Source: Chloroflexota bacterium (GTDB lineage Bacteria; Chloroflexota; UBA11872). From it: 64,000 nt of DNA. Both the position numbers and the translations under genes were made by a program. The stretch lies in the NCBI GenBank assembly GCA_026708035.1, contig JAPOVQ010000011.1, forward strand, positions 1 through 64,000. The letters are read 5' to 3'. Positions within the stretch are counted from its first letter, which is position 1. Each line of letters begins with the position of its first letter. The notes beneath the pieces are model-generated. The model saw only the letters and a program-made list of their open reading frames with translations, did no database searches and was not told the origin of the DNA. Shown piece by piece: positions 1-64,000 of the stretch.

Positions 1-114
1 GGCCAGAAAAAGGCCGTTGATCACTTCGCATGAGACGCACCGTCTGGGCACGGCCCGCGCTCGGTCCAAGGGCCGTCTAACAGGTTTGGCGCGCGCGTCA
101 CCTCTAATTCGCGG

Positions 115-161
115 CACCCCCGGCGGGATTCGAACCCACGACCGTCGGCTTAGAAGGCCGG
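115..161 (-). tRNA. 3' half of tRNA-Arg(UCU), partial; candidate att remnant
   Basis: Read on the minus strand, this stretch has an anticodon stem-loop with loop CTTCTAA (anticodon TCT), a variable region, a T-arm with loop TTCGAAT, and the 3' acceptor strand CGGGGGT plus a discriminator G. CCA is not encoded. The matching 5' acceptor strand and D-arm are absent: the DNA that should hold them is the end of the M23 peptidase gene. The outermost anticodon-stem pair is a C-A mismatch, as expected if the identity block starts inside the stem. Displaced tRNA 3' halves like this usually mark the end of an element integrated into a tRNA gene. I found no intact tRNA-Arg(UCU) in the window. Confidence 0.7.
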
Positions 162-174
162 TGGTTGCCGCGAG

Positions 175-876
175 CTAGGCTCCAAGGATTCGCGTCGGAT
201 TAATGTATCCTCCGTCGTGCCTCACTTCGAAGTGCAGATGTGGACCCGTCGACGCGCCCGAGCTTCCCAGTCCGCCTATGGCGTCGCCTCGGTGAACCGC
301 CATTCCAATGGTCATTCCGTAGCCACTTGACGTGCCCGGCTGGAGATGCGCGTAGAGCGTCTGCCAGCCACTGCCATGGTCCAGAACGATGAAATGTCCG
401 TAACCGTCAGGATCCCAGCCGATCCTGGTGATCACGCCATCAGCGGCCGCCTGCACCAGCGTGCCGAGTTGAGCTGCAATGTCGATGCCCCAGTGAGGAC
501 ACATAGCTGCCGTGCAGCCTCCGTAGTGCGTGGTCATGCGCCCAACCACCGGCCAGAGCCAAGTCCGGGGAAGTTCCTCGCCGATGATCAATGAGTCGGG
601 TTCGACCGGTTGGCGCCAATCCGACGAGCCGTGGTCAATCCCTGCCACGCTCGCGACGAGCTGTCCGAAAACCGCGGCCTGAAGCAGCGACCCAGCCAGA
701 AGCACGACCACTGCAGGCATCAGGCCCAACACGACTGCTAGGCCGATAACGCCTACGGCCGCAGGATGCACGTCGCGCATCTCCTCACGCGTGCGCGCGA
801 CCAAGATCTGCGCCGCCATGCGTAGCCCGAGACTGACTAGGCGCCGGCCTACAGCACCGAGCCACGGCGTAGGCAT
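175..876 (-). CDS. Membrane-anchored M23 (LytM-type) peptidase
   Basis: This 233-residue protein has one hydrophobic segment at about residues 40-66 and a C-terminal M23 endopeptidase domain. The zinc motifs are H128-W-G-I-D132 and H213-L-H215, with the supporting YAH at 175-177. The domain is expected to cut peptidoglycan cross-links outside the membrane. It is the last gene of the conjugation-like operon, 23 bases after the VirB6-like gene. A local wall hydrolase plays the VirB1-like role in Gram-positive type IV secretion systems, so that is the inferred job here. Its stop codon lies 14 bases from the tRNA-Arg remnant, placing it at the edge of the putative element. Confidence 0.85.
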   Translation of the reverse strand: MPTPWLGAVGRRLVSLGLRMAAQILVARTREEMRDVHPAAVGVIGLAVVLGLMPAVVVLLAGSLLQAAVFGQLVASVAGIDHGSSDWRQPVEPDSLIIGEELPRTWLWPVVGRMTTHYGGCTAAMCPHWGIDIAAQLGTLVQAAADGVITRIGWDPDGYGHFIVLDHGSGWQTLYAHLQPGTSSGYGMTIGMAVHRGDAIGGLGSSGASTGPHLHFEVRHDGGYINPTRILGA

Positions 877-899
877 CGCGATGTCCTAGTCCCGCATCG

Positions 900-2162
900 T
901 CAGCGGCCGGGTGGTCGTCGTGGCGCCGTGCCGGCTCCACGGACAGATCGGGAGTCGCGCACCAAATTGCGGACGGCCACGTAGTGATGGACCCCACGGC
1001 CCCACACGGACTGCGGCGTGATGGCCGGCAACTGCGACATTCCGGCCATGAGCCATCGTGGGAACTGGAGCACCACCCCGAGACTCACGATCAGCATCGC
1101 GATCGACAGCAAGCTCGGCGGCTGTGCCGCGATTATTCCGAATACCACCACTAGCCCAAATACGATGGCCGCCTTTTCGAAGACCACTTGCGCGACTCGC
1201 TTCACCCACGCATCCATCAGCCCACGAGCGAACGGCAGCAGACTGAGCACCATGACGAGCGGCGCCGCCACCACCAGGACCCAGATCCAAATCAGTCGCA
1301 GCGCGAACTTCATGGCCAGCAGCACGACTTCAAGCAGGAGGATCAAATAGAGCAGCGTGCGGAATAGGGTGGTCCATAGCCCGCCGACGACGCCGCCGGT
1401 GCCCGCGGTGCCCCAGCTCCAGCGCTCGAATAGCTCGAGAGGGCTATCGCGGTCGATGACTTCGCCTCCAAGGGTCACGAACGCGTGCACCAGCAGATTG
1501 TTGAGCTGCAGCATGGCTTCGACCATGCTGAAGCTCGCCAGAGCAAACCCCACGGCCACCACCGTCTGGCCGGCGAAGGTGCGCAGATCGACCGGCGCCC
1601 CCATGAACACCTTGTAGAGCGCGAAGCCGACGAAGATCACCACCACCAAGGAGATCAGCGGTGTCCGCGCGTTCAACGCCAGATCGCGCGTGCGGTCCCA
1701 CATGGCGCGGAGTGCCTGGTTGGCCTTGGAAGGGACGTAGAAGTCCTTGAGGGGCGTACCGCCCGGCACGGCGGCAAACGCGCGGTCCATCGCACCGCCC
1801 GGGTTCGGCTCGATACTGTCCGGTACGGTCAGCATCCAGCGCCATGCCCAGGCCAAGGGGGCGTGCAGCGCCTGGATCAGCGAGGCGGTGGCGCCAAGAC
1901 CCGCCGTCGCCGCGACGGATCCGGGATCGCGCCACACCGGTGGAAACAGTGAGGTTAGGGTCTCTCGGAGCATTTCACCCAGGCGGTCTGCCAAGGGCTC
2001 GGATAGGTCATCGGCGATATCGCCCGCCGAGTCGGATGAGACCGTCTCGCCGGGCGTAGTCGTTTCGGCGGTCGCAGGCGTGTCGGCCAACACCGGTGCC
2101 GGCAAGCAACAGACGAGCACCGTCGCCAGACCGAGCACGGCCGAGACGAGCCACCGGCGCAT
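900..2162 (-). CDS. VirB6/TrbL-like conjugation membrane protein
   Basis: This 420-residue protein has a probable signal peptide (residues 1-26, ending near VLA-D). An extracytoplasmic acidic segment follows, then several long hydrophobic stretches in the second half (starting near residues 168, 195, 260 and 325), and a basic proline/arginine-rich tail. This layout matches VirB6/TrbL-type channel proteins of type IV secretion systems. I call the family from topology and position only. The gene starts 8 bases after virB4 and is followed by the M23 peptidase, as in Gram-positive-type conjugation operons. Confidence 0.65.
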   Translation of the reverse strand: MRRWLVSAVLGLATVLVCCLPAPVLADTPATAETTTPGETVSSDSAGDIADDLSEPLADRLGEMLRETLTSLFPPVWRDPGSVAATAGLGATASLIQALHAPLAWAWRWMLTVPDSIEPNPGGAMDRAFAAVPGGTPLKDFYVPSKANQALRAMWDRTRDLALNARTPLISLVVVIFVGFALYKVFMGAPVDLRTFAGQTVVAVGFALASFSMVEAMLQLNNLLVHAFVTLGGEVIDRDSPLELFERWSWGTAGTGGVVGGLWTTLFRTLLYLILLLEVVLLAMKFALRLIWIWVLVVAAPLVMVLSLLPFARGLMDAWVKRVAQVVFEKAAIVFGLVVVFGIIAAQPPSLLSIAMLIVSLGVVLQFPRWLMAGMSQLPAITPQSVWGRGVHHYVAVRNLVRDSRSVRGAGTAPRRPPGR

Positions 2163-2170
2163 CGAGGCTG

Positions 2171-4708
2171 CTAGGCGCCGGGTTTTGGCGCGGCACCGGC
2201 ACGACGGCGCGCGCCGACCGCATCCACCCGGAACGCCGGTGTCTCCAGCGCCACTCGGTCGCCAGCGCCAATGAGCGCCAACCCCTGACCGCGACGCGCC
2301 CGCGCGAGGATGGCGAGCTCTTCGTTGCTCAGGGCAAAGGCCTCGCGCAACGCCCGCTCGTGCGTCGGATGCTGGCGGAACAGCAGAGTCGCGGCGCAGT
2401 TCGCGAGGATCGCACGCGCCTTCGGCTCTTCGACGAGGTCGGAGACATCCTGCGACACCAGCACAAGCATGGTTTGCATCGCCCGCGCCGTCTTGGCCAA
2501 TTCAAGGAGGAAGTCGGCACCCTGCTCGCAGCTGAGCAGCGTCCACGCCTCGTCCACCACGATCACGCGCCGCCGGTGCTCGCGATCCATCCAGTTCCGG
2601 AGATGGAGCAGGATCACGTAGTACACCAGCGGCAGAATCTCGGCTTGATCGGCTCGCTGATCGCGCAGGGCAAACACCGTGCAGTCGTTACTCAGATCGA
2701 CGTTGGTCGGACGATTGAATAGCTCGGCCAACTGCCCGCTCGTAAAGCGCTCCAGCCGCTCCAGAAGATCGCGAGCGGCTTGGCCGTACATGGCGTCGTG
2801 GCCATATCGATCCTCGATTAGCCTCACGAAGTCGGATGTGGTGGGCGGCGACCGGCCGTAGGTCGACGGATCGGCTGCCTCGATATGGCGTTTTCGGAAT
2901 GTGGGCTCAATGGCGTTGTCGATGATGGTTCGCTGCTGCTCGCTGAGACCCCCGAGGGCAAGCCGCCAGAATCCGCGCAGGCCGCTCGCCACCCGTGCGA
3001 AGCCGCGGGCGTCGCTCACGCCGGCTAGGTCCCAGACGTTGATGGCCTGCGACGAGGCCATCGCCGGTTTGAGCACCTGCCCGTTGCAGACCCGGGCGAG
3101 GGCACCGTATTCATTCTTGGGATCGAGGACAGTCAGGCTGGCCCCTGAGAGCCACAGCCCGAAGGCGATCTGCTTGGCACAGTGGCTCTTGCCGCCGCCG
3201 CTCTGTCCCAAGACCGCCAGATGGGGATTCTCGTGGCGTTCGGCAAAGGGATCGATGATGACCGGGGCATGGCCGTGACCGCCACCCACCGTCGTGCCCA
3301 GGAAGATGCCACCGGACTCCGCGAGACCCGGCGCATGAAAGGGAACCGCGGCCGCTAGCGGGCCGGTGGTCAGTCCACGCCAGCGGCCGAGGCGATCCTC
3401 TGCCAACGGCAGCAGGCTGTGCAGGCCTTCTTGCTGGTAGCCGACCACGCGAGAGGCCAGCATTCCGTGTCCCGCGAGCTCCGCCTCTACGTCCTGCGTG
3501 GCCTGTTCAAGGGTTTCCGCATTGTCCGCAGCAACGCCGATTACCAGCGAGATGCGAACGTAGCGCTCGCGGGCCCGGAAGGCCTCGTGGACGTCTTCGA
3601 GGTCTTCCAGCCGCTGACGCGAGGCGCGGGCGGCCACGGGGTTCAATTCTTCGCCAGCTGCTACCTCACTCAGCAGCTCGCGCTCGGTGCTGGACAGACG
3701 ACGGCGAATCGTGCGGTCGTCGACCGGCGAGACGAAGAGCGCCAGGTCGAGGTCGTGCTTCAGCGTGGCGAACCAGCGCAGCCAGCCGGCGTCGACTTCC
3801 CGCGGGTAGCTACGCAGCGCCAGGGTGCGTAGATGGCGGGCCTGCGGCCCCGGACCCTGGACAACCAGATGGTCCGGTTGGCACGCGATCCACTCTGGAA
3901 AGGGATCCGCAAGGTCAAAGCCGAAACGCGTGACCGGGAGCGCCCCGCTCCGGTATTTGGTTCGGCCACCGGACCCGTTCGCCTTCAGCGCATCCTGCAC
4001 CTTCTGCACGGGAGCAGTCGCCGATCGAAAGAGGCCTTCGACCAACTCAATGAGGTCAAGGCCTTCGAGAGGCCGACTGCTGATGCCGGCTCGCGCTAGG
4101 CCCTCGCGAACCAATCGCACCCGCGCCTCGAGCGCGCCGGAATTCACCACGCCGTGGTCGGAGGACGGACGCCTCGACCACCATGGACGTGAGCGCGACG
4201 ACTGGCCGTGCGCCAGCAATACAAAGCACCGCACCTGTCGCATGTGCCAACGACCGTGGGCGACGCGCACGGCCTCGGCATATGTCGTTGGCCGTCGAGA
4301 GTCGTCGTCTCCCTCGCCGGCCGCCACGCCGAGCAGGCGGTTTCGCAGGTCGAGCTTGTCGTCCCACGTCAACGACCAACGGCGGGCTGCGTCGGACAAA
4401 TGGGTGGCCGGATCAAACGCGCGGTTGCGCAGCACGATCTGGACCGGACACGGGAGACTCGTCAGCAGCTGTGCCAGCCCGGAAACGGCAGATGCCATTT
4501 GCGACTCGGCAAGCAGCTCGAGATTGAGCGGCCGAACTTCGAGCGCGGCCACCAGCGCGCCGTCGGTCCGCAGAATCCCCTGCTGCCCAATCCCACGCAC
4601 GCCTAATGGCAACGGTGGCTGGTCGTACGGACCGATATCGAGATCCTGCGAGCCCCGGGGCTGGGGCTTACCTCGTGATGGAGCGGGCGATGGGCTATCC
4701 GTCGACAC
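2171..4708 (-). CDS. virB4: VirB4-family type IV secretion ATPase
   Basis: This is a cytoplasmic or peripheral membrane ATPase that powers type IV secretion. The Walker A motif GQSGGGKS is near residue 500 and the Walker B strand VIVVDEA near residue 715, with a preceding N-terminal VirB4 domain, about 845 residues in all. The frame stays open to 4891, but that stretch lies inside the PrgI gene. I therefore choose GTG at 4706-4708, which has GGGGA a few bases upstream and overlaps the PrgI gene by 14 bases. The PrgI-VirB4 order is the standard pairing in Gram-positive-type conjugation systems. All motifs are intact, so the gene looks functional. Confidence 0.9.
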   Translation of the reverse strand: MSTDSPSPAPSRGKPQPRGSQDLDIGPYDQPPLPLGVRGIGQQGILRTDGALVAALEVRPLNLELLAESQMASAVSGLAQLLTSLPCPVQIVLRNRAFDPATHLSDAARRWSLTWDDKLDLRNRLLGVAAGEGDDDSRRPTTYAEAVRVAHGRWHMRQVRCFVLLAHGQSSRSRPWWSRRPSSDHGVVNSGALEARVRLVREGLARAGISSRPLEGLDLIELVEGLFRSATAPVQKVQDALKANGSGGRTKYRSGALPVTRFGFDLADPFPEWIACQPDHLVVQGPGPQARHLRTLALRSYPREVDAGWLRWFATLKHDLDLALFVSPVDDRTIRRRLSSTERELLSEVAAGEELNPVAARASRQRLEDLEDVHEAFRARERYVRISLVIGVAADNAETLEQATQDVEAELAGHGMLASRVVGYQQEGLHSLLPLAEDRLGRWRGLTTGPLAAAVPFHAPGLAESGGIFLGTTVGGGHGHAPVIIDPFAERHENPHLAVLGQSGGGKSHCAKQIAFGLWLSGASLTVLDPKNEYGALARVCNGQVLKPAMASSQAINVWDLAGVSDARGFARVASGLRGFWRLALGGLSEQQRTIIDNAIEPTFRKRHIEAADPSTYGRSPPTTSDFVRLIEDRYGHDAMYGQAARDLLERLERFTSGQLAELFNRPTNVDLSNDCTVFALRDQRADQAEILPLVYYVILLHLRNWMDREHRRRVIVVDEAWTLLSCEQGADFLLELAKTARAMQTMLVLVSQDVSDLVEEPKARAILANCAATLLFRQHPTHERALREAFALSNEELAILARARRGQGLALIGAGDRVALETPAFRVDAVGARRRAGAAPKPGA

Positions 4709-5135
4709 GGAATCCCCAGCCGTGCCGGACGACGGTGGCCGACGCTTGATCCTGCAAGTCCAGGCGATAGAGCGGATCGGGGATTCGCAGACATCGTGTT
4801 TCCCGCAGCGGCGGCCGGTGCCGGGCGACGAGACGCGGACGGAGCCAGAATCGACCCAGTGCCATGAGGTGTCGGTCGAGCGGTTGATCATCGACCCGCA
4901 CCCGCATGAGTGACCATCCGAGCAACACCGGAAGCGCGAGGGCGAACCCCACCAGCGGGCCGAGACCGAGCCAAGGCACCAGGACGGCGATCAGCCCGAG
5001 CTCGAACCCACCCAAGACCAGCAGCCAGAGCAGCTCGCGATTGGTCAGGCGAAAGCCACCCAGAGGCCAGCGGGCCGGCACATTCTCAAGATCCTCCGGG
5101 ATGACGAAGCGCAGGGGCGAGGCCGGCGACGTCAC
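4695..5135 (-). CDS. PrgI family (VirB3-like) membrane protein
   Basis: This 146-residue protein has the PrgI layout: a short cytoplasmic N-terminus with the PEDLENVPARW-type entry motif, two closely spaced membrane segments (about residues 32-80), and a cytoplasmic tail. PrgI is the VirB3 equivalent that partners VirB4. It starts at GTG, overlapping the stop of the pilin-like gene (GTGA), and its 3' end overlaps virB4 by 14 bases. Translation of the three genes is therefore probably coupled. Confidence 0.8.
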   Translation of the reverse strand: MTSPASPLRFVIPEDLENVPARWPLGGFRLTNRELLWLLVLGGFELGLIAVLVPWLGLGPLVGFALALPVLLGWSLMRVRVDDQPLDRHLMALGRFWLRPRLVARHRPPLRETRCLRIPDPLYRLDLQDQASATVVRHGWGFRVDG

Positions 5136-5467
5136 GTCCTGCCACCCATCGTGTCAACCAGAAACTCCACTGCGGCCTGCAGCAGCCCGAAGTTGAACGC
5201 CATCACCAGCCCATAGACCACCAGCGCCTGCATGGCAAAGCGGCGAGCCTCGAGCTGCGCCTCGACGCTATTCGAGGTCCAAGCGGCAATCGCCTTCCAG
5301 CCAATTGCCGCCGCCACTGCCAGGCTGGCAATCGCGGCCAGAAAGCCCTTGAGGGACTCCACCGCAAAAGTGATTGGGTCGGTCGTCTGCGCAAACGCGG
5401 GCACGGCCGGCAATAGCATCAAGGCCAACAGGGTGATCACCAGGCATGCGCGTCGACCTGTGCTCAC
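5132..5467 (-). CDS. Pilin-like (VirB2/TrbC-type) small membrane protein
   Basis: From GTG at 5467 the product is 111 residues. It has a signal peptide ending near AFA-Q, then two hydrophobic helices (about residues 40-62 and 82-105) separated by a short polar loop. That is the plan of VirB2/TrbC pilins and of the small two-helix proteins found before PrgI in Gram-positive-type T4SS operons. The frame is open further upstream, but that stretch is arginine-rich shadow of the neighbouring gene. The chosen start makes a GTGA overlap with the upstream gene. Assignment rests on topology and neighbours. Confidence 0.65.
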   Translation of the reverse strand: MSTGRRACLVITLLALMLLPAVPAFAQTTDPITFAVESLKGFLAAIASLAVAAAIGWKAIAAWTSNSVEAQLEARRFAMQALVVYGLVMAFNFGLLQAAVEFLVDTMGGRT

Positions 5468-6831
5468 GGCTGCACCTCGCACGCCGCCTCGGGCACGGAG
5501 GCAAAACTCCGCACGACGCGGCGCAGCACGGCTCGCAGTCCGCCGGGGCCGCTTCCAGGATGCGGGGGCCTCGACTGCATGAGCCCCAGGCGCTCGGCCA
5601 CCTCGTCGATGGCCGAGCGAAAGGCCTCGAGCTCGTCGATCATCCAACTGTGCGGAAGCTCGCCGCGGCTCTGCGCCACCGCGACGTAGGGGTGCGCGTC
5701 CGGGATCACTCCGATGACGGGGATCTCGAACCCCACGCCCTCGGCGATCAGTTTGGCGATCTCCGAGACGCGGCGGCGATCGCCGCGTCGGACGCGGTTC
5801 AGCAACAGGAACAGCCGGTCCTCAGGCAGGAATTCCGGCCCGATGTCGCGGCGGACCATCGAGATATCGCGAATGGCGTTGACGACATCGGCCTGTGCCG
5901 GAGTGACCACGTAGAGAATGCGATCCGCCCGCGCCAGCGGCTGGAACCGCCAGTGGCCGTATTCGGTGGGAAGGGTGACCACGACGGCCCCATACGGAAA
6001 GTCGCGTGCCGTCACCAGCAGCTCGCGGATCAGATTCGGCTCTTCGCGCTCGAAGCGCGCGTTCCACTGCGCGGCTAGGTGGTCATCGGCCAGGCCGACC
6101 ATCACATGGAAGTTGCGGAATCTCTGCAGACCCGCCTGAAACCCCTCGCGATTGGGCTGGCGCAGAAACGCCGCGATCCCGGGAGAGGCTTCGACGCCAC
6201 AGTAGGCCGCCAGGTCGTCCTTCGGATCTCCTCCGACGAGCAGAACCGGCACGTTGCGCTCGGCGATGGCCCAGGCCAGGTTGGAGGCGAGGGTGTCCTT
6301 GCCAATCCCTCCCTTCCGCGCCGTGAGGCAGACGATCGATCGCCCCGCCGGCGGCACCGCCAAGCGCTCCGCCAATTGCTCGGCGGCGGCCGTTTCCTGC
6401 TGTCGAGCACGCTGCTGCTCGGCTCGAGTGGCGCAACCGAGCGCCCAGGCTCGCCCGATTACCTCGGCGGCGTCGACGGGCCGATAGTGCACGGCATCGA
6501 CGGCTGGCAAGCGCTCTAGGTCGTCGTTCATGCCGTCGTGCCAAACCTCGATGAGCACTATTGCGCGCCTGCCCTGCGCTTGAAGATTGGTTAGAAAGGC
6601 AAGCAAGCCGTTGTCGGCATCCTCGGGAAAGAGCTCCGCTCCGACGATCACCACGTCAGGCTGGCTCGCTGCCACGTGGGCTGCAGCATCCGCGCCGTTG
6701 GTAGAGAGACCCGCGAGCTCAAATTGGTCGGCCGGCCGCTGGGCCATTGCGGCGCGCACCTCCTGGATCTCGGCCGCCCGCAGCAGGCACAGGTGCACCC
6801 GGATCGGCAGGCTGGTTCCTTGATCGTTCAC
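5464..6831 (-). CDS. CpaE-like MinD/ParA-family ATPase
   Basis: This 455-residue protein has an N-terminal receiver-like region (about residues 10-130) without a full phospho-acceptor set. A MinD/ParA ATPase domain follows, with the deviant Walker A KGGIGKDT at 173-180 and a switch-like Asp near 202. The layout is that of CpaE/TadZ proteins, which place pilus or secretion machines at particular cell sites. It heads the conjugation-like operon and overlaps the pilin-like gene by 4 bases, so it probably positions or regulates that apparatus. A plasmid-type partition role is less likely, since no ParB is nearby. Confidence 0.75.
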   Translation of the reverse strand: MNDQGTSLPIRVHLCLLRAAEIQEVRAAMAQRPADQFELAGLSTNGADAAAHVAASQPDVVIVGAELFPEDADNGLLAFLTNLQAQGRRAIVLIEVWHDGMNDDLERLPAVDAVHYRPVDAAEVIGRAWALGCATRAEQQRARQQETAAAEQLAERLAVPPAGRSIVCLTARKGGIGKDTLASNLAWAIAERNVPVLLVGGDPKDDLAAYCGVEASPGIAAFLRQPNREGFQAGLQRFRNFHVMVGLADDHLAAQWNARFEREEPNLIRELLVTARDFPYGAVVVTLPTEYGHWRFQPLARADRILYVVTPAQADVVNAIRDISMVRRDIGPEFLPEDRLFLLLNRVRRGDRRRVSEIAKLIAEGVGFEIPVIGVIPDAHPYVAVAQSRGELPHSWMIDELEAFRSAIDEVAERLGLMQSRPPHPGSGPGGLRAVLRRVVRSFASVPEAACEVQP

Positions 6832-6977
6832 GACCGGGTCGGGCTCCTTCGCTCACGCAGGGCGGCGGCGTCGGGGAGGCGCGACGCCGCCGCCGGCGTG
6901 CGGGTGCGCGCCAATTGCGCGCTGAGATCAATCGAGAAGCGCGCGAAGGGTTCTGGAATCCAGGATTCCGTAATCAT
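6828..6977 (-). CDS. Possible 49-residue leader ORF of the conjugation operon
   Basis: A short ORF runs from ATG at 6977 to a TGA that overlaps the GTG start of the CpaE-like gene (GTGA). The product is basic, has no membrane segment, and belongs to no family I recognise. The overlap suggests translational coupling, but composition alone could also keep the frame open. Its first bases lie in a short palindrome (6955-6969) that has a near-copy at 19209-19227. Confidence 0.3.
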   Translation of the reverse strand: MITESWIPEPFARFSIDLSAQLARTRTPAAASRLPDAAALRERRSPTRS

Positions 6978-7171
6978 GGCGGTCAGGGGGACTCCCGCGG
7001 ATCGAGTGGACGACGCGTTCGTCGCGCGATCCGATCGGCCTAAGCGTCCATGAATCCAGGCACGCGGGACCGTGCCGTGGCGTTGCTCGCCACACCTGTT
7101 GCCTGCACGCCGACCGACCCAACCGTCCCGTGTATCTCCCAACAGAGTCGGGATTTGGGTCGAGCACCGGT

Positions 7172-7909
7172 CTAGCGAACTAGTCCGCGCCGTGCGGCGA
7201 TCAGACAGGCCTCGGCTCGATTCCGGGCGCCGAGCTTGCGGTAGATCACCGTGAGAGCCTTGTCCACGGTGTTGACGGCGATATGCAATTGGTCCGCGAT
7301 CTCACGCGACGTCAGGCCACGAGCGCCGGCCGAGATGATCTCGGTCTGGCGCGGAGTGAGATCTTCCAGGGCGGCATCAGGTTGCTCGCCGGCAGGCGCG
7401 CATGCGTTGAAGAAGGCATCGCGCACGGACTGCCCGATGGTGACGTGCCCCGCGGCGGCGCCCCCTACGACCTCGTGCACTTCCTGCGATGGAGCCGTGG
7501 CGGCCAGCAGGCCGTCGGGCCTCGTCAGCAGCGTGTCCCACAGGCGCTGCTTGCTGTGAAGTGCCACAACTACTCGGGTGGCCGGGTAGCGGGTCCGGAT
7601 CGAAATCGCCCGTTGCAATAGCCGGGTACGGGTGGCCTGCGCCTCGGACACTGTCACCACGACGTCAATGCGGCACCTTGCGCACGCGACGACCGCCGCG
7701 TCGGCATGATGCACAACCCCGACCACCTCGATCGACGGCTGACCCTCCAACTGGCATCGAACGCTGTCGGACGTGACCGGATCCGCGGCCAGCACGAGGA
7801 CACGCACGCGGCGTGTCCTGCCACCAAATGCGCCAGATACTGGTGCCGGAGAGACTGACGGCAGTCTTCGGGTGGACCCTGCCGGCCAGTCTCGTGCGTG
7901 AGTTGACAT
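7172..7909 (-). CDS. LuxR-family response regulator-like transcription factor
   Basis: This 245-residue protein has a degenerate receiver-like domain (about residues 36-150) and a C-terminal LuxR/FixJ helix-turn-helix (about 178-240, with LTPRQTEIISAGARGLTSRE and the following recognition helix). The expected Asp pocket is poorly kept, so phosphorylation is doubtful. It precedes the conjugation-like operon on the same strand, about 200 bases before the first possible ORF, and is divergent to the XRE/ImmA pair. It is therefore a good candidate activator of the transfer genes. This role is inferred from position. Confidence 0.75.
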   Translation of the reverse strand: MSTHARDWPAGSTRRLPSVSPAPVSGAFGGRTRRVRVLVLAADPVTSDSVRCQLEGQPSIEVVGVVHHADAAVVACARCRIDVVVTVSEAQATRTRLLQRAISIRTRYPATRVVVALHSKQRLWDTLLTRPDGLLAATAPSQEVHEVVGGAAAGHVTIGQSVRDAFFNACAPAGEQPDAALEDLTPRQTEIISAGARGLTSREIADQLHIAVNTVDKALTVIYRKLGARNRAEACLIAARRGLVR

Positions 7910-7920
7910 CGCAGATCAGA

Positions 7921-7951
7921 TCACTATGATGGTGATTGATCATCGTAGTGA
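7921..7951. promoter_or_regulatory. Inverted-repeat operator O1
   Basis: Left arm TCACTATGATG and right arm CATCGTAGTGA form an 11-bp inverted repeat with one mismatch and a 9-bp spacer. It lies 11 bases upstream of the LuxR-type gene start, within the divergent promoter region. Its half-site matches that of the second repeat 50 bp away, so one dimeric regulator probably binds both. The XRE protein encoded alongside is the obvious candidate. Confidence 0.6.
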
Positions 7952-7972
7952 CGGCTGGGAGGCCCCGTCAAT

Positions 7973-7999
7973 ACTATTGTGTCTGTAGTTCACAATAGT
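7973..7999. promoter_or_regulatory. Inverted-repeat operator O2
   Basis: Left arm ACTATTGTG and right arm CACAATAGT form a perfect 9-bp inverted repeat, again with a 9-bp spacer. It shares the half-site core ACTAT(T/G)(G/A)TG with O1, and the two centres are 50 bp apart. It lies just before the XRE gene. A potential upstream GTG start at 7979 falls inside it, which argues that the gene really starts at ATG 8027. This is the arrangement expected for autoregulation. Confidence 0.65.
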
Positions 8000-8026
8000 G
8001 AGTCACAGTCCGGGGACCTGGACGAC

Positions 8027-8389
8027 ATGTCCTTGCGCATGCGCTATCTGTTCGCCACTGTTCGCAAGTCCGATGACACCGCCTACACCGTCGATGAGGT
8101 CGCGCGCGGAACCGGCGTCTCCCTGACCTACCTCCGCAACATGCTGGCCGGACGCCAGGACAATCCCAGCCGCAAGGTCATCGCTGCAATTGCCCGGTTC
8201 TTTTGCGTCTCCCCCGCCTACTTCTTCGAATCGGATAGCGAGATCAACTCGGAGTCTGAGGCGCCAGCATCGGAGATCGAAGTCGCGCTTCGATCTGCCG
8301 ATCGTCTGGGGCCTGAAGGCCGGCAAATCTTGCTTGACATGATTCGACTCGCCCAACGGATTGTGGGGCAGCGCAGTCTGGACACGTGA
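8027..8389 (+). CDS. XRE-family repressor (ImmR-like)
   Basis: This is a 120-residue DNA-binding protein. An N-terminal helix-turn-helix (about residues 20-75) has a recognition region around GVSLTYLRNMLAGRQ and an AIARFFCVSPAYFF segment typical of Xre/CI-type regulators. A short acidic linker and C-terminal helix follow. The frame opens at GTG 7979, but that codon lies within operator O2. ATG 8027 with GGGGACCTGG upstream is preferred. It overlaps the ImmA-type gene by 4 bases (GTGA). By analogy with ImmR of ICEBs1 it would repress the divergent element genes. Confidence 0.8.
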   Translation: MSLRMRYLFATVRKSDDTAYTVDEVARGTGVSLTYLRNMLAGRQDNPSRKVIAAIARFFCVSPAYFFESDSEINSESEAPASEIEVALRSADRLGPEGRQILLDMIRLAQRIVGQRSLDT

Positions 8390-8880
8390 ACGCGCTGCTC
8401 GAGGCGCGGACGTTGCTTCGCGAGCTAGGCCTCAGCGGCCGCCGATTCGACCACGATCTACTCCTAGAGCGGCTTGAAGCGCGCCTTGGGCTCGTCATCG
8501 ACGCCGTCCCCGACACTCGGCTGCCCGCCGGCGGCATCTCCGGCGCCCGCATCACGATCGATGGATCCCACGTCGTGTTTTATCCAGCCCGTGACTCCCG
8601 GCATCAGCAGTTCGCCATCATCTGCCACGAGTGTGCCCATCTACTTCTGAAACATCGCAGTCGCTCCGTCGGCGAAATGTTCGCCGGAACCGATCCCCCG
8701 TCTCCCGATGACGAGTTGGCCGCCGAAGCGCTCGGGGCCGCCCTCACACACTTCGCCAATCAACCAGAGTGGCTGCGGTCACTCGTTCAAGGCTCGGCTT
8801 CGGCCGAGTCCCGTCGCCTGCCGATGCCAATCGGCACGTGGATTCGCAAATGCTTTCGGCCCCTTGGTCCCGCCCGGTAG
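8386..8880 (+). CDS. ImmA/IrrE-family metallo-endopeptidase
   Basis: This 164-residue protein carries the zinc-peptidase motif H81-E-C-A-H85 within IICHECAHLLL, and a downstream Glu-rich helix (DDELAAEALGAALT) that could give the third ligand. ImmA/IrrE proteases cleave their partner XRE repressor after a signal such as DNA damage. The GTG start overlaps the repressor stop codon, so the two are made together. With the operators upstream, this is a self-contained induction switch. The third ligand and substrate are inferred. Confidence 0.8.
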   Translation: MNALLEARTLLRELGLSGRRFDHDLLLERLEARLGLVIDAVPDTRLPAGGISGARITIDGSHVVFYPARDSRHQQFAIICHECAHLLLKHRSRSVGEMFAGTDPPSPDDELAAEALGAALTHFANQPEWLRSLVQGSASAESRRLPMPIGTWIRKCFRPLGPAR

Positions 8881-9235
8881 GCCCGCGGATAGTCTCGATA
8901 ACACGTGTCGCTGACTTAGCCAGAGTTGCGATGCGTCGTCGGGTGGCGGACGTTGGGGCGAGGTAGTGCCAGTTCCAACGAGTCCAACTGCGTCTCCCGC
9001 TGATTGGCGACGGCGTCCATCGAGACTGACATCGCGGCCCGGCGGCTCGCCGCAGAGTTCGGGGCGTCCGCCTCACTCGACGTACACTTAGTCCCAAAGG
9101 CCAACCGCTTCCAGCAAACGCAGAATACGCACGGGCATGGTGGTCGCCGGAACGAGGCTCCGCCCTGATCCCTCCCGGTCCTGGACCATTCAACCGAATC
9201 CGTCTTGACCCTGCACCACCGACACACAGGTGACC
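8881..9235. other. Intergenic, no gene seen
   Basis: This 355-base gap lies between the ImmA-type gene and the end of the convergent broken membrane-protein gene. Open frames here are short, arginine-rich and overlapping on both strands. I see no motif, convincing ribosome site or clear hairpin terminator. Confidence 0.4.
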
Positions 9236-10497
9236 TCAGGCTTGATCACGGTGGCTCAACACGCGGCGCAGCGCGTCGACCTCCTCCCAGGCAGCAAATT
9301 GCTGCTCGACTGCTGCCAACGCGCTTGCTGTACACGCCGAGCGTTCTTCGCGGGGATCCCAGAGATTCACGCTTCCGATAAAGATGTCCGTGACCTTGAG
9401 CAATCTGGCGGCCCGAGTCTGTGGGTCGTCGCTCGCCGCCTCCCTTAGCAATCCGAACGTGTCCGACGGCACACATACCGTGCGACCAACCAAGGGATGC
9501 AGGCTCTGGCCGTGGGCACATTCCTGAATGGGACTTCGGCCGTCCGTGGAGCCGATCTGCATGCCATCGGGCGTACGCAGCTCAAAGTCGGTATGCAAGA
9601 GCGTTGCGGCCAGGCGGAGGTTCGCCAACTCATCAAAGCCGTAGCCCTGCACTCGAGCGGCCTGCTCGGCAAGCGCAATAAGGGCACTCCGCCAGCCTAG
9701 ATCTCGAGCCTGCGCCACGTCGCTCTTGGTCTGCAGGGCAAAGGCGATCGCGAAGCCGCGCGCTTCCGTTGCGTCAATGCGGGCTGCGAGCGTCAGTAGA
9801 GGCTCCGGCGTTACGAGGGCCAGCACAAACAGCACGCAGAATCCGAACAGCGCCACGGAAAGTACGTGCTCGGCCACAGCGCGCTGAAACCGCGCCACTC
9901 CAGCTGCACGCCCACGAAAAGCAGCGCCTTGATGCCAGCACAAGCGAGAGCCGCCGCCACCACCGCATGCAGCAGTCGGAGGCACATGAGTTGTGGCAAC
10001 GTGAGTTCGGTCCGGGCGCGGCATCGCCCGAGTTCGCGCAGGCTGCCACCGGTCGCCGCAACGTAGGTGAAGTACAGAACCAGTCCCAGCCAGACCTCCC
10101 AGTTCGACTGTTCCCGACGCTCAACGACGGCGCCGTGTCCCGGCAACCACCAGACGAGAAGTCCTGCCGCCAGGGCCGCCAGCATGATCGACGGCCGTGC
10201 GCGCTTCCATATCCCAAAGCGAGTGACGCCGAGGGACACGACGAGAATGACCACGACATTGCCGAGATTCACCAGCAGTCGGCGAATGTCCGCGTCGCCC
10301 CCCACCGCTTCCAGCAATGGCCAGACTGCCTCGGTCACGGCCGTAGCGGCCCATGCGCAGCAGCCAGCCAGCGCCAACCATTGGTCGCACGTCCGACGAC
10401 CGTGGCGAATCCGGCAGATCACGACCACAGCACCAAGGACGGCGCACGTCGCCTGCAACAGATGCCAGAGCACCGTCGGTGGCACCTTCACATCCAC
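9236..10497 (-). pseudogene. Frameshifted 7TM protein with degenerate HD-GYP-like tail
   Basis: Two overlapping minus-strand frames together read as one protein. The 5' frame (10497 to about 9890) gives six membrane helices. The second frame (about 9890 to 9236) continues with a seventh helix (HVLSVALFGFCVLFVLALV) and a soluble domain, so a frameshift lies near 9870-9905. Seven-helix proteins of the MAB_1171c type commonly neighbour XRE/ImmA pairs in actinobacteria, which fits this position. The soluble part weakly resembles an HD-GYP fold (LRLAATLLHTD, then HPLVGR, then LLKVTDIF), but the catalytic His-Asp is changed to His-Thr. The frameshift could be real decay or a base error. Confidence 0.55.
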
Positions 10498-10689
10498 CCG
10501 TCAGGGCCGCGGTCGGGGCAACCAGAACGTGGCGTCGCAGGCCCAACAGTCAACGCTCATTCCCACAAGGGCGGCTGAACTGCGACTCGACAATCGTCCG
10601 CGTCGTTCAGGTCGGGCCGAATCTAGGTGCATTCGTGCAGCGGCATGCGGGCCGAGGCTTCGGCTTTATCGTAGGTCTGGGATCGAAGG

Positions 10690-10800
10690 AGGAGCAGATG
10701 CGCCTCGACCGCACATCGAACCGTCGGGCGATCTGCGCCCACGGCAGGCCGGACTGCTCCTTGAACCGCTCCGGGCGCTGAAGGAAGTCAGCGGGGACCG
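10690..10800 (-). pseudogene. Relic of a small XRE-type helix-turn-helix protein
   Basis: A minus-strand frame holds a short segment (FLQRPERFKEQSGLPWAQIA and the next 10 residues) that resembles the N-terminal helix-turn-helix of small actinobacterial XRE proteins. The usual second half is missing in this frame and is not intact in the others. No proper start is visible. It marks the start of a degraded stretch. Confidence 0.3.
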
Positions 10801-10999
10801 CGCGGGCTCTTCTGTGCGCTGTCGCGGCCCTAGCATGGCCTCCCTCAGGATTTCGTGGACTCCTTTCAGCCGGAGCTTTGCCTCGTCTGATCTTCCATCC
10901 CACGCACGTTGGTTCGGGATCCGCCACCCGCCCCCCACGGCTGCGGAGTGTTCCATCCTGGTGAGGTAGGCCAATCTCGCCCAAACATCCATTTATGCG

Positions 11000-12110
11000 G
11001 GCGTTTTCGCGTTACCTGGACTGCGGTCTTCTCTCCCGGAATAGCCGGAGCGAATTGCAGGTAGTAGTCAGTCTCTCCGTCCTGCTTGGCCGCCAAGTTT
11101 ACGTAGTGGCATCCCGCGTCGAGAGTGGTGCTAAGCCACTCAATGGGTTGGTCGGTGTTGGGCTTCTTGGGAGGGCCGGACACGGCTACCTAGTTGCCGT
11201 CCGCATCCTCCACTTAGGCCAGGAGGTCGATAGTCTGGTCCCGCACCCCCAGGCCCAGCACGTAGCGATCGTCGGCGGTGATGGTGAAGGAGTCCGCCCC
11301 GGCGTCGTTGGCCTTATCCAGGAAGTAGCCCGGGAAGGACAGTCGCCCATGAGACGGAGACTGGGCACCCAGGGACACCGCGCCCGCACGAGTCCCGTCC
11401 GGATCCTGTCCACGTCGGCCACGGAGACATTCACCATCGCAGAGCCGCTGCCGCCGGTGCCGTCGTCGGCCTGCACGGTGATGGTGTAGGAGGATGTGCC
11501 CGGCAGTCTAGTCTGGCGGCCATAGCACCCGTCCCGGTGCCCCAATTCACGCCGAACTTTCCGTGGCCATTCCCCGCCGTGGCCAAAACTGTCAGCGTTT
11601 ACTTATCAGCACCGGCAGCCGATACGCTAACCACAGAATAGCCAAACGAGGCATCCTCCGCCACATAGAAGCCGCAGATTCAACTGCCGAATACAGGGAG
11701 CGTGGGCAGCGTCCCCAGCCCAAAGCGAACATGGAAGTCCGTCGCCCCGTCCTCCATCGTCTCCTCCCGGATGTAGTAGATCCCAGCGTCAATGGACGTC
11801 TTCAGCCACTCAATGTTCAGGCTCAATTTGACGTCCACCCGTAGGCCTGACTTGACCACGATGTTCCCGTCAACATCCATCGGTCAGCAGTTCAGATTGC
11901 TGTTCTGGCCCCACACCCTCAAGTCTAGAGTGTAACGAACGCCGGTGATGAAGGCGCAGTAGCCCATTTGATTCCTCGTTAGCCCGCTCCCGAGATTTGC
12001 TACTCCGTTGTCCGGGGCTCCGGATGTCCAGGGACACCACCCCAGCGCGGTGCCGTCCGGGACCCGAGGCATGTGGGGACATTCAGTGGCTACTATCCTT
12101 GGCTGGTGTA
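11000..12110 (-). pseudogene. Decayed cadherin-like tandem-repeat surface protein
   Basis: Read across minus-strand frames, the order is as follows. A repeat unit (about 11960-11690) contains IEWLKTSIDAGIYYI. A cadherin-type domain (about 11690-11400) runs from VAEDASFGYSVVSVSAAGAD through GKFGVNWGTGTGAM to SYTITVQADDGTGGSGSAMV and a DVD terminus. A second copy of the repeat unit (about 11290-11010) contains IEWLSTTLDAGCHYV and DGETDYYLQF. Stop codons (for example in LLA-stop-VEDADGN) and frame changes interrupt it, and no start or export signal survives. Such domains normally form large secreted or surface-anchored proteins, so this is an internal fragment of a dead gene. Confidence 0.6.
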
Positions 12111-13499
12111 GGCCACATGGCATTTCCAGCTGCTCCAAAGATCACAGGCAACAGTACATCCACAATAGCATCTTTGATGAGGCCAAGATGGTCACCAATC
12201 TCTAGATCCAGCGCCAGGATGGAGACTCAACTGTGCAATAGAAGTATGGTTACATCTACGGTGGCGTAAAAGGCTACACTAGCTTCCCAGTATCATTGGG
12301 TGAGTTGCTCCCTATCGATAGCCCTATTCTCTTTGAGCTTGCAACGGTGTTGAATCCCAACGCCATCACAAACGCACTGACCATCAGAATGTCGAGGTAG
12401 AACCAGATGTTCTCCGGGTCGTAGACAAGACTTACAGCGGGTTGATGACAAAATATGCCTCCGCCGTGACAGGTATCCCCATTAGCTAGGCCTCCATCAA
12501 TCGGTACAACGTTACAACCTCCGCTTTAGGATCTAGGCATTCCTATACGTCATGGCACTGAATCCCATATATCAGCCGTTCTGGCAACCGTTGTGCAGGG
12601 CCGTCAAGGCGCGTCCGTCCAAGACTGACACGAATGGTCCGTTTGGTCATCTGACTCGACTTCCATGTGCACTCCTTGATTCTCAGTCGTTACCTTTCAG
12701 CAACCGTATGGCTGCATCCCCCTGTGAAGGTGAACTCGACCATTATATCCCTCGTGCCTGTCTGCTAGTGTTGCCAAAGCCATCGATGACTCAGCCAGAT
12801 CCCACGCCGACGACTCTGGACAGTAGATGCATGAGTTTTCCCCTCACAGGCGATTCGCGAGCGGAACCAATTTGCCCGGGAATTGCTGCAAGACCAGTCA
12901 TGTCGGATGCAGCCACAAATTCTTGGCCAACCTGCGTCACGCAGGCAATTTGGTCAAGGGATTCGGACATCGCCAGTTTCCTTCTAAAGGCGTGGCTTCC
13001 CCGCGTCCGCCGTCTGCCGATCCTGCGCTTCGCCCTCCGTCAGGCAGTAGCCCACGCGAGCCTTGTTGAAGGCGTGGACGGGCAAATTGGCCTTGTCACC
13101 TAGCATTGGGCGCCGCCTGCTAACGATGTTGCGCACTGGCCCCGTGTCGCGCGACTCTCCCAGGCCTGAATCCCATTGCAGCAGCTGGTCGTAGTGCAGC
13201 CACCTACCGACATAGTCCGACGAGCTCGGCCGGCGTCCGGCACTCAGTGGCCGTCACGCTCTGCCACTGTGAATGGGCATAGGGTGTAGTCGGTGGCTAG
13301 GTCGCCCAGCGCGTAGGGTTCGGTGACCTCGGCATGATCGGGGGTGCCACGGCGACTGCGGCGCTTCGAGGGTGCGGCTATACCGTGGCCGCGGAGGAGT
13401 TGGGCGAGGAGGACGTTAGCTGCCTCTTCGCAGATGGTTTCGGAGTCGTGCTTCCTAACCACCATCGCCAATTGCACCGCCGCTGAGAGCTCCTGGAAC
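12111..13499. other. Degraded stretch without an intact gene
   Basis: This region is poorer in GC than its neighbours and full of stops on both strands. Short stretches look like former coding sequence: plus strand near 12160-12390 (including GYIYGGVKGYTSFPVSLGEL), minus strand near 13020-13090, and the minus-strand ORF 13244-13477, which has a protein-like composition and could be a remnant of the neighbouring XRE gene's tail. None could be assigned to a family. Confidence 0.35.
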
Positions 13500-13945
13500 C
13501 GTGATCAGCGGGATACCGTAGTTGGAACAGAAGTGTTCGCCGCCACGCCCAATGCGTTCACGACCTCTTTGATCCGAGTCAGGCTTGCCGACGCGTAGTC
13601 CGTCGCCTCGTACCGCTGTATCTGCTGCTCCTTCAGGCTGAGTCGCTCCGCTAAGTCTCTCTGGCTCAAGCCTTACGAGATGCGAGCCTTGACCAGAGTG
13701 GCCGGCAACTTGGCGACGACGTTCAGGTCCTCGATCTCGAAGTTGCCAGCCTTTAGGGACTCATACTCGCTCAATTGTTCCTGAAGGTCTGCCAGCTGGC
13801 GTCGCACGGCGTCCTCCCGCGCCCTGGCGATGAGAGGGTGCGCCCGCTCGGGTTCCCCAGAGCGCTGCGTCAAGCCGGCAAGGGTCTCCGAGAACCGCTA
13901 CGCCTGACTCTTGGTGATCCGGTACTGCCGTTCGTTCTTGATCAT
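13500..13945 (-). pseudogene. XRE-type antitoxin-like gene, interrupted by stops
   Basis: From ATG at 13945 the frame reads as an XRE protein with a long N-terminal helical region (starting MIKNERQYRITKSQA, later DAVRRQLADLQEQLSEYESL) and a helix-turn-helix (GLSQRDLAERLSLKEQQIQR). In-frame stops follow KSQA, where the family would have Glu, and ARIS just before the helix-turn-helix. The start overlaps the stop of the upstream nucleotidyltransferase-like gene (ATGA), so a toxin-antitoxin operon layout is still visible although both genes are broken. Confidence 0.6.
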
Positions 13946-14356
13946 GCGAGGCCTCCCAGGTCTATGGCGACGATCCCTTTGGGCTTCCCGGTTTCCCTGT
14001 CTGACTAAGTGAACTCGAGAAACGACAGGCCGTCTGCGTCAGCGATGACCGAGGCTGGAAAAAGCGAGTCCCGATACTTCGCCTTCTGGGTGGCTCGCCC
14101 CGGATCGAAGGTCAGGAGCACGGAATCGAGGGCCGCCGGATCGACGCCAGCCCCGGCCCAGCAGGCGTCGTAGTCGTTGGGCCTCGTCGTGCCCGTCACG
14201 AAGCTCCCATCGACTTAGGCGGTCCGGCAGCCCGCGCCCTTCAAGTTCTCCAGCGCGGCCTCCAAGGAGTGTTCCGAACCCATACTGCAACTCCCCCCAG
14301 CTAGCCCAGTGCACGCCGGGCGGAAGGAGTCCGTCGGCACCTAACTGGGAAATCAC
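13942..14356 (-). pseudogene. Nucleotidyltransferase-like (DUF6932-type) toxin gene, broken
   Basis: The 5' part (from GTG at 14356) reads ISQLGADGLLPPGVHWASW, then the frame shifts. In the next frame the signature GSFVTGTTRPNDYDACW appears, preceded by a stop where a Tyr would be expected. The 3' part continues through GRATQKAKY and SFLEF to IVAIDLGGLA, with a further stop after FLEFT. The GS...DxD-type signature is that of minimal nucleotidyltransferases paired with XRE proteins of the kind encoded next. One frameshift plus at least two stops make this a pseudogene. Confidence 0.6.
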
Positions 14357-14668
14357 TCTTGGACAGCGACATCATTGTGTAGAAGGTGCGTCACGCGTCG
14401 AGCAGTCGTCGTATTTCTGCTGCCGTGCCACCGACCGGGCAGCGTCTCCAGCCCGTGTCCTCCATCGACCCACCAGGCTAGAGGAAATTGAGGGCTTTCG
14501 CCCTGCGATTCTGCGTGGCGCTGCAACCCCGGACATCCATTGCGCGTTGTCGACACCGTAGGCCGATGTCCGAACGGCCGCCAAAAAGGCACAATTGGCG
14601 CACCCAGAAGCGCGAGCTACGGTGCCGTTGGGTGGCCAATGACGACCACCTAGAGGAAGGAGGCTCCC
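14357..14668. other. Intergenic, promoter side of the 14.67 kb cluster
   Basis: This stretch lies between the broken toxin gene and the first intact ORF of the plus-strand cluster. Open frames are overlapping and arginine-rich. Only the ribosome site at its right edge (AAGGAGG, 14657-14663) is convincing. A promoter is expected here but I cannot identify one. Confidence 0.35.
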
Positions 14669-14803
14669 ATGCCTCACGTACTCACCCGCACACGGGCCGT
14701 GGTCGGCGGCGGAATTATGGCGGTGCTCCTCTTGGCCTGTTTCGGCGCGCAGTTCGCGCGCAAGCGGCATACCTCGCTCCGGCACACCCCGGAGGATCGA
14801 TAG
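14669..14803 (+). CDS. 44-residue single-helix membrane protein
   Basis: ATG at 14669 has a strong ribosome site (AAGGAGG, 5 bases upstream). The product has a basic N-terminus, one hydrophobic helix (VVGGGIMAVLLLACFGAQF) and a basic tail. The Cys in the helix could belong to a lipobox-like site, but the context is weak. The TAG stop is in frame with the next gene, whose frame is open from that stop onward. The two could once have been one gene, or could be joined by readthrough. No family is recognised. Confidence 0.55.
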   Translation: MPHVLTRTRAVVGGGIMAVLLLACFGAQFARKRHTSLRHTPEDR

Positions 14804-14848
14804 CGGGTCGCCAAGACATCCCTCACGGGCGCCGGACACCTAGTCGTC

Positions 14849-15439
14849 GTGCTGGCGCTCGCGGTGACTGCCGCGGCACTCTCCGTCAACGCGGCAATGG
14901 CGGTGCTCCAACATCGCCAGACCGCCGAGGTGACGGAGCTACCCGCCGGCGGACCCATCGAGGAGCCGGCAGTGGGCGCGTTCCAGGTCACGAGTGAGAT
15001 CACCGAGATCTCGGTCGAACGAGCCATGGAAGCCGGCGACGAGTCCGGCCCTCCCATCGAAGGATTCGAGACACCCGTTGTAATTGAAGGCCAAGGCACG
15101 ACGCCTATGGCCGCCACTCTCGATCCTGGTCTATGGATCGCGGAAGTCAGATTCTTCGACTACACCTCACCAACGCTGGGCACGATCCCGGGCGTGAACA
15201 TCAGGTCCCGGGAGGGGATGGGTGGCATGCGCTGGAGCTCGAGCGGAAGCGCAACGTCCTGGGCCGCGCTCCACGTTGGCGGCTGGATCCCCACGCAGAT
15301 CCCCGGCTTTACGCCAGGCGCGGTGATCGTGAACGTCGACGCCATCCCCGAGGACGTGCAGTGGCTCGTGCGCTTCAGGCGTCTTGGCGAACTCGAGAGG
15401 CCCGACGGCGCCCTCAATTGGAGTGATGTGAGGCGCTGA
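14849..15439 (+). CDS. Membrane-anchored beta-rich protein, type 1 copy A
   Basis: The product is 196 residues from GTG 14849. It has an N-terminal membrane helix (ALAVTAAALSVNAAMAVLQ), an acidic linker, and a beta-rich domain containing LDPGLWIAEVRFFDY, PGAVIVNVDAIPEDVQWLV and RRLGELE. It is a clear paralogue of the gene at 16851-17405, sharing ALSVNAA..VLQ, GLWI..VRF.DY, a G.IP..N segment and W..F.R.GEL. The true start is uncertain: upstream codons resemble the paralogue's N-terminus back to a TAG at 14801, with no start codon among them. The helix suggests a membrane protein with an outside domain. Function unknown. Confidence 0.6.
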   Translation: MLALAVTAAALSVNAAMAVLQHRQTAEVTELPAGGPIEEPAVGAFQVTSEITEISVERAMEAGDESGPPIEGFETPVVIEGQGTTPMAATLDPGLWIAEVRFFDYTSPTLGTIPGVNIRSREGMGGMRWSSSGSATSWAALHVGGWIPTQIPGFTPGAVIVNVDAIPEDVQWLVRFRRLGELERPDGALNWSDVRR

Positions 15440-15596
15440 TGTCGGCTGAGTCATCCGCACCGCCTGGCGTCGTCAATCGGAGTGGGATGACGAGCCGTGG
15501 CGGCAGCCTTGGCGGTGCCGACCGGCAACCGAGGCGCCGGGCCGGTGGGATGGCCACCCGCCGGCCCGGGCGCGACGAACGACAAGGAGATTCACC

Positions 15597-15689
15597 ATGA
15601 AGCGACGATTTCTCACAGCGACGGTCCTGATGGTCGTCGGGATCTGGCTGGCGGCGACGGCCGTGGCCAGCGCGGGAATCGCTGGGTAG
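15597..15689 (+). CDS. 30-residue signal-peptide-like microprotein
   Basis: ATG at 15597 follows AAGGAGA with a 6-base gap, a good ribosome site. The peptide is MKRRF, a hydrophobic core, then ATAVASA-GIAG. That is a complete signal peptide with a plausible cleavage site and only four residues after it. It could be a real microprotein, a leader, or the remains of a shortened secreted protein. The next small gene starts two bases after its stop. Confidence 0.45.
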   Translation: MKRRFLTATVLMVVGIWLAATAVASAGIAG

Positions 15690-15691
15690 CC

Positions 15692-15823
15692 ATGGTCAGC
15701 CTGGGACCCCTCGAAGTACTGATCATCATCTTGCTCGCCCTGCCGATCGTGGCCCTGGTGGTAGGCACCGCAGCTGCGGCACGGTACCTCTACCTCAGTT
15801 GGCGCAGGCCCGACCGAAAGTGA
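15692..15823 (+). CDS. 43-residue single-helix membrane protein
   Basis: ATG at 15692 begins a short protein: seven polar-to-neutral residues (MVSLGPL), a long hydrophobic helix (EVLIIILLALPIVALVVGTA) and a basic C-terminus (WRRPDRK). The first residues faintly resemble TatA starts, but the amphipathic helix of TatA is missing. It starts 2 bases after the preceding microprotein and ends 7 bases before the next gene, so all are probably in one transcript. Function unknown. Confidence 0.5.
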   Translation: MVSLGPLEVLIIILLALPIVALVVGTAAAARYLYLSWRRPDRK

Positions 15824-15830
15824 GCGACCG

Positions 15831-16784
15831 ATGAGTCAGCTTGGCCGGCTTGAACGGCTCGCTTGGCTGACCATCGGGTTCGTGATCGCCGGGTGCCTCG
15901 TGTGGCAGACCGTCAGCGGTGAGCTATCTCGCCGTCAGACGCGCGAATTCATGGAGATGTCCCTGCACGCCAGCATGGGCGACGAGATTGTCGTTTCCGA
16001 GGTCGTTCGTGAAGTCCCGGTCGAGGTGCTTCGCGAAGTCCCCGTCGAGCGGGTTCCGGTTCGGGCGATCCCGGGCAGCGACGAGATCGTCACCAGCAAG
16101 GTCACGAACATTGTGCCTCCAGACGTGACGGACCCGACGCCGCCAGACCTCTGCGAATCCGTCGACCTGACGGGCGTCGGTTTTGGCAATGAGGTCCGCG
16201 ACCTTGCGCCCGGCGTCTACACCGCCACGATCCACGGCGACACTTTTGCCCTCGACGTCACCATGGAGTCCGTCGACGGGCGTAGCCGGTTCAACTGGGG
16301 ACGTACGGCGTCGGTGTCGTCAGCGGTGGGCGATCACGCCGATGCAGCGCTATTCGTGGGCCCCACGCGCATCACCGTGAGTCCGCCCGGTCCCGATGTG
16401 CGCTGGGGAATCGTGATCGAGCGCCTCGATTCCGAGAGCGACGCGACGCCGATCAGGGTCGAGGTCGTCGGCGACGAGGCGGCGATCGCGGACCTGTCGC
16501 CGGGCCTCTGGCGGGTGGACCTGGTGTGGACATCCGGGGACCGGCCAGCCAACTGGGTGTGGGACGCCAGCATCGAGTCGGTGGCGGGATTCGGCGGCGG
16601 GCCATGGGGTGGCGGGTGCACCGTGATTCACGTGGGGCCCAGTGCCAATCAGCCCTTTTCCGGAATTCGCCTGGATCCCGGCGAGGTGGCGGTCACCGCC
16701 AACGTGCCGCCGGACTTCACCTGGGCGGTGGCGTTCACGCCGTTTCCCACCGGCGCCGATGATGACGGCGAGTGTCTCTGGTGA
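15831..16784 (+). CDS. Membrane-anchored beta-rich protein, type 2 copy A (two domains)
   Basis: The product is 317 residues. An N-terminal membrane helix containing CLVWQTV is followed by a stalk with repeated REVPVE units (about residues 60-80), then two related beta-rich domains. The first has LAPGVYTATI and later VRWGIVIERL. The second has LSPGLWRVDLVW, LDPGEVAVTANV and FTWAVAFTPF. The VWQTV helix and the domain pattern link it to the gene at 17509-18003. REVPVE-like stalks are seen in several bacterial surface proteins. This suggests a protein projecting from the membrane, but no function is known to me. Confidence 0.6.
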   Translation: MSQLGRLERLAWLTIGFVIAGCLVWQTVSGELSRRQTREFMEMSLHASMGDEIVVSEVVREVPVEVLREVPVERVPVRAIPGSDEIVTSKVTNIVPPDVTDPTPPDLCESVDLTGVGFGNEVRDLAPGVYTATIHGDTFALDVTMESVDGRSRFNWGRTASVSSAVGDHADAALFVGPTRITVSPPGPDVRWGIVIERLDSESDATPIRVEVVGDEAAIADLSPGLWRVDLVWTSGDRPANWVWDASIESVAGFGGGPWGGGCTVIHVGPSANQPFSGIRLDPGEVAVTANVPPDFTWAVAFTPFPTGADDDGECLW

Positions 16785-16850
16785 CTCCAGCCGCCCGGTG
16801 CTGGCGGCAACTGCGCCAAGCCCTGAGACCCAACCAAAGGAGCTGACGAC

Positions 16851-17405
16851 ATGACAATCCTCAACCGCGTCGGGCGAGTCCTGGTCGTGTTTTCCCTCGT
16901 GGTCATCGCCATCGCGCTGTCCGTGAATGCGGCGTTCTTGGTGCTCCAGTACCAACAGTCGGAGGCGTTCTTCGGGAGCGCCTCGGACAGGGCGGTGTAC
17001 ACCTCGGATGGCGGAATACGAACGGAGTCGACCACGACCATCACGCAGACGTCCATCCATATCAGCGGGCATGGCTCCGAGCCGTCGGAGCCGGTCGAGC
17101 TGCTATCGGAGGGCCTGTGGATCGTGAGCGTTCGCTTCGCCGACTATGAGCCGCCCGAGGTCGGGAACATCCCCACCGTCAATCTCAACAGCGTCAGCAG
17201 CACGGGCGGCGCGGGATGGTCGGGAGATTGGTGGAATCACATTTACGTCTCCGCTGACAAGGATTGGGGGGAAGAGCGGGCGCCGATTCAGTGGATTGCC
17301 ACCTTCACGCCCGGTGAAGTCGTGTTACATATTTCCGACCTGCCGGACGACGTCGGGTGGTATGCAGATTTCGAGCGGATCGGTGAGCTTCAGCCGGAGG
17401 AGTGA
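16851..17405 (+). CDS. Membrane-anchored beta-rich protein, type 1 copy B
   Basis: The product is 184 residues from ATG 16851, with a ribosome site (AAAGGAG) upstream. An N-terminal helix (VLVVFSLVVIAIALSVNAAFLVLQ) is followed by a Ser/Thr-rich linker, then the same beta-rich domain as 14849-15439: EGLWIVSVRFADYEPPEVGNIP, FTPGEVVLHISDLPDDVGW and ERIGEL. It has a complete start, so it is the better guide to the N-terminus of this type. It sits between two type 2 genes. Confidence 0.6.
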   Translation: MTILNRVGRVLVVFSLVVIAIALSVNAAFLVLQYQQSEAFFGSASDRAVYTSDGGIRTESTTTITQTSIHISGHGSEPSEPVELLSEGLWIVSVRFADYEPPEVGNIPTVNLNSVSSTGGAGWSGDWWNHIYVSADKDWGEERAPIQWIATFTPGEVVLHISDLPDDVGWYADFERIGELQPEE

Positions 17406-17508
17406 ATCGCCAGCCATGGGGCGGTCGGCGGTCGTCAGCCTCCTTCGCAGGGGGCAGTCCGCAGCTCAGCCGTCGGCTGCTCCGCCATTGAGGGACTGAG
17501 AGAGTGAC

Positions 17509-18003
17509 ATGAGCGATCGGTGGGCGCGGATCGTGGTGCTGTTGATGTTTCTCATCGCCCTGGCCCTGGTCTGGCAGACCGTGCGGAGGGAGATGCTGTA
17601 TTGGGGCGTACAAGTCTCGAGTGGGAGCAGCCCGCCGGTCGACTTGTCGGCGATGTTTTCGGAAGTTACGGTGTCCGATCTCGAAGACCTGGTCGTGATC
17701 GAGGTCATACTGGTCGACGGCCTCGGACGCGAGGAGCGGCCCGTGACCTTGGCGGCCGGTATCTGGCGGGCGACCACGGAGACCTTCGGCACCACCATCA
17801 ATGAGACGCAGATAATCGGCACCGGTGAGAAGGACAGCAGGCTCGGGTGGCCGAGTGACGCGTCGCGTCCGGCGTATTTCGAGGTCGGCAACTACCCCGA
17901 TCCCGGTTCCACGCTCTACGGCCGTGAGTTCATCATTCGAACCAACGCGCTTTCGGACGACCATCCGTGGTCGGTGACGTTGGAGCGGTTTGGGTGGCGC
18001 TAG
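17509..18003 (+). CDS. Membrane-anchored beta-rich protein, type 2 copy B
   Basis: The product is 164 residues from ATG 17509. The N-terminal helix contains ALVWQTVRRE, matching CLVWQTVSGE of the gene at 15831. A single domain follows, with LAAGIWRATTETFG and HPWSVTLERFGWR, matching the PGlW and W-x-V-x-FER signatures of the other three genes. It ends the cluster. The order type 1, type 2, type 1, type 2 indicates duplication of a two-gene unit, so the two types may act together. Confidence 0.6.
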   Translation: MSDRWARIVVLLMFLIALALVWQTVRREMLYWGVQVSSGSSPPVDLSAMFSEVTVSDLEDLVVIEVILVDGLGREERPVTLAAGIWRATTETFGTTINETQIIGTGEKDSRLGWPSDASRPAYFEVGNYPDPGSTLYGREFIIRTNALSDDHPWSVTLERFGWR

Positions 18004-18166
18004 CGGTGCTGGGCCCATAGCCGTTTCGGTTGCAGTTGCTCTCGTTGGCCGAGTGGCTGCTCAGCGTGCTAACCCTGCTCGGACCCTTAGTCCAACGGCA
18101 CCTGCCGCCGCCGAATTGCACGGAGACTAAACAGCAGCGGTAGCCGCGTATGCGCCTGCGCTTCGA

Positions 18167-18400
18167 TCATGCGTGCCCGGTCTCATCCAGCCGGCTGCCC
18201 AGCCCCGGCTGCCCGGCATCGAGTAGCGCGTGCAGGTCCGCTTGCAGCGTATGGCTGGGGATTCGGATCCACCGACCGATGCGGATGTGTCGGATTAGCC
18301 CGGCATGACACATGCGGCGGATCCGTCACTCGTGGAGCTGCCAGAGATCGGCCACCTGCTTGACGGTGAGCAATCGCAGCCCGTGGTCCGAGGTCGTGGG
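18167..18400 (-). pseudogene. Excisionase-like helix-turn-helix gene with an in-frame stop
   Basis: The minus-strand frame reads RLLTVKQVADLWQLHE, then TGA at 18328-18326, then RIRRMCHAGLIRHIRIGRWI and a short tail to a stop at 18167. This is the winged-helix pattern of small excisionase/MerR-like proteins (HTH_17). The family usually has Arg where the TGA stands, and one C-to-T change from CGA would explain it. Excisionases partner tyrosine recombinases, and one is encoded 1.3 kb away. No convincing start precedes it. Confidence 0.55.
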
Positions 18401-18824
18401 CCGACATCGAGCCGGCGTCATGCCGGGCGGGCACGGTCGCGTCGGCGAGCGACGGCCGCCGTCGGAGCAGCGAAACGCGGCGCATTGGGCAATCGCCGCG
18501 GTCCGACCCAGCCACGTCGACGCGCTGGCGTTGGATTTGGATGCAGGAGGTGCACCGACCGATGATCCCCGCCGGAGCGATGTAGGCCACCCCAGGTTTC
18601 CGCAAATCTCGTGGCCGCTCGGCGACCGATGCGACCGTCCGCGCGGCCACGACAGACCTGCGGCCACAGCAACTTCTCCCAGAACCTCCGGCAAGCCGCT
18701 TTGCCGATCGTGGCCGATAAGTGACTGCGACAAACCCACCTCCGCACCGGCTCCAACGCCCCGTGGATTCGGCTGCTGATAGCCGTCCTTGGCGCGTCCC
18801 GCGAAAACGGTTCGGATTTGCCGG
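18401..18824. other. No gene seen
   Basis: Frames are open on both strands only because of base composition, and their products are Arg/Pro/Ser-rich with no motif. The minus-strand frame leading into the excisionase relic is open up to 18739 but looks non-coding. Confidence 0.35.
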
Positions 18825-19124
18825 TTAGTCGATATCGCGGCGGGATCGACGTTCTCTTCGGCGACGCCGCGCTTGGGCCGACCGCAGCGCCAGCCTGGCG
18901 AAGTAGGCGCGGCGCGCGGCCAGCGCCCGCCGCCAGCGCTCGCGCGGATTCAGCACGCCGTCGGGATCGACCTCCGCTTCGAATCGCGCAAGGAAGGCCG
19001 CGCGCGCCCGGCTAGTCGTAATTCGGGGGTCGCGCGCGGCATGCAGGCGAAAGGCTCCGATTCGCCCGCGCAGCGCCATTTCGGTCGGGTTCATTTGCTT
19101 TGGAGGTTCGTCTTCGGCCGACAT
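18825..19124 (-). CDS. Conserved small basic hypothetical protein
   Basis: The product is 99 residues from ATG 19124. It has a conserved-looking core (ALRGRIGAFRLHAARDPR, then ARAAFLARFEAEVDPDGVL, then a run of Ala/Arg helices) and a very basic tail. Small proteins with this pattern are widespread in Actinobacteria and Chloroflexota and have no known function. The frame is open upstream to 19421, but that part does not resemble protein. The basic helices would suit nucleic-acid binding, which is inference only. Confidence 0.65.
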   Translation of the reverse strand: MSAEDEPPKQMNPTEMALRGRIGAFRLHAARDPRITTSRARAAFLARFEAEVDPDGVLNPRERWRRALAARRAYFARLALRSAQARRRRRERRSRRDID

Positions 19125-19656
19125 CACACTCCTGGATCGGTCCGGAGTCGTCGCGGAATAACGGGTCGCGTGGTCTACAAGAGTCTGGCCGTTTTCAGGA
19201 CCGCACGTAATCCAGGAATCCGTAATCTCCGCTGGCGGATTTCGCCGATCCGCTTCTGCTAGACGAGAGTCACGGAACTCAAACCCACGACCTGGAACTG
19301 AGCGGGTGCCATCGCCTGCCGACCCCCAGCGGCCTAGCCAAACTCCGGCATGCAACTTCGGCCGCGTGCCCTGGGCAGGGGTGAAGGCGCGGACTTCGAG
19401 GGTGACTTCGGGAGCGCGCATTCACCTCATCGACCCAACCGATGTCCGCGGGCGGCCATCGGCGAGCGGTCGACGCGCCTCGCAGTGAACCGTGGGTCGC
19501 CGGACCTTAGCCCCGATCAACAACCGTCCCATTCGCCGTGTATTCGCGCCGCGCTCGATGCCTATCGGCAATGGGCGCGACGCCGCCACCCGCGCACCGA
19601 CCGGGCGACCCGAGACGAGTCGCTGGGGTCAAGTCCCGGCGTCGTCGCTCACGCGT
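19125..19656. other. Intergenic with a tRNA T-arm-like segment
   Basis: This 532-base stretch lies between the small basic protein and the recombinase. On the minus strand, 19292-19273 reads as a tRNA variable-region/T-arm-like sequence (loop TTTGAGT) sharing GGTCGTGGGTT(C/T)GA with the tRNA-Arg half at the window start. A full tRNA does not fold. The short repeat AATCCAGGAATCCGTAATC is at 19209-19227. No gene is seen. Confidence 0.35.
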
Positions 19657-20667
19657 CTAGAGCCGGTCGCCGGGCGACAGGCGCCGGTGAGCCTCACGGG
19701 CGCGTGTCGACGCGGCGCTGGCCGCATAGCGGCCCACCATCGCGCGACTACGCCAGCCGGCCACTCGCATGAGGTCCGTCTCCTGCCCGCCGGCCACCAG
19801 CCAGGCATGAGCAAAGGAGTGGCGCAGTTGGTGGGGATGCACCTTCGGGATGCCGGCCTCGCGCGCCCGGTTCCGGACGATCTGATAGACGCCGCTCGGC
19901 GTGATCGGCCCACCTCTCCCCAAAAACAGCGCCGCCGCCTCGGCGTGCAGGTGCGTCACCCGCGCCCGCAGATAGCGATCCAGCGCCTGCACCAGCTTCC
20001 GACCCAATGGCACTAGACGCTCGCGGCCGCCCTTGCCGAGCACGCGCAGCAGGCTCTGGTCGAGGTCCAGGTCGTCGCAGCGCACCGAGGCCACCTCGCC
20101 CCGACGCATGCCCGTATCGATTAGCAGCAGCAGGATCGCCAGGTCGCGCCGCGCCTCGAACGAGCGACCGCGGCAGGCCTCCAGCAGGCGCCGCAGGTCG
20201 TCGATCTCCAGGACGTCGGGTACGCGCTCCTCGAACTTCGGCGGGCGCATCCGATGCATCGGTGAAATGTTCACCTCGCCCTCGTCCTCGGCCCAGCCGA
20301 AGAAGCGCTGCAGGCTGCGGTAGCGCGTGTTGGCCGTTGAGGCCGAGTGGCGATCGAGCTGGTCCTGCACGAAGGCCTCGCAGTGCTCGCGCCGGATCGC
20401 CTCGATGTCGCGCGGCATGCCCTGCGCCGCGAGGAACTGCACGAACAGGCGCACGGTCCGCAGGTAGGTGTCGAGCGTGGCCGGCGACTTGTTCTCGGCC
20501 GCCAGCGTCCGCCGCCACGACAGGGCCAGGGTCGCCACGTCGCCGTAGCCACCTGCTGGGCGGCGGGCCGGAGCGCGGCGCGCGGGGCGCGGATTGGTTC
20601 GGACTTGGGGGCGAGTGGGGCGCTTGCGAGGCATGTGTCGGGCGATTCGGGGGCGTGCTGAAGACAC
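19657..20667 (-). CDS. XerC/D-type tyrosine recombinase (integrase)
   Basis: The product is 336 residues. A basic N-terminus is followed by a SAM-like core-binding domain (about residues 45-140) and a catalytic domain with Arg in DTGMRRGE, Lys in LGKGGRER, the HQLRHSF box, Trp in place of the second His ([10 protein letters not shown]), and the nucleophile Tyr in VGRYAAS. Trp at that position is tolerated in this superfamily. It starts 100 bases downstream of the 3' end of tRNA-Thr, the usual place for the integrase of a tRNA-targeting element extending to lower coordinates. The start may instead be ATG 20634. It appears intact. Confidence 0.85.
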
Positions 20668-20766
20668 TCAAAAGTTATCACAGTTATGGTGTGGTGAAGC
20701 GCTGTGGCAGGATGTGTTTCCCGGAGGATTTCAATTATGGAGTGGTTTGAACCTGTAAAATTGTTC

Positions 20767-20842
20767 TGGAGCCCACACCCGGAATTGAACCGGGGACCTC
20801 GTCCTTACCAAGAACGCGCTCTTCCAACTGAGCTATGTGGGC
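20767..20842 (-). tRNA. tRNA-Thr (GGU), CCA encoded
   Basis: The minus strand gives a full cloverleaf: acceptor GCCCACA pairing with TGTGGGC, D-arm GCTC...GAGC, anticodon arm CGTTC-TTGGTAA-GGACG (anticodon GGT) with one non-canonical pair, T-arm CCGGG-TTCAATT-CCGGG, discriminator T and encoded CCA (20769-20767). A tyrosine recombinase gene follows its 3' end, making it a plausible integration target. Confidence 0.95.
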
Positions 20843-20891
20843 GTAAAGGCGAGACGGCCGTTACCGATCAGCCGCGGCAGCGTCGCGCGGG

Positions 20892-21356
20892 CTAGGCGTC
20901 GAGCGCTTGCACCACCTCCTCGGCGTGGTCGTCGGGCTTCACGTTGGGCCACACGGCGCTCACGATCCCGTCCTCGTCGATGAGGAAGGTGGCGCGTTGC
21001 GTGCCCATGAAGGTCCGGCCCGCCATCTTCTTCTCGACCCACACGCCGTAACCCTCGATGGCCTGGCGCTCCACGTCGGCCAGCAGGGGAAAGTTGAGGC
21101 TGAACTTGCTGCTGAATCGCTCGTGCGACTCAACCGGGTCGTCGCTGACGCCGAACACGGCGGTCCCGCGGTCCGCAATCTCGGACATCCGATCCCGAAA
21201 GCCGCACACCTCGCGGGTGCAGCCCGGGGTGTCATCGCGCGGATAGAAGAACAGGACGACCTTGCGACCGCGCTGCTCGTCGAGCCGAACGAGGCTGCCG
21301 TCGGTTGCTTGGAGCTCGAAATCGGGGGCGCGATCACCCACCTGCGGCATCGCCAT
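20892..21356 (-). CDS. bcp: Thioredoxin-dependent peroxiredoxin (BCP/PrxQ type)
   Basis: The product is 154 residues from ATG 21356. The peroxiredoxin fold has FYPRDDTPGCTREVCGF, in which the peroxidatic Cys and a second Cys five residues later are the BCP/PrxQ pair. It reduces peroxides with electrons from thioredoxin in the cytoplasm. The frame is open upstream to 21623, but that stretch is low-quality sequence overlapping the divergent gene's promoter. The start chosen gives the family's usual N-terminus (PQVGDRAPDFEL). Confidence 0.92.
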   Translation of the reverse strand: MAMPQVGDRAPDFELQATDGSLVRLDEQRGRKVVLFFYPRDDTPGCTREVCGFRDRMSEIADRGTAVFGVSDDPVESHERFSSKFSLNFPLLADVERQAIEGYGVWVEKKMAGRTFMGTQRATFLIDEDGIVSAVWPNVKPDDHAEEVVQALDA

Positions 21357-21481
21357 GCGCAAACCCCTCAGGGCGTAACGCCCCATCATCGCATCCTCGA
21401 CCCTGCACGGCCGCGCCTCGCCGGAGGTCTGTGCGACCATCGGCGGCGTCAACCCTCGCTCCCACCGAAACGCTGACGCGC

Positions 21482-22258
21482 ATGAGCACCTCCGCCGCTG
21501 GACCATCATTCGATCTGACCGGCCGCGTAGCCCTGGTGACCGGTGGCGGTCGGGGCATCGGGCGCGGCATTGCCCTGGCGCTGGCGCACGCAGGCGCCGA
21601 CGTGGTGCTCGCGGCGCGCTCACGCGATCAACTCGAGGACACCGCCAACGAGATCGAGGGCCTGGGACGCCGGGCGCTCGCCGTGCCGACGAATGTACGG
21701 GACTTGGACGAGCTGGCCGCGCTGTTCAGCAAGACGGACGAAGAGTTCGGTCGCCTCGACATCCTGGCGAACAACGCCGGCATCGGTCTGCGCACGCCGG
21801 TGCTCGAGGTGACGCCGGAAGAATGGGACCGGGTGCTCGACATCAACCTGCGCAGCCTGTTCTTCGCCTCGCAATACGGATTGCGCCTGATGGTGCGCGG
21901 CGGCTACGGCCGCATCATCAACACCGGCTCGCTCACCAGCTTCCTGGGCTTCAAGCCCATCTCGGTCTACGGCGCGTCGAAGGGCGGGGTGGCGCAACTG
22001 ACCAAAGCGCTGGCCGTGGAGTTCGCCGAGCAGAACATCACCGTCAACGCCATCGCCCCCGGCTACATCCTCACCGACCTCACCCAGCCGCGCTACGACG
22101 ATCCGGTGTGGAATAGCTGGATCCTGGGCCGCACCCCGATGAACCGTTGGGGGTATCCCGAAGACCTGGCCGGTGCGGTGGTGTTCCTCGCCTCCGAGTC
22201 GGCGGCGTTCGTGACGGGCCACGTCCTGCCGATCGACGGGGGCTGGCTGGCCGGGTAG
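21482..22258 (+). CDS. SDR-family oxidoreductase
   Basis: The product is 258 residues, with the classical short-chain dehydrogenase motifs: TGGGRGIG (cofactor loop), NNAG, Ser in GSLTS, YGASK (catalytic Tyr and Lys) and a C-terminal HVLPIDGGWLAG. This is the 3-ketoacyl reductase/sugar dehydrogenase-like branch. The substrate cannot be told. ATG 21482 is preferred over the open frame to 21305 because the conserved Rossmann start follows about 15 residues later. It is divergent from bcp. Confidence 0.9.
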   Translation: MSTSAAGPSFDLTGRVALVTGGGRGIGRGIALALAHAGADVVLAARSRDQLEDTANEIEGLGRRALAVPTNVRDLDELAALFSKTDEEFGRLDILANNAGIGLRTPVLEVTPEEWDRVLDINLRSLFFASQYGLRLMVRGGYGRIINTGSLTSFLGFKPISVYGASKGGVAQLTKALAVEFAEQNITVNAIAPGYILTDLTQPRYDDPVWNSWILGRTPMNRWGYPEDLAGAVVFLASESAAFVTGHVLPIDGGWLAG

Positions 22259-22278
22259 CGAAGACCGAGATCCGGTGG

Positions 22279-22300
22279 CCCACGCTGCGCGCAGCGTGGG
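22279..22300. repeat. Perfect 22-bp palindrome, dispersed repeat
   Basis: The half-site CCCACGCTGCG and its exact complement form a gapless palindrome just after the SDR gene. The flank (CCGGTGG before, GAG after) is shared with a copy at 62.19 kb, and a shorter copy is at 62.40 kb. It lies between convergent genes, where it could act as a bidirectional terminator. Confidence 0.7.
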
Positions 22301-22372
22301 AGCATCCGGTGCACCCAGGCACAGTCGGACTATAGATACCGGGTCAGGCCCGAAGCGACCAACGCCGCGGTC

Positions 22373-22792
22373 CTAGCCGGCGGCGGTCGGCTCGATCCAC
22401 ACCGCGCCGTCCCGGTACCACTCCTTCTTCCAGATCGGCACGGTGGTTTTGAGCGTATCGATGATGTAGCGGCAGGCCTCGAAGGCCTCGGCGCGGTGCG
22501 GCGCGCCGACTGCGATCACCACGCTGGCCTCGCCGATCCGCAGCTCGCCGATGCGGTGCTCGATCTCCACGTCCGTCAGGCCCCAGCGCTCCTCCACCTG
22601 CCGCCCAATGCGCTCCAGCTCCTGCAGCGCCATGGGCTCGAAGGCCTCGTACTCCAGCTTCACGACCGGCCGGCCGTCCATGTTGTCGCGCACGATGCCG
22701 TGAAAGGTGCAGATGCCGCCGTTGCCGGGCCGCGTCACCCGCTGGATCAGCGCGTCGGCGTCTATGGGCTCGTGCGTGAGCCTAATGTTCAT
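22373..22792 (-). CDS. moaE: Molybdopterin synthase catalytic subunit MoaE
   Basis: The product is 139 residues from ATG 22792. MoaE converts cyclic pyranopterin to molybdopterin, using the sulfur carried by MoaD. Visible motifs are CTFHGIVRDN, YEAFEPMA, HRIGELRIGE and PIWKKEWY, where the Lys pair is in the active site. Its start overlaps the moaD stop (ATGA). The frame is open upstream through moaD, but MoaE proteins start near the chosen Met. It serves the molybdenum enzymes of the genome, such as the hydroxylase at the right end of the window. Confidence 0.93.
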   Translation of the reverse strand: MNIRLTHEPIDADALIQRVTRPGNGGICTFHGIVRDNMDGRPVVKLEYEAFEPMALQELERIGRQVEERWGLTDVEIEHRIGELRIGEASVVIAVGAPHRAEAFEACRYIIDTLKTTVPIWKKEWYRDGAVWIEPTAAG

Positions 22793-23094
22793 GCGCCCCC
22801 CGAGACCGGCGGAATCACCGCCAGCTCGTCGCCGTCCTCCAGGACCGTGTCCGGCGGCACGAACTGCTGGTTCCGCGCGAACGAGACATGTTCCACGCGG
22901 CCGGCCAGCGCCGGCACGTCCTCCGCCAGCAGCAGAAACAGGCCACGGGCCGTCGTGCCCTCGGGCACGGACACCACGCGCCGTCGCTCGCCCGCCACCT
23001 CGGCGACGGAGGCAAACAGCAGCAGCGAGACTCGGATAGACGCGCCAGCCGGCGAGGCATCCGCGGCTGCCTGCGGCGCTGTTGAGCCACTCAT
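22789..23094 (-). CDS. moaD: MoaD-type sulfur carrier, C-terminus GGA
   Basis: The product is 101 residues with an extended N-terminus (about 20 residues rich in Ala) and a ubiquitin-like beta-grasp domain ending VIPPVSGGA. MoaD normally ends in Gly-Gly, which is adenylated and then thiocarboxylated. Here one Ala follows before the TGA, so trimming might be needed, or the family member tolerates it. It is coupled to moaE by a 4-base overlap. Confidence 0.88.
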   Translation of the reverse strand: MSGSTAPQAAADASPAGASIRVSLLLFASVAEVAGERRRVVSVPEGTTARGLFLLLAEDVPALAGRVEHVSFARNQQFVPPDTVLEDGDELAVIPPVSGGA

Positions 23095-23188
23095 GGTTCG
23101 AGCCTAGCAATCCCGGCAGGGGATCACGGAGTACCGCGCCGATGGGCTGTGCGACCATCGGCGCGAACCTAGCCGCCAGGCCACGCCA

Positions 23189-23719
23189 ATGTCACACGCG
23201 CACCACGGGTCCCACTCAACCCAAGAGCATCGGCATGAATCGGAGCGCATCGGCGCCGTCAAGTGCGCCGTGCTCGTCATCAGCGACTCGCGCACCGAAC
23301 GGACCGACCGCTCCGGGCGCACCGCCGAGCGGCTCATCACCGACGGCGGCCACGAGATCGTGCACCGGGATCTGGTGGTCAACGATGCGGATCTCATTCG
23401 CGGCGCGATCGACGCGGCGCTGGCGGAGGGCGCACAGTTCGTCTTCTGCACCGGCGGAACGGGCCTGGGCGAGCGCGACATCACCGTGGACACCGTGACG
23501 CCGATGCTCGACAAGGTGCTCGACGGCTATGGCGAGTGGTTCCGGCGGGCCAGCTGGGACCAGATCGGACCCGCGGCCATCTTGTCGCGCGCCGTGGCCG
23601 GCAAGTTGGGACGGGCGCTGATCGTTTGCTCGCCGGGATCGACGGCGGCAGTCGAGTTGGCGCTCGGCGAGTTGCTCGTGCCGGAGCTGCGGCACTTCAT
23701 CCGCGAGGTCTCGCGCTAG
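23189..23719 (+). CDS. moaB: Molybdenum cofactor protein MogA/MoaB
   Basis: The product is 176 residues. The MoaB/MogA fold is shown by VLVISDSRTERTDRSG near the start, the CTGGTGLGERDIT loop and LPGSP-like CSPGSTAAV. The family adenylates molybdopterin before metal insertion. A His-rich N-terminal extension (HAHHGSHSTQEHRHE) precedes the domain, is unusual, and could bind metal. It is divergent from moaDE, forming a small cofactor locus. MogA and MoaB cannot be separated by eye. Confidence 0.88.
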   Translation: MSHAHHGSHSTQEHRHESERIGAVKCAVLVISDSRTERTDRSGRTAERLITDGGHEIVHRDLVVNDADLIRGAIDAALAEGAQFVFCTGGTGLGERDITVDTVTPMLDKVLDGYGEWFRRASWDQIGPAAILSRAVAGKLGRALIVCSPGSTAAVELALGELLVPELRHFIREVSR

Positions 23720-23728
23720 CGCGGCAAC

Positions 23729-24319
23729 CTAAGCGGCCTCGGCTTCCGCCTCCTCGGTCCAGTCCAGCATCTCGGGCGGGATTCTTTCCAGGTCCAGCAG
23801 CGACTTGAGGTGGTCGATGAAGAGCACGCCGTTGAGATGATCGACCTCGTGCTGCACGGCTTGGGCGAAGAGACCGCTCGCCTCCAGCGAGACGCGCGCT
23901 CCGTCGAGTTGCGTGAAGGCCACCGTGACGCCCTCGGCGCGCTCGATGAGGGCGCGGAATCCCGGTAACGACAGGCAGCCCTCGACCATCTCCTTGCGTG
24001 CGCCGTTCAGCTCCACCTCGGGATTGATCAGCACGAACCGGCGGCCCGACAGCGGGTCGTCGTCGTCGGGCGGCAGCTCCAGCACGAACAGGCGCGCGAG
24101 CACCCCGACCTGCGGTGCCGCCAGCCCCAGGCCGGCATTGGCGTGCATGGTGTCGAACATGTCATCAGCCAGGCCCACGAGGTCGGGCGTGATCTCGGCA
24201 ACCGGCGCGCACGGTTCGCGCAGTCCCGGGTCCGGTATTTCAAGAATTCGGCGGATCACCGGGCTAATTCGGGAGAGCAAGCGGGCGAGTCTAGCAACGG
24301 CTTTTTTGGCATCGAGCAC
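23729..24319 (-). CDS. def: Peptide deformylase
   Basis: The product is 196 residues. All three deformylase motifs are present: GLAAPQVG, EGCLSLPG (metal Cys) and QHEVDHLNG (two metal His and the catalytic Glu). It removes the formyl group from new proteins. The start is GTG 24319. An internal start near the IRRIL segment would give a shorter, more typical N-terminus. It converges with the MogA/MoaB gene. Confidence 0.93.
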   Translation of the reverse strand: MLDAKKAVARLARLLSRISPVIRRILEIPDPGLREPCAPVAEITPDLVGLADDMFDTMHANAGLGLAAPQVGVLARLFVLELPPDDDDPLSGRRFVLINPEVELNGARKEMVEGCLSLPGFRALIERAEGVTVAFTQLDGARVSLEASGLFAQAVQHEVDHLNGVLFIDHLKSLLDLERIPPEMLDWTEEAEAEAA

Positions 24320-24395
24320 TGCCGGCGCTACCGTGAACCTGCGCTCCCGGCAACGGCAACCCTAGTCCCGTACCCATCGACAAAGGCGGCATGAC

Positions 24396-25763
24396 GTGAA
24401 AGACCCCCGCACGCACCACGTGGCCAGCTCCTACGCGCTGTGGGAGCGCGCCAACCAGGTCATTCCGGGCGGCTCGCAGCTCATCAGCCGCCGGCCCTAC
24501 GCCTTTTCCAATGGCTTTGCTCCGGTATACGCCGAGCGCGGGAAGGGCTCGCGCATCTGGGACGACCAGGGCGTGGAATACATCGACTTCGGCATGTCGG
24601 TGACCTCGGCGATCCTCGGCTACGCCGACGACGTCGTGGACGACGCCGTGATCGAGCAGATCGGCAAGGGCGCGACCTATTCCCTCAACAGCGAGCGCGA
24701 GATCGAGCTGGCCGAGTTGCTCATCGACCGCATCCCCTGCGCGGAGATGGCGCGCTTCTCCAAGGGCGGCGGCGAGTCGTGCGCCATTGCGGTTCGCATT
24801 GCACGCGGCGCCACGGGGCGGGACGTGGTGCTATTTAGCGGCTACCACGGCTGGCACGACTGGTACCTGGCCGCCGGGCATCTGCGGGAGGGCGCGTTCG
24901 ACCCGTTCGCCCTGCCGAACATCCGAGCCACCGGAGTGCCGAAGGCGCTGGAAGGCACCGCGATTCCGTTCCCCTGGGGCGAGCTGGAGCCGCTGGAGCG
25001 GCTGCTTGAACAGCATCGCGGCCAGGTGGCCTGCATCATGATGGAGCCGATTCTGCTCGCCACTCGCCCGCCCGAGGGCTACCTGGAAGGCGTGCGCGAA
25101 CTGGCGACGCGCGAGAACGTGGTGCTGATCTTCGACGAGGTCACCACCAACTTCCGCTACGGCGCCAACGGCATCCAGGACTTCGTGGGCGTGGTCCCGG
25201 ACCTGGCGTGCTTCGCCAAGGCGATCTCGAACGGCTACGCCATGGGCGCGGTGGTCGGCAAGCGCTGGGTCATGGAGCCGGCGGCGGACATGTTCGTGAG
25301 CAGCACCTATTGGAGCGACCTGGTGGGCATTACCGCCGCCATCACCACGCTCACGGAGATCGAGCGCCGCGACGTGCCGGGGCAGCTGGCGGACTTCGGC
25401 GAGCGTTTGCAGTCGGGCATGCAGGAAGTGCTGGACGAGGTCGATCTGCCGGTCAAGATCTCGGGCATGCCGGCGACCCCGGGCATCACCTTCACCGATC
25501 CTTTCGACGCCGACCAGTCCAAGAAGCTGAACGCGCTGGTGGCGCAGGAAGCCGCCAAGCGGGGCATCTTGTTCAACACGCACCCGCGCCACAGCACGGC
25601 GCACAACGACCGCGACCTCGGCGTCACGCTCGAAGTCTTCCGCGAGGCGCTCCTCATCACGAAGGACGCCATCGGACGCAATGCCGTGGACGACGTGCTG
25701 GAGGCCAGCCTGGCGCCGGCGATCATTCCGCGGCCGACCATCAAGCCAAGCGCTTCGGGATGA
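24396..25763 (+). CDS. Class III aminotransferase, glutamate-1-semialdehyde 2,1-aminomutase-like
   Basis: The product is 455 residues from GTG 24396. It is a fold-type I PLP enzyme with the HemL-like start (ERANQVIPGGSQLISRRP), the phosphate-binding GGGESCAIAVRIAR region, IFDEV for the cofactor ring, and the PLP Lys in CFAKAISNGY. HemL itself usually has a GG(G/L)P sequence after the Lys. SNGY instead suggests a related aminotransferase of unknown substrate, as in sugar or secondary-metabolite pathways. Its stop overlaps the first GNAT gene (ATGA), so all six genes may form one operon. Confidence 0.85.
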   Translation: MKDPRTHHVASSYALWERANQVIPGGSQLISRRPYAFSNGFAPVYAERGKGSRIWDDQGVEYIDFGMSVTSAILGYADDVVDDAVIEQIGKGATYSLNSEREIELAELLIDRIPCAEMARFSKGGGESCAIAVRIARGATGRDVVLFSGYHGWHDWYLAAGHLREGAFDPFALPNIRATGVPKALEGTAIPFPWGELEPLERLLEQHRGQVACIMMEPILLATRPPEGYLEGVRELATRENVVLIFDEVTTNFRYGANGIQDFVGVVPDLACFAKAISNGYAMGAVVGKRWVMEPAADMFVSSTYWSDLVGITAAITTLTEIERRDVPGQLADFGERLQSGMQEVLDEVDLPVKISGMPATPGITFTDPFDADQSKKLNALVAQEAAKRGILFNTHPRHSTAHNDRDLGVTLEVFREALLITKDAIGRNAVDDVLEASLAPAIIPRPTIKPSASG

Positions 25764-26332
25764 CCTCCGAGGAGTGGCCGCCGCTGCCGGAGTCCATCCA
25801 AACGCCGCGGCTGCTCCTGCGGCGGTACAGACTCAGCGACGCGGAGGATTCCTATGCCTATGCGCGCGACCCGGAGTGGGGACGCTTCCTGCCCCCGGTT
25901 CCGCGGCCCTACGAGCGGCGGCATGCCGATGAGTTTGTGGCCGGGCAGGTGTTGGCAAAGTGGGACCAGGAGCCCGCCTGGGCGATCGAGCACGAGGGCC
26001 GGTTGGTCGGAGGGGTAAGCCTGCGGCTGGCTCCCCGGAATGAGCGAGCTGAACTCGGCTATTCGATCGCTCGGTGGTTGTGGGGTCGAGGTTTAGCAAC
26101 CGAAGCCGTGTCGGCGGTCATCGACGCGGCGTTCCGATGCCTGCCGCTTCGCAAGATCGCCGCCCGCGCGGTCGCCGCGAATCTCGGTTCGATTCGTGTC
26201 ATGGAGAAGGTCGGGATGCGGCACGAAGGGGTGCTGCGCCAGCACTGGGTTGTCCACGGCCAAACGTGCGATTCCGTGCACTACGGCCTGCTGCGCAAAG
26301 AGTGGGAGCGGCAGGCGGACGCTAGGAGATGA
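25760..26332 (+). CDS. GNAT acetyltransferase, RimJ/RimL type, copy 1 of 5
   Basis: The product is 190 residues. The RimJ/RimL N-acetyltransferase pattern is visible: TPRLLLRRYRLSDAED at the start, ELGYSIARWLWGRGLATEA (acetyl-CoA loop) and N-x-G-S-I-R-V-M-E-K-V-G-M near residue 150. It starts within the stop of the aminotransferase gene, and its stop overlaps copy 2. The target (protein N-terminus, antibiotic or small amine) is unknown. Confidence 0.85.
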   Translation: MTSEEWPPLPESIQTPRLLLRRYRLSDAEDSYAYARDPEWGRFLPPVPRPYERRHADEFVAGQVLAKWDQEPAWAIEHEGRLVGGVSLRLAPRNERAELGYSIARWLWGRGLATEAVSAVIDAAFRCLPLRKIAARAVAANLGSIRVMEKVGMRHEGVLRQHWVVHGQTCDSVHYGLLRKEWERQADARR

Positions 26333-26919
26333 CCGCCAACGACTGGCCGCCGCTGTCGGAGTCCATCCAAACGCCGCGGCTGCTCTTGCGACCGTTCAGA
26401 TTCGACGACGCGGAAGACATATACGCCTATGCGAGCGACCCGGAATGGGGACGCTTTCTTGCTCACGAGCAGCCTTACGAACGCCGTCATGCGGAGGTCT
26501 TCTTGGCCGAGCGCGTATTGGCGAAATGGCGCAAGAATCCTGCCTGGGCGTTTGAGCAGGACGGTCGAGTGGTCGGAGGTTTGGGCTTGTGGCTGGCTCG
26601 CCGGAATCGGCGGGCGGAGATTGGCTACGAGTTGGCCCGGCGGCTGTGGGGCCGCGGTCTCGCGACCGAGGCTGCAGCGGCAGTCATTGGCGAGGCATTT
26701 CGCCTGCTTCCGATCCGCAAGGTCACCGCAACCGCGAGCGCAGCCAACGTCCGATCAACTCGGTTGCTCGAACGACTCGGCATGCAGCGCGAAGCCCTGC
26801 TTCGACAGCACTGGGTGCATCGCGGCGAATCCCTGGATGAGGTTCGCTACGGGCTACTCCGTGAAGAGTGGCAGCCGCAAGCCGGCCTCGCTTCCAGCGA
26901 GCCACGCGCTTCACGATGA
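26329..26919 (+). CDS. GNAT acetyltransferase, copy 2 of 5
   Basis: The product is 196 residues and the most divergent member. It shares the opening WPPLSESIQTPRLLLRPFR, the acetyl-CoA loop EIGYELARRLWGRGLATEA and the RLLERLGM segment, but lacks the PxVP before PYERRHA that the others carry. It overlaps both neighbours by 4 bases. Confidence 0.83.
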   Translation: MTANDWPPLSESIQTPRLLLRPFRFDDAEDIYAYASDPEWGRFLAHEQPYERRHAEVFLAERVLAKWRKNPAWAFEQDGRVVGGLGLWLARRNRRAEIGYELARRLWGRGLATEAAAAVIGEAFRLLPIRKVTATASAANVRSTRLLERLGMQREALLRQHWVHRGESLDEVRYGLLREEWQPQAGLASSEPRASR

Positions 26920-27488
26920 CCACCGGCGACTGGCCGCTGCTGCCGGAGTCCATCCAGACGCCGCGGCTGCTCGTGCGGCGATTCAGGCTCACCGACGCCG
27001 AAGACGTGTATGCCTATGCGCGGGACTCGGAATGGCGGCGTTTTCTCTTCACGGTTCCGCAGCCCTACGAGCGGCGGCACGCGGACGAATTTGTGGCGGC
27101 GAATGTACTCACCGACTGGCGCGCCAAGCCGCAGTGGGCGATTGAGTGCGAGGGCCGGGTCGTCGGAACGGTCGCGCTATGGATCGATCTCGGGCATGGG
27201 CGGGCGGAATTCGGCTACACCCTGGCGCGTTGGCTGTGGGGTCGTGGCCTGATGACCGAAGTCGTGTCGGCGCTAATCGACGAGGCGTTCGCCACGCTCC
27301 CGCTGCGCAAGATCACCGCCCGTGCGCTTGCCCCCAACATCGGATCGATTCGAGTGATGGAGAAGGCCGGTATGCAATTCGAGGCGGTGCTTCGCCAGCA
27401 TTTCTCGCACCGCGGCGAGGTGTTTGACCTGGTGCACTATGGGCTCTTGCGCGAAGAGTGGGAACGGCAGGCCGACGCTAGGAGATGA
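26916..27488 (+). CDS. GNAT acetyltransferase, copy 3 of 5
   Basis: The product is 190 residues from ATG 26916. The motifs match copy 1 (PESIQTPRLLVRRFRLTDAED, EFGYTLARWLWGRGLMTEV, IRVMEKAGM). Its last eleven codons (EWERQADARR plus stop) match the end of copy 1 at protein level, and the DNA around both junctions is nearly identical, as expected from recent duplication or conversion. Confidence 0.83.
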   Translation: MTTGDWPLLPESIQTPRLLVRRFRLTDAEDVYAYARDSEWRRFLFTVPQPYERRHADEFVAANVLTDWRAKPQWAIECEGRVVGTVALWIDLGHGRAEFGYTLARWLWGRGLMTEVVSALIDEAFATLPLRKITARALAPNIGSIRVMEKAGMQFEAVLRQHFSHRGEVFDLVHYGLLREEWERQADARR

Positions 27489-28057
27489 CCGCCAACGACT
27501 GGCCACCGCTGTCGGAGTCCATCCAAACGCCGCGGCTACACCTGCGGCGATATCGGCTCACCGACGCGGCCGATGTCTTCGCCTACGCGCGCGACCCGGT
27601 GTGGGGGCGCTTCATGCCCCCTGTCCCGCGGCCCTACGAGCGGCACCATGCGGACGCCTTTGTGGCCGGCCAGGTGTCGGCGAATTGGCGGCAAGAGTCT
27701 GCCTGGGCGATTGAGCGCCAAGGTCGGGTGGTCGGCAGGGTGAGGCTGCGTCTGGCGCCGCCGCATGGGCGGGCGGATCTCGGCTATTCAATCGCTCGGT
27801 GGCTCTGGGGACGCGGCCTCACCACCGAAGCCGTATCGGCAGTCATCGACGAGGCGTTCCGATGCCTGCCGTTGCGCAAGATCGCCGCGGGCGCAATCGC
27901 CGAAAACGTCGGGTCGATTCGAGTCATGCAGAAGGTCGACATGCAGCGCGAAGGAGTGATGCGTCAGCACTGGGTGTGCCACGGCCAGACTTGCGACTCG
28001 GTGCACTACGGCATCCTGCGCGAAGAGTGGGAGCAGCGAGCGGGCGCCGTCGAATGA
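27485..28057 (+). CDS. GNAT acetyltransferase, copy 4 of 5
   Basis: The product is 190 residues. It opens with the same ATGACCGCCAACGACTGGCC as copy 2 and then follows copy 1 closely (DLGYSIARWLWGRGLTTEA, HWVCHGQTCDSVHYG). The mixed similarity suggests exchange between copies. Both ends overlap neighbours by 4 bases. Confidence 0.83.
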   Translation: MTANDWPPLSESIQTPRLHLRRYRLTDAADVFAYARDPVWGRFMPPVPRPYERHHADAFVAGQVSANWRQESAWAIERQGRVVGRVRLRLAPPHGRADLGYSIARWLWGRGLTTEAVSAVIDEAFRCLPLRKIAAGAIAENVGSIRVMQKVDMQREGVMRQHWVCHGQTCDSVHYGILREEWEQRAGAVE

Positions 28058-28644
28058 CCGCCGAACACTGGCCGCCGCTGCCGGAATCGATCCAAACGCC
28101 GCGGCTGCATTTGCGGCGGTATCGGCTCAGCGACGCGGAGGACGTCTTCGCCTACGCCCACGACCCGGAGTGGGCGCGCTTTCTCCCTGGGGTTCCTCAG
28201 CCCTACGAGCGTCAGCATGCCGACCAATTCGTCGCGTCGCACGTCCTGAAGGACTGGCGCACCGAGTCCCACTGGGCGCTCGAGCACGAGGGCCGCGTGG
28301 TCGGACGCGTGGGGATGACGCCGGCGCATCGGCATAGGCGGGCGGAGCTCGGCTACGAACTGGCCCGGTGGCTCTGGGGCCGCGGCCTCATGACCGAAGC
28401 CGCGTCGGCGGTGATCGACGAGGCGTTCCGTAAGCTCCCGCTCCGCAAAGTCCTCGCCCGCGCGATCGCCGCCAACATCGGCTCGACGCGGGTGATGGAA
28501 AAGGTCGGCATGCGGCACGAGGCAACGCTGCGGCAGCACTGGGTCTTCCACGGTCAGTCCTACGACGCGGCGAACTACGGGATCCTGCGTGAAGAATGGG
28601 AGCGGAACGCGAGCCTCGAGCCGTCCCCCCCGGGCCGAACGTGA
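28054..28644 (+). CDS. GNAT acetyltransferase, copy 5 of 5
   Basis: The product is 196 residues. It keeps the acetyl-CoA loop (ELGYELARWLWGRGLMTEA) and IGSTRVMEKVGM. The C-terminus is longer and differs (SLEPSPPGRT), consistent with being the last gene of the array. About 150 bases of spacer follow before the next gene. Confidence 0.83.
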   Translation: MTAEHWPPLPESIQTPRLHLRRYRLSDAEDVFAYAHDPEWARFLPGVPQPYERQHADQFVASHVLKDWRTESHWALEHEGRVVGRVGMTPAHRHRRAELGYELARWLWGRGLMTEAASAVIDEAFRKLPLRKVLARAIAANIGSTRVMEKVGMRHEATLRQHWVFHGQSYDAANYGILREEWERNASLEPSPPGRT

Positions 28645-28800
28645 CGGCGACGCCGGCACACGGATCGGACGAGAAGTGCAAGCAGACCAATTCTCCGGAG
28701 GACTCGTGGACGCGGATTTCGAACTGCCACCGGCAGACGCCGAGACTTCCTTCGCGGGGCCTACCGCGCGGCAACGATCGACCGGCAGGTCACAGGTTCC

Positions 28801-31206
28801 GTGGCTAGGATGCGCAAGAGGTACGCCGACTCGGTCAAAGACATCTCTCTAGTGCCCGACTTCCCATATCCGGCGTCGTATTGGCGGGCGACTGTCCTCT
28901 GGAGAGCTCCGATTGTCGTGGGCATGCTGCTGCTGGCTGCCTGCGGGGATCCGCCAGCGCCGGATCCACCACCCGAACAGCAGCCGCGAACTGCATCCCA
29001 AGCACCGGAAACGGCCACCCCCACGCCGGAAACACAGCCTCAGAAGGCCCACACGCAACCTTCGAAAACCGAAACCCAAGCTCCGAAGGCCGCGACTGCG
29101 TCTGCCTCGCCTGCACCGAATGCGAGGACCAGTGCGTCGGCGTTCGTCCAGGTTGCCGTCGGAGAGAATCACGCATGCGCCTTGCAAGCAGATGGATTCG
29201 TGCATTGCTGGGGAGACGACGATCAAGATCAACTGAATGTTCCTGACGGCATCAGATTCAAACAGATCACCTCGGGATGGAGATTCTCATGTGGGTTGAG
29301 CACCGCAGGCGAGATTGCTTGCTGGGGACGAAACAACCACAAGCAAGCCAGTCCTCCCGCGGGACAGTTTCTTGACATTGATGCCGGATGGGACCATGCC
29401 TGCGCCATCGGCCGCGACGGCACGGTGTGCTGGGGCCGCGACGCTGACGGCAGGTCATTGGTGCCGCCGGCGACTAGATTCACCGCCATTGGTGCGGGAG
29501 CCGAACACACGTGCGGGCTGACCCATGAGGGCAGCCTGGTCTGTTGGGGGAAAAACGACAACGGGCGAGCCAATAATCACGCTGGCCCATTTCACCGTCT
29601 CGCGGTCGGCATCGCCCACACGTGCGCATTGGATCGCGACGGTCGAGTCTTCTGCCAAGGTGACAACTCACTTGGCCAGTCCGACTCCACACCCGGCGCC
29701 TATCGTCAGTTGGCGGCCGGTTCTGAACTCACCTGCGGCTTGGAATCGAGTGGGAGTATCCATTGCTGGGGAAGCAAGCGTCCCGGCCAGGCCACTACTG
29801 GCAAGCCAACGCCAGAGGCAAGATTCGAATCTATCGCCGCGGGTTGGAACAGCGTTTGCGGGCTAAGCGACAACGGGTACGTTCAATGCTTCGGCTACAC
29901 GATGAACGGCACTCTATTCTCGCCCTATTTGACCTCGCAAACCTCGCATCCATTCCTGGTCAGCTCGATATCTCCGCCTCACCATAGGCTAACGCTGATT
30001 GATGCATTTCCAGGTCGCACATTTGAGCAGCCCATTGAGATTCTTGAATGGCCTGGAGGCGTCTTATCGGTCGTCGATAGACGAGGGAAGATTACTCAAT
30101 ATGATGACAACAGACAACCGAAAGTCATTCTCGATCTTCAAGATCGGGTGTATTCGGCCGGGGGCGAGACTGGTTTGTTGAGCGCCGCTCTAGCCCCCGA
30201 GACCAGTCACGACGAAAGCATCTTCTTGTTCTTTACAGAAAGGATCGACCAAGGCAAGGAACCCCCTGACGCCCGACTCGTCAAGATTCCCCTAAAGGAT
30301 GGCACTCCCGTATACCGCGACGAAATTGTAATACTTGAAGTCATCCGTACAACTACATCGAATCTACACTACGGTGGCACTATTCGCTTTGGTCCAGACG
30401 GCATGCTGTATCTCGGAATCGGCGACGGCGAGTGCTTCGAGTGTCCGCAGAACCTCAGCAGCCTTCAGGGAAAGATCCTTCGAATCGACGTTCGGAATGC
30501 CTCTCCTGAGCGTCCCTACCAGATTCCGGATGACAATCCATTCATTCAACGCGACGACGCCCGTGCTGAGGTCTGGGCATTTGGCTTGCGTAATCCCTGG
30601 CGCATGGCGTTGGCCGAACGAGAAGGATTCCTTTGGGTCGGTGACGTCGGCCGAGCAACGCAAGAAGAGGTTTCGCTTGCAGGTTCCGGCGCAAACCTCG
30701 GTTGGCCGATATTTGAGGGTTCAGAGTGCTTCAACATCCCCGATAGCGTGACCGAGCGTGAGCGGCGCATACTCACTGGATATCGGTGCGGCGACTTCAC
30801 CGGGGCCACCCAACCGGCCGTCACCTACGGACGCTCGTGGGGATGTCCGGCCGAAAGTCGCAGTCGCTGTCCGGACACCCGCGGCTTGCATCCCCTGGTT
30901 GTGTATGGAACACCTCCAAGATGCGCCGTGGTCGGAGGGTTTGTTTACCGAGGCCTCAGCATGCCGTGGCTACACGGCGCCTATTTCTTCGGCGACTACT
31001 GTAGCGGGGAAGTCTGGGCGCTCGATGGCAGTGCGGATGGGGGCTGGCGGATGTCGAGGATCGTTGAATTGCCGTATGCGATCAGCTCGTTTGGAATCGA
31101 CTCAGACGGTGAAATCTATGTTTTGACGTTCGGTGGTCCAATTCTGCGGATCCTGGAGGGCAGCCACGATCGGGCAACCGCAGCAACGAATGCGCCGGGG
31201 CAATAG
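28801..31206 (+). CDS. Lipoprotein-like fusion of RCC1-type repeats and a PQQ sugar dehydrogenase-like beta-propeller
   Basis: The product is 801 residues. An N-terminal hydrophobic segment ends in LLLAACG (lipobox), although about 40 residues precede it. A low-complexity Pro/Thr/Gln/Lys linker (about 55-110) follows. Next come about seven RCC1-like blades, each with a HxCAL or TCGL step and a CWG motif (about 115-385). The C-terminal domain (about 400-790) is of the soluble glucose dehydrogenase/HHIP type, with GGTIRFGPDGMLYLGIGDG, FGLRNPWRMA, GWPIFEG and FFGDYCSG. The exact sugar-oxidase chemistry cannot be told. GC and codon use look lower than in the neighbours, suggesting separate acquisition. 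The start could be ATG 28810. Confidence 0.8.
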   Translation: MARMRKRYADSVKDISLVPDFPYPASYWRATVLWRAPIVVGMLLLAACGDPPAPDPPPEQQPRTASQAPETATPTPETQPQKAHTQPSKTETQAPKAATASASPAPNARTSASAFVQVAVGENHACALQADGFVHCWGDDDQDQLNVPDGIRFKQITSGWRFSCGLSTAGEIACWGRNNHKQASPPAGQFLDIDAGWDHACAIGRDGTVCWGRDADGRSLVPPATRFTAIGAGAEHTCGLTHEGSLVCWGKNDNGRANNHAGPFHRLAVGIAHTCALDRDGRVFCQGDNSLGQSDSTPGAYRQLAAGSELTCGLESSGSIHCWGSKRPGQATTGKPTPEARFESIAAGWNSVCGLSDNGYVQCFGYTMNGTLFSPYLTSQTSHPFLVSSISPPHHRLTLIDAFPGRTFEQPIEILEWPGGVLSVVDRRGKITQYDDNRQPKVILDLQDRVYSAGGETGLLSAALAPETSHDESIFLFFTERIDQGKEPPDARLVKIPLKDGTPVYRDEIVILEVIRTTTSNLHYGGTIRFGPDGMLYLGIGDGECFECPQNLSSLQGKILRIDVRNASPERPYQIPDDNPFIQRDDARAEVWAFGLRNPWRMALAEREGFLWVGDVGRATQEEVSLAGSGANLGWPIFEGSECFNIPDSVTERERRILTGYRCGDFTGATQPAVTYGRSWGCPAESRSRCPDTRGLHPLVVYGTPPRCAVVGGFVYRGLSMPWLHGAYFFGDYCSGEVWALDGSADGGWRMSRIVELPYAISSFGIDSDGEIYVLTFGGPILRILEGSHDRATAATNAPGQ

Positions 31207-31318
31207 CCACGCCCGCAGCCCCACGATCCTCACCATAGGTCCCAATCGGCGGAGTCCAGCCAGCCGCGCGGAGTCGTCGTCCGCGTCCAATCACGGTCGC
31301 CGCAGGACGGCCGCTTGA

Positions 31319-32185
31319 CTAGAGGAACACCCCAAAGATGTCGGCGAAGACCAGCCAGTACCAGATGAGGTAGGCCCCCGCGCCCAGCATGAAGAACGAG
31401 CTGGCGCGGTGGACGTGCGGCAGCGCGCCGCGCAGCCAGCGCGAGATCGCGTCGCGAAACAGCGCCGCGCCCAGCGTCACGGCCACGATCACGACGCCCA
31501 TGCCGAGTGAGTAGGCCACGTATTGGCTGAGGGACTCGAAGAATCCCTCCGTCGCGAGCGACCCGCCCACCACGACCATGAAGATCGGCAGCGTGCAGCT
31601 GAGCGACCCGACCGCGTAGGCGATGCCGAAGACGAACGCGTTGCCGAGGTTGCGGCGCGGCGTCACCTGGATGCGGCTGGCCGCGAGGATGCCCACGTAG
31701 CGGTGGGAAACCAGAAGAAAGACGCCGAATCCGACCATCGCCAGTCCGATGACCAGCCCCAGGTAGGGGAAGACCTGGCCGAGGGCCGAGCCGCCGGCGG
31801 ACACAACCGCGCCGAAGGCCACGAAGATCAGCACGAACCCTAACGTGGCGGTGATGGCCACGCCCAGAGCCCGTGCCAGGCGCAGCGGCGCCGCCACCTG
31901 GTCGTAGCCGGCTTCCTCGGTGCCCAATTGGTAGGCGATATACGACGGCAACATGAAAAAGCCGCACGGGTTCACGCTAGCCACAAGCCCAGCCGCGGCG
32001 GCAAAGCCGATAGGGAGCGCCCCGGCGAAGTCGGCAAAGGCTGCTTCGGCATTCCCTTGCACCGAGACGAGGACACCAATAAGCGCCCCGACCACGGCGG
32101 CCGGAATGGCATAGGCCAGGATCGCCGCGCTCTTGGGGCGCTTGCGCGGCTTCGACATCGCCGTCGAGGTGTCGCCGGCGCTCAT
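31319..32185 (-). CDS. ccdA: CcdA/DsbD-type thiol transport membrane protein
   Basis: The product is 288 residues with about seven membrane helices and the two redox cysteines in VNPCGFFMLPSY and SLSCTLP. CcdA carries reducing power across the membrane to thioredoxin-like proteins needed for cytochrome c maturation. Its start overlaps the stop of the TlpA-like lipoprotein gene (ATGA), the likely partner. Together they may supply the reductant for the ccm system at 51-57 kb, which lacks its own CcmG. Confidence 0.88.
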   Translation of the reverse strand: MSAGDTSTAMSKPRKRPKSAAILAYAIPAAVVGALIGVLVSVQGNAEAAFADFAGALPIGFAAAAGLVASVNPCGFFMLPSYIAYQLGTEEAGYDQVAAPLRLARALGVAITATLGFVLIFVAFGAVVSAGGSALGQVFPYLGLVIGLAMVGFGVFLLVSHRYVGILAASRIQVTPRRNLGNAFVFGIAYAVGSLSCTLPIFMVVVGGSLATEGFFESLSQYVAYSLGMGVVIVAVTLGAALFRDAISRWLRGALPHVHRASSFFMLGAGAYLIWYWLVFADIFGVFL

Positions 32186-32985
32186 TGGCCCGCCTCCGAG
32201 GCCTCTTCCAATTCGGCAACCAAGTCGAGCAAGCCGTTCTTGTCCAGCACGCCATTCCAGGTGCGGACGATCGTGCCGCGCGGCGTGATGAACACGGTGG
32301 CCGGCATGCCGAGGATGCGGTACTCGATCAGGATCTTGTTGTGAAAGGTCGTCCCGAGCGGATAGGTGATTCCCAGCTCCGACATCAGGTTGACGGCATC
32401 TTCGGTGGAGCCGAGGTTGACGAACGGTCCGACGTCCACGCCGAAGAGGATCACCCGGTCCTTGAACTCCTCATAGGCCTCCTGAAACTCCGGCATCTCG
32501 CGCCTGCACGGCGGACACAGGCCGGCCCAGAAATTCAGGACGACCGGCTTGCCAATCGCCAGGATGTCGGTGAGATTCATGGACATGCGCCCAAGGGATT
32601 CGCTGGGCGCGTAGTGCTCCCAGGTGAAATCGGGAGCCACCATCTGGTCGCCGGCCGGAAAGCTCCTGACATCGGATTCCGACGTCGACGACTCTTCGGG
32701 TTCAGGGGCGGCCGTGGGCGTGGGCGTTGGCGTCGGCTCGGGAGCGGCTGTGGGCGTCGATTCAGGGGCAGACGTGGGCATCGGCTCCGGCGCGGCAGTG
32801 GTCGCCGCGGGCGTTGCCACAGCCGTGGCCCGCGGAGTCGCGGCAGCCGTCGCTTCCGCCTCGGCGGCGACCTGCTCGTCGTCTCCGGCCTCGCCGCACG
32901 CCGCCAGCGCGGTCGCGGCGATCACCGCCCCGCCGATCAGCAATCGGCGGCGCGACATCCACCGCACCGGCATCACCGTACTCAC
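32182..32985 (-). CDS. TlpA/ResA-like thioredoxin lipoprotein
   Basis: The product is 267 residues from GTG 32985, which has GGAGG upstream. A signal with Arg-Arg-Arg and lipobox ALAAC is followed by a long Ala/Pro/Thr/Glu linker (about residues 40-105) and a thioredoxin domain with WAGLCPPCRREMPEF (CxxC) and the cis-Pro loop GMPATVF. It is anchored outside the membrane by lipid. It reduces or isomerises cysteines, probably in apocytochromes, using electrons from the adjacent CcdA. Confidence 0.88.
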   Translation of the reverse strand: MSTVMPVRWMSRRRLLIGGAVIAATALAACGEAGDDEQVAAEAEATAAATPRATAVATPAATTAAPEPMPTSAPESTPTAAPEPTPTPTPTAAPEPEESSTSESDVRSFPAGDQMVAPDFTWEHYAPSESLGRMSMNLTDILAIGKPVVLNFWAGLCPPCRREMPEFQEAYEEFKDRVILFGVDVGPFVNLGSTEDAVNLMSELGITYPLGTTFHNKILIEYRILGMPATVFITPRGTIVRTWNGVLDKNGLLDLVAELEEASEAGQ

Positions 32986-33173
32986 TGTGCGCCCCCCTCC
33001 GGGATTGGTTCTATCCAATAGTGCCTGGTTCGCAGGCTTGCCGTCTCAACCGATTCACTCCGCATAGGCCAAAGCCGATACATGAGATTACGCCCTGCGA
33101 GGTTCCCATTCAGAGAGGAATACGTAGCTGGGCGGCGATCGGTGCTCGCCGGACCGTGGGTATATTCACAGAC

Positions 33174-33809
33174 ATGCGCGAGTCCGAGCCGGCGGAAGCG
33201 ATTTCGCCCAGCGACGCGGGAAGCATTGCGGACCAAACACCCGTACTTCCCGTGCGTCTGCGCGTCGCCATCGCGGGCGTCTCGGTTGCCCTGCTGCTCG
33301 CCTTCATCGTTGTCATGGCGCTGGCCTTGCGGGGCCAGACCGACCAGGGGCAGTTCGGTATCTTCGCCACGGGGCGCACGGTGGATCTGGAGCCACGCCC
33401 GGCGCCGGACTTCGTGCTCACCACCTATGACGGGGATCAGCTGCAACTCTCAGACTTCCGGGGGCAGGTCGTGCTGCTGAACTTCTGGGCATCCTGGTGC
33501 CCGCCCTGCCGGGTGGAAGCTCCGGTCTTGCAGAGGGCCGCCGAGCGCCTGGGCCCGGCGGGACTGGTCGTGATCGGTATCGACGTATGGGACGACGAGG
33601 CGCAAGCCCGGTCCTTCCTCGACGAGTTCGACATCACCTACCCCAACGCCGAGGACACCACGCGGTCGATCCCGGTCGAGTACGGCGTGACGGGGCTGCC
33701 GGAGACGTTCGTCATCTCGCGCACCGGCGTGCTCGTCCGGCGCTGGGTGGGTCCGATCGACGACGTGCAGCTGGCGGACTTGGTGACGCCATTGCTTGAA
33801 GGAGCCTAG
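33174..33809 (+). CDS. Membrane-anchored TlpA/ResA-like thioredoxin
   Basis: The product is 211 residues. One N-terminal membrane helix (about 33-55) precedes a thioredoxin domain with WASWCPPCRVEAPVL and GLPETFVI. It is divergent from the ccdA-tlpA pair across a 188-base spacer that should hold both promoters. It likely performs the CcmG/ResA step for cytochrome c. The frame is open far upstream, but ATG 33174 gives the natural N-terminus. Confidence 0.87.
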   Translation: MRESEPAEAISPSDAGSIADQTPVLPVRLRVAIAGVSVALLLAFIVVMALALRGQTDQGQFGIFATGRTVDLEPRPAPDFVLTTYDGDQLQLSDFRGQVVLLNFWASWCPPCRVEAPVLQRAAERLGPAGLVVIGIDVWDDEAQARSFLDEFDITYPNAEDTTRSIPVEYGVTGLPETFVISRTGVLVRRWVGPIDDVQLADLVTPLLEGA

Positions 33810-33830
33810 CCAGTGGGCGTCGCGCCAGCT

Positions 33831-34142
33831 TTAGTCGTCGTCCGACGACTCCGGCGACGGCGACTTGCGCAAGGCGAACCGCGCCCGCCCGCCGCGTTCT
33901 TCAATCGTCAACGTGTGCCCGCTCAGCACGTCCGCCGCTTCGGCGTCCGCGGCCAGGATGGGCCGGTTGTCGAAGGTCACCGTCTTGTCGCCGTCCAGCA
34001 GCTCGTCAGTCTCGAGACGCACATCCAGCTCGCCGGCGGCGTTGCGAAAGGCATGCGCGCGGATGACGCGGTTCTCGGCAAGCGCCGCGTCGTCGACGGC
34101 GGCGCGCAAGGCGAGAGCGGCCTGATGCGTGACGACAAGCAT
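33831..34142 (-). CDS. IscA/HesB-fold-like small protein without cysteines
   Basis: The product is 103 residues from ATG 34142. The strand pattern and phrases such as LLDGDKTVTFDNRPIL and LSGHTLTIEE resemble HesB/IscA-like domains, but none of the cluster-binding Cys residues are present. It probably keeps the fold without iron-sulfur function. It converges with the thioredoxin gene and is divergent from the EEP hydrolase. Confidence 0.6.
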   Translation of the reverse strand: MLVVTHQAALALRAAVDDAALAENRVIRAHAFRNAAGELDVRLETDELLDGDKTVTFDNRPILAADAEAADVLSGHTLTIEERGGRARFALRKSPSPESSDDD

Positions 34143-34195
34143 GGTTGGCTTGCACGGTACCGCAGGCTTAGCGCTGAGCCTCATGGGAGCCGACC

Positions 34196-34963
34196 GTGCG
34201 TGTGATGACGGCCAACGTTCGCAACGCCGACCGCGTCGATGACGGCCATTCCTGGGAGAGCCGAAAGGATGTCTGCGCGCGCGTGATCGCTGCATGCGCC
34301 CCCGATGTCCTTGGGGTTCAGGAAGCGACCATCGAGCAAGTCGAGTGGATCGCGGCCGCGCTGCCGAAGCATGCCTGGCACGGGCTGCGCCAGGACCCGC
34401 ATGGGCATCCCCGCAACGCCGTCTTTATGCATCAATCCGTCACGCTCGTCGATCGGGGCGGCTACTGGCTGTCGCCGACGCCGCACGTGACCGGGTCGAC
34501 GGGCTGGGGCGCCAAGTACGCCCGCCACGTCAACTGGCTGGTGCTGGCGGACTCGGGCGGCACGGAATGGCGGGTGAGCAACACCCACCTCGACCACGTG
34601 AGCGAGCGTGCGCGGTCAGGCGCGGCGGGGCTGCTCGCCGAGGACGCCGCCGCCTGGCCGGATGAGACGCCGCAGGTGCTTATGGGCGATTTCAACGCCG
34701 GCGCCGGCAGCGCGCCGGTGACCGCGCTGGAACAGGTCGGTTGGCGCGACGCCTGGGCGGTCGCAAACCCCGACCAGCCGGACCCGGGCCCCACGCGTCA
34801 CGGATTTGGTCAGGAGGCCGCGGCCCATCCGCAGCGCATCGACTGGATCATGGTCCGGGGCCCGGTGCACGTGCGCGTCCTCCACCTCGTGCGCGACCGG
34901 CCTGACGGCGTGTGGCCCTCGGACCACTATTTCATGTGGGCCGACGTCGAGGCGCCGGCTTAG
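34196..34963 (+). CDS. Endonuclease/exonuclease/phosphatase family protein
   Basis: The product is 255 residues from GTG 34196. EEP-family motifs are present: MTANVRN at the start, LGVQEA (metal Glu), NTHLDH, MGDFNA (Asn/Asp pair) and WPSDHYFM (catalytic His). The fold hydrolyses phosphodiesters or phosphomonoesters, and the substrate is unknown. No signal peptide is visible, so it is probably cytoplasmic. It overlaps the convergent oxidoreductase gene by 4 bases. Confidence 0.85.
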   Translation: MRVMTANVRNADRVDDGHSWESRKDVCARVIAACAPDVLGVQEATIEQVEWIAAALPKHAWHGLRQDPHGHPRNAVFMHQSVTLVDRGGYWLSPTPHVTGSTGWGAKYARHVNWLVLADSGGTEWRVSNTHLDHVSERARSGAAGLLAEDAAAWPDETPQVLMGDFNAGAGSAPVTALEQVGWRDAWAVANPDQPDPGPTRHGFGQEAAAHPQRIDWIMVRGPVHVRVLHLVRDRPDGVWPSDHYFMWADVEAPA

Positions 34964-36033
34964 TCGTACAGCTCGCTGACCGCGACGACGCTTCCCCCGT
35001 CAGCCGCCGAGCGATACGCGGCGTCCAGCAGCTCCACGCTCCGTAGGCCGATCGTGCCCGGCGATCCATTCGGCGCACGCCCCAGGCACACGTCGACCAG
35101 GTTGGCCGCCGTTGTGAAGCGCGGGTAGGTGTCGTCCGCATCGGGAATGCTCACGATCTCGGTGGGACCGTCGTGGCGGGTGATCGTCAGGTGGCCCTTG
35201 ATGGCGTCGAGCAGGACATAGCCGTTCTCGCAGTAGACGCGCACGTCCAGCTGGCCGGCGTCGCCGGTCGGCATGTTGCCGGTGCCGGACACCACGCCCA
35301 CGGCGCCGCCCTCGAACTGGACGCTCATCGCGTCGACCAGGTCCAACGGCACGTCGTAGTTGTTCATCACCGCGGACACCCGTTCGGCGCGCAGCCCCGA
35401 GATGAAGAACATCAGGCCCGACGAGTGGGTGATCTGCAGGTGGCCCTCGCCGCCGCCTGACACGCGAGGATCGTTGTAGACCGCGTCGGGACCAACGACC
35501 TTCCAGTCGAACACCGGGCGGTAGGCCTCGGCGTTGCCGCGCAGGAACTCGATGATCATCGAGGCGTAGGCGTTCACCACGTGCTGCGGCTCGCCAAGCT
35601 CGCCGCCGGTGATGACCTCGCGGGCGCGCTGGGCGGTGCGTGTGAAGTGCCAGGGATAGCCGATGATCAGCTCCCGTTCGGCCGCGGCGGCCCGGTCGAC
35701 CAGGTCGCGGGCATCGGTGGCGGTGAGCGTCATGGGTTTCTCGAGCATCACGTGCCGCCCCGCGTCGAGGCAGGCCGCAGCGACCACGTGGTGCGCCGCA
35801 TGGGCCACGGCAACGATCACGCCGTCAAGCTCTTCCTCGGCGAGCAGATCGTTGACGTTGGAATAGGTGGCGGGTCTCGGAAACGCCTCGGCTGCCTTTT
35901 GGAGGCGCTCGGGATTCGCGTCGCAGATGGCGACGAGGTCGGCCAGCGGGTTCTCCCGCAAGCCGGGAATGTGGGTATAGGTTGACCACCAGCCGGTGCC
36001 AATGACGGCAATGCGGGCACGCTCGCTTGACAT
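34960..36033 (-). CDS. Gfo/Idh/MocA-family oxidoreductase
   Basis: The product is 357 residues. An N-terminal Rossmann domain (IAVIGTGWWSTYTHIPG, then AICDANPERLQKAAE) and EKPMTLTATDARDL are typical of NAD(P)-dependent sugar and cyclitol dehydrogenases, where the Lys of EKP is catalytic. The C-terminal alpha/beta domain binds substrate, which cannot be predicted. Confidence 0.9.
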   Translation of the reverse strand: MSSERARIAVIGTGWWSTYTHIPGLRENPLADLVAICDANPERLQKAAEAFPRPATYSNVNDLLAEEELDGVIVAVAHAAHHVVAAACLDAGRHVMLEKPMTLTATDARDLVDRAAAAERELIIGYPWHFTRTAQRAREVITGGELGEPQHVVNAYASMIIEFLRGNAEAYRPVFDWKVVGPDAVYNDPRVSGGGEGHLQITHSSGLMFFISGLRAERVSAVMNNYDVPLDLVDAMSVQFEGGAVGVVSGTGNMPTGDAGQLDVRVYCENGYVLLDAIKGHLTITRHDGPTEIVSIPDADDTYPRFTTAANLVDVCLGRAPNGSPGTIGLRSVELLDAAYRSAADGGSVVAVSELYD

Positions 36034-36094
36034 GCTCAGGCCCTCGAAACGGTTATCTGAGTCGCATCGTACGCCGCGCGGCAGCCGACTTCAG

Positions 36095-36120
36095 TAGGGG
36101 CGACGCATGCGTCGCCCCTA
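36095..36120. terminator. Perfect 26-bp palindrome at a gene end
   Basis: The half TAGGGGCGACGCA is followed directly by its exact complement, ending on the stop codon of the AttH/CrtC-like gene. A GC-rich hairpin at this place would suit transcription termination, but there is no U-tract. The TAGGGGCG...CGCCCCTA style recurs near 62.31-62.38 kb, so it may be a dispersed repeat. Confidence 0.55.
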
Positions 36121-37224
36121 CGAGGCCTTGCCCGCGCACGCACGGGCAAGGCTGCGCTCCGCGGACACCCCCGAAACGCCGGGGGCTTTCGCATAGCCCG
36201 TGAGCTCGACGTAGCCGTAGCCCACGGTCCGGCCATTCTCAATTATGTCAACCAATCCTTCCCAGTAGATGTTGCCCGTGCTGTGCCGCGTGTCGAGCTC
36301 CTGGTCGGCCACCACGGGCTGTACCAGCACGTCCAGGCCCAGGACCGGAATCAGCACCCGCCAGGCCGCGGGGTAGGTGGTCCTGGTTCTGGGACTCATC
36401 CAAATGGCGAGCGGAATCGCGGTGAAGTCGTCGCCGGTCAGATGCAGCGGGGGGCCCCGGCCGCTGAGGGTGGCATAGGCCAGCACAATCCGGCGGCGCT
36501 CGTCCCAAAGCTCGGTGAGCATGAGATCGCGGCCGTCGTCGAATCGCAGGCTCATCCAGTCCCACCCGCCCGTGCTCACGGAGATGAAGTCGCCCCATTG
36601 ATGGTCGAACCAGGCGGTCCCGCTGACGCCCACCTCGCCGCCTGCGTCGACAAATCGGCCGGTCACGCGCATCCGCGGATAGGAGTAGTAGTAGCTCCAG
36701 CCCAGCGGGCCGAAGTCGAGCAGGCCATCGTGGTGCTCGACGGCCGGGTACGCGGGATCGAATTCGAGGCTCACGGCGTAGCCGGGCATGTCGGCGTCCA
36801 CGGTGAAGCGGTCGCCGTCGAAGGCGAGCCGCCAGCCGTCGACGCACAGGTCCAGGTCGTCGGGCGGCCCCTTGCTCGGGCCAAGGGCGGTGCGCTCGTC
36901 GAAGACCACGCGCTCGCCGGCGGGATCCGTAATTGCGAAGTGCGCCGCGTAGGCCGGGGGACCGCTGCCGCGCACCGCCTGAAAGATGACGAATTCGAAG
37001 CCCAAGTCGCGGCGGTCGCCCGTGGTCAACCGGCCGGTGAAGTACCACCACTCGCTCAGGTTGTCGTGCGGCGCCTCGTCGGCGGGCAGGTCGATGGGCG
37101 GGAAGGTGCGCTCGTGGGGGCTTGGCGTCGGCGCGGGCGCGAGTGGCGTCACGGCCTCGCCGCAGGCGGCGGTGAGCATGACCACGACCACGGCCAGACC
37201 AACCAGACGCAGGCGTCGCATCAT
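36118..37224 (-). CDS. AttH/CrtC-like (lipocalin-like hydrolase) lipoprotein
   Basis: The product is 368 residues from ATG 37224. It has a signal peptide with lipobox MLTAAC and a Pro-rich linker. A two-part beta-barrel region has DNLSEWWYFTGRL, the signature of the AttH/carotenoid 1,2-hydratase family, later TAWFDHQWGDF and WDWMSLRF. Members act on lipids or are of unknown function. The start overlaps the end of the MMPL gene (ATGATG), so export of a lipid-like compound by MMPL and its processing by this protein may be linked. That link is inference. Confidence 0.8.
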   Translation of the reverse strand: MMRRLRLVGLAVVVVMLTAACGEAVTPLAPAPTPSPHERTFPPIDLPADEAPHDNLSEWWYFTGRLTTGDRRDLGFEFVIFQAVRGSGPPAYAAHFAITDPAGERVVFDERTALGPSKGPPDDLDLCVDGWRLAFDGDRFTVDADMPGYAVSLEFDPAYPAVEHHDGLLDFGPLGWSYYYSYPRMRVTGRFVDAGGEVGVSGTAWFDHQWGDFISVSTGGWDWMSLRFDDGRDLMLTELWDERRRIVLAYATLSGRGPPLHLTGDDFTAIPLAIWMSPRTRTTYPAAWRVLIPVLGLDVLVQPVVADQELDTRHSTGNIYWEGLVDIIENGRTVGYGYVELTGYAKAPGVSGVSAERSLARACAGKAS

Positions 37225-39422
37225 CGTGGAAAGAGCCTTGGCGGCTCGAACAGCCAGGCCGGCGCCCACCAGTTCCAACGTCCCAGCAGCCGCATGGTGG
37301 AGGGCACCAGCAGCGAGCGCACGATGGTGGCGTCGACGAACACGGCAACCGCGGCGCCTAGTCCGATGGCCTTGACCAGCACCACATCGGCGCTGGTGAA
37401 TGCCAGGCTCACCACGATCACAACCAGCGCCGCATTGGTGATCACCCGACCGCTGCGCGCCAGGCCCTGCGCGACGCTATCCGCGTTGCCCAGCCCGGCG
37501 TCGCGGGCTTCCTTGATGCGCGACAGTAGGAAGACCTCGTAGTCCATGCTCAGCCCGAAGAGCACGGCGAACAGGATGATCGGCGCCGTTGACTCGATGA
37601 AGCCCAACGGCTCGAAACGCAGCACGTTCTCGAGCCAGCCGTCTTGGAACACGAGCACCAGCGCGCCGAAGCTCGCGAGCAGGCTGAGGACGTTCATCAC
37701 CACCGCCTTTAGCGGCAGCACCACCGAGCGGAATTGCGCGACGAGCGCCACATAAGTCACAAGCAGGATTAACCCGACCGCCCGCGGGAAGTCTCCATAG
37801 AGTCGATCGACAAAATCGCCCAGGCTGGCCGCTCCGCCGCCGACGAGCGCATCCAGCCCGTTGGCGTCGCGGTAGCCCCGGATGGCGTGCACGAGCTCTC
37901 GCGCCTCGTCCGAAGTTGCCGACGCCCGCGGCTCCACGACCATCAAGACGGTCCGATCGTTGGTCAGCCCCTCGACGGTGGCGGCGCCGAAGGCGTCCGG
38001 GATTGCCGTGGGGTCGCGGTAGAGCAACTGGTATTGCTCCAGGGTGATGCGCGGATCGATGGTCACGTGGCTGTAGACCCGCGCCACGCGCGGATCGGCG
38101 AGGAGGGCCTGCCCCAGGGCGTGCATGCGGGCAATCGAGTCTGGTGCCAGGACTGGCGCATTCAGCCGGGTCACGACGGCGAGCGGAGCGGGCTGGCCGT
38201 GTCCGAACTCCTCGCTCATGGCGTCGTAGGCCGCGCGGGCCGGGCTGTTCGATCCCAGGACCGAGGCGTCGGCGCCGCGGATGCGCACGTGGAGAAACGG
38301 CACGCCGAGCAAAATCAAGAGCGCGCTCACGGCCAGGAACACCGGCAGCGGCCGCCGCATGACCGCGTGCGCCAGGCGCGTCCATCCGTCGCGAATCCTG
38401 AGTCGCGGGCTCGGCACCGCCCAGCGGTTCACGTTGGGTCCCAGCTCGGCCAGGATTGCCGGGACCAGCGTCAGCGCGGCCGCGACGGCAATGAACACCG
38501 CGATGGCGCCGCCGATGCCGATGGACCGCAGCATCATGAACTCGAAGACGCTGAGGGACGCCAGGCCGACCAGCACCGCGAGCCCCGAATACACCACCGC
38601 CCGCCCGGCCGTCCGCATGGTCTCCTTGACGGCGTCGTCGACCTCCCGTCCCCGCCGTAGCTCCTCGCGAAACCGGCTCACGAGAAACAGCGAGTAGTCG
38701 GCGCCGAGCCCCAGCCCGACCAGGGTGACGACGTTGAGGGCAAACACCGAGAAGTCCGTCACCTGGCCCACCACCCAGACGGCGGCCAACCCGAGGACGA
38801 CGGTGGCGCCGCCGGCAACCAGCGGAATCGCCGCCGCCACAATCGAGCCGAATACGAGGATCAGCACCACCAGGGCGAAGGGGCCGCCGATGAGCTCCGC
38901 GCGGCGCAGGTCGCCCTCGCTCAGGGTCTGGATGTCGCTGTAGAACACGGCGGAACCGGCCACGTGCGTTTCCAGCTCGGGGGTCGCCACCAGCTCACGA
39001 ATCGTGGGCACGAGGTGGTGCGCATCCTCGATGTCCAAGCTGATGAACACGGTGGCGTAGCCCGCGCGTCCGCTGGGCGCGATCTGGGTGAAGTTCTGCC
39101 AGTGGGGAATCACGGCCACCACTTCGGGGAGCGCCGCCAGCGGCTCGAGGGCGGCCGCGGCCGCACTGATGAAGCGAGAGTCGGTGGCGTCAAGCTCGTC
39201 GCTGCGAAAGAGAACCTCGATTGGCGTGCCGGGGTTGTCGAGGTCGTTGGACAGACGCTCGAGCGCCAGCTCCGCTTCGAGTCCCGGCGCCGAGAACCCT
39301 CCCGCGCGGAGGACCGATCCCACCTGCGTCGCGGCGACCAGCGCAACCGCCGCGAGAACGATCCATAGCCCGATGACCACCCGGCGCCGGGCGATCACCC
39401 ACGACGCAAGGGTGTCCAGCAT
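37221..39422 (-). CDS. MMPL-family RND transporter
   Basis: The product is 733 residues. The topology is one helix, a large outside loop (about residues 40-165), five to six helices, a second outside loop (about 370-520), and another helix bundle. Typical motifs are GLGADYSLFLVSRFREE and GLSMDYEVFLLSRIKEA near the start of each bundle's core. MMPL proteins export lipids or drugs using the proton gradient. It is coupled to the downstream lipoprotein gene. Confidence 0.9.
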   Translation of the reverse strand: MLDTLASWVIARRRVVIGLWIVLAAVALVAATQVGSVLRAGGFSAPGLEAELALERLSNDLDNPGTPIEVLFRSDELDATDSRFISAAAAALEPLAALPEVVAVIPHWQNFTQIAPSGRAGYATVFISLDIEDAHHLVPTIRELVATPELETHVAGSAVFYSDIQTLSEGDLRRAELIGGPFALVVLILVFGSIVAAAIPLVAGGATVVLGLAAVWVVGQVTDFSVFALNVVTLVGLGLGADYSLFLVSRFREELRRGREVDDAVKETMRTAGRAVVYSGLAVLVGLASLSVFEFMMLRSIGIGGAIAVFIAVAAALTLVPAILAELGPNVNRWAVPSPRLRIRDGWTRLAHAVMRRPLPVFLAVSALLILLGVPFLHVRIRGADASVLGSNSPARAAYDAMSEEFGHGQPAPLAVVTRLNAPVLAPDSIARMHALGQALLADPRVARVYSHVTIDPRITLEQYQLLYRDPTAIPDAFGAATVEGLTNDRTVLMVVEPRASATSDEARELVHAIRGYRDANGLDALVGGGAASLGDFVDRLYGDFPRAVGLILLVTYVALVAQFRSVVLPLKAVVMNVLSLLASFGALVLVFQDGWLENVLRFEPLGFIESTAPIILFAVLFGLSMDYEVFLLSRIKEARDAGLGNADSVAQGLARSGRVITNAALVVIVVSLAFTSADVVLVKAIGLGAAVAVFVDATIVRSLLVPSTMRLLGRWNWWAPAWLFEPPRLFPR

Positions 39423-39733
39423 TTAGCGCATGTGGGCCGTGGCGCCCGAGACTGGGTCGTCCATCACCCGAGCATCCACATCGACCGCCCGTTACGGCAA
39501 GACGGATTTGACGAGTTCGGCCGGCCGGCGGCAACAACCCGACGGCGCGGCGACGCCCGGACGCTCACGACAGAGCCACGAAACTCGCCACCGCCGACGC
39601 CACCGGTCGGGCAGTCGCGGCTTGGGACGTACGCTCTGGTGGCTCGAAGTCTCGGAGCACTTGCGTCAACGACCCGCGCCCCGGCAGTCCGCGCGACCTG
39701 CTGAACCGCCAATACGTCATCGTCATCGCCGCC
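39423..39733. other. Divergent promoter region, MMPL and MFS
   Basis: This 311-base region lies between the divergent transporter genes. The MFS frame is open through much of it without an ATG or GTG, so its real start could be a few codons upstream at CTG CTG AAC. No clear promoter or operator is seen. Confidence 0.35.
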
Positions 39734-40864
39734 ATGGCGATCGGCGTAGCGGGCTGGCTGCCGGTCAACAACTTCCTCTCGCTCTTCGTGCGGGATGAGC
39801 TTGGCGGCGACATGCTGGGCGCCGCCGCGCTGCTGATCGCCATTCAAGGCGGGACGGCAACGCTCGGACTCGCCAGTGGGCTGTGGATGCATCGGTTCGG
39901 CAGCCGCTGGACTTACGCACTGGGACTGGCCGGCATGACGGCGTTCCTGGTGGTGATGACCGTTTCGTCCGTCGCCGCCGCGGTACTGGTCGCCGCGCCG
40001 TTTCTGGGCGTGGCGCTGGCCCTGCACTGGGCGGGATCGCAAACCTACGTGCTGGAGGTGGCGCCTCCGGCCCGCCGGGGGCTTGCCACCGGGATCATGA
40101 GCTTCGCCATCATCGCCGCGCCGGGCATCGCCGGCATCGCCTTTGGGCAAATCGCCGAGAGCGCCGGGCTTCGGGCCATGACCGGCGCCGCCGGCGGGAT
40201 GATCGGCGCGGCGCTGCTCCTCGTGGCGCTCTTCCTGCCGTCCAGCACGCGTCGTCAACGCGGTCCCAGCCGCTCCGCCGGCGACATATTTCACGCCCTG
40301 CGCACCGTTCCGGCTCTCGCCATGGTGGCGGCTCGGTCGGGAACCACCGTCTCCTTCGGCGTGGTCGTGTTGCTGACGGGTCCCAAGCTGGTGGCCGCCG
40401 GCGGCGACCTGCGCTCGGTTGGGCTGTTCACGCTCGTCAGCGCGCTGGGCGGAGCGGTCGCGCAAATCGGGATCGGCCGACTCTCCGACGCCATCGGGCG
40501 GACGACCATATTCGCGCTATCGCTGGTCGTCGGCGCCGGTGCGGCCGTCGGCTTTGCGCTGGCCGACGACGTGGTGGCGTTGCTCACGCTCTCGGGCGTG
40601 ATCTACCTCGCGTTCGGGACGCACCAAACCGTGCTCCCGGCGATCGCCGGCGACATCTCACGCCCCGGTCAGGTGGGCACCATGATGACTCTTCAAACCA
40701 GCGCATTCGCGCTCGGCATGATGTTCGGCGCGGGCGCCACGGCGGCTTTGGCGTCCACGGCGCCCGACGCGGCGTTCTACGTCGGCGCCGGCGGCATGGG
40801 CATCGCGCTGGCGGTGACGCCCTGGCTGCGACCCAGGCCTACAGGTGCATCACCACCATTTTGA
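39734..40864 (+). CDS. MFS transporter
   Basis: The product is 376 residues with about eleven to twelve hydrophobic segments in two halves. The loop between helices 2 and 3 reads GLWMHRFGSRWTY, and the second half has GIGRLSDAIGRTTIF, both MFS signature loops. The substrate is unknown. The annotated ATG may cut the first helix short, because a good protein-like stretch (LLNRQYVIVIAA) precedes it. It overlaps the convergent aldehyde dehydrogenase gene by 26 bases. Confidence 0.83.
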   Translation: MAIGVAGWLPVNNFLSLFVRDELGGDMLGAAALLIAIQGGTATLGLASGLWMHRFGSRWTYALGLAGMTAFLVVMTVSSVAAAVLVAAPFLGVALALHWAGSQTYVLEVAPPARRGLATGIMSFAIIAAPGIAGIAFGQIAESAGLRAMTGAAGGMIGAALLLVALFLPSSTRRQRGPSRSAGDIFHALRTVPALAMVAARSGTTVSFGVVVLLTGPKLVAAGGDLRSVGLFTLVSALGGAVAQIGIGRLSDAIGRTTIFALSLVVGAGAAVGFALADDVVALLTLSGVIYLAFGTHQTVLPAIAGDISRPGQVGTMMTLQTSAFALGMMFGAGATAALASTAPDAAFYVGAGGMGIALAVTPWLRPRPTGASPPF

Positions 40865-42251
40865 GCTCGGTCATCTCCTCGACGGCGTACTTCGGGCCTT
40901 CCTTGCCGAGGCCGCTGTCCTTCACGCCGCCGTAGGGCATGAGGTCGGTGCGCCACTGGGTTCCCCAGTTGATGTGGATGTTGCCCGAGTCCACGTCGCG
41001 GATGAAGCGCATGGCCGAGTCCAGGCTCTCGGTAAAGATCGAGGCGCTGAGGCCGTAGTTGGAGTCGTTGGAGATCGCGATGGCTTCCTCGATGTCCGCC
41101 ACGCGGGTGACGCCAACGGCGGGACCGAACAGCTCGTCGCAGGAGAGCCGCATGTCCGGCGAGACGTTGGTCACCAGCGTCGGCTGGAACATCTGACCGT
41201 CGCGGCCACCGCCCACGAGCACCTCGGCGCCGCCAGCCTGGGCCTCGTCGATCCACTCGCCAACGCGCACGGCGTCGCTCTCACGAATCATCGGACCCAT
41301 GCCCGTGGCTTCGTTGAGCGGGTCGCCGGTGGCGATGGCTTCGACCTTGGGCTTGAGCGCGTCGATGAGATCGCCGTAGACCGAGCCGGTCGCCAGCAGG
41401 CGCTGGGTGGAGATGCAGACCTGGCCCGCGTTCGCGAAGGCCGTCTGCGGCAGGACTTCCGCCACCTTGTCGAGGTCGGCGTCGGGCATCACGATCGCCG
41501 CCGAGTTCGACCCCAGCTCCATGGTGACCTTCTTGATGCCGGCCGCCTTGCAGATTCGCTCACCGATGTCGCGGCTGCCCGTGAACGTGACCTTGCGCAC
41601 GCGCGGGTCGGACACCAACGCGTCGCCGATCTCCGAGCCCGGACCCGTGACGATGTGCACGGCCTCTTCCGGAACGCCCGCCTCGAGCAGCAGCTCGATC
41701 ACGCGCACGCCCATCAGCGGCGTGTCAGTGGCCGGCTTGACGACCACGGCATTGCCCGCCGCAATCGCGGGGCCGACTTTGTGACAGACGAGGTGCAGCG
41801 GGAAGTTGAACGGACACACCGCCGCCACGACGCCGCATGGCACGCGCACGGTGAAGCCGAATTTGTCCTTCACGCCCGGGCCGCCGTCGAGCGGGATGAC
41901 CTCGGCGCCGAGCCGCTTGGCCTCCTCGGCCGACAGGTACAGGATCTCGGCGGCGCGGGAGACCTCGAAGCGCGCCTCCGAGATGATCTTGCCCTCTTCC
42001 TGGGTGAGCATGCGCGCCAACGACTCCTGGTCACGCAGAATCAGGTCGCCTGCCCGATGCAGGATCTCGTAGCGCTCGAACCCCGTCAGCTTGGCCATGA
42101 CTTTGGCGCCGCGCTCCGCGCTCGCCAGCGCGCGGTCGACGTCCTCCGCCGAGCCGCGGGGCACGGTGTCTACCACCGACCCGTCGTACGGGTTCAGCAC
42201 GTCAATCGAGTCGCGACCATTCGTCCACTGACCCGCTACATACATCTTCAT
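40839..42251 (-). CDS. NAD(P)-dependent aldehyde dehydrogenase
   Basis: The product is 470 residues. The ALDH superfamily is clear: VCPFNFPLHLVCHKVGPAIA, FTGSRDIGERI (cofactor), catalytic Glu in TMELGSNSA and catalytic Cys in NAGQVCISTQR. The sequence resembles the lactaldehyde/phosphonoacetaldehyde/non-phosphorylating GAPDH-like branch, but the substrate is not certain. The following 275 bases to the ACIII operon should hold divergent promoters. Confidence 0.9.
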   Translation of the reverse strand: MKMYVAGQWTNGRDSIDVLNPYDGSVVDTVPRGSAEDVDRALASAERGAKVMAKLTGFERYEILHRAGDLILRDQESLARMLTQEEGKIISEARFEVSRAAEILYLSAEEAKRLGAEVIPLDGGPGVKDKFGFTVRVPCGVVAAVCPFNFPLHLVCHKVGPAIAAGNAVVVKPATDTPLMGVRVIELLLEAGVPEEAVHIVTGPGSEIGDALVSDPRVRKVTFTGSRDIGERICKAAGIKKVTMELGSNSAAIVMPDADLDKVAEVLPQTAFANAGQVCISTQRLLATGSVYGDLIDALKPKVEAIATGDPLNEATGMGPMIRESDAVRVGEWIDEAQAGGAEVLVGGGRDGQMFQPTLVTNVSPDMRLSCDELFGPAVGVTRVADIEEAIAISNDSNYGLSASIFTESLDSAMRFIRDVDSGNIHINWGTQWRTDLMPYGGVKDSGLGKEGPKYAVEEMTELKMVVMHL

Positions 42252-42526
42252 CAGGCGTCATCCCATGGCAATCGGATCCGATAGCGAATGGTGGCACATG
42301 TGAGGACCACGCGCCGCCCTCACGCGGACCCGGCGGGCGGTCGACTGCTTGCAGCCCGCCTGCATTTGTGAAACATTTTGCAAACGGTGCAGAACGCTAG
42401 GTTCAGGGCACTGATGTGGGCTCGCGCCGCATCTCCCGCACGCAGCTTCCTGAGCGACGCTCGCGTGCCGCTACGCACACCCATCGATAACTGCGCCGCT
42501 TGCGCGCGCTCGCATGAGGCGGTGGT

Positions 42527-42823
42527 GTGGAGCTAAGGGAGCTCACCGCGAGCGACTGGGCCCAGCTGACCGAGTTGAACGTGCATCTCTGGATTCTGGC
42601 GGCCGTGCTCATTGGAACCGGGCTGGTGTATGCGCTGGCCCATGCGCTGATTCCATCGCTGGTGCTCACCGGCGACATCGAGCCGCAGCACGGGCGCAAG
42701 ATGCGCGCGCCGCTCTACGCCGTCATGGCCGCCGGTCTCGGCGCCCTGACGGCCATCATCATCAAGGCCACGCTGCTGGCCCTCGACTTTCTCCCGACGT
42801 TGCTCCCGCGGCTGGCCATTTGA
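42527..42823 (+). CDS. Small two-helix membrane protein heading the ACIII operon
   Basis: The product is 98 residues from GTG 42527. There are two hydrophobic helices (about 20-45 and 65-95), a His in the first (YALAHAL), and a polar loop. It ends immediately before the pentaheme cytochrome gene, whose start follows its stop without a gap. It does not match a standard ActA-F subunit that I know, so it may be an accessory subunit of this complex. Confidence 0.6.
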   Translation: MELRELTASDWAQLTELNVHLWILAAVLIGTGLVYALAHALIPSLVLTGDIEPQHGRKMRAPLYAVMAAGLGALTAIIIKATLLALDFLPTLLPRLAI

Positions 42824-43453
42824 GTGTTGGATTCATTCCTGGCGCTCCTGCCGCGCCTCTCCCCCAAACAGTTGATCGTCATCAGCGGCCTCGGGGCCGT
42901 GCTGGGCGGTGGCGCCATTGCGCCGGTGATCCTGCTGATCGTGCTCGGGGCCATGGGTGGAACCATCACCGGACCGCCGGAGCAACCGATCGCTTTCGAT
43001 CACACCGTGCACGCCGGCAAGGCCGGCATCGCCTGCGAGTTCTGTCACCGCGGGATACCAGTCGTCGGAGACACGGCGACCGCGCTGGGGGCGCCGGTTT
43101 CCGCGGCGGCCACTATCCCGTCCGTGGAGCAGTGCATGTTCTGCCACTCAGTGGTCGCCACCGAGAGCCCCGAGGTGCAGAAGATTCGCGCCGCATGGGA
43201 GACCGGAACCCCCATCGAGTGGATTCGGGTGCACCGGCTGCCCGACCACGTGGACTTCGTGCACGACCCCCACATCCGCGCCCTGGCCGAGGCTCATCCG
43301 AGCTTCAGCACGGCGCAGATTTGCGCCACCTGTCACGGCGACGTTTCGTCCATGACCGAGGTCGAGCAGGTGCGGGCGCTCAACATGGGCGACTGCCAGG
43401 GCTGCCACCGCGAGAACAGCGCCCCGCTGGATTGCGCGGTATGTCACAAATGA
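42824..43453 (+). CDS. actA: ActA pentaheme cytochrome c of alternative complex III
   Basis: The product is 209 residues from GTG 42824. One N-terminal membrane anchor (about 18-45) precedes five CxxCH haem sites: CEFCH, CMFCH, CATCH, CQGCH and CAVCH. ActA is the multihaem subunit that takes electrons in menaquinol:cytochrome c oxidoreductase (alternative complex III), facing outside. Haem attachment would depend on the ccm genes downstream. Confidence 0.9.
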   Translation: MLDSFLALLPRLSPKQLIVISGLGAVLGGGAIAPVILLIVLGAMGGTITGPPEQPIAFDHTVHAGKAGIACEFCHRGIPVVGDTATALGAPVSAAATIPSVEQCMFCHSVVATESPEVQKIRAAWETGTPIEWIRVHRLPDHVDFVHDPHIRALAEAHPSFSTAQICATCHGDVSSMTEVEQVRALNMGDCQGCHRENSAPLDCAVCHK

Positions 43454-43466
43454 TCGGGGCCAGGCG

Positions 43467-45671
43467 ATGAGCGGCATCGCGCGACGGCGGTTCCTCACCG
43501 GAGCGGCAGCGCTCGCCGGCGGCGCCACGGTGGTCGCCTGCGCCGCGCCCGAGCGCGAATCGCGGGTGCAGAGCTTCGTGCATTCGCCGGAGCAGACGCT
43601 GCCCGGCCAAGAGCTGTGGTTCGCCACCGCCTGCGCGCACTCCACGGGCGGCAACAGCGTGGTGGTGCGCACCGTGGACGGCCGCGCCAAGAAGGTGGAG
43701 GGCACCAAGGGCTTCCCGGTCAACCTGGGCAAGACCAACGTTCGCGGACAGGCGGGCGTCCAGTCGCTGTACAACCCGGATCGCCTCAAGACGCCCCTGC
43801 GCCGGCGCGGTACGCGCGGCGAGGGCCGGTTCGAGGCCATCGGCTGGCCCGAGGCGCTCGATCTGCTGATGGAAAACTTCGGCTCGGCGGGGAATCCGCT
43901 CGTGGTCACGGGACCGCTGAGCGGCACGCGCCTGCGAGTGCTGGCGCACTTCCTCCAAAACAGCGAAGGCCGTCACCTCGTCTACGAGGCGCATGACACG
44001 GCCACGCTGCGTGAAGCCGCGCGGCTCATCTTCGGCTACACCCGCCTGCCGCATTTCGACGTCGCCAACGCCGGCGCGGTCCTTTCGTTCGGCGCGGACT
44101 TCCTCGGAACGTGGCTATCGCCGGTGCACTACAGCACCGCCTACGGCAAATTCCGGGAGGAGCCCAACCGGGGCCGGCTGATCCAAATCGAGTCCCACAT
44201 GTCGCTGACCGGGGCGAACGCGGATCGCTGGGTATATGTCAATCCCGGATACGAAGGCGCGCTGGCCCTGAGCATCGCGCAGGTCATCGCCGCCGAGAAC
44301 CTAACCGGGGACGACCGCTGGTTCGACCCGGTCAACGCCGTGGGCGGGATCGACGCCCTCAACGCCTACGCGCCCGAGCTGACCGCGGCGCGCACCGGCG
44401 TGGCGCCAGACGCCGTGCGTGAGATCGCGCGGGATTTCGCCGGCCATCCGCCCGCGCTGGCCATCGCCGGCGGCGCCGCGCTGGCCCAGACCAACGGCCT
44501 CGACAACGCCGCGGCCGCCTTGCTGCTCAACCGCATCGTCGGGAGCACCGGCGCGGCAGGCGGCGTGCGACCGAATCCCGCCGCCCCGGCGGCGGTGCCG
44601 GGATCGGCCGCGGGAACGCCGTTCAACCAGTGGGGCGCGCTGGCTACCGGGCTGCTCGACGGCAGCGAAACCGTCGATGCGGCCTTCTTCTACGACGTCG
44701 ATCCGGTCTACGGGCTGCCCGCGTCAACGCGGTTTGCGGACGCCCTCGGCGAGATGTCGTTCGTCGTCGGCATGGGCACGTTCCTCAATGAGACGCTCGC
44801 GCGCGCCGACCTGGTGCTGCCGGCCACGCACCCCTTCGAGGAATGGGGCGACTTCGTCGCCGATCCCGCGCCCGATATGGAAGTCGTGGGCTATCAGCAG
44901 CCGGTGGTCACCTCATGGACCAATGCGCGCAGCTTTGGCGACGTGATGCTGGCGCTGACCTCGGAACTTTTCCCCGACGCGCCGCCGCCGTGGACGACCA
45001 TGCGCGACGCCGTCCGCGACGGCGCCCAGGCGCTGATCGGCCCAGATGGCTTCGACCGCGGCTGGATCGAGCTGCTGCGCACGGGCGGTCGATGGCAGGA
45101 CGGAGACGGCCGCGAGGCCCAAGCCGACCAGCCCGATTGGCACATTGGCCTGCTCGCCGAGCCGGCCTTCGCCGGTGACACCACGGAGTTCGATCTGCAC
45201 CTGATCCCCTTCGAGAATGTGGCGATTGGCGCCGGCAGCGAGTCGGCTAACCCCTGGCTGCAGGCCACGCCCGACCCGCTGACCACCGTCACCTGGACAA
45301 CCTGGGCCGAGCTGAACCCGGCAACCGCCCAGCGCCTGGGGGTCAAACGCAACGACGTGGTGCACATCGACACGCCGGATGGCACGCTGCGGGCGCGCGT
45401 GTACGAGTCGCCGGTGGCGCCGCCCGACGTCGTGGCCGTCCCGATCGGGCAAGGCCGCGAGTTCGGCAGCCGCTGGAACGTTGATCGGGGAGCGAACGTC
45501 ATGCAGACCCTGGCCGCCCAGGCCGTTGCCGGATCCGGGGCGCTGGCCTGGGGGGCGACGCTGGCGCGCGTGCGACCCGCCGGCGAACACGACCGGCTGC
45601 CCACGCTTGAAGTCATCGAAGATCCGCGCAACGACGGGGAGGCGCCACCAGTGCGAGTAACCAGTGGCTAG
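43467..45671 (+). CDS. actB: ActB, molybdopterin-oxidoreductase-like domain (split ActB)
   Basis: The product is 734 residues. A twin-arginine signal (ARRRFLTGAAALAGG with a lipobox-like VVACA) precedes a complex iron-sulfur molybdoenzyme-like domain with GKTNVRGQAGVQSLYNPDRL and GTFLNETLARADLVLPATHPFEEWG. In ACIII this domain is structural and lacks the metal cofactor. ActB is usually fused to its iron-sulfur domain, but here that domain is a separate gene overlapping this one by 8 bases. Confidence 0.88.
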   Translation: MSGIARRRFLTGAAALAGGATVVACAAPERESRVQSFVHSPEQTLPGQELWFATACAHSTGGNSVVVRTVDGRAKKVEGTKGFPVNLGKTNVRGQAGVQSLYNPDRLKTPLRRRGTRGEGRFEAIGWPEALDLLMENFGSAGNPLVVTGPLSGTRLRVLAHFLQNSEGRHLVYEAHDTATLREAARLIFGYTRLPHFDVANAGAVLSFGADFLGTWLSPVHYSTAYGKFREEPNRGRLIQIESHMSLTGANADRWVYVNPGYEGALALSIAQVIAAENLTGDDRWFDPVNAVGGIDALNAYAPELTAARTGVAPDAVREIARDFAGHPPALAIAGGAALAQTNGLDNAAAALLLNRIVGSTGAAGGVRPNPAAPAAVPGSAAGTPFNQWGALATGLLDGSETVDAAFFYDVDPVYGLPASTRFADALGEMSFVVGMGTFLNETLARADLVLPATHPFEEWGDFVADPAPDMEVVGYQQPVVTSWTNARSFGDVMLALTSELFPDAPPPWTTMRDAVRDGAQALIGPDGFDRGWIELLRTGGRWQDGDGREAQADQPDWHIGLLAEPAFAGDTTEFDLHLIPFENVAIGAGSESANPWLQATPDPLTTVTWTTWAELNPATAQRLGVKRNDVVHIDTPDGTLRARVYESPVAPPDVVAVPIGQGREFGSRWNVDRGANVMQTLAAQAVAGSGALAWGATLARVRPAGEHDRLPTLEVIEDPRNDGEAPPVRVTSG

Positions 45672-46470
45672 CGCCACCGACACGGCCGAGCTTCCGGTGG
45701 TCGCAGCCGCCGCGACGCTGCCCACGGACGATCCGCATCCGGAGACGGACGGGCATCGATGGGGCATGGTCATCGACGCCGACAAATGCACCGGCTGCCA
45801 GGCCTGCGTGGTGGCCTGCCAGTCCGAGAACAACCTGGCCCTCAACGAAGAGAACCGCGTCATCGAGCGTCGGGCGAAGACCTGGATTCGCATCGAGCGC
45901 TACTGGGAAGGCGAGTGGCCCAACGCCAAGGCGCGCTTCCTGCCCGTGCTTTGCCAGCACTGCGGCAACGCGCCCTGCGAGACAGTGTGTCCCGTGTGGG
46001 CCACCTATCACAATCCCGACGGACTCAACGTGCAGGTCTACAACCGCTGCATCGGCACGCGGTTCTGTGCCAACGCCTGCCCCTACTCGGTGCGCTACTT
46101 CAACTTCTGGGAGCCCGAGTGGCCGTCACCCATGGACCGGCAGCTCAATCCCGACGTGACGGTGCGAACCAAGGGAATCGTCGAGAAGTGCACCTTCTGC
46201 ATCCATCGGATCAATCGCACCAAGCGCGAGGCGAACCGCGACGGCCGGCCGGTGGCCGACGGCGAGGTCGAGCCGGCGTGCGTGCAGGCGTGCCCGACCA
46301 CGGCGCTCGTATTCGGCGACTTGAACGACTCCGACAGCAAGGTCAGCGAGCTGTCCCACTCCAAGCGGGCCTACTCGCTGCTGGATTCGCTCGGCACGGC
46401 GCCCGCCATCACCTATCTCAAGAAAGTTGACCCGAGCCACGTCGACGAGCATGAGGAGCACGGCCATTGA
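45664..46470 (+). CDS. ActB iron-sulfur subunit (4Fe-4S, split)
   Basis: The product is 268 residues from GTG 45664. Ferredoxin-type Cys clusters are CTGCQACVVAC, CQHCGNAPCETVCPV, CIGTRFCANACPYSV, and a last set CTFCIHRI with CVQACPT. Together these fit three 4Fe-4S clusters and one 3Fe-4S-like site. It corresponds to the C-terminal half of fused ActB and passes electrons through the complex. Confidence 0.88.
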   Translation: MASATDTAELPVVAAAATLPTDDPHPETDGHRWGMVIDADKCTGCQACVVACQSENNLALNEENRVIERRAKTWIRIERYWEGEWPNAKARFLPVLCQHCGNAPCETVCPVWATYHNPDGLNVQVYNRCIGTRFCANACPYSVRYFNFWEPEWPSPMDRQLNPDVTVRTKGIVEKCTFCIHRINRTKREANRDGRPVADGEVEPACVQACPTTALVFGDLNDSDSKVSELSHSKRAYSLLDSLGTAPAITYLKKVDPSHVDEHEEHGH

Positions 46471-47825
46471 TTAAGCCCGAAGCCGTCGGCCTCAGCTTGA
46501 CGTTGCGCCCGCCGTATCGGCCGTCGGCTATCGCCATCAACCGCAAGAGCGCGGTGGTGGTCGGCGTCGGTCTGCTCGCGGCGCTCGGCGTGGTGATGTA
46601 CGTGGTGAAGCTGTTCAGCTGGGGCGACCGCGCCGAGTGGGCCTATCCGGCGGCGATCACGCTTTTCGTGCTCTCGACCGTGACGGCCGCGCCGTTAGTG
46701 GCCTTTGCCTCGCGCATGGCGCGGGGCTACTGGGGTCTCCCGGCCCGGCGCGTTGTCGAACTCTTCGCGCTCCCGTCGATGCTGCTGTTCGTCCTGCTCA
46801 TCCCGATCCTGGGCTCGCTCCCGCCGTTCGAGCAAGACGGCGTCACGCGGGCGAATCTGTGGTTCGGGTGGGGCGGCGGCGCACCGTTTCTCACGGATCA
46901 GCTGGCCGTGTCGGTGATGCTGCTGGCGGGCGGCGCCCTCATGTGGTTCGCCGCCGTGCCCGACCTCGCCGGCCCACCCAGCCGGGTTCGCGCCATGCCG
47001 GCGTGGAAACGCTTGCTATTCCTGAACTGGACCGGAACCAAGCGGCAGTGGGTAATCCTGCGGACATCCATGCGCTGGATCAGCGCCTTCTACCTGATGA
47101 TGTACGTGTTCGTGACGATGATCCTGACCACGGATCTCGGCCAGAGCCTGCTACCTGGCTGGCGATCGGGAATCTTCCCGGCCTATCACGTGATCACGTC
47201 GTTCCAGGGCGCGATCGCGCTCATCGTCATCACGCTGTTCCTGCTGCGTCGTTACGCGCCCAGCGTGGGGCAGTTCATCGGCGACGAGCAGGCCGCCAGC
47301 CTGGGCAAGTTCTTGCTGGCGCTGACCCTGTTCTGGTTCTACTTCTTCTGGTCCGACTTCCTGCTCGTCTGGTACGCGCGCCTCCCGAGCGAGGTGGCGG
47401 CCGTCCAGACCAACGTGGCGGTGACCTACATCGTTCCGTTCCTGATCGCGATGTTCGGCCAATTCCTCATTCCGTTCGTCACGCTCATCTTCAACCCCAT
47501 CCGCAGAAAGCTGGCGCGGCTGACCGCGGTGTCCGTCGTCGTGCTGATCGGGCTGCTGTTCGACCGAATCCGACTATTCGTGGCGTCGATGTCCAGCGAG
47601 AACCCGTTCTCGCACGGGCTGGCCGAGCTGCCTGAGCCGTACTACCCGAATGCGATCGACATCCTGTTCATGATCGGCGTGGTCGGCATGGTGGCCGCGA
47701 TCTACCTCTGGGTGCTGTCGCGCATTCCCACGCCCGGCGGCTGGGAGATGCGCGAAGGGGCCATGTACCGCCGCGAGCAGAAGTTCATGCACGCCGAAGT
47801 GCTCGTGCTCGGCAAGCCAGACTGA
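46467..47825 (+). CDS. actC: ActC, NrfD-like quinol-binding membrane subunit
   Basis: The product is 452 residues with about ten membrane helices of the NrfD/PsrC type. It starts within the stop of the iron-sulfur gene. ActC is the membrane subunit that oxidises menaquinol and may take part in proton translocation. A second NrfD-like protein follows, as expected for ACIII. Confidence 0.85.
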   Translation: MIKPEAVGLSLTLRPPYRPSAIAINRKSAVVVGVGLLAALGVVMYVVKLFSWGDRAEWAYPAAITLFVLSTVTAAPLVAFASRMARGYWGLPARRVVELFALPSMLLFVLLIPILGSLPPFEQDGVTRANLWFGWGGGAPFLTDQLAVSVMLLAGGALMWFAAVPDLAGPPSRVRAMPAWKRLLFLNWTGTKRQWVILRTSMRWISAFYLMMYVFVTMILTTDLGQSLLPGWRSGIFPAYHVITSFQGAIALIVITLFLLRRYAPSVGQFIGDEQAASLGKFLLALTLFWFYFFWSDFLLVWYARLPSEVAAVQTNVAVTYIVPFLIAMFGQFLIPFVTLIFNPIRRKLARLTAVSVVVLIGLLFDRIRLFVASMSSENPFSHGLAELPEPYYPNAIDILFMIGVVGMVAAIYLWVLSRIPTPGGWEMREGAMYRREQKFMHAEVLVLGKPD

Positions 47826-47832
47826 TCCAGGC

Positions 47833-49209
47833 ATGCAAGAACCCGTAACCGTCAATCGAGAAACCGCAAACCGCGAGTTGCTGGACTTCGTATTCAGCTG
47901 GCCCAAATGGTTCTTCGCAACCACCGGCCTGCTCGGCGCCGTGGTCACGCTGGGCCTCATCATTTTCCTGCTGCTGATGATCTTCGGCCTACAGCTGTTC
48001 GGCTACGCCCATCCGGTCTATTGGGGCTTCCCGGTCGTGAACTTCGTGTTCTGGATTGGGGTCAGCCACGCCGGAATCATGGTGTCGGCCATTCTGCGGC
48101 TGGCGCAGGCCGAGTGGCGGCGTCCCGTGACGCGCGCCGCTGAGGTCCTGACGATCTTCTCGCTGATGACCGCCATGACCTTCCCGATCATTCACAGCGG
48201 ACGCCCCTGGCGCACGCTGTACTGGGAGTTCCCCTACGACTGGATGCGCGGCATCTGGCCCAACCCGCGCTCGCCGCTGGTGTGGGACCCCGCCGCGATC
48301 TTCACCTACCTGACATCGACGGTGATGTTCGTCTACATCGCGCTGCTGCCGGACCTGGCCCTGGCCCGCGACCGGGTCAAGAATCCCATCGGCAAAGCCG
48401 TTTACGGGGTGCTGTCGCTGGGCTTCCGGGGCACGACCCGGCAGTGGCGCATCCAGGCCATCGCCGGCATCCTGCTCTCGGCGCTGATTCTGCCGATCTT
48501 CGTCTCGGTGCACAGCATCGTGTCGTGGGACTTCGCCGTCACGATCATTCCCGGATGGCACAACACGGTGTTCGCGCCGTACTTCGTCATCGGGGCCGTG
48601 CACTCCGGCGTGTCCGCCGTGGTGACCGTGATGATCGTCATGCGCTACGCCTTCGGCCTGAAGAACTTCATCACCAAGGACCACATCGACTCGCTGGCCC
48701 GCCTGCTGATCATCGTGGCCACGGTGTGGCTGTTCTTCTTCATGCTGGACTTCATGTTCGGCCTCTACGGCACCGAGCCCGCCGAGGTCGACACCTGGCA
48801 GCGACGCCTGATGGAGCCGCCGTGGACGGCCATCGCCATCATCTTCATCATCACTGGCTACATCATTCCAGTGGGCGCCTGGCTGTTCCGCCGCGTGCGT
48901 CGCAACTTCTTCCTGATGTTCGTGACGACAGTGCTGGTCAACATCGGCATGTGGCTCGAGCGCTACATGATCGTGATTCCGGGTCTCGAGCGGAAGTCGA
49001 ACCTCACGTTCCAGTACGGCGACTACCTGCCGTCGGCGGCGGAGTTCGGCATCATCGCCGCCCAGCTGGCGCTGGTGATCGCCGGGTTCCTCGTGTTCTC
49101 CAAGCTGCTGCCAATCATGCCGGCGGCGGATATCAAGGAAGGTCAGATTCTGCGTGATGAAATCAAGGTCGGCCGTGCAAGGGTCCCGGCCACGATGCGG
49201 GAGGCCTAA
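47833..49209 (+). CDS. Second NrfD-like membrane subunit of ACIII (ActF/ActC-like)
   Basis: The product is 458 residues with about ten helices. Typical NrfD phrases are WIGVSHAGIMVSAILRL, FPIIHSGRPWRTLYW and SVHSIVSWDFAVTIIPGWH. The His-rich helices resemble those for quinol and haem contacts in ActC, so which of the two binds quinol cannot be settled by eye. It is directly followed by actD. Confidence 0.87.
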   Translation: MQEPVTVNRETANRELLDFVFSWPKWFFATTGLLGAVVTLGLIIFLLLMIFGLQLFGYAHPVYWGFPVVNFVFWIGVSHAGIMVSAILRLAQAEWRRPVTRAAEVLTIFSLMTAMTFPIIHSGRPWRTLYWEFPYDWMRGIWPNPRSPLVWDPAAIFTYLTSTVMFVYIALLPDLALARDRVKNPIGKAVYGVLSLGFRGTTRQWRIQAIAGILLSALILPIFVSVHSIVSWDFAVTIIPGWHNTVFAPYFVIGAVHSGVSAVVTVMIVMRYAFGLKNFITKDHIDSLARLLIIVATVWLFFFMLDFMFGLYGTEPAEVDTWQRRLMEPPWTAIAIIFIITGYIIPVGAWLFRRVRRNFFLMFVTTVLVNIGMWLERYMIVIPGLERKSNLTFQYGDYLPSAAEFGIIAAQLALVIAGFLVFSKLLPIMPAADIKEGQILRDEIKVGRARVPATMREA

Positions 49210-49218
49210 GGGGGACTC

Positions 49219-49776
49219 ATGAGCGCCAAAGATTCGGATCGAAAGCGCGAGCTGCTCGGGCTGTATAACGAGCCCGACGACGCCGCCGACGCCGTGTCGC
49301 GGCTCCGCGGCGCGGGTTTCGGCGGTAACGACATCGAGATCATCTCGGCCACGCCTTACCCCGAAGGCGCGTTCGGCGAGCAGCACGCAAAGCATCGACT
49401 GTTCGCGTTCCCATTCGCGGGCGCGGCCTGCGGGCTGGCCGTCGCCATCGCCTGGCACATCGGCGCCCAGATCGCGCTTCCCATCGTGACCGGCGGAAAG
49501 CCGATAGTCGCGGTCCCGGCCATCATCCAGGTGCTCTACGAGGGCACCATGCTCGGCGCGGTGCTCTTCACCGTGCTCGGCGTGCTGTTCGAGTCCCGCC
49601 TGCCGGACGGCATCGGCGTCTACGACGACCGCATTGCCGACGGTCTCATCGGCGTGTCGGTCATGGCGCGCGAGCGCCGGATTCCGGACGCCCAGATTGC
49701 GCTGGAAGAATCCGGCGCGGTGGACGTGCTCAGCAAGGATGGCAGCCTCATGCGCCCGGCGGCGGCCTCACCCTGA
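49219..49776 (+). CDS. actD: ActD, DUF3341 membrane subunit
   Basis: The product is 185 residues. An N-terminal soluble domain (LLGLYNEPDDAADAVSRLRGAG) is followed by two membrane helices (about residues 65-85 and 105-125) and a cytoplasmic tail, the DUF3341 layout of ActD. It helps hold the complex together in known structures. It shares one base with the next gene. Confidence 0.85.
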   Translation: MSAKDSDRKRELLGLYNEPDDAADAVSRLRGAGFGGNDIEIISATPYPEGAFGEQHAKHRLFAFPFAGAACGLAVAIAWHIGAQIALPIVTGGKPIVAVPAIIQVLYEGTMLGAVLFTVLGVLFESRLPDGIGVYDDRIADGLIGVSVMARERRIPDAQIALEESGAVDVLSKDGSLMRPAAASP

Positions 49777-50309
49777 TGTCCGCCGCACGCCGCGCCGGAC
49801 GCGCCGCCAGCCTAACCGTTGGGCTGGTGGTGGCGGCGTTCGTCATCGCGGCGTGCGAAACCGGGGCGTATCCGGCCGACCTCTTCCCCGAGATGCACTA
49901 TCAGCAGTCCTACCGCACCCAGGAACCGCCCTACGAGGCGCCGCCGGAGGGTCAGGTGTCGACGCTCGGCGCCGAGGTGCCGGTGACAGACTTCGTCGCA
50001 ACGATCAACCTCGCGAATCCCGTGCCGTTCGACGGTCCGTCGATCGATCGCGGGAAAGCGCTGTTTACGGTCAATTGCGCCATGTGCCACGGCGCCGACG
50101 GTCAGGGCGCGAGCTACGTCGCGGACGCCTTTGAAAGCTACGGGGCAAAGCGACCGGCCTCCCTGTCGTCGGACAACGTGAAGGCCCAGGCGGACGGCGC
50201 CCTCTACTGGACGATCACCAACGGCGTCAACAACATGCCGGCCTGGCAATCGCTCCTCACCGAGGAAGAGCGCTGGCTGCTCGTCACCTACATCCGATCG
50301 CTTGACTAG
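49776..50309 (+). CDS. actE: ActE monohaem cytochrome c lipoprotein
   Basis: The product is 177 residues with a signal ending in a lipobox (VIAAC), then a class I cytochrome c domain with one CAMCH haem site and the axial Met region NNMPAW. It is the electron exit subunit of ACIII, tethered to the membrane by lipid. Its start codon overlaps the actD stop by one base. Confidence 0.88.
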   Translation: MSAARRAGRAASLTVGLVVAAFVIAACETGAYPADLFPEMHYQQSYRTQEPPYEAPPEGQVSTLGAEVPVTDFVATINLANPVPFDGPSIDRGKALFTVNCAMCHGADGQGASYVADAFESYGAKRPASLSSDNVKAQADGALYWTITNGVNNMPAWQSLLTEEERWLLVTYIRSLD

Positions 50310-50445
50310 ATCCCGCTAGCGCTCACGGTGGCGAATCGACAGCCTGCCGCCCAGTTCACGAGTTTGACCTAGCCGGAACAGCGCACGCCTCATCGAATCG
50401 GCCAGAATTGTGCGCGGGCAGTCAACAACGGAAGGCGCCGATTGA

Positions 50446-50907
50446 ATGGCTGAGAGTCCCGCCGCCTTTCTGGTCATCCTGCGGTGGCTGCATGTCGTGG
50501 CCGCCGCGCTCTGGCTCGGCGGGGGGCTGCTGCTGCTGGCGCTGCGGGCCCGCGGACTCGGTCTGGGCGCCCCATCGATGTCATGGGGACGAGCCGCCGG
50601 CCACACGCTGCGACTCGGTGTGGCGGTCTTCATCGTCACCGGCGCGCTGTTGACTGCGGTGCGGCTGGCGGAGCCAAATGTGCCCGCCGCCTACGTCGTT
50701 CTGCTTGCCGGAAAGATCGCGCTGGCCTTTGCCATGTTCTGGCTCGCGCTGCCCCGATCGCGCCGCGGCCCGGCGACGCCGGGCGAAGGCTGGTCGAGGT
50801 GGACGCGGGACCGCACGTTTTGGATTGTCGTGATCGCCTTGGTCGTGTATCTGCTGTCGGTGATCCTCAACGAGCTGATCGAACGAGCCGCGCTGGGGAT
50901 CGGCTAG
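50446..50907 (+). CDS. CopD-like four-helix membrane protein
   Basis: The product is 153 residues with four hydrophobic helices. The first contains LRWLHVVAAALWLGG, a His pattern seen in CopD and related haem- or copper-linked membrane proteins. It sits between the ACIII and ccm genes, so a role in haem or copper handling for respiration is likely but inferred. Confidence 0.6.
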   Translation: MAESPAAFLVILRWLHVVAAALWLGGGLLLLALRARGLGLGAPSMSWGRAAGHTLRLGVAVFIVTGALLTAVRLAEPNVPAAYVVLLAGKIALAFAMFWLALPRSRRGPATPGEGWSRWTRDRTFWIVVIALVVYLLSVILNELIERAALGIG

Positions 50908-50939
50908 GCTGATTCAGATCGCGTGCCCACACTGACGCC

Positions 50940-51410
50940 TTGACCGACGCCTCCGAACCCACCGGCGCTGCCGCGCCGGAGCCCATTCGAAACCGGCTCT
51001 TGTCCGGCAAGTTTCTCTTCGTCGGCGGAGCGCTGGCCGCGGCCCTAGGATTCCTGATCTGGACCGCCACCCAAGGCGCGGCCGTCTACTACCACACGGT
51101 GAGCGAGTTGCACGCAAAGGGCGACGAGATCGAAGGCCGCCTGGTGCGCGTGAACGGAATCGTGGTGGACGGATCGATTCAGGAGGACTCCTCCGAGGGC
51201 ATCATCCGCTTCGAGATCGAGGACGCCACCGGCGTACTGCCGGTTGAGTTTCGCGGGTCGCCGCCGGATCTCTTTGGCTATGCGGAGGAGGACAAGTACT
51301 CGGACGTGATCGCGGAAGGCCGTCTCCTCGGCACCGGCGTCTTCGAGGCGCGCAACCTCATCGTCAAACACGGACCGGAATTCGAGCCGCGCGAGATCCC
51401 GGCCCAGTGA
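50940..51410 (+). CDS. ccmE: CcmE haem chaperone, HxxxF variant
   Basis: The product is 156 residues from TTG 50940. An N-terminal helix anchors an OB-fold domain with VRVNGIVVDGSI and the C-terminal haem site VKHGPEFEP. CcmE binds haem covalently through the His; most members have Tyr four residues later (HxxxY), here replaced by Phe. It overlaps the ccmAB gene by 4 bases. The TTG start is uncertain. Confidence 0.88.
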   Translation: MTDASEPTGAAAPEPIRNRLLSGKFLFVGGALAAALGFLIWTATQGAAVYYHTVSELHAKGDEIEGRLVRVNGIVVDGSIQEDSSEGIIRFEIEDATGVLPVEFRGSPPDLFGYAEEDKYSDVIAEGRLLGTGVFEARNLIVKHGPEFEPREIPAQ

Positions 51411-52828
51411 AGCCGGTTGCCACGCGGCCGACGCCGCTGGCAACGGGTGAGCCGATCATGGAGACCCCGGCCCTCACGCTGAATCGCCTCACGGTTGGAT
51501 TCGGTGGGCGCCACGTGCTCCGCGATGTCTCGCTGTCCCTACGCGCGGGGGAGCGGGTGGCGTTGCTCGGGCCAAACGGCGCCGGCAAGACGACGCTGCT
51601 GCGCACGCTGGCGACCCTGCAGCGGCCGTTGAGCGGGGAAGCGCATATCACTGACGCAGACGTTGCCAAGCGCCGACGAGCCGCGCGCCGCCGTCTCGGC
51701 TTCCTCGGGCACACGCCGCACCTGGTCGGCCACCTCACCGCCCGCGAGAACCTCGCCTTTCTGGCCTCGCTGTATGGAGTGACGAACCCGGACTCGCGCG
51801 TTGTCGAAGTGCTACAGGTAGTCGGGCTCGCTGATCTGGCCGACCGGCGAGCCCGCGAGCTGTCACGCGGGCAGCTTCAGCGGCTCTCGCTGGCGGCCGC
51901 GGCGCTGCACGAACCGAACGTTCTGCTGCTGGACGAGCCCGACGCCAGTCTCGATCGCGACGCCGTCCGCGCGCTGCCCGCCATGTTGGACGCGCTGTGC
52001 CCGGGCTCGGCCGTGCTGCTGAGCACGCACGATCCCGAAGTGGCCGCGCAGGTGGCCGGGCGCCAAGTCCTCGTCGACCGGGGCCGTGTCATCGAAGAGG
52101 ATTCGCCCGCAGCGGCTTCATCGGAGCAACCGGCCCCGACCGGAGTATCGGACGTGTCGTTCGTCGCCGCGGCGTGGTCGCTGCTTCGCAAGGACGCGCT
52201 GGTCGAGTGGCGCGCGCGGGAACAGGCCCCGGCGCTGCTGGCTTTCGCGCTGCTCATCACCGTGCTGTTCGACATGGCGTTCGTCATCCTGGCGCAGGCG
52301 GACGCGCCCGCAGTCGCCGCGGGCGTGGCTTGGTCCACGCTCTTGTTGGTTGCCAGCCTGTCGGGCGTTCGGCTGTTCGGGTCTGAGCGCGACGCCAACA
52401 CGCTTACCTGCCTGCGCCTGGCGCCCATCGACCAGAGCGCCGTGTTCGTGGCCAAGTACGTTTTGCTGGCCGCGCACGTGCTGGCCGTTGGACTGGTGCA
52501 GTTGGCGCTGCTGAGCCTGCTGCTCGACTTGCAGCTCTTCCAAGGCGGGATGCTGGCCACCCTGGGCCTCGTGGCCATCGCCTTGAGCGCGGTGACGGCC
52601 ATGCAAAGCGCCCTGGCCTTGGAAAGCCGGGCGCGCGAGGTCTTGATGCCGCTGCTGGCCGTGCCGCTGGCGATTCCCGTGATGCTCGCCGGAGTCGGGG
52701 CGACGCTCGAGACGCTGCAGGGCGCACCGGCCGGCGGCGCCGCGCCGTGGCTCGGTTTGCTGGCCGTAGTGGCGGCCGTATTCTTGTCGTTGAGCGTCCT
52801 GCTCTACCCGCACGCCGTCGACGGTTAG
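51407..52828 (+). CDS. ccmAB: Fused CcmA-CcmB haem exporter
   Basis: The product is 473 residues. The first part (about 20-235) is an ABC ATPase with GPNGAGKTT (Walker A), LSRGQLQRLSLA (signature), VLLLDEPDASLD (Walker B) and the switch His in LSTHD. The second part (about 260-470) has six hydrophobic helices with GVRLFGSERDANTL, typical of CcmB. CcmA and CcmB are normally separate proteins that, with CcmC and CcmD, release holo-CcmE. The fusion is continuous in frame with a Pro/Ser linker near 240. Confidence 0.87.
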   Translation: MKPVATRPTPLATGEPIMETPALTLNRLTVGFGGRHVLRDVSLSLRAGERVALLGPNGAGKTTLLRTLATLQRPLSGEAHITDADVAKRRRAARRRLGFLGHTPHLVGHLTARENLAFLASLYGVTNPDSRVVEVLQVVGLADLADRRARELSRGQLQRLSLAAAALHEPNVLLLDEPDASLDRDAVRALPAMLDALCPGSAVLLSTHDPEVAAQVAGRQVLVDRGRVIEEDSPAAASSEQPAPTGVSDVSFVAAAWSLLRKDALVEWRAREQAPALLAFALLITVLFDMAFVILAQADAPAVAAGVAWSTLLLVASLSGVRLFGSERDANTLTCLRLAPIDQSAVFVAKYVLLAAHVLAVGLVQLALLSLLLDLQLFQGGMLATLGLVAIALSAVTAMQSALALESRAREVLMPLLAVPLAIPVMLAGVGATLETLQGAPAGGAAPWLGLLAVVAAVFLSLSVLLYPHAVDG

Positions 52829-52840
52829 GGAGTTTTGCGA

Positions 52841-53617
52841 ATGAGCATCGCCAGCCGCGCGCTGCGCCGCCGGGCGATCAAGCAGCCGCCTGTCTTCGGG
52901 TGGCGGGGCCTTGTGGTCTATTCGTCGCTGCTGGTCCTGATGGCAGTGGCCCTCTACATGATCTTCATCTACGCGCCGGCGGAACGCGTGCAGGGCGACG
53001 CCCACCGTCTGCTCTACGGACACGTGGCGGTGGCGTGGCTCGCCTTCCTGGCCTTTGGCATCGTCGCCGTCGCCAGCGTGATGTACCTATGGCGGCGCAG
53101 CCCGCGATGGGACAGCCTGGCGGTGGCGTCCGCCGAGGTGGGAGTGCTCTTCACCACGCTCACCCTGATTAGCGGCTCCGTCTGGGGTCGCCACGTCTGG
53201 GGCGTCTGGTGGACCTGGGACCCGCGGCTCACGACGACGTTTGTGTTGTGGTTTATCTACGTGGCGTATCTGGCGCTGCGGATGTACATCGACAACGTCG
53301 ACACTCGCCGGCGCGTCGCCGCCATCTTCGGCATCGTGGGCTTCGTCGACGTGCCCATCGTGTGGTACTCCGTGGAATGGTGGCGCAGCCTGCACCCCGT
53401 GCAATCGGTCACCCGCGCCGGACTCACCTCCGAGATGGTGCTCACGATGCTGGTCACCGTGGTCGCGTTTACCGTCTTTTGCTTCGTGCTCATCCGCCAG
53501 CGTTATCTCTTAGAGCGTGCCAGCGACGAGGGAGAGGGTCTAAGAGATATCGTCCGCAATCGGTATGGCGAACTGCGGCAGACAGGCGCTACATCGGCGC
53601 CGGAGGCTGGGGAATGA
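52841..53617 (+). CDS. ccmC: CcmC haem lyase/transport protein
   Basis: The product is 258 residues from ATG 52841, with AGGGAG 8 bases upstream. Six membrane helices and the tryptophan-rich haem motif WGVWWTWDPRLTTT are present, with His residues around LLYGHVAV and SLHPVQS. CcmC presents haem to CcmE. It overlaps the small ccmD-like gene by 4 bases. Confidence 0.92.
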   Translation: MSIASRALRRRAIKQPPVFGWRGLVVYSSLLVLMAVALYMIFIYAPAERVQGDAHRLLYGHVAVAWLAFLAFGIVAVASVMYLWRRSPRWDSLAVASAEVGVLFTTLTLISGSVWGRHVWGVWWTWDPRLTTTFVLWFIYVAYLALRMYIDNVDTRRRVAAIFGIVGFVDVPIVWYSVEWWRSLHPVQSVTRAGLTSEMVLTMLVTVVAFTVFCFVLIRQRYLLERASDEGEGLRDIVRNRYGELRQTGATSAPEAGE

Positions 53618-53775
53618 CGCAAGAGCTGGTGTTTCTGTTCATCGGGTACGCGGTGATCTGGGTGCTGCTGTTCGGCTACCTGGTGTTCGTCACGGGGCGC
53701 ATCCGCGCCGTGCGCGACGCGGTCCGCGACATGCGCCAGGAGCTCGACGCTCAGCGCCGGGAGACCGCGGAGTAG
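53614..53775 (+). CDS. ccmD: CcmD-like small membrane protein
   Basis: The product is 53 residues: one membrane helix (FLFIGYAVIWVLLFGYLVFV) and a charged tail (RDAVRDMRQELDAQ). Size, topology and the place directly after ccmC match CcmD, which stabilises the CcmABC-CcmE complex. Primary sequence is too short to be decisive. Confidence 0.7.
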   Translation: MTQELVFLFIGYAVIWVLLFGYLVFVTGRIRAVRDAVRDMRQELDAQRRETAE

Positions 53776-53911
53776 CCTCGACATCACGCGACTTCCACCC
53801 GGCGGCGCCGGATACGTGCTCCGGCATTGGATCGGGTAAGTCGTTGCGGAGCCTCGGACAGGAATCCGACATCGCCGCCGTCACCTCTTCGTATTACGGG
53901 GAGCGGAGACC

Positions 53912-55909
53912 GTGATCGACCTGGTGGTAGTTGGTCGTCTGGCCCTCGGGCTGGCGTTCGGCGTCGCGGTGGTGCAGCTCACGATGAGCGGGCTGGCCGT
54001 TTGGCGGCGCAGTCCCGACTTCACGGACGCCGCGCGCAACGCCGCCGTCGTGCTGGCCGCCGTCGTAACTCTTGCCGTCGCCGCGCTCGCCGCCGGATTC
54101 CTTACCCAGGACTTTTCGATCGCTTTCGTGGCCGACACGTCCAGCCGCTCGATGCCGCTCGGCCTCACCATTTCCGCCCTATGGGGCGGACAGGAGGGCT
54201 CGCTGCTGTTCTGGGCCTGGGGGCTCAGTCTTTTCAGCGCCCTGGCGGCCTGGCGCATGTCCAGGCGCGACGAGGCGCTCGCGCCCTGGGGCATCGGCAC
54301 GCTGGCGGCCATCGCCCTCTTCTTCGTCGGCGTGCTCGTGTTCGTGTCGAGCCCGTTTCAGCGGCTCGTCGTTGCGCCGGTTGACGGCCGCGGGCTCAAT
54401 CCGCTGCTCTGGGATAGCGGCATGCAGGTCCACCCGCCGATGCTGCTGACGGGCTACATGTCCTTCACCATTCCGTTCGCCTTCGCGGCGGCCATGCTGG
54501 CCGCGGGCCGGCTTTCGCAGGATTGGTTGCGCGAGATGCGCAACTGGATGCTCGCGGCCTGGGCCATCCAGGGCGCCGGCCTGCTGCTCGGCGCGTGGTG
54601 GGCCTATCGCGTGCTGGGCTGGGGCGGCTATTGGGGCTGGGACCCGGTCGAGAATGTGGCGCTGCTTCCCTGGCTCGCGGCCACGGCCTACATCCACTCG
54701 GCGCTGGCGCAAGAGCGGCGCGGGCAACTCCGGGCATGGTCGGTGGGCCTGGTGCTGCTCGGATTCGCCCTGGCCGTTTTCGGCACGTTCGTCGTGCGCA
54801 GCGGGATTCTCACTTCGGTGCACTCGTTCGCGCTGTCGGACGTGGGACCGATCTTTCTCACCTTCGTCGGCATCGTGATGGTGATCGCCGTGCTGGCCTT
54901 TCTCTATCGGCTGCCCATGCTGCGCGCCCCCATGGCCATCGAGTCGCTGGCGTCCAAGGAAGCCGGCGTGCTGCTCAACAACCTGCTGCTCATGGCGGTG
55001 CTGGTGGCGGTGCTCTGGGGCACCGTGTTCCCGATCTTCTCCGAGCTGGTGCAGGGCGTACGCATCGCGGTCGGGCCGCCGTTCTACGCGCAGGTCACCG
55101 TGCCGTTGCTGCTGATCATGCTCGGGCTGCTGGGAATCGGCCCGCTGCTGGCCTGGCGGCGCACGACCGGGCGCGCGGCGTGGCGGGCCACGCGCTGGCC
55201 GATCGCGGTCACCGTCGTAGTCTCCGCCATTCTCCTCGCCGTGGGCATGCGCGCCGGGCTCGCCGTATTGGGATTCGGTCTGGCGGCTCTGATTGGAGCC
55301 GGAGCGTTGCTCGAGCTGTCGCGCAGCGTCCGCGCCCGAACACCTACATCAGCCAGAGAGCCGCGTGTCGCGCTCAGCCTGGTCGGCAGCCGGCGACGCC
55401 TGGGCAGTCACCTGGTGCATTTCAGCGTGGCGGTCTTTGCCATCGGGATCGTCGGCTCGGCGTCCTTTGGGCAGGAGAGCGCCGTGCGCCTGGCCCGGGG
55501 GGAATCCGCGACTGTCGACGGTCACACCGTGACGTTTCGCGGCCTGCGCCCGCTGTCGCAACCTGGATTGACCACCATTTACGCCGACCTCGACGTGGAG
55601 CGCGGCGATCAGCCGCCGGCGCGGCTCACGCCGTCGCGCCGCATTCACGCTGGCTGGGAAAACCAGCCCACGTCCGACGTCGCGATTCGCACCACGTTCC
55701 CCGCGCTCGACGATCTATACGTCCTGCTTGACGATTGGGAGCCCGACGGGTCGGTCGCCTCCTTCCGCATCCTGGTGAATCCGCTCGTGCCGTTGCTCTG
55801 GGTCGGCGGCGTGCTGTACGTCATTGGCGTGCTCGTGATCGCCTGGCCCACCGCCACACGGCAGCCGGCGCAAGCTCCGTCGCCCGCAGGGCATCCGGTG
55901 ACGCCGTGA
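53912..55909 (+). CDS. ccmF: CcmF cytochrome c haem lyase
   Basis: The product is 665 residues from GTG 53912. There are many membrane helices with the WWD haem motif (VLGWGGYWGWDPVENVALLPWL), HPPMLLTGYM near residue 170, and a large outside loop before the last helix. CcmF joins haem from holo-CcmE to apocytochromes with CcmH. It overlaps ccmH by 4 bases (GTGA). Confidence 0.93.
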   Translation: MIDLVVVGRLALGLAFGVAVVQLTMSGLAVWRRSPDFTDAARNAAVVLAAVVTLAVAALAAGFLTQDFSIAFVADTSSRSMPLGLTISALWGGQEGSLLFWAWGLSLFSALAAWRMSRRDEALAPWGIGTLAAIALFFVGVLVFVSSPFQRLVVAPVDGRGLNPLLWDSGMQVHPPMLLTGYMSFTIPFAFAAAMLAAGRLSQDWLREMRNWMLAAWAIQGAGLLLGAWWAYRVLGWGGYWGWDPVENVALLPWLAATAYIHSALAQERRGQLRAWSVGLVLLGFALAVFGTFVVRSGILTSVHSFALSDVGPIFLTFVGIVMVIAVLAFLYRLPMLRAPMAIESLASKEAGVLLNNLLLMAVLVAVLWGTVFPIFSELVQGVRIAVGPPFYAQVTVPLLLIMLGLLGIGPLLAWRRTTGRAAWRATRWPIAVTVVVSAILLAVGMRAGLAVLGFGLAALIGAGALLELSRSVRARTPTSAREPRVALSLVGSRRRLGSHLVHFSVAVFAIGIVGSASFGQESAVRLARGESATVDGHTVTFRGLRPLSQPGLTTIYADLDVERGDQPPARLTPSRRIHAGWENQPTSDVAIRTTFPALDDLYVLLDDWEPDGSVASFRILVNPLVPLLWVGGVLYVIGVLVIAWPTATRQPAQAPSPAGHPVTP

Positions 55910-56382
55910 ACCTGCGCGCTGCCTTTGTGCTGACGCTTGTCATTGCGAGCCTCGGCGTCGCGGTCGTCTACGCCGACGAGAACGATGCCGACGCGTTGTA
56001 TGCCCGCCAATCGCGCATCGCCGACCAGTTGGACTGCCCGGTATGCCAGGGCCAATCGGTCAAGGAGTCCAACGCCCCGTTGGCCCAGCAGATGCGCGCG
56101 CTCATCAACGAGAAAATTGGCGACGGCGCATCAGACGAGGAGATATTCGACTTCTTCGAGACGCGTTACGGCGTCGGCGTTCTGCGCGACCCGCCGAAGC
56201 AGGGCCTGGCGCTGGGCGTGTGGCTGGGACCGATCATCGCCGCCGCGGCGGGCGTCCTGGCCGTGGGAGTGGTGCTGCTGCGACGCCGACCGCAACCGAT
56301 CCCGCAGGCCGACGTCAGCCTGCGGGAACTCGAGGACCGGATCGACCGGCTGCGGCAGCCGCCCAACGGCGAGCGCGCGTGA
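55906..56382 (+). CDS. ccmH: CcmH apocytochrome thioredoxin-like protein
   Basis: The product is 158 residues from GTG 55906. A signal peptide, the redox motif LDCPVCQGQSVKESNA, ETRYGVGVLRDPP and a C-terminal membrane helix match the CcmH/CycL family. It keeps the CxxCH cysteines of apocytochromes reduced for haem attachment. A charged tail follows the helix. Confidence 0.9.
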   Translation: MNLRAAFVLTLVIASLGVAVVYADENDADALYARQSRIADQLDCPVCQGQSVKESNAPLAQQMRALINEKIGDGASDEEIFDFFETRYGVGVLRDPPKQGLALGVWLGPIIAAAAGVLAVGVVLLRRRPQPIPQADVSLRELEDRIDRLRQPPNGERA

Positions 56383-57632
56383 CGCCGGTCGTCCTGCTGG
56401 TCGGCCTGACCCTTGTCGCCCTTGGCGGGCTGGCCTGGGTCTCGACGCCGCTGCTGCGCGACACGGCCCACCGCGTCCGTTCGCGCCGCCCGGCGCTGAG
56501 CGATGAGGTGCAGCGGTCCCTGGACTTGATGACCGACCTTGATCTCGAGCGCCTTCGCGGCGCCATCAGCGACGCCGAGCACGCCGAGCTTTCGGCGGAG
56601 ACGCGGCGTCAGGCTGCGCTGGAGCTCGGGGCGCACGAAAGGCGGCGCGCCCGCGCCGAGGCGCAGGTCGAGCATTTGCTCGCCGATCAGTCGGCAGTGC
56701 CCGAGCGCATCCCGGCCAGCCCGCCGCCAGCATCGGCGCGACGCCCGCTCGTCTGGCTGCTCACTGGGGCAACGTTGGTCGTGGGGCTTGTCGCGGTGGT
56801 CCTGGTCGTGACCTTCGGCTCGCGTGAGGGCATCGGAGAGCAAACCGCCGTAGGAAGCGTGGGGGTTACGGCAATCAGCGCCGTGGCAACCTCGCCGACC
56901 GACGCCGACACCCTGGTCGCCGCGCACCCGTCGGGGCTGCAGGTCAGCCGCGATGGCGGGGCCACCTGGCAGCCCGCCGACTTTCCGCACGCAACGAGCA
57001 CGGTGGCCGCGACCCGCACCGGCTTCGTCGCCATCACCGACGAAGGCCCGTTTCGCGGAGACGGTGCAGCAGCCAACTGGTCCCCCGAGGCGTCGTCGCT
57101 TGACGTGGCGTGGCTTGCGTCCGCCGGCCTTTCTGGTTTGCTGGCGGCAATCGACGGCGCTGGGGCATTCCAGGTCTCGGACGACGACGGCGCGACCTGG
57201 CGGCCGCTGCCGATCGTTGCGCCGCCGAACGTGACTGGGATGGCCGTCGTCGAGCAGCCGGTACTACAGATCGTGGTGAGCATCTCCACCGAAGGCGTGC
57301 TGGCAGCGGGCTTGGACGGAACCTGGCGCAGCGCCAACGGATTCGTGAACGGGGCGCTGCCGACCGTCAACGTGCGCTCGCTGCACTACGAGCCGGATAG
57401 CGGCGACCAGTATGTGTCCCCCACCGGCCAGGAATTCCGGGGCGCCGTCTACGTCGCCACCGACGCCGGGGTCTTCAAGTCCGTCGACGGCATGCAGTCC
57501 TGGAACCGCCTGACACTCGCCGCCGACATCGTCGTCGTCACCGGCAGCGCCGCCGCGCCGCGCGAGCTCTATGCCATCGCCCGCGACGGCACCGTGTTTC
57601 GCAGCCGCGATCTGGGCGCGTCATGGGGCTAG
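56379..57632 (+). CDS. CcmI-like membrane region fused to an Asp-box beta-propeller
   Basis: The product is 417 residues from GTG 56379, overlapping ccmH. The first 110 residues (one helix, then an acidic helical segment with LERLRGAISDAEHAELSAET) resemble CcmI-type proteins in layout. A second helix (about 128-150) leads to an outside domain with four Asp-box-like repeats (SRDGGATW, SDDDGATW, SVDGMQSW, SRDLGASW), as in sialidase/sortilin-type propellers. CcmI normally has TPR repeats as its outer domain for gripping apocytochromes. Here a propeller may replace it. Confidence 0.7.
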   Translation: MTPVVLLVGLTLVALGGLAWVSTPLLRDTAHRVRSRRPALSDEVQRSLDLMTDLDLERLRGAISDAEHAELSAETRRQAALELGAHERRRARAEAQVEHLLADQSAVPERIPASPPPASARRPLVWLLTGATLVVGLVAVVLVVTFGSREGIGEQTAVGSVGVTAISAVATSPTDADTLVAAHPSGLQVSRDGGATWQPADFPHATSTVAATRTGFVAITDEGPFRGDGAAANWSPEASSLDVAWLASAGLSGLLAAIDGAGAFQVSDDDGATWRPLPIVAPPNVTGMAVVEQPVLQIVVSISTEGVLAAGLDGTWRSANGFVNGALPTVNVRSLHYEPDSGDQYVSPTGQEFRGAVYVATDAGVFKSVDGMQSWNRLTLAADIVVVTGSAAAPRELYAIARDGTVFRSRDLGASWG

Positions 57633-58831
57633 CGATCACCGCCGCGGCTCGCCGGACGCTGCCGCGATTGCTTGCCGCTGCAGCGGTGCTCTTCGTCATG
57701 CTGGCCGCGTCCTGGCAACCGGCAGGCGCCCAGGATCAGGGAGTGATTCACGGCACCGTGGTCAACGGCACGTCCGGCGCCGCCGTTCCCGCCGATCTGG
57801 TCGTGGCGCTAGTCGGGCGTCGCGGCCCCGACGCGCTGCCCACTCGCACGACCGGTGTGAATCCGGACGGCACGTTCGCCTTCACCCGACTCCCGACCAC
57901 GGCGGATGCGGCCTACTTCGCCCACGTGGACTTCGGCGGCGTGTCGTACGCCACGGACGGGATCAGGTTCGAGGGCCGCGCGGAAGTCGAAACCACCCTC
58001 ACGATCCACGAGTCCACCGGCCAGAACCCGGGCATCGCCCTGCATTCCGTGTCGCGGCTCCTGCGGCATCAAACCGCCGACGCCATCGCCATCCTCGACG
58101 TGATCGACGTCTTCGTTCCCGGCGACCGAACGTTCCTGCCAGCGGCCTCGACGACGGCCCCGCCGCCGCTGCGGTTCGCCGTGCCCGACGGCGCGTTCGG
58201 CCTCCAGCCCGTGAGCGGATTCAGCTCGAATGAGCTGGTCATCGGGGGACCGGGATTCGCCGTGCTGGCTCCGCTGCGACCCGGAGTCACCACCATCGCC
58301 TACGCCTATCAGCTTCGACTCGTCGATGGCGCGGCCACGTTCGACTGGCTGATCGGGCTGCCGGCGGGCGTCGTACGGCTGTTGAGCGAGCAGGAGGTGT
58401 TGGTGACGAATCCGCAGGGGTTGGCGCCGCAAGACGCCACTTCGTTTGCCGGGATCGCCGTGGACCGATGGGAGGCCCGCGATGTCGTCGCCCGGACGAC
58501 GTTCGCCATCGAGGTTTCGGACACCACGCTGCCCGGCATCGTGCGCGCCATTCGCACCACCACGGCCGACCGTTGGGCGCTCATTGCCGCCGGAGGCGCC
58601 ATGGCACTGACGCTCATCGTCGCGGCGCAGCGCCGCGTCTGGCGCGCGCGCCCCGCGCCGGACGATCTCGCGCGAGCGCGGCGATTGCTGGCGGATCTGC
58701 AGCGCCCGAATCAGGATTCCCGCGCTGAGCAATCGGCGATGCGCGAGGAGCTGGTCGAGCTGATCGAGCGCCGCCCCGACCTCGCCGCCGAGCTGCGCCG
58801 CGACCGAGCGGCAAACGGCCCCACGCCCTAG
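57623..58831 (+). CDS. Secreted/membrane protein with carboxypeptidase regulatory-like domain
   Basis: The product is 402 residues. A signal peptide (cleavage near AGA-Q) precedes an Ig-like regulatory domain (GVIHGTVVNGTSGAAVP, then NPDGTFAFTRLPT), a long beta-rich region, one membrane helix near residue 320, and a cytoplasmic helical tail (DDLARARRLLADLQ, then EELVELIERRPDL). It overlaps the preceding gene by 10 bases, so it belongs to the ccm operon. It could be an accessory factor. Function unknown. Confidence 0.65.
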   Translation: MGLAITAAARRTLPRLLAAAAVLFVMLAASWQPAGAQDQGVIHGTVVNGTSGAAVPADLVVALVGRRGPDALPTRTTGVNPDGTFAFTRLPTTADAAYFAHVDFGGVSYATDGIRFEGRAEVETTLTIHESTGQNPGIALHSVSRLLRHQTADAIAILDVIDVFVPGDRTFLPAASTTAPPPLRFAVPDGAFGLQPVSGFSSNELVIGGPGFAVLAPLRPGVTTIAYAYQLRLVDGAATFDWLIGLPAGVVRLLSEQEVLVTNPQGLAPQDATSFAGIAVDRWEARDVVARTTFAIEVSDTTLPGIVRAIRTTTADRWALIAAGGAMALTLIVAAQRRVWRARPAPDDLARARRLLADLQRPNQDSRAEQSAMREELVELIERRPDLAAELRRDRAANGPTP

Positions 58832-58860
58832 CTTTGCGGGGCGCTGACTAGCTACCTACC

Positions 58861-60660
58861 ATGAGCGCCGTGGACGAACTGCAGCACGACGTGCTCGTCA
58901 TTGGCGGCGGTGGCGCCGGCCTTCGCGCCGCCATCGCCGTGGCCCAAGAGCACCCCGACCTCAGCATCGGCATCGTGTCCAAGGTCTACCCGATGCGCAG
59001 TCACACCGTCGCCGCCGAGGGCGGCATGGCGGCGGTAATCAAGGACAATGACAGCGCCGAGGACCACATCTACGACACCATCAGCGGCTCGGACTGGCTG
59101 GCGGACCAGGACGCCGTCGAGATGTTCGTCGAGGAAGCCCCCCGCGAGCTGATCCAGCTCGAGCACTGGGGCTGCCCCTGGTCCCGCGAGGCGACCGGTC
59201 ACGTGGCGGTGCGGCCGTTCGGCGGCATGAAGCTGCAACGCACCTGGTTCGCCACCGACAAGACCGGCTTTCACGTCCTGCACAGCCTGTTCCAAACCTG
59301 TTTGCAGTTCTCGTCCATCACGCGCTACGACGAGTGGTTCGCGACCAAGCTGCTCGTGGACGACGGCCGGTGCCAGGGCTGCACGGCCATCGAGTTGCGC
59401 ACCGGTCAGCTGCGGCCCATCTACGCCAAGTCAGTGATCATCGCCACGGGCGGCTTCGGGCGCATCTTCCCCTTCACCACCAACGGCGCCATCAAGACCG
59501 GCGACGGCCTGGCCATGGCCTATCGCGCCGGCGTGGCGCTCAAGGACATGGAGTTCGTGCAGTACCACCCCACCGGCCTGCCGGGCACCGGCATCCTCAT
59601 CACCGAGGCGTCGCGCGGGGAAGGCGGCGTGCTCCGGAACAACAAGGGCGAGCGATACCTGGCTGACTACGACCTGGGCGAACCGCTGCCGCTGGACGAT
59701 CCGCGGCACCCGCAACTGCGAACCATGGAGCTCGGTCCGCGCGACCGGTTGTCGCAAGCGTTCATCAAGGAGCAGGAGAAGGGGAACACCTACTCGGGGA
59801 CTTACGGCGACTACGTGCACCTGGACATCCAGCACCTCGGCGAACACCGCATCGACACCAAGCTCCCGTTCGTGCGCGAGCTGGCCCGGAATTACGGCGG
59901 CATCGACCCCGTCACGGAGTCGATTCCGGTGCGGCCGGTGGTGCACTACATGATGGGCGGCATCGACACCGACATCGAGGCCGCAACGAGCCTCCCCGGG
60001 CTATATGCGGCAGGCGAGTGCGCGTGCGTGAGCATCAACGGCGCCAACCGGCTCGGTTCGAACTCGCTCACCGAGCTGGTGGTCTTCGGCGCGCGCGCCG
60101 GGCGCAATGCCGCCAATTTCGCAAGCACGTCCGATCCGGCGGCGGTTGATCGCTTGGAGTCGCAGGTCGACGCGGAGCGAGCCCGCATCCGGCGCATCCT
60201 CGAACAGCCGTCCGGCGGCGAGCGGGTCGCGGAGCTGCGGCGCGATATGACCTCGACCATGGAGGAAGGCGCCGGCATCTACCGCACGCAGGAGGGAATC
60301 GAGCAGACCTACGCCACCCTCAGTGACCTGCGCGAGCGCTTTGGCCGCGTCGATCTCGACGACCGCACCAACGTCTACAACACCGACCTCATCAGCGCGC
60401 TGGAGCTCGACTACATGCTCGACATTTCGTTGGCCCTGGCCGCGAGCGCCCGCGACCGCACCGAATCGCGTGGATCGCACCAGCGCACCGACCACCCCGA
60501 CCGGGACGACGAGCACTTCCTGAAACATTCACTCGCGTCGCGCGGAGACGACGGCACGCCCGCGGTGTCCTTCAGCGACGTGGTGATTACCAAGTGGCCT
60601 CCCGGATCGCGGACCTACGGATCCTCCGATCAAGCAAAGGCGGCGAAGTCCGAATCATGA
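58861..60660 (+). CDS. sdhA: Succinate dehydrogenase/fumarate reductase flavoprotein subunit
   Basis: The product is 599 residues. The FAD Rossmann motif ([14 protein letters not shown]), the flavin-linking His in [12 protein letters not shown], and active-site stretches such as [21 protein letters not shown] and [11 protein letters not shown] are all visible. It oxidises succinate or reduces fumarate on the inner side. Its 3' end overlaps the iron-sulfur gene by 4 bases. The anchors downstream are of the Frd type. Confidence 0.93.
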
Positions 60661-61415
60661 GCACGGCCATCGAGACGACGATCCAGTTCGAGGTCTTTCG
60701 CTACCAACCGGATTGGGACGAGCCGACCTATCAGCTCTACGACGTGCCCTACCGCGAGGACTGGGTGGTGCTGGACGCGCTCAACTACATCAAGGACACG
60801 ATCGACGGGTCGCTGACCTATCGCTGGTCGTGTCGGATGGGGGTCTGCGGCTCGTGCGGGGCCATGGTCAACGGCTACCCCAAGCTCACCTGCGCGGCGT
60901 TCCTCTCGGAGTACATGCCGGGGCCGATCCGGGTCGAGCCGCTGGTCAACTTCAACGTCGAGCGCGATCTGGTGACCAGCATCGAAGGGTTCATGGAGAA
61001 GCTGGAGAGTGTCCAGCCGTGGATCATCCGCGAGGACGGCGCCACGGACGACCTTAAGTCTGAATACCTGCAGACGCCGAACCAGCACGCCGCCTATCAG
61101 CAGTTCAGCATGTGCATCAACTGCCTGCTCTGCTATGCCGCCTGTCCGGTTTCCTCGCATAGCGACGAGTTCATCGGTCCGGCGGCGCTGGCGCTGGCCC
61201 AGCGTTACAACCTCGACACGCGTGACGAGGGCGTGGAGCAGCGCCGCGACGTCATCCTCAAGGACGAGGGGATCTGGGAATGCTCGTTCGTGGGCGAGTG
61301 CTCCGCCGTCTGCCCCAAGCACGTGGACCCCGCCGGCGCCATTCAGCAGGCCAAGATGACCGGCGCCATCGACTACTACCGGCGGCTGCTCATGCCGTGG
61401 ACGGTGAAGTCTTGA
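60657..61415 (+). CDS. sdhB: Succinate dehydrogenase/fumarate reductase iron-sulfur subunit
   Basis: The product is 252 residues from ATG 60657. The 2Fe-2S cluster ligands are in [21 protein letters not shown]. The 4Fe-4S and 3Fe-4S ligands are in [13 protein letters not shown] and [17 protein letters not shown]. It carries electrons between FAD and quinone. Start and stop overlap both neighbours by 4 bases. Confidence 0.93.
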
Positions 61416-61807
61416 CGCAGCCGTTATTCCGCTCGTTGGGATGGACGTGGTGGACCAAGCGGCCCTCGTACCTGCTGGTGTTTCTGCGCGAAACCTCGTC
61501 GGTGTTCATCGCCGTGCAGGTCGTGCTCGTGCTCGTGCTGCTGCACAAGGCCGGTCAGCCGGCGGCCGACTACCAGGCGTACCTGGACTTTCTGTGGAAT
61601 CCGGGCATGGTCGTGTTCCATGTCGTCTCGATCGTCTTCGCGCTGTTGCACACCTACACCTGGTTCAACCTGCTGCCGTCGACGATTGCGATTCGGATCA
61701 TGGGCCGGCGCATTCCCGCGCTGCTGCTCGTGGCGCCGCAGTTCGGCGCGTGGGTCGTGGTGACCGGGCTGATCATCGCCTGGGTCTGGTGGGTCGGCGC
61801 AGGATGA
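61412..61807 (+). CDS. frdC: Fumarate reductase membrane anchor FrdC-like
   Basis: The product is 131 residues from TTG 61412. Three membrane helices and the start W-TKRPSYLLVFLRETSSVFIA (Glu in the first helix) match FrdC, and LLHTYTWFNLLPST carries the conserved His. It binds quinone with FrdD and lacks the haem ligands expected in the SdhC class. The TTG start gives a 4-base overlap with sdhB. Confidence 0.85.
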   Translation: MTQPLFRSLGWTWWTKRPSYLLVFLRETSSVFIAVQVVLVLVLLHKAGQPAADYQAYLDFLWNPGMVVFHVVSIVFALLHTYTWFNLLPSTIAIRIMGRRIPALLLVAPQFGAWVVVTGLIIAWVWWVGAG

Positions 61808-62166
61808 GGGGCCGGTCGCACGAGCCGATCTGGTGGTCGCTCTTCGGCATGGGCGGGATCATCGCCGCCGTGTTCGTTCCGGTCATGATCTTCGTCACCG
61901 GCATCGGCGGCGCCGTCGGATTGGAGACGGTTGCTGGAGCTTTTGCCCACGGCGAGGACGGCATCGGCGCGCTGTTGCGGCATGCGCCCGTGCGGGCGGT
62001 CCTGGGCCTGATCCTGGCGCTGGCCACGGTGCACGCCGCGCACCGCATCCGGCACACGCTGATCGACCTGCACGTGCACGCCCCGCCCGTGGTGCTCATC
62101 GCCGCGAGCTATGGCGCGGCAGCAGTCGTCAGCGCGCTGATAGCCATCGTCCTGGCGCTCTTCTAG
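61804..62166 (+). CDS. frdD: Fumarate reductase membrane anchor FrdD-like
   Basis: The product is 120 residues from ATG 61804. Three membrane helices are present, with EPIWWSLFGMGGIIAAVFVP near the start and HAAHRIRHTLIDLHVH before the last helix, as in FrdD. It completes a four-gene operon with 4-base overlaps throughout. The direction of the reaction in vivo cannot be told from sequence. Confidence 0.85.
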   Translation: MRGRSHEPIWWSLFGMGGIIAAVFVPVMIFVTGIGGAVGLETVAGAFAHGEDGIGALLRHAPVRAVLGLILALATVHAAHRIRHTLIDLHVHAPPVVLIAASYGAAAVVSALIAIVLALF

Positions 62167-62183
62167 GACCGCCCCAACCAGAT

Positions 62184-62214
62184 TCCGGTGGCCCGCGCTG
62201 CGTGCAGCGTGGGA
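62184..62214. repeat. Dispersed palindromic repeat, copy 2
   Basis: The sequence runs from TTCCGGTGGCCCGCGCTG to GTGCAGCGTGGGA. It matches the copy at 22272-22301 with few differences and keeps the self-complementary CCCGCGCTGCG/TGCAGCGTGGG core with changes on each arm. It lies just after frdD. Confidence 0.65.
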
Positions 62215-62403
62215 GGGTAGACGCCCGATGGCCGAGACAAGCTCCGACCCCGATTCCCGTATCAGGCATGGAGCTGGAATCTCGGCCCCACCCGGCGCCC
62301 CGTCCGCGTAGGGGCGCCCCTCGTGGGCGCCCAAGGGTAGCCACAAACGAGCAAAGGGCAGCCACAAGGGCTGCCCCTACACCGACCTCGTCTTGCCTGC
62401 GTG

Positions 62404-62429
62404 GTGGCCTGCGCTGCGTGCAGCGTGGG
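62404..62429. repeat. Dispersed palindromic repeat, copy 3 (short)
   Basis: The sequence runs from GTGGCCTGCGCTGCG to TGCAGCGTGGG. It shares the core of copies 1 and 2 but with a changed left arm and no CCGG flank. Confidence 0.55.
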
Positions 62430-62574
62430 TCCCTCCGGGGCCGATCGAGGTCGTCCAAAGCCCCAGGCGGCGCTTCGGGGGACACACTCCGCCCGAGCGC
62501 ACTAGCCGATGCCGGTCAGTATCGGCAACAATGCACCCGAACTCGCCGTCCTCGCCCCAGAACGGAGCGCTCTC

Positions 62575-63462
62575 GTGCACGCGATTTCCTACGCCGCGCC
62601 CACGACAGTCGCGGACGCGGTTTCCATCCTCGCCGAGCATGGGGCGAATGCCCGCATGCTCGCCGGTGGCACGGACCTCATCGTGCAGGTCCGTGAAAAG
62701 CTCCGCGACACCACGGTCTTCGTGGATGCCAAGCACATCCCGGACCTGATGCAACTTTCGGTCAACGCCGATGGCTCGGCCACGCTTGGCGCGGCCGTTC
62801 CCTGCCACCAGATCTACGGTGACGACGCCATTAGCGCGCAATACCCCGCGCTGGTGGACGCGTGCCAGATCATCGGCAGCACCGGCATCCAGGGACGCGC
62901 GTCGGTGGGCGGCAATCTCTGCAACTCGGGACCCGCGGGCGACACGATCCCGCCGCTCATCGTGCACGGCGCCGTCGCCAACATCGCCGGAGCCAACGGC
63001 GGGCGCACCGTGGCGGTGGAAGACTTCTGCACCGGCCCGTCGCAGAACGTGCTCGGCGACGACGAGCTGCTCGTCTCGCTGACGCTGCCGAAACCCGCCG
63101 CAGGCTCGGGGTCGCACTACCTGCGGTTCATTCCCCGCAACGAGATGGACATCGCGGAAGTGGGCGCGGGCGCAGCGATCACGCTGGACGGCGACACCAT
63201 CACCGCCGCGCGCGTCTCGATCGGCGCCGTCGCTCCGACGCCGCTGTTCGTCGCCGAGGCGGGTGAGGCGCTGATCGGGCAGACTGCCGGCGAGGCCGCC
63301 TACGAGGTCGCGGCCAACATCGCCCGCGACGCGGCGAGCCCGATCAACGACATGCGCGGCACGATCGCGCATCGCAAACACCTGAGTTTCGTCCTCACGC
63401 AGCGTGCCTTGCGCGGCGCGGTAGCCCGCGCGCGTGGAATGGAGGTCGGCCATGGCCACTGA
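62575..63462 (+). CDS. Molybdenum hydroxylase FAD subunit (CoxM/CutM-like)
   Basis: The product is 295 residues from GTG 62575, which has ACGGAG upstream. The FAD-binding stretches are LAGGTDLIVQVRE and GRASVGGNLCNSGPAGD, as in the medium subunit of CO dehydrogenase/xanthine dehydrogenase-family enzymes. The frame is open to ATG 62509, but the chosen start gives the family's usual N-terminus (HAISYAAPTTV). The order M-S-L matches this family. CO is only one possible substrate, since most relatives oxidise other compounds. Confidence 0.87.
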   Translation: MHAISYAAPTTVADAVSILAEHGANARMLAGGTDLIVQVREKLRDTTVFVDAKHIPDLMQLSVNADGSATLGAAVPCHQIYGDDAISAQYPALVDACQIIGSTGIQGRASVGGNLCNSGPAGDTIPPLIVHGAVANIAGANGGRTVAVEDFCTGPSQNVLGDDELLVSLTLPKPAAGSGSHYLRFIPRNEMDIAEVGAGAAITLDGDTITAARVSIGAVAPTPLFVAEAGEALIGQTAGEAAYEVAANIARDAASPINDMRGTIAHRKHLSFVLTQRALRGAVARARGMEVGHGH

Positions 63463-63949
63463 GATTCTCAGCGGCAAGGTGCATGTCAACACCACGATCA
63501 ATGGGGAGTCGACCGACTTCCTCGCTGAGCCGCGCGAAAGCCTGCTCGAGGTCCTGCGCGAGACGTTGGGTCTCACCGGCGCCAAAGAAGGCTGCAACGA
63601 CGGCAACTGCGGCGCCTGCAACGTCATCATGGACGGGCGCCTGGTGAATTCATGCTGCGTCCTGGCCGTCGAGGCCGGCGGCGCGGACGTCACCACGATC
63701 GAGGGGATTGCCGGCCCGTCGGGGCTGCATCCGCTGCAGGAGAAATTCCTCGAGCACGCCGCGCTGCAATGCGGCGTCTGCACGCCGGGATTCCTGGTGT
63801 CGGCCAAGGCCATGCTCGACGAAAACCCCAACCCGACGGAAGACGAGGTGCGGTGGTGGTTGGCCGGCAACCTTTGCCGCTGCACCGGATACGACAAGAT
63901 CGTGCGGGCGGTGCTTGACGCCGCCGCATCCATGCGCGGGGAGGGCTGA
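63452..63949 (+). CDS. Molybdenum hydroxylase 2Fe-2S subunit (CoxS/CutS-like)
   Basis: The product is 165 residues from ATG 63452, with TGGAGG 7 bases upstream. Two 2Fe-2S clusters are ligated by GCNDGNCGAC with a later Cys, and by CGVCTPGF with NLCRCTGY. It shuttles electrons from the molybdenum site to FAD. It overlaps the FAD-subunit gene by 11 bases and is followed 2 bases later by the large-subunit start. Confidence 0.9.
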   Translation: MATEILSGKVHVNTTINGESTDFLAEPRESLLEVLRETLGLTGAKEGCNDGNCGACNVIMDGRLVNSCCVLAVEAGGADVTTIEGIAGPSGLHPLQEKFLEHAALQCGVCTPGFLVSAKAMLDENPNPTEDEVRWWLAGNLCRCTGYDKIVRAVLDAAASMRGEG

Positions 63950-63951
63950 CG

Positions 63952-64000
63952 ATGGCTGTTGAGACGCGCGAAGAAGCCGTAACAATCAAGCACCACTCCG
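63952..64000 (+). CDS. Start of probable molybdenum hydroxylase large subunit (cut by window end)
   Basis: ATG 63952 begins an open frame (MAVETREEAVTIKHHS) two bases after the CoxS-like gene. By operon order this should be the molybdopterin-binding large subunit (CoxL-like). No active-site motif is visible within the 16 codons present, so whether it is a form I CO dehydrogenase cannot be decided. Confidence 0.6.
   Translation, partial: MAVETREEAVTIKHHS

Follow-up and report, generated by a model that had tools for sequence, protein, structure and literature searches.

The 64,000-nucleotide stretch of a Chloroflexota contig analysed here (the window) carries a cluster of genes for small membrane-anchored jelly-roll proteins, which constitute a real, previously unnamed family, known to date from essentially one Chloroflexota lineage. 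The cluster lies on the plus strand (14612-18003) in the order m44, T1a, m30, m43, D2, T1b, T2 (Table 1). All four of the larger products (T1a, D2, T1b and T2) have an N-terminal hydrophobic helix and a beta-rich domain with the motif G.G...L..G.W towards its beginning and W.v.f.R towards its end. This architecture had been recognized in the initial annotation, which also correctly described D2 as a protein of two domains and a REVPVE-rich stalk.

Table 1. Features of the jelly-roll cluster and of the adjacent integration site, in window coordinates
Feature	Position	Strand	Description
Promoter-like site	14595..14623	+	TTGGCG, 17 nt, TACGGT; predicted from sequence
Module A	14612..14750	+	-10 region, leader, AGGAAGGAGG ribosome site, lipoprotein-type leader; left homology edge sharp
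m44	14669..14803	+	44 aa; predicted signal peptide, LLLAC lipobox, short Arg-rich tail
T1a	14849..15439	+	type 1 helix and jelly-roll domain; without ribosome site, probably decaying
Module B	15585..15695	+	ribosome site, m30 and its stop, then directly the m43 start
m30	15597..15689	+	30 aa, signal-peptide-like (AVASA/GIAG)
m43	15692..15823	+	43 aa, single-helix, positive C-terminal tail; starts 2 nt past the m30 stop
D2	15831..16784	+	type 2 helix, REVPVE stalk, two jelly-roll domains
T1b	16851..17405	+	type 1 helix and jelly roll; by residue comparison a chimera of S2-type helix and S1-type domain
T2	17509..18003	+	type 2 helix and jelly roll
Tyrosine integrase	19657..20667	-	PF00589, E 8e-32; abuts tRNA-Thr; right end of integrated element
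tRNA-Thr(GGT)	20767..20842	-	likely integration site; right flank kept in six genomes

The domain family and its distribution

Homology among the four proteins is evident at the level of both sequence and fold. In a search of the genome, T1b alone recovered T1a (E 6e-17), and the family profile matched D2 (E 6e-30) and T2 (E 1e-49, with T2 itself among the profile rows). One glycine and two tryptophans are invariant across 33 domains. AlphaFold (AF2) models T1b as a beta sandwich (pLDDT 78.6) and, confidently, the T2 domain as an eight-stranded structure (pLDDT 89.7, pTM 0.83). Compared without superposition, both models are eight-stranded jelly rolls with identical strand order and similar spacing, so types 1 and 2 share a fold rather than having unrelated ones.

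The initial annotation had placed these proteins in no known family, and the searches agree. The Pfam, NCBIfam, PHROGs and PADLOC profiles gave nothing near a curated cut-off for the domain, PDB sequence profiles gave only chance-level matches to the window proteins, and Foldseek against the PDB gave no match at E<0.001 for the T1b and T2 models. The nearest PDB matches were generic jelly rolls, cupins, viral capsids and a GOLD domain, while in the Foldseek viral library four weak matches passed 0.001, with no named relevant family among them. The eight-stranded topology is like that of the GOLD / jelly-roll beta-sandwich, with a weak Foldseek match to p24 GOLD (5gu5, E 0.03, TMt 0.50), but GOLD gave no Pfam match and no significant sequence or structure match. 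Cupins also matched the jelly-roll model weakly (TMt up to 0.58). Type IV pilins and pseudopilins likewise combine an N-terminal hydrophobic helix with a beta-rich domain, but the models have a jelly roll in place of the pilin alpha-beta roll. A pilin-like assignment was rejected on two counts: no pilin was among the listed PDB matches, and the alignment, read by eye, has no G/xxxxE prepilin motif and no Glu at +5.

The taxonomic distribution is narrow. A search of 400 Chloroflexota genomes with the domain profile found the domain in every one of the six that belong to the window's genus, in many copies, and in most of those of the sister genus (0-5 copies). The family is strong within one GTDB family; the neighbouring family has weak matches in two members, and the rest of the 400 genomes gave one marginal match (E 9.6e-4) and nothing more. 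The sister genus carries a single-copy type 2-like gene (L120-L124, L128), whose motif LAWQTVRQEL resembles VWQTVRREM of T2. A single-protein scan of a genome collection returned one relative, in the MAG Chloroflexi bacterium CO36386bin_13. The domain of the most distant relative, used as query, gave one weak match in the phylum and one chance-level match in plasmids. Neither tblastn against phages and plasmids nor two viral-contig scans gave a family match.

Hotspots, integrative elements and shared modules

Throughout the window's genus (six genomes), the site between groEL and an Rrf2 regulator gene (S1) is retained, with flanks 90-95% identical. Its content differs in every one, measuring 4.9, 3.2, 1.1, 3.3, 2.1 and 1.0 kb in G000 (the window's genome), G001, G002, G003, G004 and G005, respectively. 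S1 thus joins conserved flanks to variable, recombined content among close relatives, as expected of a hypervariable locus. Hypervariable surface-protein loci with recombining cassettes are a known general kind. The jelly-roll loci share with them fixed flanks, a variable interior, duplicated and chimeric genes, a common 5' module and broken copies, but differ in that neither an invertase nor slipped repeats nor a single expression site was identified, a separate promoter seems to serve each locus, and the protein family is an unnamed one.

Carriage near recombinases or on a mobile element, proposed in the initial annotation, is borne out at two places. The first, S4, is an integrative element (ICE) encoding a serine recombinase, a TrwB-type coupling protein, a VirB4/TraG-type ATPase and a replication-relaxation protein. 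It is 96.8% identical between genera over 16.5 kb, and its family gene has no silent difference at all. The second is the window itself, where the tRNA-Thr gene is abutted by an integrase and genes for a VirB4/TraG ATPase, ParA, LuxR, HTH and M78 proteins lie on the other side of the cluster. In both S4 and the window, the family genes are found alongside recombinase and conjugation genes and are missing from the corresponding site of sister species, as expected of cargo of an integrative element. The right flank at tRNA-Thr is common to six species and the integrase is there in two of them (G000 and G004); homology to G004 stops at 18081, 78 bp past T2. No attachment repeats of the tRNA-Thr element were found in the window, whose first base is also the first base of the contig, and an Rfam search of the window gave no RNAs other than tRNAs. 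Elsewhere, family copies at L011, L040 and L076 adjoin type I restriction genes, confirmed as HsdM, HsdS and HsdR at L011 and, by their similarity to L011, probably of the same kind at the other two loci.

All of the tiny ORFs (m44, m30, m43) have counterparts in further genomes of the genus. They had been credited with good ribosome sites, which holds for m30, whose copies are preceded by a purine-rich, ribosome-site-like stretch, and fails for m43, which lacks one. Two DNA modules, both genus-specific, are associated with the family. Module A gave 16 matches within the window's genus (six genomes) and none in five genomes of the sister genus, and the inspected copies sit at loci of the jelly-roll family or of linked lipoproteins. 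Its conserved block starts at GCGAGCTACGGT, the second half of the putative promoter, which is 98% conserved in 12 copies. At the position of the window's TTGGCG, 17 nt before TACGGT, other copies commonly have TTG. The promoter-like site was not listed by an automatic sigma-70 scan, and structured RNA in module A did not rise above shuffled sequences (z -0.67).

DNA conservation in the m44 leader is 94% (pS 0.134, pN 0.119). Silent and replacing sites change alike, which points to conservation at the DNA level, whether by constraint or by homogenization. The Cys of its predicted LLLAC lipobox follows an n- and h-region, as in a lipoprotein, and is retained in 11 of 12 module A copies. Like small bacterial lipoproteins, m44 and the linked L108, L073 and L035 proteins have a signal peptide ending in an LLAC or LAAC lipobox; unlike them, m44 is only 44 aa long and its tail varies. 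The longer linked lipoproteins (L108, L073, L035) matched no Pfam family. Module B occurs in 11 copies in five genomes, all of the window's genus. Every one of the 11 m30 copies is exactly 30 codons long (pooled pS 0.39, pN 0.13, omega 0.26), and a few bases past its stop lies the start of m43 or of an apparent decayed m43 relative.

Mosaic history and selection

From 14612 to about 16930, the nearest counterpart of the window cluster lies in G001 and G002, at the site designated S2. In the window's own genome, S2 measures only 1.0 kb, with another lipoprotein and a remnant of module A. Within T1b, 15-16 of the first 23 residues are common to the S2 proteins, against only 2-3 of 20 in mid-domain, where 20 of 23 residues are instead common to an S1 protein. 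By this comparison T1b is a chimera, an S2-type helix joined to an S1-type domain. Helix type and domain type recombine, as is also seen at L037 (3656-4234), where a type 1 domain is combined with a helix and stalk resembling those of type 2. The domain tree contains at least five supported clades, the deep order between which it does not resolve. T1a and T1b fall in one clade, T2 in a second, and the first and second domains of D2 in a third and a fourth; the fifth comprises S2-type proteins and one member of a sister-genus pair. The D2 and T2 domains each have nearer relatives at other loci.

The initial annotation had interpreted the cluster as a duplicated two-gene module. The clade split and the mosaic T1b make it likelier that the 1-2-1-2 order was assembled from parts than that a pair was duplicated. 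The alternation itself is real at the window locus, and in its strict form is particular to it. The two types may nevertheless pair, as a tandem pair of divergent members recurs in three sister-genus genomes (L074, L075, L127). Targeting by a diversity-generating retroelement was rejected as the source of the variation, the reverse transcriptase PF00078 being absent from the whole genome and found in control genomes.

By their rate ratios, most genes (omega 0.15-0.53) are under purifying selection. Individual values of omega are 0.15-0.35 (D2), 0.27 (T1b domain), 0.42-0.52 (T2) and 0.33-0.40 (m43, against two genomes); the sister genus gives 0.17-0.25 for its tandem pairs and 0.22-0.35 for its single gene. 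The exception among window genes is T1a, with omega about 1.4 over 69 codons. T1a has neither an ATG nor a visible ribosome site, its GTG shares the frame of m44, one TAG downstream, and its counterparts in G002 and G001 are truncated or internally deleted. T1a is thus probably a decaying gene. Other broken family copies lie at L012, L035 and L078.

Possible roles of the jelly-roll proteins

The explanation that we favour is that these are diversifying, membrane-anchored surface proteins, probably serving recognition or protection. We are highly confident of its anatomical and evolutionary part alone; the whole statement, function included, we regard as an even call. The proteins would be lineage-specific, small and bitopic, each anchored in the cytoplasmic membrane by its single N-terminal helix, with one or two jelly-roll domains, sometimes stalk-borne, outside the cell. 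In most members the charge is more positive before the helix than after it, most clearly in the sister genus, and several members, T2 and D2 included, have a weak positive-inside bias or none. At L035 (7004-7426) the anchor helix is fused to a bacterial SH3 domain, and in the distant relative L125 the domain belongs to a protein with a signal peptide and a lamin-tail match below threshold; these partners suggest an extracellular setting. Together with the helix and the charge bias, they argue for an outward-facing domain.

Expression would proceed from hotspots equipped with the shared promoter and lipoprotein-leader module A and with the m30-m43 micro-operon of module B. By homologous recombination between copies, helices, stalks and domains would be duplicated, deleted and fused. 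Integrative elements would ferry copies between genomes, and together the two processes would account for the different set in each species. The likely use would be surface recognition or protection, with diversity itself favoured: candidate roles are the binding of partners, host or neighbours, and the masking of phage receptors. Some observations weigh against this surface-diversity reading. T1a and the m44 tail look neutral and many copies are broken, so the cluster may partly consist of relics; the type I restriction neighbours would fit a defence island as well; and there is no excess of amino-acid change, which strong diversifying selection might leave.

A related version is a cassette-based system of surface variation in which an expressed module A and module B would serve as fixed points for recombination, parts of helix, stalk and jelly roll being shuffled into them between hotspots and mobile elements; m30, a free-standing signal peptide of 30 residues, would be a functional micropeptide of a new kind. 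This version seems improbable to us. About equally doubtful is a role as ICE cargo in entry exclusion or mating-pair interaction, with the resident's surface proteins blocking or stabilizing contact with a second donor. That proposal would suit the copy at S4, adjoining coupling-protein, ATPase and serine recombinase genes and near-identical across genera, as well as the VirB4/TraG ATPase, ParA, the HTH plus M78 pair and the integrase in the window. The commonest sites, S1 and the sister-genus single gene, however, have no conjugation genes in the stretches read, and known exclusion proteins such as TraS, TraT and Eex have architectures unlike that of the jelly-roll family.

Nor is it likely that the proteins build a small envelope complex or appendage as its structural subunits, types 1 and 2 assembling via their jelly rolls with m30 and m43 as membrane helpers. 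The recurrent divergent pairs in the sister genus and the short micro-operon with its closely spaced starts are consistent with such a complex, as are jelly-roll matches, some of them to Bacillus endospore appendage and exosporium proteins, at only E about 0.02 and so a non-significant fold match. Against it, single members occur at S4, L011, L076 and the sister-genus single-copy site, and neither nearby assembly machinery nor a pilin-type cleavage motif was found.

Less probable again are membrane-anchored phage sensors or effectors of a defence island tied to type I restriction systems: the restriction-modification genes beside the L011, L040 and L076 members favour this idea, but there is no PADLOC match and no effector domain, and hotspot S1 has no type I restriction genes. 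Equally improbable is mostly degenerate debris with little present function, which would explain the broken copies and a module A leader kept as DNA and not as protein, but conflicts with omega clearly below 1 in D2, T1b, T2, m30, m43 and the sister-genus genes and with frames intact across genera.

The family adds an unnamed domain with a confident predicted fold, and S1 provides a natural experiment, with one site beside groEL, six species and six different family-gene sets. With one fixed length in 11 copies, m30 presents a case in which a signal peptide may itself be the gene product. If the surface recognition or masking reading of the jelly-roll proteins is true, this lineage would have its own way to vary its envelope.

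Jelly-roll hotspots and their secreted or lipoprotein-type co-residents

The hotspots, variable chromosomal sites that carry genes of the membrane-anchored jelly-roll family, are shared with secreted or lipoprotein-type proteins of no Pfam family. Part of these proteins possess a leader of the module A (lipoprotein) type; one group is marked by a repeated GTTVRxGDVxxDxxI motif and another by a TKxLWC / CYDG pattern. At L035, a bacterial SH3 domain (SH3_3, E 2e-6), joined to a type 2-like anchor helix, occupies the jelly roll's place.

Coordinates at other loci (L numbers) and in the window
Location	Positions	Feature
L108	8391-9248	Secreted/lipoprotein-type, no Pfam family
L073	6860-7723	Same
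L035	8225-8794; 10483-10989	Same (two proteins)
L109	5471-6649	Same
L077	7377-8498	Same
L009	11621-12280	Same
L035	7004-7426	Anchor helix-SH3
Window	7979-8877	HTH regulator, then M78 peptidase-like gene
Window	14801-14848	m44-T1a junction
Window	26329-28057	Three similar adjacent ORFs

Further features of the window

A single stop codon separates the lipobox ORF m44 from the in-frame type 1 gene T1a, as also in G001, a genome of the window's genus, reflecting either reinitiation or a broken fusion. The three adjacent ORFs, sharing the start (T)xxDWPxLxESIQTPRLxLRRF, are apparently an acetyltransferase-like gene triplicated in tandem. The M78 peptidase-like gene scores slightly under the cut-off; its pairing with the HTH gene resembles in order ImmR/ImmA, an arrangement typical for integrative elements.
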